Positions 1 through 41,112 of a stretch of 41,112 bases of DNA are shown piece by piece. Position numbers and translations under genes: made by a program. Below the pieces are notes generated by a model. It made no database searches. It saw nothing but the letters and a program-made list of their open reading frames with translations, and was not told the origin of the DNA. Within the stretch, counting starts at the first letter, position 1. Every line of letters begins with the position of its first letter. The stretch is from Tissierellales bacterium (GTDB taxonomy: Bacteria; Bacillota; Clostridia; Tissierellales; VENL01): NCBI GenBank assembly GCA_028280805.1, contig JANQLB010000069.1:1-41112 (forward strand). Reading direction: 5' to 3'.

Positions 1-24
1 GGGGTCAGGTATGAATAATTCACT
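1..24 (+). repeat. Left arm of 24-bp perfect inverted repeat
   Basis: The arm starts GGGGTCAGGTATGAATAATT and ends CACT. It pairs with 935-958 without mismatch. The transposase stop codon (20-22 on the minus strand) lies inside this arm. Confidence 0.9.
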
Positions 25-904
25 TATTTTCGTATCTTTTCATTATATTAATTACTTGCTCATTAATTACTACAGCATCATTTTTTATCTTAGACACCAT
101 CGATGGATTTAGTTTAAGTATATGAGAAATTTCTTTATTACTTATTCTGCAGTATTTTTCACTTAGTAACACTATTGCTTTTCGTATATCAGATAATTTC
201 TTTATCCTGCTTCTTTTTATTAAATTTATTACTTCAATGCCTTCTTGATTACATATTAAGTTAACCAATTCTCCAAATTCAATAATATTTTTATTAAATA
301 ACTCTTGTTTTGATACTTTTAATACTTGCTCTTGTTCACTTAATTTATAATCCTCAAGTTCTAATGAATTATCTAATCCCATTAATTCTAAATAAATGTT
401 AATGGCTTGTCTACGATTATCCGAAAGAATTTCTAGTACATAATCCTTATCAACTAATGATATTTTCTTTTCTAGATATTTATTATGACTGCTCCATTCA
501 TAACTAAGGTTTTTGGTTAATCCTGCTTTCAATGGATTCTGATGAATATATCTTATCAAAGATAATAAATAACTGTCTTTATCGCATACAAAAGCTTTAT
601 ATCTTTGTTCAAAAACATGACCAGATCTCTGAAACTCTCTATTATATTTTTGTGTGAAAACCTGTTGTATGCATTTCATTATTTTAGCTAACTCTACCTT
701 ACTAACCTCAATCAATAAATGCCCATGATTATCCATAATAACATAAGCATAAAGTTTAAAATCATACTTCTCTTTATATATTTTAATAATGTCTAAATAT
801 GTATTTTTCCACTTAGATTCCATGAAGATGGTGGATTTATTATTTCCTCTTACAATTACATGATATAATGCACCTTCATAATGAACTCTCAACTTTCTAG
901 CCAT
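20..904 (-). CDS. REP-associated tyrosine (Y1) transposase with C-terminal helix-turn-helix
   Basis: Y1-type transposase that would nick and rejoin single-stranded DNA through a tyrosine. The N-terminal half carries the family's metal-binding HGH motif in 'MDNHGHLLIE' and the Y-x-H-Q-N-P-L-K-A-G-L block that follows the catalytic tyrosine helix. The C-terminal 60 residues (ISNKEISHILKLNPSMVSKI) form a predicted helix-turn-helix like the DnaA-type tail seen in many clostridial members. I start it at ATG 904 (product MARKLRV...) because AGGTGATAATT gives good spacing; an in-frame GTG at 913 is possible. At about 294 residues it is full length and looks intact. It is alone between inverted repeats. 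Catalytic activity is inferred from family motifs only. Confidence 0.85.
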   Translation of the reverse strand: MARKLRVHYEGALYHVIVRGNNKSTIFMESKWKNTYLDIIKIYKEKYDFKLYAYVIMDNHGHLLIEVSKVELAKIMKCIQQVFTQKYNREFQRSGHVFEQRYKAFVCDKDSYLLSLIRYIHQNPLKAGLTKNLSYEWSSHNKYLEKKISLVDKDYVLEILSDNRRQAINIYLELMGLDNSLELEDYKLSEQEQVLKVSKQELFNKNIIEFGELVNLICNQEGIEVINLIKRSRIKKLSDIRKAIVLLSEKYCRISNKEISHILKLNPSMVSKIKNDAVVINEQVINIMKRYENK

Positions 905-934
905 AATTATCACCTATTTCATTATACCATGTTT

Positions 935-958
935 AGTGAATTATTCATACCTGACCCC
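935..958 (+). repeat. Right arm of 24-bp perfect inverted repeat
   Basis: The arm starts AGTGAATTATTCATACCTGA and ends CCCC, exactly complementary to 1-24. It is followed by a T-rich run, 959-973. Confidence 0.9.
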
Positions 959-988
959 TTTTTTTCTTTTTTTCCAAGAGGATTATAA

Positions 989-1290
989 TAAATCTGGCTA
1001 TTGATTAAAATTTATTTTTGAATTTCTAAAATTAGTTTAATTTATCTGCAATTACCAGTACTTTATGTGAAAAAATTATTTTTCATCAAAATTAATCTTT
1101 ATGATGAACTTCTTTCACTGTCTCTACGATAATGATATTCATATGAATAGAAATCATCATTTGACCTAGGACAAACTGCATCACATCTACAATAATTAAT
1201 TATTGCCTGTACAGATGCCTCATGAGAATTTGAATTATTTCTTAATTTTCTCATAAAACCCCTCCTTCCAAAATACAATAGCCAGATTTA
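989..1290 (-). repeat. Precursor cassette 1: 15-bp inverted repeat enclosing a RiPP precursor gene
   Basis: 989-1003 (TAAATCTGGCTATTG) is the perfect reverse complement of 1276-1290. The same arms enclose the second precursor gene at 1511-1525 and 1850-1864. Homology between the two copies continues outside the arms (TATAA before, CTTCATGTTT after), so the whole unit was duplicated. On the transcript the 5' arm lies just upstream of the ribosome binding site and the 3' arm about 100 nt after the stop, so they could pair as a panhandle. A weak internal AT stem (1068-1074 with 1079-1085) is present in both copies. Function unknown. Confidence 0.8.
1099..1254 (-). CDS. Cys-containing RiPP precursor peptide 1 (CLI_3235-like, 51 aa)
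   Basis: Likely substrate of the radical SAM maturase encoded upstream. Translated by hand: it begins MRKLRNNSNSHEAS, continues to a core Y-C-R-C-D-A-V-C-P (Cys 22, 24, 28), and ends in an acidic/aromatic tail containing DDFYSYEYHYRRD and a Ser-rich end. A very strong ribosome binding site (AAGGAGGGG) lies 5 nt before the ATG. It aligns almost end to end with the second precursor: MRKL.NNS.S.E.S.Q then YC.C..VCP then DD, SY, HYR. The conserved N-terminal part is probably the leader and the CxCxxxCP-to-HYR part the core. Assignment to the clostridial Cys-rich peptide family rests on context and on my memory of that family, not on a search. Confidence 0.72.
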   Translation of the reverse strand: MRKLRNNSNSHEASVQAIINYCRCDAVCPRSNDDFYSYEYHYRRDSERSSS

Positions 1291-1672
1291 CTTCATGTTT
1301 TAAATTTAAATACTAATAATACATATAAAAATCATTTTTATTAATTATATATTCTTGTAAACAGCTTTAAACTTTATTAAAAAAGTCAAAAATATATAAA
1401 TGAATGGTTATATAATAAATCATCTATAAAATATTTAAAATTTTTTTAGTTACTTTTTAATTTGCATTATTTTTAATATTTGTTGATTTTTTTAACTTTA
1501 AATTATATAATAAATCTGGCTATTGATTAAAATTTGTTTTTGAATTTCTAAGGTTAACTTAAATTGTCTACAATTATCATGTATCTTATGTGAAAAGGTT
1601 ATTTTTCATAAGAATTAATCTTTTCACATAATTTGTTATTGGTTTATGTTATAATATTAAAGTCAGCTTAGC
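1255..1672. other. AT-rich spacer between the two precursor genes
   Basis: No credible gene. It holds the strong ribosome binding site and 5' arm of cassette 1 (1255-1290), an extremely AT-rich stretch (about 1300-1505), and the 3' part of cassette 2. The latter includes TATGTGAAAAG at 1587-1597, which is the perfect reverse complement of 1620-1630. An alternative hairpin CTTATGTGAAAA/TTTTCATAAG (1585-1612) overlaps it, so the precursor 2 transcript could fold in two competing ways after its stop codon. No T-tract terminator was seen. Confidence 0.6.
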
Positions 1673-1864
1673 CTAAAGCTTAGATCTTTTATTGCTTTGT
1701 ATGCGATAATGATGAGCGTATGAAACTAATGGATCATCATACACTGGACAAACCACACTACAGCTACAATAACGAGTTACTTGTAAAGATGTTTCATAAG
1801 ATTTTGAATTGTTTGCTAATTTTCTCATAAAATCCCTCCTTTCAAAATACAATAGCCAGATTTA
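1511..1864 (-). repeat. Precursor cassette 2: 15-bp inverted repeat enclosing the second RiPP precursor
   Basis: 1511-1525 and 1850-1864 carry the same TAAATCTGGCTATTG arms as cassette 1, again in perfect inverted orientation. It is 354 bp long against 302 bp for cassette 1; the extra length is mostly in the region after the stop codon. The two units are direct repeats of one another with diverged interiors. Confidence 0.8.
1673..1828 (-). CDS. Cys-containing RiPP precursor peptide 2 (CLI_3235-like, 51 aa)
   Basis: Second precursor. Translated by hand: it begins MRKLANNSKSYETSLQ, has the core RYCSCSVVCPVYDDP (Cys 21, 23, 27), then SYAHHYR and a basic end. The ribosome binding site is AAAGGAGGG. 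Compared with precursor 1 it keeps the CxCxxxCP cysteines, the DD pair and the HYR block but differs at most other core positions, and its tail is basic where that of precursor 1 is rich in Ser. This pattern (conserved leader, fixed cysteines, variable remainder) is typical of paired RiPP substrates. It lies 132 bp downstream of the acyl-carrier-related gene, same strand, so it may be cotranscribed with the maturation genes or have its own promoter. Confidence 0.72.
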   Translation of the reverse strand: MRKLANNSKSYETSLQVTRYCSCSVVCPVYDDPLVSYAHHYRIQSNKRSKL

Positions 1865-1960
1865 CTTCATGTTTTTAGTACTAATATAAATGTACAAAAT
1901 CTTCAAATTATCTCTAAACTAGAAATAACATTAACATCATTTCGTTTAAATTAGATATAA

Positions 1961-2200
1961 TTATGAAATCATTTTTATCATGTTATCAATACATAAGAAT
2001 CCTTCATCTTTTAAAAATTCATCATCTTTTTTAAATTTATACTTCTTTTTTAAATAAAAGTAAATATACAATAGTTCTTCAGATGAAAGTTTAAATGGCT
2101 CGTCAAATACATTTACAGAAGTATTCGCTAATACTAAATCCAAATCTTTCTTTAGTAAAATTGAAATATCTTTACACAGTTTTATTTTTAAATTATCCAT
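1961..2200 (-). CDS. Peptide-maturation acyl-carrier-related small protein (79 aa)
   Basis: Small acidic/lysine-rich protein matching what I recall of the 'peptide maturation system acyl carrier-related protein' family (TIGR04069) that accompanies CcpM. It is predicted to be mostly helical: an N-terminal helix, then a middle segment 'LSSEELLYIYFYLKKKY' and a short C-terminal helix, like an acyl carrier fold. I see no D-S-L phosphopantetheine attachment motif, so it is probably not a working carrier and may act as a scaffold or specificity subunit. Its ATG overlaps the end of the preceding gene by 8 bp and its ribosome binding site (AGGAGAG) is inside that gene, which indicates translational coupling. 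Confidence 0.65.
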   Translation of the reverse strand: MDNLKIKLCKDISILLKKDLDLVLANTSVNVFDEPFKLSSEELLYIYFYLKKKYKFKKDDEFLKDEGFLCIDNMIKMIS

Positions 2201-3305
2201 TATTATCTCTCCTATATGTTTCTATTAACAAATCTGTAATACGCCCTGCACTCTTTTGGTAAATCACATCTTCAATTCTAGTTTCACAAAGTTTATCAAT
2301 TTCATTTTCCAGGATATCGTTTGCCTGATTTTCCTTAATATACAGAGGTTTATCTACAAACATACTAGGTTCAGCTCCTACATTGTGTAATACATTAGAT
2401 ATATGATATAAGTCCGGTGACCTTCCCAGTAATCTTTTAAAATAAATTGATGTTTTTTCTACAATTTCTGTTTTAACACAATCAGCAGGTAATGTTACAA
2501 TTAAAAAATCCGAAGGTATTGTTTGATGCATCATATACGTATAAATACCAAAAGTGTTATGTATTTTATTGCTATACTGCATAATTCCTTTAGGAACATC
2601 AAATAATACAATATCTGGTTTTACTAAATAATCCAGCGAAGATACCCATTGATTAAATTCTACAATCTGTTCATGGGGAGAAATATCAGTTCCCATAAAC
2701 GACAAGGGGTATCCTACTGCTCCAGCTATTTTGGCATTAGGATTATTTGAGACAAGACTACATATAAATTCTCTTTGTTCAAATTCATGTTTAAGCTGGA
2801 GTGCTATATCAAGGCTATCATAACTTTCAATAAGTCCTCCGATATACACTGCCGGAACTTTGATTTTAAACTGATTGTATTTTCCACTTCTCTTAAATGC
2901 TTTTACTTGATTAGCTATCAAATTATCTAAGGGTTCTTTACAATAAGATATATTAAATTGTTTAAACATATTTATTATGTTTTCATCTTCACCATAATAG
3001 TAAACCTCTAGATTTCTGTTTTTCAAGCTTGTACAAATATATTGCAGATCGTCTTTGTTTAACTCATACGAAATGGATGATGATATCAATATAGCATCTT
3101 GTTTATCAAAATCAATATGATTAATAGATTCTATCAGTTCCGATGGTTCCTTCCTATTTACAAGATTGGCAACTGTTTTTCCTACATATCCTGAACCTAA
3201 TGCAGAAACTCCGGTTACGTCAACTCCTTTGGAGCGTAATGCTTTGTATACTGCAAAGCTTTGATCGTCTAACGGATAAATTATAAATCTTTTTCTAAAA
3301 TCCAT
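2193..3305 (-). CDS. Peptide maturation system protein, TIGR04066-like (370 aa)
   Basis: A soluble protein of about 370 residues with alternating beta/alpha segments. It opens FIIYPLDDQSFAVYKALRSK, which resembles a nucleotide-binding Rossmann start, and has a glycine-rich stretch 'GSGYVGKTVANLV' near residues 37-50. A second possible domain starts near residue 150 (VPAVYIGGLIESYDSLDIAL). No transmembrane helix or signal peptide. From memory this matches the TIGR04066 'peptide maturation system protein' that is found only next to CcpM-type radical SAM enzymes; its chemistry is not established. It starts 9 bp after the maturase stop behind GAGGTGAAAAT and overlaps the next gene by 8 bp. Confidence 0.65.
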   Translation of the reverse strand: MDFRKRFIIYPLDDQSFAVYKALRSKGVDVTGVSALGSGYVGKTVANLVNRKEPSELIESINHIDFDKQDAILISSSISYELNKDDLQYICTSLKNRNLEVYYYGEDENIINMFKQFNISYCKEPLDNLIANQVKAFKRSGKYNQFKIKVPAVYIGGLIESYDSLDIALQLKHEFEQREFICSLVSNNPNAKIAGAVGYPLSFMGTDISPHEQIVEFNQWVSSLDYLVKPDIVLFDVPKGIMQYSNKIHNTFGIYTYMMHQTIPSDFLIVTLPADCVKTEIVEKTSIYFKRLLGRSPDLYHISNVLHNVGAEPSMFVDKPLYIKENQANDILENEIDKLCETRIEDVIYQKSAGRITDLLIETYRRDNNG

Positions 3306-3314
3306 ATTTTCACC

Positions 3315-4715
3315 TCAAATTTCCTTTATTTCTTGCATAATAGTTCTTCCTACAAGCTCATAATTAAAATCTTCTCTAGATAATTCACACATAACTTTAA
3401 TTGAGTCTTTATCGTTATCATAATTATCAAATGCTTTTACACAGTTAGAACAGCCCCTAAATGCAAAGCAGTCTTGACAGTTACTGAATTGACTTCTTGA
3501 TATATTAAGTACTTTACTTGATTTTTCAGTACTCAAACCATTTACTACATCCCCAATCATATTTATTTCAGGAATTTCACTTATCCTTTCACAAGGAAAG
3601 AAGATGCCTTCGGTATTTAAAAATAATCTATGCTCACCGGGAGTACACGGTCCAGAAGGTGCAAAACATTCATCTAATTTCTCCTGTGTATCAAACCCTT
3701 CTATCATTTTACTTATCAATTGATTATAAAAATATGAATAAAAATGATTGGTCTTAAATTCGATTTCATCAAAAAAATTTAAGTAAGCAAGAAATCTGGC
3801 ATAATTTGATTTTTTATTAAAATCTTCAGTTTGTTTATATTTTTCAACTTTATTACTGTCATCAACCGTATTGATACTTATTAAAACTTCATTTAAAACA
3901 GGATAATCTGTGAATAACTTACTATATTGTGTGAAATCTTGTCGTGGATCAATTACCATATTGATTCCAAATTTGTTTTTAAAATTAGGATAATTTGAAA
4001 TAATACGTTCAACCCAAAAGATTACTTTTTCAAATACACTATCCTCCGTATTGCTGAATTTTCTGTTTAAATCATTAATTTCTTTTGGTCCATCTAAACT
4101 AATTACTAACATGAAATCATTTTGCTCCATAAAATTTAAAATATCATCACTGAACAATGTACCGTTTGTAGTAACTGTGTAGTTAACTTTTTTACCTTTA
4201 AAAATAGTCTTTGATAATTCAACAGTTTTGCAAATAGTTTCAAATTCCATTAAAGGCTCACCACCGTAAAAACCTATACTCACTTCTTTATTATCCAGCG
4301 AATTATCTCTAAGGATATTTAAGGCCTTTTCAATTACTTCAAAACTAATTTGCTTATTATTATGCAGTCTGCTTGAACCGTTATTTGATGTATAATTACA
4401 GTATGAACAGCGAAGATTACAATTTTGTGTCAGTTCTATGCTTAGATTTTTAAGTTTTCTTGATAAATAGTCATCTAGATATTTGGTTTGAGGGTGTTCG
4501 AATCTCTTAACCCTATTTGATGATAAATAGCCGTCTTTATATAAGGTGTCAAGTTCTTGTTTAGCTGAATTTGATAGTTCAGGCATGGTTTTTTCGGCAA
4601 GTATACAGTTTATGTAATTGTATAATTCAGAAGATATTGGCACTACAGAGTTCTTATTTACATCATAAAAATAATCACTTTTTAATGTCTTAAATGTATG
4701 GACATACGGCTTCAT
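3315..4715 (-). CDS. ccpM: Radical SAM/SPASM Cys-rich peptide maturase (CcpM-like)
   Basis: Cytosolic iron-sulfur enzyme expected to modify the two precursor peptides by radical chemistry, possibly thioether or other cysteine crosslinking. Residues 1-85 resemble a peptide-recognition (RRE-like) region. The radical SAM core starts at NCNLRCSYC (Cys 99, 103, 106), followed by the SAM-contact block YGGEPLME. The C-terminal SPASM region has CTPGEHRLFLNTEGIFFPCE and then NCQDCFAFRGCSNC and a last Cys, enough for two auxiliary [4Fe-4S] clusters. First gene of the maturation operon, with ribosome binding site AAGGGGGAG. The family name rests on size, architecture and neighbours; a generic anaerobic sulfatase-maturase-like SPASM protein is the alternative. 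Confidence 0.82.
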   Translation of the reverse strand: MKPYVHTFKTLKSDYFYDVNKNSVVPISSELYNYINCILAEKTMPELSNSAKQELDTLYKDGYLSSNRVKRFEHPQTKYLDDYLSRKLKNLSIELTQNCNLRCSYCNYTSNNGSSRLHNNKQISFEVIEKALNILRDNSLDNKEVSIGFYGGEPLMEFETICKTVELSKTIFKGKKVNYTVTTNGTLFSDDILNFMEQNDFMLVISLDGPKEINDLNRKFSNTEDSVFEKVIFWVERIISNYPNFKNKFGINMVIDPRQDFTQYSKLFTDYPVLNEVLISINTVDDSNKVEKYKQTEDFNKKSNYARFLAYLNFFDEIEFKTNHFYSYFYNQLISKMIEGFDTQEKLDECFAPSGPCTPGEHRLFLNTEGIFFPCERISEIPEINMIGDVVNGLSTEKSSKVLNISRSQFSNCQDCFAFRGCSNCVKAFDNYDNDKDSIKVMCELSREDFNYELVGRTIMQEIKEI

Positions 4716-4742
4716 ATAAAATCTCCCCCTTAAAATAAATAT

Positions 4743-4881
4743 TATAGAAATTCAAATTTTAACCCACTTTTATCAAATGAGTATATATAATGAATAACTT
4801 ACAATTATGCGTATGCGTTCACATGGAGTTAAAGTTTTACCTAAACTGAATCATACTTTATTTTGGGTTTGAATTTCTATA
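4743..4881 (-). repeat. 14-bp inverted repeat spanning the leader of the RiPP maturation operon
   Basis: TATAGAAATTCAAA (4743-4756) is the exact reverse complement of 4868-4881, and just inside the arms CCCA (4763-4766) faces TGGG (4864-4867). The interior includes GCGTATGCG. It may be a structured 5' leader, an operator pair, or a small MITE-like relic. The shared TTGAATTTCTA string also occurs inside both precursor cassettes, which may be chance in AT-rich DNA. Confidence 0.5.
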
Positions 4882-5075
4882 TAACCAAATCATATAATGT
4901 AATATTTAGCTTGTCAATACTTTTTTTGTATTAAATTATATATATTTATATTAATGTAATTTTTTTATTATAATGCAATTTTATGATTACTTTAAAGAAA
5001 TGTTGCCATAATAGCTGAAACATAAATATAAAACAAAACAAGTTATTAGATTTATTCATTCAGTTTAGCTTATAA

Positions 5076-5121
5076 ACAACAAACTAGAAACCGAATTTAA
5101 ATATGGTTTCTAGTTTGTTGT
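5076..5121. repeat. 17-bp perfect hairpin
   Basis: ACAACAAACTAGAAACC (5076-5092) pairs with GGTTTCTAGTTTGTTGT (5105-5121) around a 12-nt loop, with GCTTA/TAAGC (5068-5072, 5122-5126) extending the symmetry. No T-tract follows on either strand, so a simple intrinsic terminator is not supported. Confidence 0.6.
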
Positions 5122-5433
5122 GTAAGCTTAAAATGACATATTAAATTTATTATAAACTTTAAAATTAAAAATATAACTATCTTTTTCTTGATTAATAACA
5201 CATACAACTACTTATTTGAATTAGAGTTCATGTAGCCCAAATTTAAAACAATGATCTTTGTAAATGTCTTTTATATAAAGTAACAATTTTTATTGTTTAT
5301 ATATCTATTATATTATATCTTAATTAATATATGGAATTTATGAAATTTTCTTAATATTATGAATGTGGAAAAATTTATCTGCTTGATTATGAGTACAATT
5401 TTTATCATCATTTACAGAAATTTATTTGCCATA

Positions 5434-5470
5434 ACAAAAAATAGACAGGAATATAACTGTCTGTCTATTT
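5434..5470 (-). terminator. Rho-independent terminator after the UvrA-family gene
   Basis: On the minus strand AAATAGACAG (5470-5461) pairs with CTGTCTATTT (5448-5439) around a 12-nt loop. The run of T that completes the second arm makes a TTTTTT tract. It lies 66 bp beyond the stop of the UvrA-family gene. Confidence 0.75.
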
Positions 5471-5535
5471 AACCCAATATTAATATTCATTGTATCTTTT
5501 ACATATTTTTTAAGTATATAATATCTTTTTTAAGT

Positions 5536-8409
5536 TCATATAATTCCTTTTAAAAATTTTCCAGTAATAGATCCTTTTACATCTGTGATTTCTTCCGGCG
5601 TACCCTCTGCTACTAAGTACCCACCCATCTTTCCTCCATCAGGTCCAAGATCAATAATATAATCTGCTGTCTTAAGTACGTCTAAATTATGCTCTATAAC
5701 TAATAAAGAATGTCCCTTTTCTATAAGTAGATTTAGACAATTTAATAGCTTTTTTATATCTGAAATGTGAAGTCCTGTAGTAGGCTCATCCAGTATATAA
5801 AGATTATTAATACCCCTCTTTATTTTACCTAATTCAGAAGCTAGTTTTATTCTTTGAGCTTCTCCACCTGACAAAGTAGTTGAAGGCTGACCTAGCTTAA
5901 TATATCCTAACCCTAATTGATTCATAATATTGAGTTTATAATGTATGTTTACGCTATCTTCAAAGAATTTAACAGCATCTTCAACACTCATATTCAGTAT
6001 CTCGGATATGTTCTTTCCTTTGTAAGTAATATCTAATATCTCCTTTTTATATCTATGACCCTTACATATTGGACATATTATTTCAACATCAGGCATAAAC
6101 TGTAGCTTTGTTACTATTCTTCCCTCACCTTTACAATGTTCACATCTACCGCTGTTTTTACTATTAAAGCTAAAATTTGAGATAGTGTAGCCATTTTTTA
6201 TTGATTCATCAGTCTTAGTAAACAAACGCCTTATACTATCAAATAGTCCTATATATGTAGCAGGATTTGATCTGCTGTTTTTGCCGATAGGAGATTGATC
6301 AATATTTATAATATCATTTATATATTCATATCCCTCTAGATCTTTATGTTCTCCAGGAATAATTCTGGGATCTGAAATACTCTTAAGTTTTTTATAAAGA
6401 ATCTCATTAACTAACGTACTTTTTCCTGAACCTGAAACACCAGATACACATACAAGAACACCTAATGGAATATCTACATCAATATCTTTTAAATTATTTT
6501 CTACAGCTCCAACAATAGTTAACTTATTTCCATTAGTTTTACGCCTTACTTCGGGAACTGATATCATTTCTTTACCGGAAAGGTATCTTCCTGTTATAGA
6601 TCGTTCAGATTTTTTAATATGTTCAATTTTTCCTATTTCAACAATTTCACCACCGTGTATCCCCGGTCCGGGCCCAAGTTCAATTATATTATCTGCATTT
6701 TCAATAGTTTCCATATCATGTTCAACTACTATAATTGTATTCCCTATATTTCTTAGATAATTAAGTATTTTTATAACCTTTTTACTGTCTCTAGCATGAA
6801 GTCCTATACTTGGTTCATCAAGTATGTATATCATTCCCATAAGACCTGAACTAATTTGTGAAGCTAATTTTATTCGTTGAGCTTCTCCACCCGAAATAGT
6901 ATCAGCTCTCCTGCCAAGTGCAAGGTAATCTAGTCCAATTTCTATAAGTAATGATACTCTCTTTTTAATTTCATCAATTATTGGTCGAGCTATATAATTT
7001 TTATCATATGGAAATTTTAGTTGCTCTATAAAGTCATATAATTCTGTTAACTGCATCCAGCATAATTCATGAATATTTTTATCATTAATTAGAACATTAA
7101 ATCTCTGCTTTTTCAATTTTCTACCATCACAATCTGGACAGGTATATTCAACCATTTTATTTTTAAACCATTGAATAACTGCTTCGTTTACTTTATCTTT
7201 TCTTATTGTTTCTCTGTACCATTGTTCAATTTGGTTTACGTATCCACTAAATTGAATTGTTCTGCCAATAATCCAATTGTTTTTAATAAAATTAGGTGGT
7301 GACTTTATAACTATTTTTTCACCTTTTGTTCCATAAAACAATATATCTTTTATTTCATCAGACAATTGATTAAAAGGCATGTCTAAACTAAAATTATAAT
7401 GCTTTGAAAGATTATACATAATGATATTTCTATACGTTATTTCCCCTTTAGAGTTGTATACACTTGTATCAAATGCTCCTTCATTAATACTTTTGTTTTG
7501 ATTCACAACCATTAACCTTGGATCTGCTTTTTTAGAAGTTCCTATACCTCCGCATGTTCTACAAGAACTTGAAATATTATTAAATGCAAAATAACGTGAT
7601 TCAATATTAGCCATAGTAATGTGATGTTCTTTACATCCAAAGCTGCTATAGAATTTATCTTTTATGTTCTCTGGAACATCCTGTGAGCTAAACTCTGCAA
7701 TAATAACATTTTCTCCGATTACCTCCAGTGCAGTTTCTAAAGAATTAGTTATACTTTTTTCAATATTACTCTTTACTTCAAAACTATCAATTACTATTTT
7801 AATATCATGTTCACAATATTCATCTATGTCAATTTTTTCACTTATATCAACCCTATGTCCGTCTATCACTAAACTATTATAACCCTTTTGCCTTATCTCA
7901 TTAAAAAGATATTCATATGTTTCTCCATATAATTTAAATACTGGTGTTAAGAATTCAATCTTAGTACCCTCTGGCAACGATAATACTGATTCAATTATTT
8001 GTGATGATGTTTTAATATTAAATTTTTCCTCACAATATGGACATTTTACTGTTCCTACTGTTGAATACAACAATCTAATATAATCATAAATGTCTGTCAT
8101 AGTTCCAATTGTCGATCTTGGATTAATAAGTCCTCTCTTCTGTTCTATAGCTATTACTGGTGACAAACCAAAAACAAAATCTACTTCTGGCTTTTTCATC
8201 TGTGAAATTCTACTTCTTGAGAAAGTAGGTAATGAATCAAGAAATCTTCTCTGACCTTCACCATAAATAATATCAAAAGCAAGTGATGACTTACCAGAAC
8301 CACTTACACCTGTTATAACGGTAATTTTATCTCGTGGAATATTTACGTTAATGTTCTTAAGATTATTCTGCCTTGCACCCTTTATCTCAATCTCTTTTTT
8401 TTGTAACAT
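5536..8409 (-). CDS. uvrA: UvrA-family excinuclease ATPase (possible paralogue)
   Basis: UvrA recognises bulky DNA damage as a dimer of two fused ABC ATPases. Visible parts: Walker A GVSGSGKS at 34-41; zinc-binding Cys pairs starting CPYC (123-126) and SCRTCGGIG; both ABC signatures ([12 protein letters not shown], twice); the second Walker [10 protein letters not shown]; and the C-terminal zinc module CEHCKGEGR...CPICKGHR. At 957 residues it is normal full UvrA length. The N-terminal region is divergent from the housekeeping form: FSRSRISQM where YARQFLGQM is usual, and [16 protein letters not shown] where DQKTTSRNPRSTVGT is usual. No uvrB or uvrC is adjacent. It follows an AraC-type regulator gene by 33 bp, probably in one operon, which suggests an inducible paralogue, perhaps for drug or DNA-intercalator tolerance. 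Terminator at 5434-5470. Confidence 0.88.
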
Positions 8410-8442
8410 TAAACCACTCCTCTGACAGATTAAAAAATATTT

Positions 8443-9747
8443 TTATATAAATATGTCTATGTCTGCATCACTCTTAAAATAGGCTGGCTCATAAACGATA
8501 GTATTACTCTTACTTGTTATATGTGTTTCTGATATATCCTTCACAAGAATTCCTTCATCACATAACCATTCACATATTTCACATATTATATTTGATTCTA
8601 GAGTCCCATTAAAGTCTTGGACAATTGTTGAAAGGGCTTTCATCTCATTTACCTTGTTAAAATAATCTAGAATTGGCTTGGAAATAACATCTATATACTG
8701 TCTTAAATATTCATAAATCATGTCAATAGATTGAGATATGTTTATACTACTTTTTCTCTTATCCATCAACTCTACATATATTTTTTTTATAATTGGATTA
8801 TTATACTTTAAAGCCTGTTGTATAACTTCCCGATTGGGAACATTATTGTTTAATAAAACCTCAATTGCAGCTATAGGTTTTAATGTTTCAACTAGCCATA
8901 GATGAGAATATCTAACATCACTTTTAATTTTCAGCCATTTTTCTGCTTTATATAATCTCCACAATACCATTTCTGTTCTTTCCATTAAAGCGTAAGACTT
9001 GTCTCTCTGACCTATTTCTTTTGTATTAGAAACATTGTCAAACATTTCTTTTAAAGATTCATCTTTACAATACATCATTGTACCTAATGAGTAATAAGAA
9101 TGTATTATTGATGCATGCATACTTTTACCTATCATTTTTTTAAATTCAGTTCTTGTCATTACATGTCCCATTATATATATATCATCTTCTAAAAGACACA
9201 GTTCAGACTTAAGTTTACAATTGTCATTAACTATGATAGTCATATCTATATCAGATTTTTCCCAAACCTGATCATAAGAGAGGCTTCCCATTATAATTAC
9301 TGACAACACATTAGTGTCGTTCTTTATTCTTTCACATAATGCTTCAACAGTCATCATATATCGCTTCTGTAAATCACTATCTGTAAAGCTTACTTTCCAG
9401 AAGTCAATAGGTATAGCATGTGTATTTAATTTTCTATAAGCATTAGGTGTAATATCAAATATTCTCTTAAAAGCTCTTGAGAATGTTTCATGAGAATTAA
9501 ATCCGTACTCCATAGCTATATCAATTATATTTTTATCACTATCTATAATTTCTGATGCTGCAACAGATAACTTTCTCTTTCTAATATAATCAGCAACAGG
9601 TATTCCTACTACAGATTGAAAAATTCTATGATAATGATGTGTTGAATAAAAACACAATGAAGATAATTTTTCAAGTGTAATATCTTCTTTTATATGCTCT
9701 TCAATATAATCCAGTGTTTTTTGAAGATTATTATAATAATCAGACAT
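8443..9747 (-). CDS. AraC-type regulator fused to a nucleotidyltransferase-like domain
   Basis: Residues 1-105 are a complete AraC/XylS DNA-binding domain with two helix-turn-helix units (LEKLSSLCFYSTHHYHRIFQ and IIDIAMEYGFNSHETFSRAF), placed at the N terminus rather than the usual C terminus. From about residue 145 there is a nucleotidyltransferase-like core: IIMGSLSYDQVWEKSDIDMT, with the GS pair (154-155) and the D-x-D metal ligands (D166, D168). The remaining 260 residues are helical and resemble the substrate-binding part of kanamycin-type nucleotidyltransferases. It may nucleotidylate a small molecule, or use the fold as a ligand sensor for the regulator. First gene of the pair with the UvrA-family gene. 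The AraC part is certain; the enzyme activity is inferred. Confidence 0.8.
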   Translation of the reverse strand: MSDYYNNLQKTLDYIEEHIKEDITLEKLSSLCFYSTHHYHRIFQSVVGIPVADYIRKRKLSVAASEIIDSDKNIIDIAMEYGFNSHETFSRAFKRIFDITPNAYRKLNTHAIPIDFWKVSFTDSDLQKRYMMTVEALCERIKNDTNVLSVIIMGSLSYDQVWEKSDIDMTIIVNDNCKLKSELCLLEDDIYIMGHVMTRTEFKKMIGKSMHASIIHSYYSLGTMMYCKDESLKEMFDNVSNTKEIGQRDKSYALMERTEMVLWRLYKAEKWLKIKSDVRYSHLWLVETLKPIAAIEVLLNNNVPNREVIQQALKYNNPIIKKIYVELMDKRKSSINISQSIDMIYEYLRQYIDVISKPILDYFNKVNEMKALSTIVQDFNGTLESNIICEICEWLCDEGILVKDISETHITSKSNTIVYEPAYFKSDADIDIFI

Positions 9748-10054
9748 ATCTTATCACCAACCTTTGAATATATTATATCATTGGAAATTTATATGTCTTG
9801 ATATTTTTTGATATACTCACACCTCTTGTAAATAGAATATTTAAGAGAAAAAAGTTAAATATACGACATACACTCTATATTAAAGAATAATTTTTAATTC
9901 TTATTTATTTTTAGATAAATAAAAATATCTATAAATATTCAAATATAATACAAATATATTAATTAATCTTTACTTTATTTGTCTTGACATATTTGTATAA
10001 GGTTATATAAAATAATTTAAAGATTATATATCATACGAAAGGTAGGGATAATAT
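9748..10054. other. 307-bp divergent intergenic region
   Basis: No gene. It separates the minus-strand AraC fusion from the plus-strand PlsY-like gene and should carry both promoters. The plus-strand promoter is clear (9984-10011). On the minus strand TATAAT-like sequences lie near 9770, but I find no good -35. Confidence 0.6.
9984..10011 (+). promoter_or_regulatory. Sigma-A type promoter for the PlsY-like gene
   Basis: TTGACA at 9984-9989, 16-bp spacer, TATAAA at 10006-10011, 43 bp before the ATG. A ribosome binding site GAAAGGTAGGG precedes the start codon. Confidence 0.65.
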
Positions 10055-10657
10055 ATGAGTAGTTTCTTAATACCTGTTATTCTAGCTTATTCTTTAGGAG
10101 CAATTCCATCTGGCTACTGGTTATCAAAATATATATTTAGGCGTGAATTAACTGTTATAAACGGTCAAATGGGAACTAAATATATTTATAAAAACATTGG
10201 ACTAAAAGCTTCCATTACAACATTTTTGCTTGATTTCTTAAAAGGATATATACCTATTCGCATAATTATGCAGCTAAATTATGAATCATATTTAGTACAC
10301 GCATTAATGATTTCTGCTATTATCATTGGTCACAATTATAGTATCTTTTTGAATTTTAAAGGTGGGAAAGGAATAGCTGCATCATTTGGTTGTTTTGCCG
10401 TTTTTCCTATAATGCTTCCTATTATGGTTGTATGCCAATATATGTCGAATAGATTATGCAAAATAAGAACTTTATATGGTGTATTACCATTATCAATTGT
10501 AGTTTTTATTTCCATTGACCCCTATTCATACTTTATAACCGTTCCTGTCACTATTAGACTTTCTTCAGTTATGACCATTTTATTATTTATAATAAAAACT
10601 TTAGATGATCCTCTTTATAAGCAAATTGATAATCCAAGCCAATCAGCCACTTTATAA
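10055..10657 (+). CDS. Divergent PlsY-like glycerol-3-phosphate acyltransferase family membrane protein
   Basis: PlsY acylates glycerol-3-phosphate from acyl-phosphate in the membrane. This protein has the PlsY layout of about five membrane segments: the first loop motif GAIPSGYWLSKYI near residues 15-27 and the strong third motif GHNYSIFLNFKGGKGIA near 96-112. The second motif, normally G-x-G-N-x-G-A-T-N, reads INGQMGTKYIYKN here, so the conserved Asn-Pro/Gly-Ala-Thr-Asn signature is lost. That residue set contributes to the active site, so it may be a specialised paralogue or an inactive relative. It is monocistronic, between its own promoter and a shared terminator at 10685-10715. Confidence 0.75.
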   Translation: MSSFLIPVILAYSLGAIPSGYWLSKYIFRRELTVINGQMGTKYIYKNIGLKASITTFLLDFLKGYIPIRIIMQLNYESYLVHALMISAIIIGHNYSIFLNFKGGKGIAASFGCFAVFPIMLPIMVVCQYMSNRLCKIRTLYGVLPLSIVVFISIDPYSYFITVPVTIRLSSVMTILLFIIKTLDDPLYKQIDNPSQSATL

Positions 10658-10684
10658 AATTGCATAAAGTACATAATTAATAAA

Positions 10685-10715
10685 AGAAAAACTCCCTTTC
10701 AGGAGTTTCCCTTTT
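10685..10715. terminator. Bidirectional terminator between the PlsY-like and subtilase genes
   Basis: AAACTCC (10689-10695) pairs with GGAGTTT (10702-10708) around a 6-nt loop. On the minus strand the stem runs into TTTTTCTTTTA, a good tract for the subtilase gene. On the plus strand it is followed by TTTCCCTTTTATT. Confidence 0.75.
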
Positions 10716-10740
10716 ATTCTATTAATCTGTACCCTTTCCT

Positions 10741-13700
10741 TTATTTCTTTCTATTAATTTTATATTTTTTTGTTGTAACATTACCCGCTGAATCTTCTGC
10801 TTCTAATATAATTGTATTCTTTCCATAATCCAGATTAACTTCGTAGGATAATTCATATTGAGCAGGCTCTAAGTCATTAAAGTATGACCAGTCTTGCGAT
10901 ATATTAGCAATCATATTTCCATTTACTATAACTTTAAGATCTGGGAAGTTATCGCTTATCGTCCCTTTAATTATTATACTTTCTTCCTTGGTACTTCCTG
11001 ATATTTTTTCAGTTAAATCAACAACTGGATCTAAGGTATCAACAAATACCTTATGTACAAAATCTATTTGATTACCGGCAGAATCTAATGCTTCTACTCT
11101 TACAGAGTGATACCCATTGTCTAATTTGATTTTTTTTCTAAAGTCCCAGTTTCCTGTTTCTGTGTTAAATTTAATCTTTACTTCTTTTCCATTAATCTTA
11201 AATGAGTCAATACTTGATGAATCACTTATATATCCTTCAAAGGTTAACCTAGATTTATTATAAGCTTCAAAAAACTCTGGGGAAGTTATCATAACTGTTG
11301 GAATTGTTACATCTCCATCAGCTGGTCCAACCGGTTCAATATATTCTACTGGAGTTGTCGGATCAGGATCTTCTTCGTCTTCACCTTCTTGCTTATCTCC
11401 TTTTAATATTCGTGCTAATTTTTTACCTTTTACATTCCACGCAAAATCTTTAGCTCTAACAATAGTTTTACGACCATAAGTCAATTCTGATAAATCAAAT
11501 ATTCCTTCTACTGATTCAGCAATTACTTGACCATCGTTAACTAGTTCATATGTTTTAATAGGATATTCTCCATCATTTGCAGATATAGTAAGTATTTTTG
11601 TTTCTTTATTATATTCAATGTTTTCTATATTAGGAGCTTTAGTATCTATTCTAACCGGGAATGTAACTGTCTGCCATTGGGAATTTGGATAGTCTATCCT
11701 TGTTTTAACTTCATAGATATATTGACCATCTTCTGCTAATTTATTGTTTATAGTACCATCCCAAGTCCACATATCATTACTTCTATACATTGGAAGCCTG
11801 CCATCATGATAATTCTTTCTTAAGTATTCTTCATAAGCCAAATCTCTCAAATTATTGCCTTGAGAATCTAAGATGTTTATATCTATCTCTCTTGCATTTC
11901 TTAAAAATGATAGTAATGGAACAGTAGTATCAGCTACATCATCACCATTTGGTGAAAATGCTATTAAATTCTTATCCGGACCATCGTTACCGTATCCTAA
12001 GAATAAATATGTGGAAGTCAATTCGTCCAGCCAAGCTAATGTTGTTAAATTATAGAAAGGCATTCCATTCTCATCATAATTTGTATCATCTATTACGGGT
12101 GCTTTATCCCATTCTCCGTAGAAACCCATATATGGTATACTTAACTGAGGAGCATTGTCGTTTATATCTTTAAATTTAACAAAGCCCTCTATAAAAGTTC
12201 CATTAGGGAATATTGCATTTAACGGATTATTAAACATCCAATCAACTGCATTAGATAAATCTATTGTAACTCTTATATCTTCACTTTGACCTGGTAATAC
12301 TTCAATTGATTTTTTACTAAATGAAATTGGAAATTCTCCTGACCAGAAACCATTTGGACCATTTTCTTGTATTGTATCAGCAATATAAACGCCTTGAGTT
12401 TCTAATAAATTATTAGTTCCATTACTTAAGTCTGTTTGAACTGTACCAGAAGGTTCATAAGTTACAGGTTCGTCTCCAAAGTTATAGATAGTTAAATTAA
12501 AAGTGGTAATATCTATAATTTCTTTTAAGTTAACCTTACTTATACCGCTTTTTTGGTCAACCACTATTGTTGGAGTGGTTGCAGCAGCGTATAAATCCAT
12601 TACACCTGCACCTTGTCTTCTTGGAGAAGTATAGTTATATATTCCTAATCCAAAATGATCATTATATAGACCCTTATCACCCAGAGGTTTAGCTGTACTC
12701 ATAATTAAATTTTTAGTCATTTCTACCCTTTCTCTATTAGATATATCAGGCCATAATTCATCTACTCTTTGAAGTATTAGTGCTGCTCCACCAGAAACAT
12801 GCGGTGCCGCCATTGAGGTTCCGCTCTTTATTTGATAATCATTATTCTGGTCTGTTGAATATATTTGTCCACCTGGAGCTGTAATTTCAGGTTTAAAATC
12901 TAGATTTGGAGTAACACCCCATGACGTAAAAGAAGACATCTTTCCTGCATCAGGATTAGCTACTATCGTTTGTAATCCATTAAATTCAACAACTTCATTT
13001 CCTACAATTTCATCTGATAACAATGATAACAAAGTAGTTCCGTTAGTATTACCTATAAACACAGCAGGAATTGTTCCATCTTGACCATCGTCTGCTAAAT
13101 TTGGATACATCATATTTATCAATCCATTTCCACCGTTTTCATGATTAAATATGATAACACCTAAAGCACCATTATTTTGAGCATTAAGTATTTTGTTTAC
13201 AAAAGCAAAACCGCCACGTTCAATTAATGCAATTTTTCCTGTTAGGTCTTTACCATCAAAATCAGACTGTTCGCCGCCTAATCCGCAATATATATATTCA
13301 ATTGGTCCATCAAATACTGTAACAGGATCATATGGTCCTGATTGTGAATACCCCATTAATTCTCCATCTGCCTCTAATGCATCGGCTCTAATACTTGTAT
13401 TTTCTATTGAAGCAACTTGAATTGAGTCAGGCGCTAGTCCTGGTGAGCCTACAACTCCTATATCAGGATTTTTTGCATATGGATTATCGAATTCATTACC
13501 AAAATGTGCAGAATTTCCTGCTGAGATAGAGTTTAAAACACCATTTTCAGTAGCTCTTTCGATTGCTATCAACTCTAAATCATCTTCTATAACAAATGCA
13601 GCTGTTGAACCTAAGCTCATATTTATAATATCTGCACCTAATAATACAGAATCATCAATGGCTTTAATTATTACATCACCAAAAGTGGAAGGCATAGCTG

Positions 13701-14592
13701 GATTATTTCCAAATACCTTCATTGCTAATAACTGTACTTCTGGAGCAACACCTTTAATACCGCCATTTTCCTCATCTCCATTAGCTCCTGCAATACCGGC
13801 AACATGCATTCCATGTCTTGATGATTCCGGACCTAATTCTAATATTTCTTGATTTTCATCCATATAATTATAGCCATATGGCACTTTGATTGTTCTATAT
13901 GTTCCCGGCAACTGCTCGTCAGATATTATGTCTTGAACTTCTTCTTGTTGTAATTTAGCTTTTTCAGGATTAGTAAGTATCATATCTCTATGACTTGGAT
14001 CAACACCTGTATCAATTATCGCAATTACCATACCTTCTCCTGTATAATTTAACTCCCACGTTTGTATAGTGTTTATAATATCTTTGCTTGAAGTCATATC
14101 AGGGTCTGGTCTGCTGTATTCGTTAGCTATATATACTTTGCTAACCTCATCCATTAATTCTATTTTTTTTGCTTCTCCAAAACTGGTTTTACCGCTAAAG
14201 CCATTAGCGACTGTTGTAAAATAATTAAGTTCTTTAAATTTTATGTTATTAGACTTAATATTATCTTTAACTTTTTCCTGAGCATTTTTGAGATCTTCTC
14301 TTATTTGTTTTGCCATTGACTTATTAAAATTTTTAATTCTCTGTCCTTCTTGTGTGGCATATTCAATCAGAGGTTTACCCTCTAATTCTACTATTATCCT
14401 TACCTCATCACTGTCTTTTAATCCTACAGCTCTCGGATCAAAAGATATACTATCAATATTAGTTGGTCTAACTACATTTGATTGATTAACCTCAATTATC
14501 TCCTTGTCATTACTTGCAGAAACACTTGTGATTGCTGCTGCTAAAAGAATAAATACTAAAACTATAGAAAAAACTTTTTTCATTCTTGACAT
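10741..14592 (-). CDS. Secreted subtilisin-like serine protease (S8, Vpr/lactocepin type), 1283 aa
   Basis: Large extracellular protease. Residues 1-26 form a signal peptide (KK, hydrophobic core, SVSA). Residues about 62-160 are an I9-type propeptide. Catalytic triad: D194 in IIDTGVD, H260 in HGMHVAG, S593 in GTSMAAPHVSGG; oxyanion Asn 360 in SAGN. A protease-associated (PA) domain is inserted at about 430-530. After the catalytic domain come an Fn3-like region (about 690-830), a FlgD/CHU_C-like repeat starting AFSPNGDDVADTTVP, and two Ig-like modules ending near DSAGNVTTKKYKINRKK. There is no LPxTG or S-layer anchor, so it should be released. The HGTHVAG motif reads HGMHVAG, a tolerated change. 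ATG 14592 is used; a second ATG three codons in (MKKVFS) would also fit. It probably feeds peptides to the uptake and peptidase genes elsewhere in the window. Confidence 0.93.
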   Translation of the reverse strand: MSRMKKVFSIVLVFILLAAAITSVSASNDKEIIEVNQSNVVRPTNIDSISFDPRAVGLKDSDEVRIIVELEGKPLIEYATQEGQRIKNFNKSMAKQIREDLKNAQEKVKDNIKSNNIKFKELNYFTTVANGFSGKTSFGEAKKIELMDEVSKVYIANEYSRPDPDMTSSKDIINTIQTWELNYTGEGMVIAIIDTGVDPSHRDMILTNPEKAKLQQEEVQDIISDEQLPGTYRTIKVPYGYNYMDENQEILELGPESSRHGMHVAGIAGANGDEENGGIKGVAPEVQLLAMKVFGNNPAMPSTFGDVIIKAIDDSVLLGADIINMSLGSTAAFVIEDDLELIAIERATENGVLNSISAGNSAHFGNEFDNPYAKNPDIGVVGSPGLAPDSIQVASIENTSIRADALEADGELMGYSQSGPYDPVTVFDGPIEYIYCGLGGEQSDFDGKDLTGKIALIERGGFAFVNKILNAQNNGALGVIIFNHENGGNGLINMMYPNLADDGQDGTIPAVFIGNTNGTTLLSLLSDEIVGNEVVEFNGLQTIVANPDAGKMSSFTSWGVTPNLDFKPEITAPGGQIYSTDQNNDYQIKSGTSMAAPHVSGGAALILQRVDELWPDISNRERVEMTKNLIMSTAKPLGDKGLYNDHFGLGIYNYTSPRRQGAGVMDLYAAATTPTIVVDQKSGISKVNLKEIIDITTFNLTIYNFGDEPVTYEPSGTVQTDLSNGTNNLLETQGVYIADTIQENGPNGFWSGEFPISFSKKSIEVLPGQSEDIRVTIDLSNAVDWMFNNPLNAIFPNGTFIEGFVKFKDINDNAPQLSIPYMGFYGEWDKAPVIDDTNYDENGMPFYNLTTLAWLDELTSTYLFLGYGNDGPDKNLIAFSPNGDDVADTTVPLLSFLRNAREIDINILDSQGNNLRDLAYEEYLRKNYHDGRLPMYRSNDMWTWDGTINNKLAEDGQYIYEVKTRIDYPNSQWQTVTFPVRIDTKAPNIENIEYNKETKILTISANDGEYPIKTYELVNDGQVIAESVEGIFDLSELTYGRKTIVRAKDFAWNVKGKKLARILKGDKQEGEDEEDPDPTTPVEYIEPVGPADGDVTIPTVMITSPEFFEAYNKSRLTFEGYISDSSSIDSFKINGKEVKIKFNTETGNWDFRKKIKLDNGYHSVRVEALDSAGNQIDFVHKVFVDTLDPVVDLTEKISGSTKEESIIIKGTISDNFPDLKVIVNGNMIANISQDWSYFNDLEPAQYELSYEVNLDYGKNTIILEAEDSAGNVTTKKYKINRKK

Positions 14593-14776
14593 ATCCCCCT
14601 TTAAATGGTATTTTAACTTAGGACAATGCTTTGTATTTCACCTCCTGTAAAATTTTTATAGATTGTACCTTGTCCTATTAATCAATGTATGCTTAGATTT
14701 TTATAAATATTACTTGCTATTAAATATAATATAATTTTTAAAGATTTATTTTTATGATGTAGAAAGGAAGATTGTT

Positions 14777-15427
14777 ATGAGTGGAACTACCTTTATTATC
14801 TTATTTGTATTACTTATAATAGATTCAATATTTTCAAAAGTAAAAAATATTAGAAAAAAAGGATTTGAAACGAGTAGTAGATATTCACGAATGCTGTTAC
14901 TTTTAATATCTTTTGCAACTTATTTTAATGACGTTATAGATATATTAATAGAATATAAAAATCTTTTCGTATTTTTTATATCACTGTGTATAATTATTGC
15001 TTTTATATACCTAAATTATAGAATTTATACTCGTACACAAATAAATTTACGCTATATATCTTTTTATGATGTTAGAAAAATCGTAACAGAATCTTTGAAT
15101 AAATATAATATTCCTTATAAAATAAAAGTTGAAGAGTTAGAAAAAAAAGCTTACATTAATATTGAGGATGATAAAGGCAGAATCAAAATAACAAAAAGAG
15201 GTTTTCTCAATGACATTTATGAAATAGTTTTTATAAAAATGAATAACTATCCTCATACTTATGATGTCATAGATACATTAGATGAACTATACATTGAAAA
15301 TAGAGAAAAGAAAAAAAATAATACTATAGCTAATGTACTTCTATTGTTGTTTTTGTTTGCATTACTTATAGGTACTATATACATTTATTTTATGCAAGAT
15401 TCTATTTTTATTAATTTTTTTCTATAG
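14777..15427 (+). CDS. Unrecognised membrane protein (216 aa)
   Basis: Not recognised. It has an N-terminal hydrophobic segment (TFIILFVLLIIDSIF), one or two further membrane helices around residues 38-80 (MLLLLISFATYF and FVFFISLCIIIAFIYL), a soluble middle portion of about 100 residues (YISFYDVRKIVTESLNKY... with a KAYINIEDDKGRIKITKRGF beta-rich stretch), and a last membrane helix (ANVLLLLFLFALLIGTIYIY). The ribosome binding site AGAAAGGAAG is good. It is followed by uvsE 57 bp later on the same strand, so the two may be cotranscribed. No enzyme motif is visible. Confidence 0.7.
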   Translation: MSGTTFIILFVLLIIDSIFSKVKNIRKKGFETSSRYSRMLLLLISFATYFNDVIDILIEYKNLFVFFISLCIIIAFIYLNYRIYTRTQINLRYISFYDVRKIVTESLNKYNIPYKIKVEELEKKAYINIEDDKGRIKITKRGFLNDIYEIVFIKMNNYPHTYDVIDTLDELYIENREKKKNNTIANVLLLLFLFALLIGTIYIYFMQDSIFINFFL

Positions 15428-15484
15428 ATTACACAAACTAAACATATTACTTTATTCATAAGTCTATAAGAAGGTGAAAATAAT

Positions 15485-16447
15485 ATGATAGTAAGACTGG
15501 GATATGTTGCTATGGCTATAGATTTAAAAAACTGCTCTCCATCTAAAACTATAACTTTTAGCAGGTTTGAAACTATAGAAGATAAAGAAGTACAACTATA
15601 TAAGTTAAAAAAATTAACTGAAGAAAATTTAAATAATACCAGAAGAATTCTTCTATATAATAAAGCTCACGACATTCAGGTTTATAGAATAACTTCAAAA
15701 CTAGTTCCTCTTGTAACTCATCAAGGTGTATTAGAATGGGATTACACTAAAGAATTTAATGATATGTATAAAAGTATTAGTAGTATTATCAAAGAAAATA
15801 ATATGAGAATAAGTGCTCATCCTGACCATTTCACAATAATATCTTCTCCTAGAGATGATGTGCTGAAAACTGCTTTACAGGATTTAGTTTACCATAATAA
15901 TATTATGGATAGTATATCTCTTGATGAGGAAATTGGTAAGCTAGTTCTACACGTTGGAGGTAAATATGACTCTAAAGAAAAAACAAAATATCGGTTTATT
16001 GATAATTTTGCTTCACTCCCAAAAAAGATTAGAAAGAGAATAATTCTTGAAAATGATGACAAAATTTATGATATTCATGATGTTTTAGATATTTGTGAAG
16101 AATTAAAAATACCTATGGTTTTAGATATTCACCATCATTGGTGTAATAATAGAGATGATGATATTAAAGATTACATTGATAGAATATTTAATACTTGGAA
16201 TTATGAAACACTAATTCCTGTAATACACATATCAAGTCCAAGGTCTGAAAAAAATATTAGGGCACATGCAGATGATGTTGATTTTGAATTTTTTAATGAA
16301 TTCATTAGAAAGGCTAGAAAGTTTGATAGAGATTTCGATATTATGATTGAAGCAAAGAACAAAAACTTAGCACTATTTAATTTAATGGCTAAGATTAAAA
16401 ATCATCCTGATTATAAAGTTATTGATAACGCTTCTTTTGAAATATAG
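15485..16447 (+). CDS. uvsE: UV DNA damage endonuclease UvsE/UVDE
   Basis: Nicks DNA immediately 5' of UV photoproducts and some other lesions, starting an alternative excision repair. TIM-barrel enzyme that binds three divalent metals through His, Glu and Asp. Visible family blocks: N-terminal MIVRLGYVAM, then YRITSKLVPLVTH, ISAHPDHF, LVLHVGGKYDSKEK, IILENDDKIYDIHDVLDIC, MVLDIHHHWCN, HISSPR, HADDVDF and DIMIEAKNK. At 320 residues it is close to the typical length. Ribosome binding site GAAGGTGAAAATA. It shares a symmetrical terminator (16446-16492) with the convergent asnA gene. It lies about 7 kb from the UvrA-family gene, so two UV-lesion proteins are nearby but not in one operon. Confidence 0.93.
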   Translation: MIVRLGYVAMAIDLKNCSPSKTITFSRFETIEDKEVQLYKLKKLTEENLNNTRRILLYNKAHDIQVYRITSKLVPLVTHQGVLEWDYTKEFNDMYKSISSIIKENNMRISAHPDHFTIISSPRDDVLKTALQDLVYHNNIMDSISLDEEIGKLVLHVGGKYDSKEKTKYRFIDNFASLPKKIRKRIILENDDKIYDIHDVLDICEELKIPMVLDIHHHWCNNRDDDIKDYIDRIFNTWNYETLIPVIHISSPRSEKNIRAHADDVDFEFFNEFIRKARKFDRDFDIMIEAKNKNLALFNLMAKIKNHPDYKVIDNASFEI

Positions 16448-16492
16448 AAAAAACAGCTGCTTAATTTACTATTTAGTAATTAGCAGCTGTTT
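16446..16492. terminator. Bidirectional terminator between uvsE and asnA
   Basis: AACAGCTGCT (with AAT and TACT extension) pairs with AGTAATTAGCAGCTGTT across 16452-16491. On the minus strand it ends in TTTTTTC, a good terminator for asnA. Confidence 0.8.
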
Positions 16493-16498
16493 ATATAT

Positions 16499-17509
16499 CT
16501 ACAATAATCTAATATTTGCTTGTTTACATTTCTCTATCATTTCGTTCGGCCAAATAGATACCTGTACTTCACCGATATGTGCTTTTTGTAAAAAAAACAT
16601 ACAAATTCTTGATTGTCCAATTCCTCCCCCAATAGTATAAGGTAATTTTCCATCTAAAAGCATTTGATGGTAATCTAACTTCTTTCTATCTTCACATCCT
16701 GCTAACTTTAACTGTCTTTCTAATGAGTTTTTATCTACTCTTATACCCATTGAAGACAGCTCAAGTGCTATTTCTAAAAGAGGATACCAAAATATTATAT
16801 CACCATTCAAATCCCAATCATCATAATCAGGTGATCTTCCATCATGCTTAGTTCCAGACTTTAACTTTCCGCCTATTTTCATGATAAAGACTGCTCCCTT
16901 TTCTTTAGCAATCATATGTTCTCTTTCTTCCGGTAAAACATTTGGATATAAATCTTCTAGTTCTTGAGAAGTAATAAAGCTAATTTCATCTGGGAGTATT
17001 TTTGTATAGTGAGAATATAAACTGTGTAGATAATCTTCAACTTTTTTAAATACTCCATATATTTCTCTAACTGTATTTTTTAATGTAGCTTCTGTTCTTT
17101 CCTGTTTTGATATGATTTTTTCCCAATCCCATTGATCTACATATATAGAATGAATATTATCGAGTTCTTCATCTTTGCGTATAGCATCCATATCTGTATA
17201 TATTCCTTCACCTAATCCAAATCCGTATTTATATAGTGCCATACGCTTCCACTTAGCTAAAGAATGAACTATTTCAACATTTTTTTCTTTAATTCCTCCT
17301 ACTTTAAATGATATAGGTTCTTCACTTCCATTTAAATTATCATTTGTACCTGTTTCCGGAATAACGAATAAAGGTGCAGAGACTCTTGTCAAATTTAATG
17401 TCTCTGATAGGTTCCTTTCAAAACAGTCCTTTAATTTCTTAATTGCTACTTCTGTTTCATAAATTGATAAATTTGGTTTATAATCTCTTGGTAAAATAAA
17501 TTTTTTCAC
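16499..17509 (-). CDS. asnA: Aspartate--ammonia ligase (asparagine synthetase A)
   Basis: Makes asparagine from aspartate, ammonia and ATP in the cytosol. The class II aminoacyl-tRNA synthetase-like fold shows as ETGTNDNLNGSEEPISF, VVHSLAKWKRMAL-type block (IVHSLAKWKRMALYKYG), YVDQWDWEKII, SPDYDDWDLNGDIIFWYP, ELSSMGIRVD and the C-terminal TIGGGIGQSRICMFFLQKAH. I start it at GTG 17509 (product VKKFILPRDYKPNLS), behind AGGAGGAG, giving 336 residues, close to the E. coli enzyme. The open frame continues upstream to an ATG at 17614, but that extension is T-box and terminator sequence. Controlled by the T-box at 17537-17795. Confidence 0.96.
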   Translation of the reverse strand: MKKFILPRDYKPNLSIYETEVAIKKLKDCFERNLSETLNLTRVSAPLFVIPETGTNDNLNGSEEPISFKVGGIKEKNVEIVHSLAKWKRMALYKYGFGLGEGIYTDMDAIRKDEELDNIHSIYVDQWDWEKIISKQERTEATLKNTVREIYGVFKKVEDYLHSLYSHYTKILPDEISFITSQELEDLYPNVLPEEREHMIAKEKGAVFIMKIGGKLKSGTKHDGRSPDYDDWDLNGDIIFWYPLLEIALELSSMGIRVDKNSLERQLKLAGCEDRKKLDYHQMLLDGKLPYTIGGGIGQSRICMFFLQKAHIGEVQVSIWPNEMIEKCKQANIRLL

Positions 17510-17536
17510 AAAAATCTCCTCCTTTAAATTTAAAAT

Positions 17537-17795
17537 AAAAAAACCCTTCATCCCTATTATGGGACGAAAGGTTAATTTCGCGGTGCCACCCAAGTTAGCA
17601 TAATGCTCACTCATATCAGTACAGAATTAAACTCGATACTGTCCAATTATAACGGTTTGGCTCCGTCTAAATCTACTCTTATAGTAATTTCGGTTAGAAA
17701 CTCAGAGATGTTTTTCAATATAATATTCGTACCAGTCTCACACCATCACCAGCTCGCTGTAACTTGTTCTTATATCTACTTCTTCTCATCACAGT
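17537..17795 (-). promoter_or_regulatory. T-box leader of asnA (asparagine-type)
   Basis: On the minus strand: a Stem I region beginning GTGATGAGAAGAAGTA with the GCGAGCTGGTGATGGTGTGAG apical consensus, the T-box bulge GGGTGGCACCGCG (17579-17591), then a GC-rich terminator CCTTTCGTCCC...GGGATGAAGG with TTTTTTT (17537-17571). The likely specifier is AAC at 17710-17712, in GAAAAACATC opposite GATG, which is the Asn codon and agrees with the gene. Uncharged tRNA-Asn would favour the antiterminator and turn asnA on. Confidence 0.93.
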
Positions 17796-17827
17796 TTTTA
17801 AATATAATTTTTTTTATATTAACGTAT

Positions 17828-17856
17828 ATATTATATTAAAAACTATTCAATGTCAA
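17828..17856 (-). promoter_or_regulatory. Promoter of the asnA T-box transcript
   Basis: Minus-strand TTGACA (17856-17851), 17-bp spacer, TAATAT (17833-17828); an overlapping TATAAT is present with 15-bp spacing. It lies about 35 bp upstream of Stem I, directly after the end of the P5C dehydrogenase gene. Confidence 0.7.
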
Positions 17857-17881
17857 TACTTTTTTGTAATTTTTAATTCTT

Positions 17882-19513
17882 TTACTCTTCATCCATAAAT
17901 GGATATCTATAATCTGTTGGTGGATCAAAAGTTTCTTTAATAGATCTTGGACTCATCCATCTGGTAAGATTTAAGCTGCTGCCAGCCTTATCATTTGTTC
18001 CCGATGCTCTGCCGCCCCCAAATGGCTGCTGTCCAACTACTGCACCTGTTGGTTTATCATTGATGTAGAAATTTCCAGCAGCATGACGTAATTTTTCTTT
18101 CATGTGTACTATCATGTTTCTATCCTGTGCAAATACTGCTCCAGTCAATCCATATGGAGAAGTAGTATTACAAATATTAAGAGTTTCTTCAAATTTCTCA
18201 TCATCATATACGTAAATTGTAAGTATCGGACCAAATATTTCTTCTTCCATAGTTTTAAATGTAGGACTGTCCGCAACAATTATAGTCGGTTCAATGAAAA
18301 ATCCTTGACTGTCATCATACTTTCCACCACATATAATCTGAGCATCTTCAGAATCATGAGCAAAGTCAATATATGACTTAATCTTATCAAATGAAGCCTG
18401 ATCAATAACAGCACTCATAAAGTTTGTAAAATCTTCAACATCTCCCATCTTTATGGTTGATACTTTATCTATAAGATTTTCCTTAAGTTCATCCCATATA
18501 CTATTAGGTATATAAGCTCTAGATGCGGCTGAACATTTTTGTCCTTGGAATTCAAAAGCTCCTCTGATTAATGCTGTTCTAAGTGCATTAATATCGGCTG
18601 ATTTGTGTGCAAATACAAAATCCTTACCACCTGTTTCTCCTACGATTCTAGGATAATACTTATATTTATCTATATTATCTCCTACAGTTTTCCACATTGA
18701 CTTAAATACTGCTGTAGAACCTGTAAAATGAATACCTGAAAGATTTTCATTTTCCATAGTTATACTTCCAACCATGCTGCCGCGTCCGGGAATAAAGTTA
18801 ATTACTCCATCCGGCAATCCAGCTTCTTGTAATAGCTTCATAGTAAAGTAATTTGAATATACGCATGATGAAGCAGGTTTCCATACTACTACATTACCTA
18901 CCATTGCAGGTGCTGATGGAAGATTTGCTGCTATTGAAGTGAAGTTAAAAGGTGTAACTGCAAATATAAATCCCTCTAAAGGTCTATATTCCATTCTATT
19001 CCATGAGCTCACTGTAGAATCTGGCTGTTCACTATAAATTTGAGTCATATAATAAGCATTAAATCTAAAGAAATCAATTAATTCACATGCTGCATCTATC
19101 TCAGCCTGAAAAACGGTTTTACTCTGTGAAAGCATTGTAGAAGCGTTTATAACATCACGCCAAGGTCCTGCTAAAAGTTCAGCAGCTTTTAAGAAAATAG
19201 ATGCTCTATGCTCCCAAGGCATCTTTTCCCATTGCTCTTTAGCAGCTAAAGCAGCTTCTATAGCCATGTTTACTTCCTTTTCACCTGCCATATGATATTT
19301 ACCAAGAACATGATTTTTGTTATGAGGTATGATACATTCTGAAGTATTTCCCGTGTAAACCTCTTTACCTCCTATAATAAGAGGAATTTCTATTTCTTTT
19401 CCCTTTAATTCTTTTAACTTTGCCTTTAATTTAGCTTTCTCTTTACTACCCGATGTATAAGGAATAATTGGTTCATTGTTAGGTTTTTTTACTTGAAAAT
19501 AAGCATTTGACAT
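17882..19513 (-). CDS. pruA: L-glutamate gamma-semialdehyde (1-pyrroline-5-carboxylate) dehydrogenase
   Basis: Oxidises glutamate semialdehyde, the open form of P5C, to glutamate with NAD+. Aldehyde dehydrogenase superfamily: the nucleotide-binding segment WKPASSCVYSNYF, the general-base Glu in VGETGGKDF, and the catalytic Cys in GQKCSAASR. The EEEIFGPILTIYVY and PFGGGRASGTNDKAG blocks place it with group 1 P5C dehydrogenases (PruA/RocA type), and 543 residues is the usual length. Start ATG 19513 behind AAGGGGG. It is the last gene of the operon with the five-subunit dehydrogenase, 63 bp after it, which supports proline as the starting substrate. No terminator is seen before the asnA promoter. 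Confidence 0.94.
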   Translation of the reverse strand: MSNAYFQVKKPNNEPIIPYTSGSKEKAKLKAKLKELKGKEIEIPLIIGGKEVYTGNTSECIIPHNKNHVLGKYHMAGEKEVNMAIEAALAAKEQWEKMPWEHRASIFLKAAELLAGPWRDVINASTMLSQSKTVFQAEIDAACELIDFFRFNAYYMTQIYSEQPDSTVSSWNRMEYRPLEGFIFAVTPFNFTSIAANLPSAPAMVGNVVVWKPASSCVYSNYFTMKLLQEAGLPDGVINFIPGRGSMVGSITMENENLSGIHFTGSTAVFKSMWKTVGDNIDKYKYYPRIVGETGGKDFVFAHKSADINALRTALIRGAFEFQGQKCSAASRAYIPNSIWDELKENLIDKVSTIKMGDVEDFTNFMSAVIDQASFDKIKSYIDFAHDSEDAQIICGGKYDDSQGFFIEPTIIVADSPTFKTMEEEIFGPILTIYVYDDEKFEETLNICNTTSPYGLTGAVFAQDRNMIVHMKEKLRHAAGNFYINDKPTGAVVGQQPFGGGRASGTNDKAGSSLNLTRWMSPRSIKETFDPPTDYRYPFMDEE

Positions 19514-19576
19514 TATTTTGCCCCCTTTAAATTTTATTGTATATTATTATATAACATTTTTGTTATGAATTAAATG

Positions 19577-20725
19577 TTATACAACAGAAGGTTCTAAAAC
19601 TAATTCACCTCTGTTAAATCTATCTTTATCAAGCATACTTATATCTATAGTTGTTTTTTCACCTAAAATATTTTCAGCTAAAAGTAATCCCGTAATAGGT
19701 GCAAGCATAAATCCGTGACCACTAAATCCTATTGCAACATAAAATCCGTCCAGTTCTTTAACAGAACCTAGTATTGGTTGTTTATCCGGCGTTATGTTAT
19801 AAAGACCTCCCCATTGCCTGATAACCCTTAAGTTTCCAAGGGGAGGCAATAGTTTAGTTACCGTTTTAGACATTTCATCTAAGAACTGCCAGCTAGACGT
19901 TCTTCTTAAATCTCTAGGTTCAGTATCATCACCTCTACCCATGATAAATGAACCATGAGGGGTTTGCTGACAATAAATATTTAATGAAAAAGACATTACC
20001 ATAGGTTTTTGAGTAGGCTCAACAGGTTCAGTTACAAGAATCTGATGTCTTTCAGAATAAACAGGTAAATCTATACTAACCATATCACCAATAATCTTAG
20101 AGAAACCACCGGCAGCATTTACTACAATATTTGTGGCTATCTCTCCTTTATCAGTTATAACTCCGGTTATTTTAGAATCACTGGTCTTAATTCCAATAAC
20201 CTTAGTATAAGTATAAATATTAGCTCCTAACCTTCTAGCTGCTTTTGCATAAGCATCAGTAGCTAGAAATGGATTTAAATGACCATCCTTTGGACAGAAA
20301 GTTGCACTTGTAATTATATCAGCATTTAAATAAGGTACTATTTCTTTAGCTTCTTGAGGACTGATTTGCTCTACATCAATTCCAAGGCTCTTTTGAAGTT
20401 TAACATTTTTACTAAACTGCTCATATTCTTTATCGGTAGAGGATACAATTAAATACCCACCTTGTTTAAATTCAATATCTCCGTCATACTTTAACTCTTC
20501 ATTGGCATTCTCATAAAACTTTATACTTTCCATAGCTAGTCTACAGTTCATCTCTGTTCCCCACTGTTGTCTGACTCCTGCTCCACATCGACCTGTAGCA
20601 CCGCTAGCCAAATAATCCTTTTCTATTACCGCAATATTTTTAACTCCTTTTTTTGCTAGGTTATAGGCAATTGAGCAGCCTATAATCCCTCCTCCTATAA
20701 TTACTACATCAGCAGCTTTAATCAT
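19577..20725 (-). CDS. FAD-dependent imino/amino acid dehydrogenase, catalytic (DAO-type) subunit
   Basis: Probable catalytic subunit that removes hydride from proline or a related imino or N-methyl amino acid. DAO family: FAD-binding Rossmann start DVVIIGGGIIGCSIAYNLAK, GATGRCGAGVRQQWGTE, and the C-terminal flavin block YVAIGFSGHGFMLAPITG, as in sarcosine oxidase beta, HcnC and archaeal dye-linked proline dehydrogenase beta. I start it at ATG 20725 (MIKAADVV), preceded by GGGAGTGAAGATA, rather than the upstream in-frame ATG 20740, which lacks a ribosome binding site. This gives an 8-bp overlap with the [2Fe-2S] subunit gene. Proline specificity is inferred from the adjacent P5C dehydrogenase; D-hydroxyproline, sarcosine or an opine remain possible. 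Confidence 0.85.
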   Translation of the reverse strand: MIKAADVVIIGGGIIGCSIAYNLAKKGVKNIAVIEKDYLASGATGRCGAGVRQQWGTEMNCRLAMESIKFYENANEELKYDGDIEFKQGGYLIVSSTDKEYEQFSKNVKLQKSLGIDVEQISPQEAKEIVPYLNADIITSATFCPKDGHLNPFLATDAYAKAARRLGANIYTYTKVIGIKTSDSKITGVITDKGEIATNIVVNAAGGFSKIIGDMVSIDLPVYSERHQILVTEPVEPTQKPMVMSFSLNIYCQQTPHGSFIMGRGDDTEPRDLRRTSSWQFLDEMSKTVTKLLPPLGNLRVIRQWGGLYNITPDKQPILGSVKELDGFYVAIGFSGHGFMLAPITGLLLAENILGEKTTIDISMLDKDRFNRGELVLEPSVV

Positions 20726-20993
20726 TATCTTCACTCCCATCTGCTATAGTTTTTAGCTTAATTCCTATTGTTGGAGGTCTTGTTACGCTGTCTTTCTGCT
20801 CAGAAATATTTTTCCCGGTAATTTTTGCAATTTCTCTCATAATTAACTGTGAGCATGTTCTACCTTGACATGAACCCATTCCTGCTCTAGAAATTCTTTT
20901 TATTTCTTCAACGGTTGTATATCCATCCTCTATTAAATCTCTTATATCCTTTAGAGATAAATCAGAGCATCTACAAATAATGATATTTTCCAT
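20718..20993 (-). CDS. BFD-like [2Fe-2S] subunit of the dehydrogenase
   Basis: Small electron-transfer subunit of 91 residues. Its Cys pattern C7-x-C9 and C42-x4-C47 in GSCQGRTC is that of the bacterioferritin-associated ferredoxin-like (BFD) [2Fe-2S] domain. That domain normally forms the C-terminal part of HcnB or the sarcosine oxidase alpha subunit; here it is a separate gene. It starts 1 bp after the ferredoxin gene and overlaps the catalytic subunit gene by 8 bp, so translation is coupled. Confidence 0.85.
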   Translation of the reverse strand: MENIIICRCSDLSLKDIRDLIEDGYTTVEEIKRISRAGMGSCQGRTCSQLIMREIAKITGKNISEQKDSVTRPPTIGIKLKTIADGSEDND

Positions 20994-20994
20994 T

Positions 20995-21486
20995 TTAGAC
21001 CTCCTCTACTTTAATATTTCTAAAATCATACAAGAATTTTCTATCTACAGCAATATGAATAATAGGAGTTTTATCAAAGGACTTAGGATTTTGAACCTTA
21101 ATAACCTTAACATCAGTGATATATTCTCCTGCTCTATTTAAACCCTTAACAGTATCTCCTTCTTTTGGTAAAGGTAAAAATTCATATGGTATCTTTATCA
21201 GCACTTCGTTTTCTGAATAACTTCCATCAACGACCATTATAGCTAACCCGGGACAGGCACTGATACATAAAGCACAACCATTACATAGTTCATCTTCTAT
21301 TAAAGGCTTATCATTTATATCAGCAAAATCTTTTATAGCATTTCTATTACAGGATGTAAAGCATGGATTACATGGAATTTCCTGATAACATTCAATAACA
21401 GCCACTGGACCTTTATTAATTCTATCCTCACTTGGAAATACAGACTTTATATCTTCAATCGTTGGAATACCTGTTTTTATAAGCAT
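20995..21486 (-). CDS. Ferredoxin-like 4Fe-4S subunit of the dehydrogenase
   Basis: 163 residues. A full [4Fe-4S] motif CNGCALCISACPG (Cys 68, 71, 74, 78) and an upstream set CYQEIPCNPCFTSC (Cys 33, 39, 42, 46) give two clusters. It probably carries electrons from the flavin subunits to a soluble acceptor. The rest is a small beta-rich domain ending FRNIKVEEV. It lies 3 bp after the FAD/NAD subunit gene. This subunit is absent from three-gene HcnABC systems and marks the anaerobic version. Confidence 0.85.
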   Translation of the reverse strand: MLIKTGIPTIEDIKSVFPSEDRINKGPVAVIECYQEIPCNPCFTSCNRNAIKDFADINDKPLIEDELCNGCALCISACPGLAIMVVDGSYSENEVLIKIPYEFLPLPKEGDTVKGLNRAGEYITDVKVIKVQNPKSFDKTPIIHIAVDRKFLYDFRNIKVEEV

Positions 21487-21489
21487 GTT

Positions 21490-22572
21490 CTACACCCCCA
21501 TTACCTTTTCTATACCACTTCTTATATGATGACCTATCGGACCAGAGCGTAAAGATTCTAACTGTTTAATATAATCCTCTTTTAACTCATTATAATTTTT
21601 ATGTTTAAATCCAATCTTTTGTGCAGCACATAGACCGGCTAAATACCCTTCTACCATTGCACTACTGGCTTCCTCCACTCCTGAAACATCTCCAGCAACA
21701 TAAATACCCTCTACAGAGGTTTCATAGTTCTCATTTCTAAGAACAGTTTGGCCTCCTAACTCAGGTATGTATTTCATTTTACATTCAGCCTGTTGCAGTA
21801 ATTCAGATAAAGGAGATAGTCCTACTGATATGCACATAACATCAGTCTCTATTTCTTGCTCGGTACCATCTATAGGATTCCAGTTTTCGTCTAATTTCCA
21901 TATTACTGCACTTTCAAGACAATCTCTGCCAATAGCTTCCTTTACAGTATGGCTTGTTAAAATAGGTACACCCATACGTCTAATTTTTGAGGCATGAACT
22001 AAATAACCTCCAATTGTAGGAGAAGCATCTATTATTGCTGCAATTTCTACTCCTGCCTGCATAAGCTGATAGCTTACTATTAATCCAATATTTCCAGCTC
22101 CAACCATCAGTACTCTTTTTCCTGGTTTTACTCCATAAACATTCATAAGAGTCTGAACTGCTCCAGCTCCATAAATTCCCGGTAAATCATTATTGGGAAA
22201 TGCCAAAACTTTTTCACTAGCTCCTGTAGCAACAACTATTGATTTAGGTTTGATCTTTTCATATTTTTCATTTCTTTCTATTGTTATTACACCATCTTCA
22301 TATAATCCTAACACATTCGTATTATTCATAATTTCTATATTATCTTTATATTCATTAAGCTTATCTAAGAGAATATCAGCAATATCAAATCCTCTTACTG
22401 AAGCATACTGCTTTTCAGAGCCAAAAAACATATGGGTCTGTTTAATCAATTGTCCTCCAAGTTTTTCACTTCTATCCATTAGAAGCACCTTTGCTCCACT
22501 TGATGCACCGCTTATAGCTGCACATAGACCTGCCGGGCCTCCACCTATAACTGCTATATCTACATGTTTCAT
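21490..22572 (-). CDS. FAD/NAD(P)-dependent oxidoreductase subunit (HcnB / sarcosine oxidase alpha-like)
   Basis: Flavoprotein electron-transfer subunit. It has two dinucleotide-binding Rossmann motifs: N-terminal DIAVIGGGPAGLCAAISGAS and internal RVLMVGAGNIGLIVSYQLM near residue 155, plus the C-terminal GIYVAGDVSGVEEASSAMVE. This is the layout of HcnB, OoxA and the sarcosine oxidase alpha subunit without their N-terminal [2Fe-2S] and C-terminal BFD parts, which are separate neighbouring genes here. ATGA overlap with the preceding [2Fe-2S] gene. It could pass electrons to NAD+. Confidence 0.87.
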   Translation of the reverse strand: MKHVDIAVIGGGPAGLCAAISGASSGAKVLLMDRSEKLGGQLIKQTHMFFGSEKQYASVRGFDIADILLDKLNEYKDNIEIMNNTNVLGLYEDGVITIERNEKYEKIKPKSIVVATGASEKVLAFPNNDLPGIYGAGAVQTLMNVYGVKPGKRVLMVGAGNIGLIVSYQLMQAGVEIAAIIDASPTIGGYLVHASKIRRMGVPILTSHTVKEAIGRDCLESAVIWKLDENWNPIDGTEQEIETDVMCISVGLSPLSELLQQAECKMKYIPELGGQTVLRNENYETSVEGIYVAGDVSGVEEASSAMVEGYLAGLCAAQKIGFKHKNYNELKEDYIKQLESLRSGPIGHHIRSGIEKVMGV

Positions 22573-22874
22573 AGGATTTCACCCTTTCCTTTTTGAGTTT
22601 CAACAATCATACCCTCTTGAACCATAGTTACACATGTTCTAACATTTGCCTCTCCATTTACCACCATTGAACAAGCAGAACAGTTCCCTATAGCACAATA
22701 AAATCCTCTAGGTCTATGCTTAAATAAGCTTTTACCTAAAACTTTAACGCCTGCTGCATGTAAAGCTGCTGCTATTGTTTCTCCTTTAAAGGCACTTATT
22801 TGTTTACCATCAAAATAAAACTTTATTTCTTCCCCTTTCTCAAAATTCAAAATTGGATGATTTTGAATTCTCAT
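22569..22874 (-). CDS. [2Fe-2S] (Fer2_4-type) subunit of the dehydrogenase
   Basis: 101 residues with the plant-type [2Fe-2S] pattern FYCAIGNCSACSMVV...RTC (Cys 60, 65, 68, 81). It corresponds to the N-terminal domain of sarcosine oxidase alpha or to HcnA. First gene of the operon, ribosome binding site AAGGGGTGA. Together the genes from here to 19577 encode a split five-subunit imino-acid dehydrogenase. Confidence 0.87.
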   Translation of the reverse strand: MRIQNHPILNFEKGEEIKFYFDGKQISAFKGETIAAALHAAGVKVLGKSLFKHRPRGFYCAIGNCSACSMVVNGEANVRTCVTMVQEGMIVETQKGKGEIL

Positions 22875-23271
22875 ACATTCACCCCTTTATAGTTAAGTTA
22901 ACATAATGTTGAAAATATTGAGAACTTTAATAATTGTCACAATATTTGATACAATAATATTTTACATAAAAAACGAAAAATCTTCAAGTTGTTTAGTATG
23001 TTCTATAAGCCTTATAGTTAAATAACTTATTGTAAAACCTTAAACCAGCCAAATCTAAGCTTGTGATGTGTGATGTGAAACTGAGAGAAAACTGCTAAAT
23101 ACTAATAACTTATAAGAAGTATTCTGTGAAAAAAATTTCTTTATTTAAAAAACCACAAATTCATAAGAATTCATGGTTTTTTAGTGTATAAACTTTATTT
23201 AATTAATTAAAGATGAATATACAAGAATTTTCTCTAGAATTATCTGCTTGTAGAATATCAAACTAGCACTA
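22875..23271. other. 397-bp intergenic region upstream of the proline-oxidation operon
   Basis: No gene seen on either strand. It contains the terminator of the peptidase/transport operon (23147-23182) and must hold the promoter of the dehydrogenase operon. Close to that start is a small palindrome ATTGTGACAAT (about 22933-22943), a possible operator. I found no -24/-12 (sigma-54) element and only weak -35/-10 candidates. Confidence 0.6.
23147..23182 (-). terminator. Terminator at the end of the peptide-catabolism operon
   Basis: AAAAAACCA pairs with TGGTTTTTT and AATTC with GAATT, with a 2-nt internal mismatch and an ATAA loop. The T-run on the minus strand follows the last gene (M29 peptidase) by about 90 bp. 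Confidence 0.75.
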
Positions 23272-24384
23272 TTAGCCCTTACAAATAAGATATTCACCAT
23301 TTTTCATTATTACTTCTTCATCAACAATTATTTGTCCATTTTCTCTTAAATCACAGATAAAGTCCCAGTGAAGGGCAGATTTATTCTTGCTTCCAGTCAA
23401 TGGCAATCCATTTCCTAAAGCTATATGAACAGTGCCACCTATCTTTTCATCAATTAAAATGTGACTTGCAGGTGCTAGTAAATTTTCATTTAACCCAAGG
23501 GCAAACTCACCAACGTATGAAGCACCATCATCTAGATTAATCATTGCATTTAGGAAGGCTTCCCCTGTTTCTGCTGTTGCATTAATACACTTACCATTTT
23601 CAAACCTTAATCGTACCCCTTTAGCTATATTACCTTTATACATGATTTGATGCTTAAAATAGATGTGTCCATTTACACTGTCTTCAATAGGTCCCGTATA
23701 TATTTCTCCATCAGGTAAATTAGACCTTCCAGAGCAGTTAATCCACTTCCTTCCTTTAACTGAAAAAGTTAAATCTGTATCTTCGCCAATAATATGAACT
23801 TTATCCTTATCACTTAAATAGTCTATAAGCTTTTGTTGTTCTTTCTCTATAATCTCCCATGTTTTAATTGGTGAAGCATCATTTAATTTTACAGCATCTA
23901 ATATCATTTCTTCAAAAGCAACCTGTCCCATATTTGCTAGTTGAGCTAAGCCTCTACTAGGAAATATACAAGATGACCACTTCATTTTTTCTTGAGCTAC
24001 ACGACTCATAACATTTTGCATAGGCTGACCCATAGATTGCAGACTTAGCATTTGTCTTTTTATATCAACTCTTGAGTTGGCTACAGGATTATCTTCACTG
24101 TGTATTAACAGAATTGCATCATACCTCTCACTGACAAATAGCTCTATAAGTCCAGTAGTTCTCAGTTGATAGTCAGACGCATATTTGTACTTAATTTCTT
24201 CACTTTCAGGGAATGAGATGTTAAAGTAAGGAAATGCTCCCTTCTTAAGTAACTCCTTTTGCAGCGACAACATCAATGGTTTAGCCTCAGTTGTCCCCAT
24301 TATCATTACATTCATTCCCTCCTTTACTTCTAAACTACGGTCTACAATTAATTGTGCATATTTATCATATCTTTTATCGAACAT
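23272..24384 (-). CDS. M29-family aminopeptidase (AmpS/PepS-like), copy 1
   Basis: Cytosolic two-metal aminopeptidase that removes N-terminal residues from short peptides. M29 blocks are visible in order: VHIIGEDTDLTFSVKGR, LPDGEIYTGP (metal Glu), YVGEFALGLN (Glu), GTVHIALGNG (His), ALHWDFICDL (His and Asp). 370 residues, normal for the family; no signal peptide. It is the last gene of the long minus-strand run, 11 bp after an MFS transporter gene, and paralogous to the gene at 31049-32173. Substrate preference cannot be read from sequence. Confidence 0.92.
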   Translation of the reverse strand: MFDKRYDKYAQLIVDRSLEVKEGMNVMIMGTTEAKPLMLSLQKELLKKGAFPYFNISFPESEEIKYKYASDYQLRTTGLIELFVSERYDAILLIHSEDNPVANSRVDIKRQMLSLQSMGQPMQNVMSRVAQEKMKWSSCIFPSRGLAQLANMGQVAFEEMILDAVKLNDASPIKTWEIIEKEQQKLIDYLSDKDKVHIIGEDTDLTFSVKGRKWINCSGRSNLPDGEIYTGPIEDSVNGHIYFKHQIMYKGNIAKGVRLRFENGKCINATAETGEAFLNAMINLDDGASYVGEFALGLNENLLAPASHILIDEKIGGTVHIALGNGLPLTGSKNKSALHWDFICDLRENGQIIVDEEVIMKNGEYLICKG

Positions 24385-24395
24385 ATATCATCCTC

Positions 24396-25754
24396 CTAAG
24401 CTTCTCTTTCGCTACCATTAGCTTCTCCCACACGTTTTGGAACCTTACCTAAGAATAGCAAACCGAATAAAGGCACTACTGCTATAATTGGAAACATGTA
24501 ATTAAACTGATTACCTGACTTTTCAAGGATGAATCCAAATAATGGAACTGAGACTACAGTACTCAGTTTTCCCAAAGCATTGGTTGTTCCAATGGCAATT
24601 CCCATTAACTTTTTATCATTCACAGCATCGGCAACCATGGCTAATGTAATAACATCAATAATAGCATTACCAAATCCTGTGATAAAGAATACAACATAAA
24701 CCATATACAGGTTCTTAGATAGCATTAATCCTACACCGAAGAATGCCATGACAAAAAGTCCGATTTTTAATAATACTCTGCGTCCGAATCTATCTGCTAT
24801 AAAGCCTGATGGAATAGTCATCAACATATAACCTACAAAGAAAACTGCCACAAGTAAAGGCACTTGACTTTCATTAATACCTAAATAATTAATTCCATAT
24901 GATGACCCGTAAGTCTGCATTCCCATAATTCCAAAGATTCCGCACACTTTGACAAAGTACAATATGATAATATTATTACGATCACGGGGATTAAGTATTT
25001 CTAATCCTTTAGCAAAAGCTTTGAATGGATTCTTGCTTAGCTTTTTAAACTCATCGTCTGCTTCTTCATTTCGTAGTGTTGTTTCTTTTGGCTCTTCAAG
25101 GAAGAATGCAAATAATATCATTGTAATGAGCAACACCCCTGCTGCTGTAAAAAAGGGTAGCTTTGGATCAATTTTATATAGCATACTGTTAAATACTGCT
25201 GAAACTATATAGCCAATAGCACCAAAAAACATGATAAAGCTAGTCAAACGATTATAAACCTTAGATGGAATAACAGTAAACTTAAAACCACCTTCACTGG
25301 CTTGATTAATAGACCAGAATAAAATCATAAAAAATGCTGTAACAACAAATAATACTAATGGTAGAATTAAGGTATTCAAGTTCCCAGAATTTGAATCATT
25401 AATTGGTAATAAAAATAATGGTAAACAAGCTACTAAAATAGCTGCTATGATACCACTAATAACAACGATTTTTTTCCTGCTTCTAGCAAAATCACTCATT
25501 GCACCGAAGATTGGAGTTAGCATTAAACCGAAAAAGTTATCTATAGTCATTATGATTCCTGTCATAAAAGCACCTAATCCAAATCCAACAGCCGTAGATG
25601 CATTTAATACATTAAAGCTTTCATTACCTGCTTGTAAGAATACTGGAAAGAAATTATCGTACGCACCCCAGATGAAAGCCCAACTGGTTTGAAATAGACC
25701 AAATAGGATAACATACTTCCAATATCTTCTGTCATTTTTCTTCACTTCTTTCAT
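24396..25754 (-). CDS. MFS transporter (SLC45/GPH-like), copy 1
   Basis: Inner-membrane transporter with about 12 membrane helices. The first helix region reads SWAFIWGAYDNFFPVFLQAG; the MFS loop-like motif shows as GAMSDFARSRKKIVVISG, and the second-half equivalent as GFIADRFGRRVLLKIG. A charged central loop carries LEEPKETTLRNEEADDEFKK. Start ATG 25754 (MKEVKKND) is chosen because GGAGGAG lies 7 bp upstream; the longer frame begins at a TTG within that ribosome binding site. It is clearly paralogous to 27010-28371. The family includes sugar carriers, but flanking peptidases suggest that a peptide or amino-acid derivative is the cargo here. Confidence 0.88.
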   Translation of the reverse strand: MKEVKKNDRRYWKYVILFGLFQTSWAFIWGAYDNFFPVFLQAGNESFNVLNASTAVGFGLGAFMTGIIMTIDNFFGLMLTPIFGAMSDFARSRKKIVVISGIIAAILVACLPLFLLPINDSNSGNLNTLILPLVLFVVTAFFMILFWSINQASEGGFKFTVIPSKVYNRLTSFIMFFGAIGYIVSAVFNSMLYKIDPKLPFFTAAGVLLITMILFAFFLEEPKETTLRNEEADDEFKKLSKNPFKAFAKGLEILNPRDRNNIIILYFVKVCGIFGIMGMQTYGSSYGINYLGINESQVPLLVAVFFVGYMLMTIPSGFIADRFGRRVLLKIGLFVMAFFGVGLMLSKNLYMVYVVFFITGFGNAIIDVITLAMVADAVNDKKLMGIAIGTTNALGKLSTVVSVPLFGFILEKSGNQFNYMFPIIAVVPLFGLLFLGKVPKRVGEANGSEREA

Positions 25755-25822
25755 CTTTGCTCCTCCCAAGTTAAATTGTTATTTAGAAACTATAACCCAC
25801 TTTATCCCCTAAAACTGAAGTT

Positions 25823-26965
25823 CTATTTTTTTTCAAAACTAAATTCTTGATACGGATTGCAGCATGATGGACCACATGTTACATGCATCTTGGGATTGTT
25901 TCTATCTAACTCCATAACTATACTGCCTAGAGTAAAATTGTTAGATTGATCTTCACCGTGCTTACATAAAGGAGCATCATGGCTGGCTAAAACTGCCTTA
26001 ATACCCTCAACGCTTAAATCACCTAAACTAATCATCATATCCTTTGCAAATTCAAATCTTCTATAAGTATCCTTTTTAAATCTAGCTTGAATATTATTAT
26101 AGAGTTCTTCATCTCTTTTTCTCAATAATAGTAACGCTTCATCAAAAATAGATGTATCATCGTTATTAACATTGTGATTAGTATGATAATACCTTCCATT
26201 TTTATGACTTTTTGTGGCAACTACTTTTTTATTCCCTGAGCATTCAAGACTGACTATATCTGTTGGTCCCCCTAGTAGATAGTTCTGACCTGAAGCATGT
26301 GGTACACTATTTAGAAAATTAATCATTTCTTCATAGCTTTTACATTGTAATGACTTCCTAACTACAAAGTCCTCTGCTAAACCTCTAGTACTAAAGTTTA
26401 GCTGTAAAACTGTATTACAAGTAATACCTACTCCATAGTTATTCATACCACACAAAGATACTTTTCCTGTGACCGTAAAGATTTTGTATTCTAAATCGCT
26501 ATCATGTTCTTTGATATCTAGTACTAGTTGATATCCGTCATAGTATTTAGGACAATCCATATTTTGTGCTATTATATTTTGTCTACTACCTTTGCCCTTT
26601 ATTCCAACTGATGTACAGTTTGAACCAATATCTAACCCATATTTTATGGTATTTCTAAACCAAGGCTCTTCATCAGACAATTGCCTAGCAAGTACAACAT
26701 CAAAAGGTAAGTTTGCACCTGCTGCAATACCTCTAACCTCGTCTAAAATATCAGGGGCATATCTACATATTGCAGGAAGAAAATCAGTCTTGGTATAAAG
26801 TCTTTTTAGATAATCTTTTACTGACATATTAAGTTCTTTTTCAGTGTTTTCAGCCCACAGCTCCATATGAGACTGTATATCCTTTCTTAATTCTTCGCCG
26901 TGAGCTATTCCTCTTTCGTATGGTGTTCCTATAAGCTTTAATACTTTAATCTCTTTATTTTTCAT
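25823..26965 (-). CDS. C45-family self-processing acyltransferase/amidase
   Basis: N-terminal-nucleophile hydrolase of the acyl-CoA:6-aminopenicillanate acyltransferase (peptidase C45) family. It is made as a precursor and cleaves itself before a Cys, here C117 in DIGSNCTSVG, which then becomes the nucleophile. Family blocks: GTPYERGIAHGEELR, APDILDEVRGIAAGANLPF, AQNMDCPKYYDG, CGMNNYGVGITCNT and GRYYHTNH. 380 residues, no signal peptide, so cytosolic. Members cleave amide bonds in N-acyl amino acids and beta-lactam-like or conjugated peptides. Position between two MFS genes suggests the imported compound is N-acylated or otherwise conjugated and is hydrolysed here. Substrate unknown. Confidence 0.87.
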   Translation of the reverse strand: MKNKEIKVLKLIGTPYERGIAHGEELRKDIQSHMELWAENTEKELNMSVKDYLKRLYTKTDFLPAICRYAPDILDEVRGIAAGANLPFDVVLARQLSDEEPWFRNTIKYGLDIGSNCTSVGIKGKGSRQNIIAQNMDCPKYYDGYQLVLDIKEHDSDLEYKIFTVTGKVSLCGMNNYGVGITCNTVLQLNFSTRGLAEDFVVRKSLQCKSYEEMINFLNSVPHASGQNYLLGGPTDIVSLECSGNKKVVATKSHKNGRYYHTNHNVNNDDTSIFDEALLLLRKRDEELYNNIQARFKKDTYRRFEFAKDMMISLGDLSVEGIKAVLASHDAPLCKHGEDQSNNFTLGSIVMELDRNNPKMHVTCGPSCCNPYQEFSFEKK

Positions 26966-27009
26966 GAAAACTTCCTTTCTGTATTATGATTAATAGTTCA
27001 AGTATTTTA

Positions 27010-28371
27010 CTAGTTCTCATCTTCACTTCTCAACTCAGAAGGAAGCTTAATTGATTTCAATATTACTAGTCCTATTGCACACATTATAGCAGTAACTATA
27101 AACAATGTATTGTAGTTGTTAGTTACCTCTATTAATACACCCATTAATGGAACAGACACAACAGTACTTATTTTTCCTAACGCTCCAGCAGTTGAGACTA
27201 AGATTCCCATAACCTTCTTGTTTGGTGCATACTCTGTAGCCATCGGCATAGGAAGAACATCTAAGGTTGCATTACCCGTTCCCATGATTACAAAAATAAT
27301 AATTATTGGGATTATACTCTTTGTTAAGTTTAACGCTATTGCTCCTAATAACATTAGTGTTAGCCCGAAGAATGCAATTTTTTTACGACCAAATTTATCT
27401 GCTAAGATACCTGTAGGAACAGAAAACAATAAATAACCTATAAAATATGTTCCCACTAACATTGGCATTGTTCCTTCGTCAATGCCTAATACATTTATAC
27501 CCCAAGAGGAGGCATATGTCTGAAGTCCCATAATCCCAAAAATACCACAGATTTTGTAGCAGTATACTTTTAAGACTCCAAGTCTTTGTGCTTTAGTGAA
27601 CTGTTTAAGTCCAAAAGCTAGAGACTTAAAAGGATTTCTAGAGATACTTTTATTAACTACCAAAGTATTATCGTCATCCTCTTCATTAGTAAATGTAGTA
27701 CCTTTTGGTTCCTCTAAAACAAAAGCAAAAAGCAACATGGTAATGAATAATATGGCTGCACCCAGCCAATACGGCAATGCATAATGAATTTTATATAACA
27801 TACCACTTGTAAACATTGAAACTAAATAACCTATACCACCAAACAACATTATAAAGCTACTCATCTTATTATAAAGCTTAGATGGTACTGTTGAATAAGC
27901 GAAACCTCCTCTAGCTGATAAACTGATTGACCAAAATAGTATCATGAAAAATGATACAACAATACACAAAGTAAATGTTAAGACCAGCTTTTCTATATGA
28001 CCACTTTTTTCTGGAGTTATTGTTGAATAGCATAAAGGCAAAATTGCTACAAGAATAGAAGCTAGGGTACCTGATATAACTAATATCTTTTTTCTGCTTT
28101 TTGCCAAGTCAGTCATTGCTCCCCATAGTGGTGTAAATACCATACCAAAGAAATTATCTAGAGTCATAATTATACCTGTTAAAAATGCTCCTATCCCAAA
28201 GCCTAGAGCATTTGAAACTCCAAGCATATCAAATCCTTCTCCTCCTGATTGCAGTATTATTGGAAAATAGTTGTTATAAGCTCCCCAAATAACTGCCCAG
28301 CTCGCTTCAAATAGTCCAAACAAAATAATAAATTTCCAATACTTTTGATCTAATTTTGATGCTGATTTCAC
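27010..28371 (-). CDS. MFS transporter (SLC45/GPH-like), copy 2
   Basis: Paralogue of 24396-25754, with the same opening SWAVIWGAYNNYFPIILQSG, motif GAMTDLAKSRKKILVISG, LEEPKGTTFTNEEDDDN loop, and GILADKFGRKKIAFFG in the second half. About 12 membrane helices, 453 residues. It starts behind GGAGGGAGTA (28374-28383). It is 98 bp downstream of the second M28 gene and 44 bp upstream of the C45 gene. Two near-identical carriers around one amidase suggest related but distinct cargoes, or a local duplication. Confidence 0.88.
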   Translation of the reverse strand: MKSASKLDQKYWKFIILFGLFEASWAVIWGAYNNYFPIILQSGGEGFDMLGVSNALGFGIGAFLTGIIMTLDNFFGMVFTPLWGAMTDLAKSRKKILVISGTLASILVAILPLCYSTITPEKSGHIEKLVLTFTLCIVVSFFMILFWSISLSARGGFAYSTVPSKLYNKMSSFIMLFGGIGYLVSMFTSGMLYKIHYALPYWLGAAILFITMLLFAFVLEEPKGTTFTNEEDDDNTLVVNKSISRNPFKSLAFGLKQFTKAQRLGVLKVYCYKICGIFGIMGLQTYASSWGINVLGIDEGTMPMLVGTYFIGYLLFSVPTGILADKFGRKKIAFFGLTLMLLGAIALNLTKSIIPIIIIFVIMGTGNATLDVLPMPMATEYAPNKKVMGILVSTAGALGKISTVVSVPLMGVLIEVTNNYNTLFIVTAIMCAIGLVILKSIKLPSELRSEDEN

Positions 28372-28468
28372 ATTACTCCCTCCAAGATTTAATTTGTTAT
28401 TTTTTGACTTTTTCTACTTCTATCCTCAAAAACTAATATATAATCCTTTTAATATCTTTATTTTGCAT

Positions 28469-29662
28469 TTACTCAAGTCTTTCTATAGTCTTGACTATAG
28501 CAATTGTCAATCTACTTAGTGAATCAAAATTAATCTTATCAATTGTGTCTCCATAGGTATGGACATATGGATCTCTTCCCATAGATGAATCAAAGACGAA
28601 TATAGCAGGTATCCCTTCTTGCCAGAAAGCAGCATGATCGCTACCTAAGGCTTTTCCAGCATGGCTACAAATCCCATGAAAATCCAGTGGTAAATGCATC
28701 CAAGCATACGGCATTTCAATCTCTGAAGCTTCACAACTACTTAACAATTCTTTAGCATATTTTTTAGAACTGTTTGCTGATAGCACTGAAACAAAATTAC
28801 CTACTCGATTATCTGAGTCTAAAAGATAATGTCCAGTAAAGTCATCAAAATCAAAGTCTTTAACTGGTCTCTGGGTTAAAGACTCTGAATAATATATTCC
28901 TGGTTCATCTATTGCAATAGCATACTTGATTTTTCTATTGTCTTTCAAAGCTTTTTGAAGCCATTGATGACTACCAATTCGACTTCTTTTTCCAATAGCA
29001 GTAGCTACAGTCAATCCATCATATAAGTGAGATATTTCTTCAAGACCTGCTACTACGTTTTCAGGTAAATCTTCTGAAATAGCAGATAAAGCCTTTCTAT
29101 AACCCTCTCCTTGGTCTTCACCTTGATCAAAGTTCTTCATAGCTGTTCTGTTAAGATACTCAATCATACTCTTATTCTTATATGAAGTATATCTAAAACT
29201 CTCATCACGAATTCCTAAGGATTGTAAAATAGCTAATTCTCTCCCAAAAATTGTAGGATTGCTTCGAGTTTCTTCTAAGTCTACTGCAACAATGGAACAT
29301 GCCTTTGCCTTGTTACTTTTTGCAAGCATTCTTCCAATTTCTACAAGCACTGCAACACCTGCTGCATTGTCGTTGGCTCCAAATGTAGTTTCTACTGTAT
29401 CGTAATGGGCAAGCAACACAACAGATTCTTCATTGTCGACATCCCCTATCTGTCCTTCAATATTTCTGAAGATGTAATCACAACCAGGTAACTGAAATTC
29501 TTGAATAACCACGTTTAATCCTGCTTCATTAAACATTTCAATAATTTTATTACCTGCTTCATTGTGCTGTTTTTGATCAACAAGTATGTTTCTCGGTCCT
29601 TGTAGAGCGTATACGCTCTGATATAAATTTTCTGAAATAATAGATTTAATCATATTATCCAT
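28469..29662 (-). CDS. M28-family metallo-aminopeptidase, copy 1
   Basis: Co-catalytic zinc peptidase. Metal-binding residues are visible: LLAHYDTVETTFGANDNAAG (His and Asp), VDLEETRSNP (Glu pair), ALGSDHAAFW (His). A central insertion of about 120 residues (around 160-270) separates the halves. No signal peptide, so it acts in the cytosol on imported peptides. The start overlaps the stop of the upstream M28 gene by 8 bp. It shares layout and motifs with that gene and is a diverged tandem duplicate. Confidence 0.88.
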   Translation of the reverse strand: MDNMIKSIISENLYQSVYALQGPRNILVDQKQHNEAGNKIIEMFNEAGLNVVIQEFQLPGCDYIFRNIEGQIGDVDNEESVVLLAHYDTVETTFGANDNAAGVAVLVEIGRMLAKSNKAKACSIVAVDLEETRSNPTIFGRELAILQSLGIRDESFRYTSYKNKSMIEYLNRTAMKNFDQGEDQGEGYRKALSAISEDLPENVVAGLEEISHLYDGLTVATAIGKRSRIGSHQWLQKALKDNRKIKYAIAIDEPGIYYSESLTQRPVKDFDFDDFTGHYLLDSDNRVGNFVSVLSANSSKKYAKELLSSCEASEIEMPYAWMHLPLDFHGICSHAGKALGSDHAAFWQEGIPAIFVFDSSMGRDPYVHTYGDTIDKINFDSLSRLTIAIVKTIERLE

Positions 29663-30857
29663 TTAATACCTCCTCATCTATCAAAGCTGCAACAACACCT
29701 TTAGCAACTCTTTCTATCATATTAAAATCTAGAATATCAATATTATCACCATAAGAATGACCATAGGGATTTCGAGCAGTGGCTGTGTCAAATAGGAATA
29801 CTGCTGGTATATTATGCTTCCAAAATCCTGCATGATCAGAATTTAAAGCCATTGGCATTGTAGAAACGATTTCTTCATAAGTCATTGGTAGGTGTACTCT
29901 TCCATAGGGCATATCAATATCTTCAACTTCTAGCTTTTCAGAAATTTTATTTGCTAATTCTCCTGAAATTACATTAGAGGATATAGCTAGAAAATTACCT
30001 ATACGCTTTTCCTCATCAATTTTATAACGACTAGTCATCACATCATATACATTAATACCTGCTAAATTTCGCTGTGTGCCTTCCTCATGCTTAAAGAATC
30101 CCATTTCGTCTAGCGTTATATTAAATGCTATTTTTTTGTTATTCTCTAAAGCATCCTTAAGCCAAGTATAAGAGCCTATTCGATTCATAAAACCTAATGT
30201 TGTACTAGGATTTAATCCCTTCACTAAAGGGATTATATCTTCAAAGTGTCCAATGATTTCTTTGTCAAGCTGATGTTTGAACTCTTCTAATGCCTTTGTA
30301 TAGCCTTCATCATAAGAGATCCCTTGTTGAAATTGACTTTCTGCAAAATTTTTCACCAGTTCATAGCCCTTCTTATACTTCCATGAAGTAAAGTGATAGT
30401 CTTTGTCTTTAATTCCTCGACTAATCAAGCTTTCATATTCAGGGACAAAGAATCTAGGATTATTATTTTCTTCAAGGGTTACTGCAACAAAATAAACAGG
30501 CGGCGGATTTTTCTGTAGAGCCAATACTCTACCAATTTCCAGCATTGTTGCTACACCTACAGCATCATCATTTGCTCCAGGTGACGTGACAACAGTATCA
30601 TAATGTGCTGTTAAAACTGCAGCAGGTAATTCTTCAACATTACCGATACTTCCTTCGATATTTCTAAACTCAATATCGCTACCATCAACCTTGAAGTTTT
30701 GTACTCTTACTCTCATTCCATAAGACTTCATTTTTTCTATTAAATAATCAGCACACTCGTTTAATGCATCTAACGATAGATGTGGCTGCTTCTCACCTTC
30801 AATATCATAAATCGTTTGGTAAATATTTTCCTTATCAATTTGATTCCAAATATTCAT
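29655..30857 (-). CDS. M28-family metallo-aminopeptidase, copy 2
   Basis: Paralogue of the downstream gene: LTAHYDTVVTSPGANDDAVG (metal His/Asp), VTLEENNNPRF (Glu pair), ALNSDHAGFWK (His), ending ARNPYGHSYGDNIDILDF. 400 residues, cytosolic. Start ATG 30857 behind AAGAGGTGAAGAC. It is separated from the upstream M29 gene by 191 bp containing a hairpin (30941-30999), so it may begin a separately controlled segment. Confidence 0.88.
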   Translation of the reverse strand: MNIWNQIDKENIYQTIYDIEGEKQPHLSLDALNECADYLIEKMKSYGMRVRVQNFKVDGSDIEFRNIEGSIGNVEELPAAVLTAHYDTVVTSPGANDDAVGVATMLEIGRVLALQKNPPPVYFVAVTLEENNNPRFFVPEYESLISRGIKDKDYHFTSWKYKKGYELVKNFAESQFQQGISYDEGYTKALEEFKHQLDKEIIGHFEDIIPLVKGLNPSTTLGFMNRIGSYTWLKDALENNKKIAFNITLDEMGFFKHEEGTQRNLAGINVYDVMTSRYKIDEEKRIGNFLAISSNVISGELANKISEKLEVEDIDMPYGRVHLPMTYEEIVSTMPMALNSDHAGFWKHNIPAVFLFDTATARNPYGHSYGDNIDILDFNMIERVAKGVVAALIDEEVLNG

Positions 30858-30940
30858 GTCTTCACCTCTTAAATAATATTTTAAAATTTACATTAATCAT
30901 CAAAACAATATTACGAATATTTTGAAAATATCCCTTGTAA

Positions 30941-30999
30941 GAAAAGAAGTCCCTTACTTTTAGTACAATTGTTATTAGCCTTATTCTCTAGAGACTTCT
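30941..30999 (-). promoter_or_regulatory. Hairpin with T-tract between M29 and M28 genes (possible terminator or attenuator)
   Basis: On the minus strand AGAAGTCTC (30999-30991) pairs with GGGACTTCT (30953-30945), with one G-U pair, around a 37-nt loop, followed by TTTTC. The long loop is unusual for a plain terminator. It could reduce readthrough into the M28-MFS half of the run. Confidence 0.4.
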
Positions 31000-31048
31000 C
31001 CTATATATCACATATTTAACTTAGTACTTTTAACTAATATCTTTTCGT

Positions 31049-32173
31049 TTATCTAATTTCATTAAGCTGCTTAAGCTGTGGTAATACAAACACTCCATCT
31101 TTTTTAACCAGCACATCATCAAACCAAATTTCTCCTCCACCATAGGTAGGTGACTGGTCACATACAAGATCCCAATGAATTGATGATTTATTCCCATTTG
31201 GCGCAGAATCATAACAATTTCCAGGTGTGAGGTGGAATGATGTTGCCATCTTTTCATCATAGTGGATATCATTCATAGGTAGTTTAACTTCTGTGTTAAT
31301 TCCTAAGGCAAACTCCCCAATATATCTTGCTCCCTCATCGGTATCTAAAATTCTGTTTAACATTTCGTTGGATCCATTTTTACATGATGCTTTGATAATT
31401 TTACCTTGCTTAAACTCAAACCGAATCTTTTCAAATGTATGACCAAGATAAATAGATGGGATTGAATAGGTAATGTATCCATCTATACTTTCCTTAACTG
31501 GTGCAGTGTAGACTTCTCCGTCTATATAGCTGTTTTCAGCAGTTCCTATAATAGTATTAATTCCTTTAATACTGAAGCTTAAATCTGTACCCTCACCCTT
31601 GATTTGAACTCTGTCGGTACTATCAAGCAGTTCTTTTAGAGGTAATGCAGCTTTATGCATGGCAGCATAGTTCATTGATGAAACTCTCATCACAAAATCA
31701 TAGAATTCATCATAGGTCATTTTAGCTTTATCTGCTTGTAGTTGTGTAGGCCAGTCAAACACTACCCACTTAAGTTCATTTGTAAACCTTGCAAATATTC
31801 TTCCTGACTGCTTTTGCCACTCTACTAAAATCTTCTCAGTAAGACCTTCATATGGATTGTCTGCATGTTTACTTCTAATTGCAATGAAAGCATCAACCTC
31901 ATCAAACAAATGATGATAATGCTGTGTTATCAATGTCAAGATTTTATCTGAGTTCTCATCAATATCTGAAAGTGACTTAAGTGACTCTAATACTAACTCA
32001 TCATCATGTAGCAAATAAATAGGATATGCGCATTTTTTTCTACACTCTTCTCCTAGGGCTTTAAGTAGTGGCATAGCATCTGGTGATGCCCAAATCACAC
32101 ATTTTTCCCCCTTACTCAGCTTGAGTGAATAATTAATCATATTATCTGCTAGCTTTGTTAAGACTTTATCCAT
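31049..32173 (-). CDS. M29-family aminopeptidase (AmpS/PepS-like), copy 2
   Basis: Paralogue of 23272-24384. Blocks: VQIKGEGTDLSFSIKG, IDGEVYTAPVKES (Glu), YIGEFALGIN (Glu), TSFHLTPGNCYDS (His, Tyr), SIHWDLVCDQ (His and Asp). 374 residues, cytosolic. Its ATG overlaps the end of the amidohydrolase gene by 8 bp, so these two are translationally coupled. The segment after the metal His differs from copy 1 (HLTPGNCYDS against HIALGNGLPL), which may change substrate choice. Confidence 0.9.
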   Translation of the reverse strand: MDKVLTKLADNMINYSLKLSKGEKCVIWASPDAMPLLKALGEECRKKCAYPIYLLHDDELVLESLKSLSDIDENSDKILTLITQHYHHLFDEVDAFIAIRSKHADNPYEGLTEKILVEWQKQSGRIFARFTNELKWVVFDWPTQLQADKAKMTYDEFYDFVMRVSSMNYAAMHKAALPLKELLDSTDRVQIKGEGTDLSFSIKGINTIIGTAENSYIDGEVYTAPVKESIDGYITYSIPSIYLGHTFEKIRFEFKQGKIIKASCKNGSNEMLNRILDTDEGARYIGEFALGINTEVKLPMNDIHYDEKMATSFHLTPGNCYDSAPNGNKSSIHWDLVCDQSPTYGGGEIWFDDVLVKKDGVFVLPQLKQLNEIR

Positions 32174-33404
32174 TCTTTTTTCCCCCTTGTCTCTCCATTA
32201 GAGCTTGAAAAATCATTGGATCTACTCTGTGATTTGAAAATTCTTTATTCACTTTATATAATTCGCCTGATTTAATTACCCATTGTGGCGATAAAAGCTT
32301 ATTCCCATGGATTACATTACCGCACCCACCATCATGAAACATGGATCGTCCTTCAATAATTTTCAGTAAAGTAATATCTGCCTTTCTTCCTACCTCAATG
32401 CTTCCATACTCAGATGATTTGTTAATTGCCATTGCAACATTTACAGTTGCCATTCGAATCACCTCATGAAGATTCAGTCCTATTGCCATTAGCTTAGAAG
32501 CAATAACACTAACACTATAAAAATGAGGCTTTAAAAACTCCTTGCTTGAATCTAATAGCACAACATCGGTACCAAATAGATTGGGTTTGATTCCTTGACA
32601 TATGGCAGATTGAAGAACATTAAAGCTCATATGACCTAGCCCAGGCGACATATCTAGCAAAACGCCTTTACATATAGCTTCTTTTGCTCTAGGTATAGGT
32701 TTCCCATCTTTAATAATACCTCCTGGAGCTGAGGTAAAGGCATGAGTTAATATGTCACCTGCCTTTAGATACTCTAGAATGTTAGAAGTTGCTTGATACA
32801 ACTCATCTGAAGTTAAAACCTTGTGGTTATGGTCTCCTAGATGTATCATTAAAGGAATACGATTAGAATGAGCAATCTCTGCTGCAATCTTAAAGATATC
32901 ATATTGTCTAAAAAGTATGGAACTTTCCACTGCTCTAACCTTTATCCCAACAATCTGGTCTTTGTTTTGATTAATCAACCTATTTATTGCATCTATATCT
33001 AATTCATCATATCCCGTTTCAGGTAATTGGACTTGTCCTTCTGGAGCAAGATGTAGGAAGTGAAACACATCTGTTTTGTAGTGCTTTTCGATTAAAGACC
33101 TTCCTTCTTCATAATTTTTCCATCCTAAACTCCCTGCATCACATAATGCTGTAACCCCAGTCTCTATTCCTGCATTATCAGGGTTAACACAGATCGGAAT
33201 TAGACTTGGTGCAATATGGGAATGAATGTCCATAAGACCAGGTGTTGCTATTAAATGTGAAGCATCAAATATTTCATCTGCTTCAATTTCAATATCCTTC
33301 TTAATCGCTTCAATTACTCCATTGTTGATCAGGATATCTGTATATTGTTCCACTTCAGTTTTAGGATTTATCATTCTACAATTCTTAATTAGTAATCTTG
33401 TCAT
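32166..33404 (-). CDS. cog3964-type amidohydrolase/deacetylase
   Basis: Metal-dependent TIM-barrel hydrolase of the dihydroorotase-like group. Metal ligands: GLMDIHSHIAP (H61, H63), the likely carbamylated Lys in VGIKVRAV, IHLGDHNH (His), LTHAFTSAPGG (His), and NLFGTDVVLLD (Asp). 412 residues. The closest characterised relatives I recall (Atu3266, EF0837) hydrolyse N-acetyl-D-amino acid or acetyl-mandelate esters, so this enzyme may remove an acyl group or open a cyclic imide or lactam. It lies 9 bp after the aminotransferase gene and overlaps the M29 gene. Natural substrate unknown. Confidence 0.85.
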   Translation of the reverse strand: MTRLLIKNCRMINPKTEVEQYTDILINNGVIEAIKKDIEIEADEIFDASHLIATPGLMDIHSHIAPSLIPICVNPDNAGIETGVTALCDAGSLGWKNYEEGRSLIEKHYKTDVFHFLHLAPEGQVQLPETGYDELDIDAINRLINQNKDQIVGIKVRAVESSILFRQYDIFKIAAEIAHSNRIPLMIHLGDHNHKVLTSDELYQATSNILEYLKAGDILTHAFTSAPGGIIKDGKPIPRAKEAICKGVLLDMSPGLGHMSFNVLQSAICQGIKPNLFGTDVVLLDSSKEFLKPHFYSVSVIASKLMAIGLNLHEVIRMATVNVAMAINKSSEYGSIEVGRKADITLLKIIEGRSMFHDGGCGNVIHGNKLLSPQWVIKSGELYKVNKEFSNHRVDPMIFQALMERQGGKKNG

Positions 33405-33413
33405 AATATCACC

Positions 33414-34781
33414 TTATTTCAGCAAATGAGGAGCATGATTAATAACATATGGCTTAAGATATTGTAGGGTTTCACCAATAATTTGAACTGCTTCATCAAT
33501 ATCTCCGTCAGTCATAGGTGTAGATATGTTCATTAGACCTCTATTAGCAGTGTGCAAGCCTCTATTCATTAATTCAAGATGCAAATACTTTGGCAATTCG
33601 CCAGCCTTAGATTTCCAAGTAACAACATCCTTTGCATCAATTATGGGATACTCTGACCACTGGATGTATAAAAGAGAACCAGCTCGTGTAGTAAACCCAT
33701 GAACACCTACATCATCAAAGGATTTTTTAATACCTGCCTCCAGTTTCTCTCCTAATTTATCAATGTGACTTATTGCGCAATCATCTAGTAATTCAATTGC
33801 CTTACATCCTGCACTCATTGCAATATTGTGTCCATTAAAGGTTCCTGAATGAAAATAGGTACCATCAATTGGATGAAACATATCCATGATTTCTTTTTTA
33901 GCTCCAAAGGCTCCTATTGGGAATCCACCACCTATTGACTTACCTAGAGCTGTAATATCAGGTATAATATCGTATTTTCTTTGAATGCCACCTATATCTA
34001 ATCTAAAGGTAACTATCTCATCGTATATAAGTAGAGTATTATATTTGTCGCATAGCTGTCTAAGACCCTTCAAAAAATCTATTGATGCTGAAATCATTCC
34101 TGCAGTATTCATTACTGGCTCAATAATCACCCCTGCAACGTCTCCATTATATTCCTTAAGGAGTATTTCAACACTTTCTAAATCATTAAAACGTGCAACC
34201 TTAACTGCATCTAATCCACATTTAGGTACCCCAGGCTTTGAGGGTGACGGAATAGGCATGTGGGATCCGCTCATATCTGGTTTTGTACTAATCTGTGCTA
34301 AATCGTGGCTTCCATGATATGCCCCATCCATTTTGATTATAATTTCTTTACCAGTATAAGCTCGAGCTGCACGCATAGCCATCATTGTAGCTTCAGTTCC
34401 AGAATTAACAAATCGAACAGACGCAATTCCTGGAGCACGATTAACAATAAGACTTGCAAGCTGGTATTGATTCTCAGAGGGTGCACCAAAAATAATGTCT
34501 TGCTTAAGGGCTTTCTTAGCTGCATCAACTATTTCTGGATGACTATGGCCATGAATCAATGATGTATAATTGTTTTGAAAATCTATATACTCATTACCAT
34601 CTACATCAACTAGCCTTGCACCTCTCCCTCCCTTCATATAGGTTGGATAAGGTTTATAGTATGTTGCCCATCGTGTATCTCCACCAGGCAAAGAATTTCT
34701 TGCTTTTTGATCATGCTTAAAGGACAAAGCTGTTCTAGTTTCATACTTTCTAACAATTTCATTCCAAATTTTATTGTCCAT
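33414..34781 (-). CDS. Class III aminotransferase (glutamate-1-semialdehyde aminomutase-like)
   Basis: PLP enzyme of fold type I. Visible: VRFVNSGTEATMMAMRAARA (phosphate and cofactor binding), AYHGSHD, LLIYDEIVTFRLD (cofactor Asp 254), and ALGKSIGGGFPIGAFG with the Schiff-base Lys 281. It looks like the hemL branch in motif, but no heme-pathway gene is near and it lies inside a catabolic run. A transaminase or aminomutase acting on a 2-amino or omega-amino acid released by the peptidases is more likely. 455 residues; 17 bp after the dehydratase gene. Confidence 0.85.
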   Translation of the reverse strand: MDNKIWNEIVRKYETRTALSFKHDQKARNSLPGGDTRWATYYKPYPTYMKGGRGARLVDVDGNEYIDFQNNYTSLIHGHSHPEIVDAAKKALKQDIIFGAPSENQYQLASLIVNRAPGIASVRFVNSGTEATMMAMRAARAYTGKEIIIKMDGAYHGSHDLAQISTKPDMSGSHMPIPSPSKPGVPKCGLDAVKVARFNDLESVEILLKEYNGDVAGVIIEPVMNTAGMISASIDFLKGLRQLCDKYNTLLIYDEIVTFRLDIGGIQRKYDIIPDITALGKSIGGGFPIGAFGAKKEIMDMFHPIDGTYFHSGTFNGHNIAMSAGCKAIELLDDCAISHIDKLGEKLEAGIKKSFDDVGVHGFTTRAGSLLYIQWSEYPIIDAKDVVTWKSKAGELPKYLHLELMNRGLHTANRGLMNISTPMTDGDIDEAVQIIGETLQYLKPYVINHAPHLLK

Positions 34782-34798
34782 TTTCTTCCTCCTATTTA

Positions 34799-36475
34799 TT
34801 AATCAAGAATGGCACCGTTCCAAACACTACCAACCAGTTTAGCATAACGCTTTAAATACTTGCTGTTAACCTTCAATCCTGCTGGTTTAAAATCACTTCT
34901 TCTTTCTGCTAATGTTTTCTCATCCACATGTAATGTTATACTTCTATTAGGAATATCAATGGTTATCAAATCTCCATCCTCTACCAAACCAATGACGCCA
35001 CCCTCGGCAGCTTCAGGAGCAATATGACCTATACATGGTCCTCTAGTTCCTCCTGAAAAACGTCCATCTGTAATTAAGGCCGTTGTCTCTCCAAGACCCA
35101 TACCCATAAGAGCAGTTGTGGCTACCAACATTTCCCTCATACCAGGACCTCCCTTAGGTCCTTCAAAGCGAATCACAACCACATCACCTTTTTCTACAAC
35201 TCCTTTAAACATTGCATCTACAGCTTCTTCTTGTGAATTAAATACCTTAGCTGGACCCTGATGCTTAAGCATATTTGGAACTACTGCTGATTGCTTAACA
35301 ACCGCACCGATAGGTGCCAAGTTTCCTTTTAAGATTGCTAATGACCCTTGTTGATGAAATGGATTGTCAAGGTTTCTAATTACATCAGGACAACGATTTT
35401 TCTCGTTAGCTATAATCTCACGCCAAGTATATCCATTTACAGTCTTGACATCAAGATTAAGATACCTATCTCCCAATTCCTTAAAAACTACAGGGATTCC
35501 ACCCGCTAAATCAAAGTCATAAAGAGTAAACTTACCTGATGGCTTGATTCCCACGAGATGTGGGGTGTTTTTACTGGTTTCTTCAAAATCCTCAGGAGTT
35601 ACCTTTAAACCAAATTCATTGGCAATAGCTGGAATGTGAATTGTTGCATTTGTTGAACCACCTATAGCCATGGTAGCTGTCAAAACATTACTCATAACCT
35701 CTTGAGTGACAATCTCCCTTGGTAAAATATTTTTTTCAACCAAATCAACAATAATAATCCCACTTTTTTTTGCCTCACGATATTTTTTTGAGAAAACTGC
35801 ATGGGTTGTTGATGTACCTGGAACTGTCAATCCCATCATTTCAGCAACACAAGACATGGTGTTAGCTGTTCCCATCATTGAACATGACCCTGATGTAGGA
35901 CAAATACAGTTCTCCATCTCTTCAAACTGCTCCTTAGACATTTCTCCCCTTTGAACGAGTCCAGCCGCCTCTCTTATTTCATAAATAGATAGATTACGAC
36001 CTTCAAACCTACCCGGAAGCATTGGACCACCAGTAACAAATATGCTAGGAATGTTTAACCGTCCTATAGCCATTAAGCTTGCCGGCACTATCTTATCACA
36101 TGATGCAATTATAACAATTCCATCAAGCTGCTGTCCTTCAACAACTACCTCTATTGAATCTGCAATAATTTCCCTACTTGCTAAAACATAACACATACCA
36201 TCATGTCCTTGTGCCAATCCGTCACATAAACTGATGGTATTAACTTCAAAGGGTACACCACCTGCTCCTCGGACTCCTTCTTTCACAGCTTGAGCTAACT
36301 CCCTTAGATGTCTATGACCAGGATGCATTTCATTAAATGTATTTATGACACCAATAAATGGTTTATCTAACTCTTCATCGAGTAAGCCACAAGCCTTCAA
36401 GTGGGCCCGCATAGCTGCTCTATCAATTCCTTCAGTAACCACATGACTTCTAAATTTTTTCATAACAAGATTCAT
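34799..36475 (-). CDS. ilvD: IlvD/Edd-family dehydratase (dihydroxy-acid dehydratase-like)
   Basis: Iron-sulfur dehydratase that turns a 2,3-dihydroxy acid into a 2-oxo acid. Cluster Cys are in [28 protein letters not shown] and [16 protein letters not shown]; the C-terminal block [20 protein letters not shown] is intact. 558 residues. Several motifs depart from ordinary IlvD (CDGIAMGHxGMxYSL, NCDKITPGMLMA, GACGGMYTANTM), so it may be a side-branch enzyme for another dihydroxy or sugar acid rather than the valine-pathway enzyme. The surrounding genes are not ilv or leu genes. ATG 36475 is used; ATG 36463 (MKKFRS) is equally possible because the ribosome binding site touches the first ATG. Confidence 0.85.
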
Positions 36476-36621
36476 TCCTTTCTCTGTGCTTAAGGCACAA
36501 AATTTAAAAGCTAATGCTTTAGCACACTAGTCAATTTTAAAAATTCACCTATGTGTGGGTTTATTTAGTTATGCCCATTTTTCTCAATATCAATTTTCTA
36601 GTATTCTTTCTAACTACACCT

Positions 36622-37929
36622 CTATTCAAGTACCGGTAATGTTAGAAAACCATCGGTTAATATTAAAACATGTATTGGTTTTCCTAAAGTTTCAATACTG
36701 TTTTTTAAAGCTTCAGTGGCAGTTTTTGCATAGCCTATATGCATAGCATTAAGCTTCCCTTCTTCTAGTTTTGTATCTGTAACAACTATTTTGCAATAAT
36801 TTAGCATTTTTGCCACTGTAAAAGCTTTGTTTCCCTCTGGAGGAAAACCTACTTTTCTTGATTTTTCGATATACTCAATAGGTCTTGATACTCTTGCCAA
36901 ATCATCATGAAAATCTTCCGAACCAATACCCTTCCAGCACTCAGCAGGTAAAACTACTGTGCCACCTTCTTTAACAATGGGCTTTTTAAACAGCACTACA
37001 CTGTTGATTGATCGGATAGCTTGGTACAGATTCAGTGTTTTAGGATACTTAGGGATAGTAATTACTATATCACCTTGCCTCTCTACTTTTACCTCATACA
37101 TCCTTTTAGCAGCTTTCACAGCTTCACCATATGCTAAAATAGCATCCCCTGTAAAAGCACTAATAAGCTCTTTCTTACTATTTTGAACTACGTTGATTAG
37201 GAAATCAATTTTTACTATGCTGGCAACTTCATTTATAAAATCTCTAAAAGTATTATTCTCAATATCTCCAAACTTAGTATTTTTATCTTCCATAACTTTT
37301 GGATTATGAGTTTGAGCAATACTTTCTACTCCAGCAACACCAACGGAAAGAATTTTATTACCTCCACTATATCCTGCAAATATATGAGGGTCTACTGTGC
37401 CTATTCCAATTCTTAAATCTGCTTCAACCACAGTTTTATTAAGGTAGATCGGTACTTTAAGCTTTCTAGAATTTCCCAAAAAAACTAAATTGCTTTCATC
37501 GTATGCGTTGTGATTGGTTACTGTATACTGATCTGTAATATCCTTTCCCAGCATTTCCTTTATTTCCTCTAGCGTCATTGGGTCGTGGGTTCCTGTGGCA
37601 ATTATTATTTCAATATACTCCTTTGGAATATTAGCTCTGCGAAGTTCTTCTAAAACGAAGGGTAATATTTCCTTCTGCGGTAGGTAACGGGTATTATCAC
37701 ATACAATAATAACTATTTTTTCCTTACCAAAAGCTAGATCCTTTAAGGATTCGGATGATACAGGCTTATCAAATGCTTCTTTAAGAATTTGGTTTGAATT
37801 CTTTGAGGGTTTAATCTCCATTGGTGATATGATTTCATAAGTAACCCCATTAGGTATTTGGATTTTAATTTGTCCTTTTCCATTATCAAGTTTTATTGTT
37901 TTCAGATTATCACCTTCCCTGTATTTCAT
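36622..37929 (-). CDS. larA: LarA-type nickel-dependent 2-hydroxyacid racemase
   Basis: LarA enzymes interconvert D- and L-2-hydroxyacids using a nickel-pincer (NPN) cofactor. Visible family blocks: VIIVCDNTRYLP, IIATGTHDPMTLEE, NHNAYDESN, and PHIFAGYSGGNKILSVG, in which the His and the Lys that binds the cofactor keep the ten-residue spacing of LarA H174/K184. About 435 residues, cytosolic. The cofactor makers LarB, LarC and LarE are not in this window. Start uncertain: I give ATG 37929, which overlaps the previous gene by 20 bp. CTG 37905 (LKTIKLDNG) has better ribosome binding site spacing (AAGGTGATAAT) and matches the usual family N terminus. Substrate unknown and probably not lactate, given neighbours. 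Confidence 0.85.
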   Translation of the reverse strand: MKYREGDNLKTIKLDNGKGQIKIQIPNGVTYEIISPMEIKPSKNSNQILKEAFDKPVSSESLKDLAFGKEKIVIIVCDNTRYLPQKEILPFVLEELRRANIPKEYIEIIIATGTHDPMTLEEIKEMLGKDITDQYTVTNHNAYDESNLVFLGNSRKLKVPIYLNKTVVEADLRIGIGTVDPHIFAGYSGGNKILSVGVAGVESIAQTHNPKVMEDKNTKFGDIENNTFRDFINEVASIVKIDFLINVVQNSKKELISAFTGDAILAYGEAVKAAKRMYEVKVERQGDIVITIPKYPKTLNLYQAIRSINSVVLFKKPIVKEGGTVVLPAECWKGIGSEDFHDDLARVSRPIEYIEKSRKVGFPPEGNKAFTVAKMLNYCKIVVTDTKLEEGKLNAMHIGYAKTATEALKNSIETLGKPIHVLILTDGFLTLPVLE

Positions 37930-39115
37930 TAACAATACTAATAAATTCCTCTTGAGATACAGTGGACTTTTTATAAATACCTGTTGTTTTGACCTTTTGA
38001 AGAATTTCTTTTTCTTTACTTTCATCCAATTGAATATTTAATCTCTCTGCCATTACACGAATAGAAGCTAGTCCGCTTTTTTTACCAAGTACAACACCAG
38101 AGGTATGTCCAGTAAAGGCAGGATTTGTTGCAAACATAGCCAGGGGCTGATTGAGAACTAAATCAATACCGATTCCAGATTCTCTTACAAATATGTTATC
38201 ACCAATGATTGGTTTATTAACAGGCATTTTGAAATTAGATATTTCCTGAATTTGCTGAGACACAGGTCTTAGAAGCTGATAGTTATAGTTGTTTTCTATG
38301 CCATAAAGTATTCTTAAGCCTGTTATGATTTGCTCAAGGGCAGCATTTCCAGTTCTCTCTCCCATTCCGTTAATGCACGTATGAATTACCTCTGCTCCCC
38401 CTTCCATAGCTGCAAATGAAATTGCACACCCAAGACCGAAGTCGTTATGGGTATGTATCTCTATCTTGATGTCGAACTTTGATTTTAGGTCCTTAACTAA
38501 TTCCTTAACAGCTCCTGGAAGTATACACCCCATTGTATCTACTATACCAATTGAATCAGGCTTTGCTTTTTCTATGATTTCACTATAAAGACGGTTTAGA
38601 AAAGTATAATCAGCTCTTGTTGTGTCGTAGCCGAAATACACTACTTCAAGATTTCTACTCTTAGCATATTTAATTGTTTCCACACTACGATCTATTACAT
38701 CTTGATATGACCATTTATTAAATTGATATTTTAGCTTTGGTTCGCTGGTGGGTATCTCAATAACTACTCCATCAGCTCCACAATCCACCGCTAGGTCAAT
38801 ATCCTCTTTCATAGCCCTTGCAAATGTGAATATCTTTGCTTTTAACCCTAGTTCAACAATTGCCTTAATAGCTTCCTTATCTGATTGAGAAACGGCAGGC
38901 ATTCCTGCCTCGATACGTTCTACTCCAATGCTATCAAGTAATTTTGCAATGGTAACTTTATCTTCAACACTGAAAACAACACCAGGGGTTTGTTCTCCAT
39001 CCCTTAGGGTTGCATCATGTACTATTACTTTTTTAGGCAGCTCCAACTGACTGCGAAAAGCTTCCAAATCATTATATGGACTTGCCCACCAATTCTCTGA
39101 TTTAAAATTTTCCAT
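37910..39115 (-). CDS. HMGL-like 2-oxoacid:acetyl-CoA acyltransferase (isopropylmalate/homocitrate synthase family)
   Basis: Condenses an acyl-CoA, usually acetyl-CoA, with a 2-oxo acid. TIM-barrel blocks: VIVHDATLRDGEQTPGVVF (catalytic Arg-Asp and metal Asp), GVERIEAGMPAVS, EIHTHNDFGLGCA (metal His pair), and GMGERTGNAALEQI. The short C-terminal part (TGHTSGVVLGKKSG) is of the NifV/citramalate-like type without a full LeuA allosteric domain, consistent with 401 residues. I start it at ATG 39115 behind AAGGGAGAATAGT, just within the regulator's stop region; the longer open frame runs back into the regulator gene. No leuBCD or nif genes are adjacent, so the product is not assigned. Confidence 0.85.
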   Translation of the reverse strand: MENFKSENWWASPYNDLEAFRSQLELPKKVIVHDATLRDGEQTPGVVFSVEDKVTIAKLLDSIGVERIEAGMPAVSQSDKEAIKAIVELGLKAKIFTFARAMKEDIDLAVDCGADGVVIEIPTSEPKLKYQFNKWSYQDVIDRSVETIKYAKSRNLEVVYFGYDTTRADYTFLNRLYSEIIEKAKPDSIGIVDTMGCILPGAVKELVKDLKSKFDIKIEIHTHNDFGLGCAISFAAMEGGAEVIHTCINGMGERTGNAALEQIITGLRILYGIENNYNYQLLRPVSQQIQEISNFKMPVNKPIIGDNIFVRESGIGIDLVLNQPLAMFATNPAFTGHTSGVVLGKKSGLASIRVMAERLNIQLDESKEKEILQKVKTTGIYKKSTVSQEEFISIVNEIQGR

Positions 39116-39116
39116 A

Positions 39117-39776
39117 CTATTCTCCCTTCTGTTTTGCCATACGCGCAATTTCTCTATACTTATCAATGCTGTTAGATTTATGGAGTCTTACTAAACTTCC
39201 AACTTTCTCAGAGTCCTTTTTCTCCATGGCTTCAATAATCTCTTCATGCTCATTTACTGAAATAATCATTAACTCAGGAAAATAGGCAAATAATGCCTTT
39301 GACCAGTTCCCACCATCCCATAAATTATAAATCATTTCGTTTAGTAATTTGTTTTGACAAAATGAGTATATTTTTTTATGAAAAAGTCGATTCAGCTCAA
39401 CAAATTTTTCATCATCATTAGTCAAAGCAGCAGCTCTCATTTTTTTATTCATATACTTTAATTCCTCAATAACATCTTGAGAGATTTGTATTAAAGCTGT
39501 CTTTGCTGCATAACCTTCTAACAGCGCTCTTACTCTCATTACTTCTATTATCTTCATTTCATCATAAATTGTAACTGTTGCCCCTTTATGTGGAATAATC
39601 TCCACAAGACCTTCGGTCTCAAGTCGCTTTAAGGATTCTCTAACTGGTATTGGCGACATTTGATTGTCTGCAGCTATTTTGCTTATGTTGATGGTTTCAC
39701 CTTGAGAAATCACCCCCTCTGTGATTTGATTCTTGAGCAAACAATATATATACTCTGATTTTGTTTGAAAGTTCAT
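39117..39776 (-). CDS. GntR/FCD-family transcriptional regulator 1
   Basis: Ligand-responsive DNA-binding protein. The N-terminal winged helix (SEYIYCLLKNQITEG... MSPIPVRESLKRLETEGLVE, IPHKGATV) is typical GntR. The C-terminal FCD domain is helical with metal-type residues in LNRLFHKKIY, VNEHEEIIEA and VRLHKSNS. 219 residues. First gene of the run, it precedes the HMGL-like gene with no gap (the stop overlaps its ribosome binding site), so it likely controls the catabolic genes and itself. The promoter at 39809-39837 is covered by tandem repeats that could be its operator. Paralogous to the regulator at 40117-40761. Confidence 0.92.
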   Translation of the reverse strand: MNFQTKSEYIYCLLKNQITEGVISQGETINISKIAADNQMSPIPVRESLKRLETEGLVEIIPHKGATVTIYDEMKIIEVMRVRALLEGYAAKTALIQISQDVIEELKYMNKKMRAAALTNDDEKFVELNRLFHKKIYSFCQNKLLNEMIYNLWDGGNWSKALFAYFPELMIISVNEHEEIIEAMEKKDSEKVGSLVRLHKSNSIDKYREIARMAKQKGE

Positions 39777-39796
39777 TAGATACTCCTTTCATATAC

Positions 39797-39837
39797 TATA
39801 TATGATATATTATATATGATATATATGTCTATGTCAA
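39797..39837 (-). promoter_or_regulatory. Consensus promoter with overlapping tandem 14-bp repeat (candidate GntR operator)
   Basis: Minus-strand TTGACA (39837-39832), 17-bp spacer, TATAAT (39814-39809): a perfect consensus promoter. TATATATGATATAT occurs twice in exact tandem, 39797-39810 and 39811-39824, covering the -10 box. A repressor bound there would block the polymerase. The ISLre2-like end repeat begins 17 bp upstream of the -35. Confidence 0.75.
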
Positions 39838-39853
39838 TTTAATTGTATGAATA

Positions 39854-39894
39854 GATAGTGTCAGGTTATTGTTGGAAATTAAAAATCACATTTT
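39854..39894 (-). repeat. 41-bp direct repeat, copy 1 (probable UPF0236/ISLre2 element end)
   Basis: Identical over 41 bp to 40839-40879, same orientation. It begins GATAGTGTCAGGTTATTGTT and ends ATCACATTTT. It overlaps the last codons of the broken transposase fragment, so it is probably the terminal sequence of that element. Confidence 0.75.
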
Positions 39895-40097
39895 GCCCCG
39901 TCTCCTGATAAATATATCTTCTCAACTTTTCCCATATCGTAAGCTTGTTCTAGATAATTTGCTACTTCTAGCCATAAATCTTCACTTGTCTTATACTCAC
40001 CTGTAAAGTATCTAACGTTTTGTAGCTGATTTCTTCCCTTTGATATTAACTTTTTACCTTCATGAACATAATACTGAAAGGATTCTTTATACAACAA
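39879..40097 (-). pseudogene. Fragment of a UPF0236 (ISLre2-type) transposase
   Basis: A 72-codon remnant: FQYYVHEGKKLISKGRNQLQ, then YFTGEYKTSEDLWLEVANYL and VEKIYLSGDGAKCDF. From memory this matches the middle of UPF0236/ISLre2 transposases (…YVHEG…YFSG…EDLWLEV…KIYISGDGA-WI…). There the sequence would continue for several hundred residues, but here it jumps straight into the 41-bp element-end repeat after SGDGA. The start is also missing: the open frame begins at a TTG inside the terminator of the upstream regulator gene. Both ends are lost by deletion, so it cannot be active. Confidence 0.75.
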
Positions 40098-40127
40098 AAA
40101 AAATAGCTAAGTTTAGCTATTTTTTTG
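40095..40127 (-). terminator. Terminator of regulator 2
   Basis: AAAAAATAGCTAA pairs with TTAGCTATTTTTT; the regulator's TAG stop codon lies inside the stem. The T-run is on the minus strand. Confidence 0.85.
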
Positions 40128-40761
40128 ATTCAGTGTAATATTCAACACTTTTTATTTTATGTCTTCTAACCAGTTTTTCAGTAAGGTTTGATTTTTTTTG
40201 CTTGATCGCTTCTAATATTTCTTCATGCTCTTTTACAGATTCTATCATCTTTTTATTATGACGGGCAAAGATGGATTTGGACCAAGCACTATCTTCCCAC
40301 AGCCCAACTATCATGTCGTAAAGCATTTTGTAGGGTGATTGCTTATATATAAGCCTATGAAACTCAATGTTAAGTTCTACAAATTTCTCATCGTTGCCTT
40401 CTTTTGCCATTTCATTCATTTCATTATTCAGAGTTTCAAGTTTATTTATAACTTCATCTGATATATTTTCTATTGCAGAGCTTGCTGCAAAGCCCTCTAA
40501 AATTGCCCTCACTACAATTACCTCTCTCGCCTCATTGGCATTGTATGTTATAACCTGAGCACCTTTATGGGGAATAATTTTGACAAGACCTTCTGACTCT
40601 AATCGTTTTATGGCTTCTCTAACAGGAATTATTGACATCCCATACGCTTTGGAAACTTTGCTAATATTAATGTTTTCACCAGGTTTAATCTCACCATTCA
40701 ATATTCTTTTCTTTAACTCTTGAAATATGTAATCACTTTTTGTGGTAAACACTTTATCCAT
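40117..40761 (-). CDS. GntR/FCD-family transcriptional regulator 2
   Basis: Paralogue of regulator 1. The winged-helix part has SDYIFQELKKRILNGEIKPG, MSIIPVREAIKRLESEGLVK and IPHKGAQV; the FCD part has EFHRLIYKQS, VKEHEEILEAI and VRRHKIKS. 214 residues, ribosome binding site GAAGGTGAAAGC. The two regulators share most helix-turn-helix residues, so they may bind similar sites, but the ligand domains have diverged. It is monocistronic, with its own promoter and terminator, and is bracketed by the two 41-bp repeats. It may control the same catabolic genes or be an unrelated duplicate. Confidence 0.9.
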   Translation of the reverse strand: MDKVFTTKSDYIFQELKKRILNGEIKPGENINISKVSKAYGMSIIPVREAIKRLESEGLVKIIPHKGAQVITYNANEAREVIVVRAILEGFAASSAIENISDEVINKLETLNNEMNEMAKEGNDEKFVELNIEFHRLIYKQSPYKMLYDMIVGLWEDSAWSKSIFARHNKKMIESVKEHEEILEAIKQKKSNLTEKLVRRHKIKSVEYYTESKK

Positions 40762-40793
40762 GCTTTCACCTTCTATTATATATTATATATTTT

Positions 40794-40823
40794 ACTATAC
40801 CATTTTGATCAAAAACAATGCAA
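40794..40823 (-). promoter_or_regulatory. Probable promoter of regulator 2
   Basis: Minus-strand TTGCAT (40823-40818), 18-bp spacer, TATAGT (40799-40794). The AT-rich string AATATATAATATATAATA lies between the promoter and the start codon and resembles the repeat at regulator 1. Confidence 0.5.
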
Positions 40824-40838
40824 GTATAATTACAAAAT

Positions 40839-40879
40839 GATAGTGTCAGGTTATTGTTGGAAATTAAAAATCACATTTT
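40839..40879 (-). repeat. 41-bp direct repeat, copy 2 (probable UPF0236/ISLre2 element end)
   Basis: Identical to 39854-39894; the two copies are 985 bp apart and flank the transposase fragment and regulator 2. The flanking bases differ on both sides. Confidence 0.75.
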
Positions 40880-41011
40880 CCCCTTTCATCAATAATCCCA
40901 TTGCAATTGCTGCACCAACTTTAATTATTAAAGTTTATACATTTACAATTGATTTCAAATATTGTCTTTGCCATGTTTTTTTACCATAATATAATTCCAT
41001 AGCTTATTTAC
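40880..41011. other. Non-coding or decayed stretch next to the element end
   Basis: Minus-strand frames show only short broken pieces (for example a stretch reading VGAAIAMGLLMKGENVIF that runs into the repeat). Probably decayed coding sequence truncated by the element. Confidence 0.4.
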
Positions 41012-41112
41012 TCAACTTTCCCAGCTTAAATCTGCAAATAACCCCTTGATATAGCTGGCTTGTTGGTCAACCCAGTACTGTAATTGACTTTTAATATTAG
41101 ATATGTATTTTG
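41012..41112 (-). CDS. C-terminal end of an unrecognised protein (partial)
   Basis: An open frame enters from the right edge and ends at TGA 41014-41012. The visible residues are KYISNIKSQLQYWVDQQASY followed by IKGLFADLSWES. Not recognised; the Gln- and Trp-rich amphipathic end gives no family clue. The rest of the gene is outside the window. Confidence 0.45.
   Translation of the reverse strand, partial: KYISNIKSQLQYWVDQQASYIKGLFADLSWES

What the first reader, a model, noticed from the sequence alone, without database searches (positions are those of the whole stretch)
1099..1828. Two short, unlisted RiPP precursor genes with a CxCxxxCP core
Reading the minus strand gives two 51-codon genes with strong ribosome binding sites and near end-to-end similarity (MRKL.NNS.S.E.S.Q, YC.C..VCP, DD, SY, HYR). 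They lie next to a CcpM-like radical SAM enzyme, a TIGR04066-like protein and an acyl-carrier-related protein. Only three cysteines and a conserved aromatic/HYR tail make them unusual for a 'Cys-rich' class, so the modification and product may be new.
Basis: partly seen in the sequence, partly recalled or inferred. Interest (0 to 1): 0.78.

Follow-up and report, generated by a model that had tools for sequence, protein, structure and literature searches.

The report
Radical-SAM peptide genes inside RNA clamps
Two neighbouring small genes encode the raw peptides for a radical-SAM enzyme that likely cross-links their cysteines, and each gene lies between two complementary DNA stretches that are predicted to pair in the messenger RNA, a layout seen at all 13 loci examined in one branch of this enzyme family and likely used to control how much raw peptide is made.

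Summary
The two ORFs are real: 51 codons each (minus strand, 1254-1099 and 1828-1673), strong ribosome-binding sites, and leaders that rank first and second among 656 window segments with an HMM built from 73 other CcpM-associated precursors. Their operon is a divergent CcpM system; every member scores below its NCBIfam cut-off. Three cysteines are not unusual: 18 of 75 collected precursors have three or fewer.

The more novel feature was not in the finding. Each precursor lies inside a perfect 15-nt inverted repeat whose arms would form a long-range mRNA helix around the cistron. The same layout, mostly with other arm sequences, is the best match around 16 of 16 precursors at 13 loci of one CcpM clade. 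By shuffles with a 120-nt window, 13 of 16 clade precursors reach p<=0.05 against 3 of 59 outside. Transition mismatches in clade arms are G.U, not A.C (8:0), which favours RNA pairing.

Best reading: a likely thioether RiPP whose precursor cistron is protected or excised by an mRNA clamp. Chemistry and clamp function are untested.

The parts
1099..1254 (-). precursor peptide gene 1 (51 aa, core YCRCDAVCP)
   Evidence: ORF and RBS; TIGR04065 22.5 bits; rank 1 of 656 segments with a precursor HMM, E 6.2e-4
1673..1828 (-). precursor peptide gene 2 (51 aa, core YCSCSVVCP)
   Evidence: ORF and RBS; TIGR04065 18.1 bits; rank 2 of 656, E 0.28
1259..1265 (-). ribosome-binding site of gene 1 (GGAGGGG)
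   Evidence: sequence
1834..1839 (-). ribosome-binding site of gene 2 (GGAGGG)
   Evidence: sequence
1276..1290 (-). 5' arm of the inverted repeat around gene 1, ends 21 nt before the ATG
989..1003 (-). 3' arm around gene 1, starts 95 nt after the stop
1850..1864 (-). 5' arm around gene 2, ends 21 nt before the ATG
1511..1525 (-). 3' arm around gene 2, starts 147 nt after the stop
1961..2200 (-). acyl-carrier-related protein gene (79 aa), overlaps the gene before it by 8 nt
   Evidence: TIGR04069 22.8 bits, cut-off 70
2193..3305 (-). TIGR04066-like protein gene (370 aa)
   Evidence: 120.1 bits, cut-off 200; model resembles DUF1611 proteins, pLDDT 63
3315..4715 (-). CcpM-like radical SAM/SPASM enzyme gene (466 aa)
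   Evidence: TIGR04068 402.3 bits, cut-off 500; model pLDDT 92, nearest 5why/5wgg

Best explanation
This is a divergent CcpM-type radical-SAM peptide operon that ends in two tandem precursor genes, each enclosed by a 15-nt inverted repeat whose arms are predicted to pair in the mRNA as a clamp that would protect or excise the precursor part of the transcript, while CcpM likely links the cysteines to downstream residues. Shown: the genes, leader homology, gene order, the repeats, and complementary arms around the precursors of one CcpM clade, mostly with different sequences. Predicted: the helix (folding, G.U bias). Inferred: its purpose. Enzymes and peptide appear to share one transcript, but a substrate is needed in larger amounts than its enzyme; a helix that marks off the last cistron would raise precursor over enzyme by selective processing and stabilisation. 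Also inferred: CcpM reads the leader with its N-terminal domain and makes thioethers from the CxCxxxC block to the Cys-free tail; export and leader removal come from elsewhere.
For: Leader homology and gene order. Perfect 15-nt arms around both genes; folds of the two units z -4.19 and -4.79, 0 of 100 shuffles as stable. Clade precursors 13 of 16 at p<=0.05, outside 3 of 59; two loci fetched after the idea arose (L133, L135) have it at 0 of 200 shuffles; other ORFs of the same loci 6 of 97 against 14 of 16 precursors. Cognate arms beat swapped ones, 0 of 20,000 permutations; outside the clade 1760 of 5000. G.U 8, A.C 0 in clade arms against 33 and 22 outside. 5' arms lie at or within the end of the preceding ORF in L066, L135, L008 and L067 and 16-18 nt after it in L009/L043, so the helix delimits a cistron. 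CcpM keeps the cluster cysteines and is nearest to solved thioether-forming enzymes.
Against: The clade was defined after the arms were seen; L008 needed a wider 5' window and is not significant alone (p 0.125), nor is L066 at that width (0.07). For L050 the p-value belongs to another, higher-scoring pairing; the arms homologous to L048's score lower. With both window units in one RNA, non-cognate arms pair instead (outer with outer, inner with inner). Folded pieces were cut 15 nt outside the arms, which favours the helix. Three precursors outside the clade also pass p<=0.05 (L109, L107, L151). No RNA or product data exist; thioethers have not been shown for the one studied relative, SacP23.
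Confidence: 0.6

Rival explanations
1. The inverted repeat acts as DNA: ends of a movable or invertible precursor cassette, or paired regulator sites that loop the gene.
For: The unit is duplicated in the window and L067 has three precursors with like arms; perfect repeats suit recombination or protein binding.
Against: No target-site duplication outside the arms of 13 precursors except a 4-nt match at L066; arm sequences differ between loci, also within this genome; G.U but no A.C mismatches on the mRNA strand. Orientation is no test, because only ORFs on the CcpM strand were collected.
Confidence: 0.15
2. An ordinary divergent CLI_3235-type locus: the arms are a by-product of duplication and of searching many flanks, without function.
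For: Arms were found by search; several single p-values are modest; identical arms in the two window units come from one duplication.
Against: Two later loci agree; clade against outside Fisher 2.2e-9; permutation and G.U tests.
Confidence: 0.13
3. The helix is a translational lock, as in hok- or icaR-type mRNAs, that keeps precursor synthesis off until the 3' end is trimmed.
For: 5'/3' pairing of this kind is known in toxin and regulator mRNAs.
Against: Predicted openness of RBS and start hardly changes with and without the 3' arm in most of 13 precursors; the arm stops short of the RBS.
Confidence: 0.09
4. The two ORFs are not genes.
For: Peptide 1 finds only itself among 5.8 billion proteins at that search's sensitivity; dN/dS near 0.8 and no third-position bias.
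Against: Leader HMM ranks 1 and 2 of 656, RBSs, position as in relatives.
Confidence: 0.03

Closest known systems
CLI_3235/CcpM peptide systems (NCBIfam TIGR04065/04066/04068/04069), with SacP23 of Paenibacillus polymyxa as studied example (PMC10731318, passages read)
   Same: Same four gene kinds; leader followed by a Cys block and a Cys-poor tail.
   Different: All four are below the curated cut-offs here; three Cys and two precursor copies at the 3' end; no exporter or small S8 protease seen beside the operon; each precursor inside an inverted repeat.
hbs mRNA of Bacillus subtilis: 14-nt 5'/3' UTR pairing that protects against RNase Y (review PMC7821165, passages read; the original paper is not held)
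   Same: A helix of like length between sequence before and after one coding region.
   Different: Here predicted only, around the last cistron of an apparent operon, and recurring in a clade with changed sequences.
icaR mRNA of Staphylococcus aureus: 3' UTR pairs with the RBS and RNase III cleaves (same review)
   Same: 5'/3' pairing within one mRNA.
   Different: There the RBS is covered; here the arm lies upstream of it.
Selective RNA processing and stabilisation of the cip-cel operon, Clostridium cellulolyticum (PMC4423207, abstract and passages read)
   Same: RNA structures at segment borders set unequal output from one operon in a clostridium.
   Different: There local stem-loops; here a long-range helix that would enclose the cistron.

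Membership tests
TIGR04065 (CLI_3235 bacteriocin precursor) | score at or above the curated cut-off of 26 bits | tested here: not met
   22.5 and 18.1 bits
TIGR04065 (CLI_3235 bacteriocin precursor) | family leader and position beside a CcpM gene | tested here: met
   leader match residues 1-28/29; ranks 1 and 2 of 656 with a precursor HMM, the second at E 0.28 only
TIGR04068 (CcpM) | score at or above 500 bits | tested here: not met
   402.3 bits, yet by far its best family; next is 161.5
TIGR04068 (CcpM) | radical SAM CxxxCxxC and SPASM-region cysteines | tested here: met
   C99, C103, C106, C357, C375, C413, C416, C422, C425 invariant and C443 nearly so in 50 of the 120 listed relatives that were aligned
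TIGR04066 | score at or above 200 bits | tested here: not met
   120.1 bits over residues 5-362
TIGR04069 | score at or above 70 bits | tested here: not met
   22.8 bits
sactipeptide or ranthipeptide | thioether bonds from Cys | not testable with these tools
   needs mass spectrometry; nearest solved structure is titled thioether formation in sactipeptides
PapB-type ranthipeptide | CX3D-type donor/acceptor spacing (recalled motif) | tested here: not met
   by eye: CX3D once in peptide 2 (CPVYD), absent in peptide 1 (CPRSND)
mRNA 5'/3' pairing of the hbs kind | complementary stretches before and after one coding region | tested here: met
   15-nt arms; 16 of 16 clade precursors
mRNA 5'/3' pairing of the hbs kind | helix alters RNA decay or processing | not testable with these tools
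   no RNA data
translational lock (icaR/hok kind) | RBS hidden by the long-range helix | tested here: not met
   mean openness of RBS and start differs by at most 0.17 with and without the 3' arm in 13 precursors

The most novel reading that the evidence does not exclude
A whole branch of CcpM peptide systems encodes its precursor as an RNA-clamped cistron: a long-range helix, changed in sequence but kept as a pair, encloses each precursor ORF and shields or releases it from the enzyme part of the operon mRNA, setting substrate over enzyme and letting new precursors be added one clamp at a time. Such a cis-acting RNA architecture did not turn up for RiPPs in the searches I ran.
Probability: 0.5. 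Interest if true: 0.75.

Novelty: new variant of a known kind. Interest (0 to 1): 0.6.

Why it matters
The peptides add a short-core, two-copy relative to a family whose product chemistry was still open in the paper I read. The clamp, if confirmed, would explain how an operon with enzymes first and precursor last can make more substrate than enzyme, and would give a sequence-independent mark (paired arms) for finding short precursor genes that family models miss: both window genes fall under the TIGR04065 cut-off. It also offers a clade in which 5'/3' pairing of bacterial mRNA can be tested by arm swaps.

Tried and rejected
Protein search with peptide 1 found only itself. A genome-contig scan with the window CcpM gave one weak locus. 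A viral-contig scan with the CcpM alignment kept 80 distant loci (at most 36% identity in the best segment), not used further. Plasmids and phages hold only distant relatives, under 60% identity. Three unannotated gut scaffolds of the phage collection carry CcpM-like genes; two have a leader-bearing small ORF, and neither has a clamp (p 0.6 and about 0.8); they were not placed on the tree. An Enterococcus plasmid region gave nothing of use. Rfam: only a T-box elsewhere in the window, and nothing around the genes at E up to 1. Terminator scan of 900-2300: none. PDB sequence search with TIGR04066: none. RBS sequestration: not seen. Cassette ends with target-site duplication: not seen, save 4 nt at L066. 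Independent-pairs test: too few pairs. A mirror-image pairing of the three Cys with S, H and R of the tail fits both peptides, but chance would often do so; not claimed. Two last genome searches brought no new clade loci.

Choices that affect counts: precursors were picked by hand from small ORFs on the CcpM strand, within about 6 kb, with CxC or CxxC and a leader-like start; others were dropped by eye, for example L106 7797-7910 and L113 4834-4923. Ten of the 63 CcpM rows bear no precursor label and count as non-clamp. Controls are 208 scored of 220 drawn. The 5' window was 120 nt and 200 nt, after one search showed the L008 arms further out. In one search, with L008 unlabelled, the tree needed two changes, one. 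In an earlier symmetric count over all loci with z of 2.5 or more, G.U:A.C was 4:1, the one A.C from L107 outside the clade. The 10:0 count used hand-listed arms and is not relied on. One search folded 13 of the 16 clade precursors.

Full report
What is there. On the minus strand the window reads CcpM-like radical SAM (4715-3315), TIGR04066-like (3305-2193), ACP-related (2200-1961), precursor 2 (1828-1673), precursor 1 (1254-1099), then a Y1-type transposase gene (913-20). The precursors are 51 aa each with GGAGG-type ribosome-binding sites. Their alignment scores 127 against at most 34 in 1000 shuffles. CcpM and TIGR04066 are 9 nt apart and the next gene overlaps by 8 nt, which fits one operon.

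Family. All gene kinds match the CLI_3235/CcpM set of NCBIfam, under the curated cut-offs: 402.3 (500), 120.1 (200), 22.8 (70), and 22.5 and 18.1 (26) bits. An HMM of the first 34 residues of 73 precursors from other CcpM loci ranks the two window ORFs first (E 6.2e-4) and second (E 0.28, not significant alone; third is 0.95) of 656 stop-to-stop segments. They are divergent relatives, not formal members. The own genome has three strong CcpM matches (C92 482.7, C128 and C127 = window 401.9 bits); a fourth, weaker one on C20 (161 bits) sits by what looks like a six-Cys SCIFF precursor. Counting the window's own genome, CcpM at E<=1e-65 occurs in 11 of 249 genomes of the order, 15 of 391 sampled from the class and 4 of 398 sampled from the phylum.

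Cysteine number. Of 75 precursors 2 have two Cys, 16 three, 20 four and 37 more; the window's two are among the 16. Arrays of short precursors, mostly with 2-3 Cys, stand before CcpM in L047 and L049 and after it in L044. Three Cys is within the range of the family.

Core against flanks. The two units are duplicates. The 5' UTR differs at 2 of 42 positions, the leader at 12 of 57, the core codons at 21 of 66, the last part at 14 of 30 and the 3' flank at 15 of 114 (core against all flanks, Fisher p 3.4e-4). Either the core diversified after duplication or the flanks are held back. In the fast core the kept residues are CxCxxVCP, a D, SY and HYR.

The inverted repeat. Each unit has TAAATCTGGCTATTG ending 21 nt before the ATG and CAATAGCCAGATTTA starting 95 or 147 nt after the stop. 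The 19-nt 5' pattern has no other match in the genome with two or fewer mismatches; 12 other places match with three. RNA folds of both units contain the helix, z -4.19 and -4.79, 0 of 100 shuffles as stable.

Is it general? In 60 precursors of CcpM loci, 10 had 5'/3' complementarity at p<=0.01 by dinucleotide shuffles, against 4 of 208 control ORFs. Of 15 further precursors fetched afterwards, two passed with 0 of 200 shuffles, L133 and L135, both in the same clade as the others; L151, outside it, reached 0.025. Over all 75: clade 13 of 16, outside 3 of 59 (L109, L107, L151) at p<=0.05. The L050 value belongs to another pairing than the arms it shares with L048, so strictly 12 of 16. With a 200-nt 5' window the three remaining clade precursors (L008 and two of L067) show arms like those of the middle L067 gene. 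With symmetric scoring the best match is the described arm pair, 10-22 nt, in 16 of 16. At that width 14 of 16 precursors pass p<=0.05 against 6 of 97 other ORFs of the same loci; L008 (0.125) and L066 (0.07) do not, and L050 again passes by its other pairing. Arm families: window; L009/L043; L046/L008/L067; L048/L050; L065; L066; L100; L133 and L135, with an AATGCAT element in several.

RNA or DNA? If the arms acted as DNA, G.T and A.C mismatches should be alike on the mRNA strand. Under scoring that treats them the same, clade arms have 8 G.U and 0 A.C (binomial p 0.004), best matches outside 33 and 22 (Fisher p 0.025); some clade loci are close relatives, so these are not fully independent. 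Between related loci most arm differences keep pairing: L009/L043 A-U to G.U; L048/L050 U.G to C-G and A-U to G.U, with one break at the inner end; L008 and L067 G-C against G.U at two places. Swapping 3' flanks among clade precursors lowers the summed score from 491 to 356+-18 (0 of 20,000 permutations as high); outside the clade there is no such effect (1760 of 5000). No target-site duplications flank the arms of 13 precursors, save 4 nt at L066.

Where it sits. The 13 clamp loci form one side of a branch in a tree of 63 CcpM proteins (ultrafast bootstrap 94, SH-aLRT 77; one change in 91% of bootstrap trees); ten of the other rows have no precursor scored. In these loci the clamped precursors follow the enzymes, except one of the three in L067. 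In L066 the 5' arm lies inside the end of the TIGR04066 ORF; in L135 it overlaps the stop of the preceding 373-aa ORF (not matched to TIGR04066 by blastp); in L009/L043 it begins 18 and 16 nt after TIGR04066; in L008 and the middle L067 unit it lies in the end of the ACP-related ORF. So the arms enclose the last cistron of what looks like one transcript. The helix hardly changes the predicted openness of the ribosome-binding site. This fits protection or excision of the precursor segment better than a translational lock. Precedents: the 14-nt 5'/3' UTR helix of hbs that shields against RNase Y (review PMC7821165, passages) and selective processing of the cip-cel operon (PMC4423207, abstract and passages). 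Searches for such elements with bacteriocin or RiPP precursors listed nothing of the kind (listings only).

A complication. With two units and identical arms, a fold of both together pairs outer with outer and inner with inner arms (mean pair probability 0.996 and 0.968) and not the cognate ones (0.001). Folding during transcription might favour the cognate ones. Either way every arm is paired.

Verdict. The notable part is the clade-wide clamp.

Noticed in passing
window 1-958: A Y1-type transposase gene (PF01797 59.5 bits; RAYT model 76.1 bits, cut-off 80) lies between 23-24-nt inverted ends GGGGTCAGGTATGAATAATTCAC at 1-23 and near 935-958; the contig begins at its end.
   Followed up: partly
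G000 C128 (L009:1-6645) and C92 (L008): The same genome has two further CcpM operons, each with one Cys-richer precursor; C128 also has an ABC exporter next to it.
   Followed up: partly
L047:1846-4771, L049:4136-5680, L044:2758-3246: Tandem arrays of short 2-4-Cys precursors with array-specific tails (such as EHVW/EHVF in L044 and DNK in L049), nine called in L047.
   Followed up: no
L008 and L067, end of the ACP-related ORF: The 5' arm lies in coding sequence for MYALA of the ACP-related protein, so one stretch would serve protein and RNA.
   Followed up: partly
window 2193-3305: TIGR04066 resembles DUF1611/DgcN-type proteins (Rossmann-like plus P-loop-like domain) with a changed P-loop.
   Followed up: partly
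window 1099-1254 against 1673-1828: Core codons differ more (21 of 66) than the noncoding 3' flank (15 of 114), as if the core diversified after duplication.
   Followed up: yes
window 17557-17801: T-box leader (129.2 bits) on the minus strand just before the AsnA gene at 16499-17614.
   Followed up: no
G028 C3:200793-202085: CcpM homologue reported with one internal TGA.
   Followed up: no
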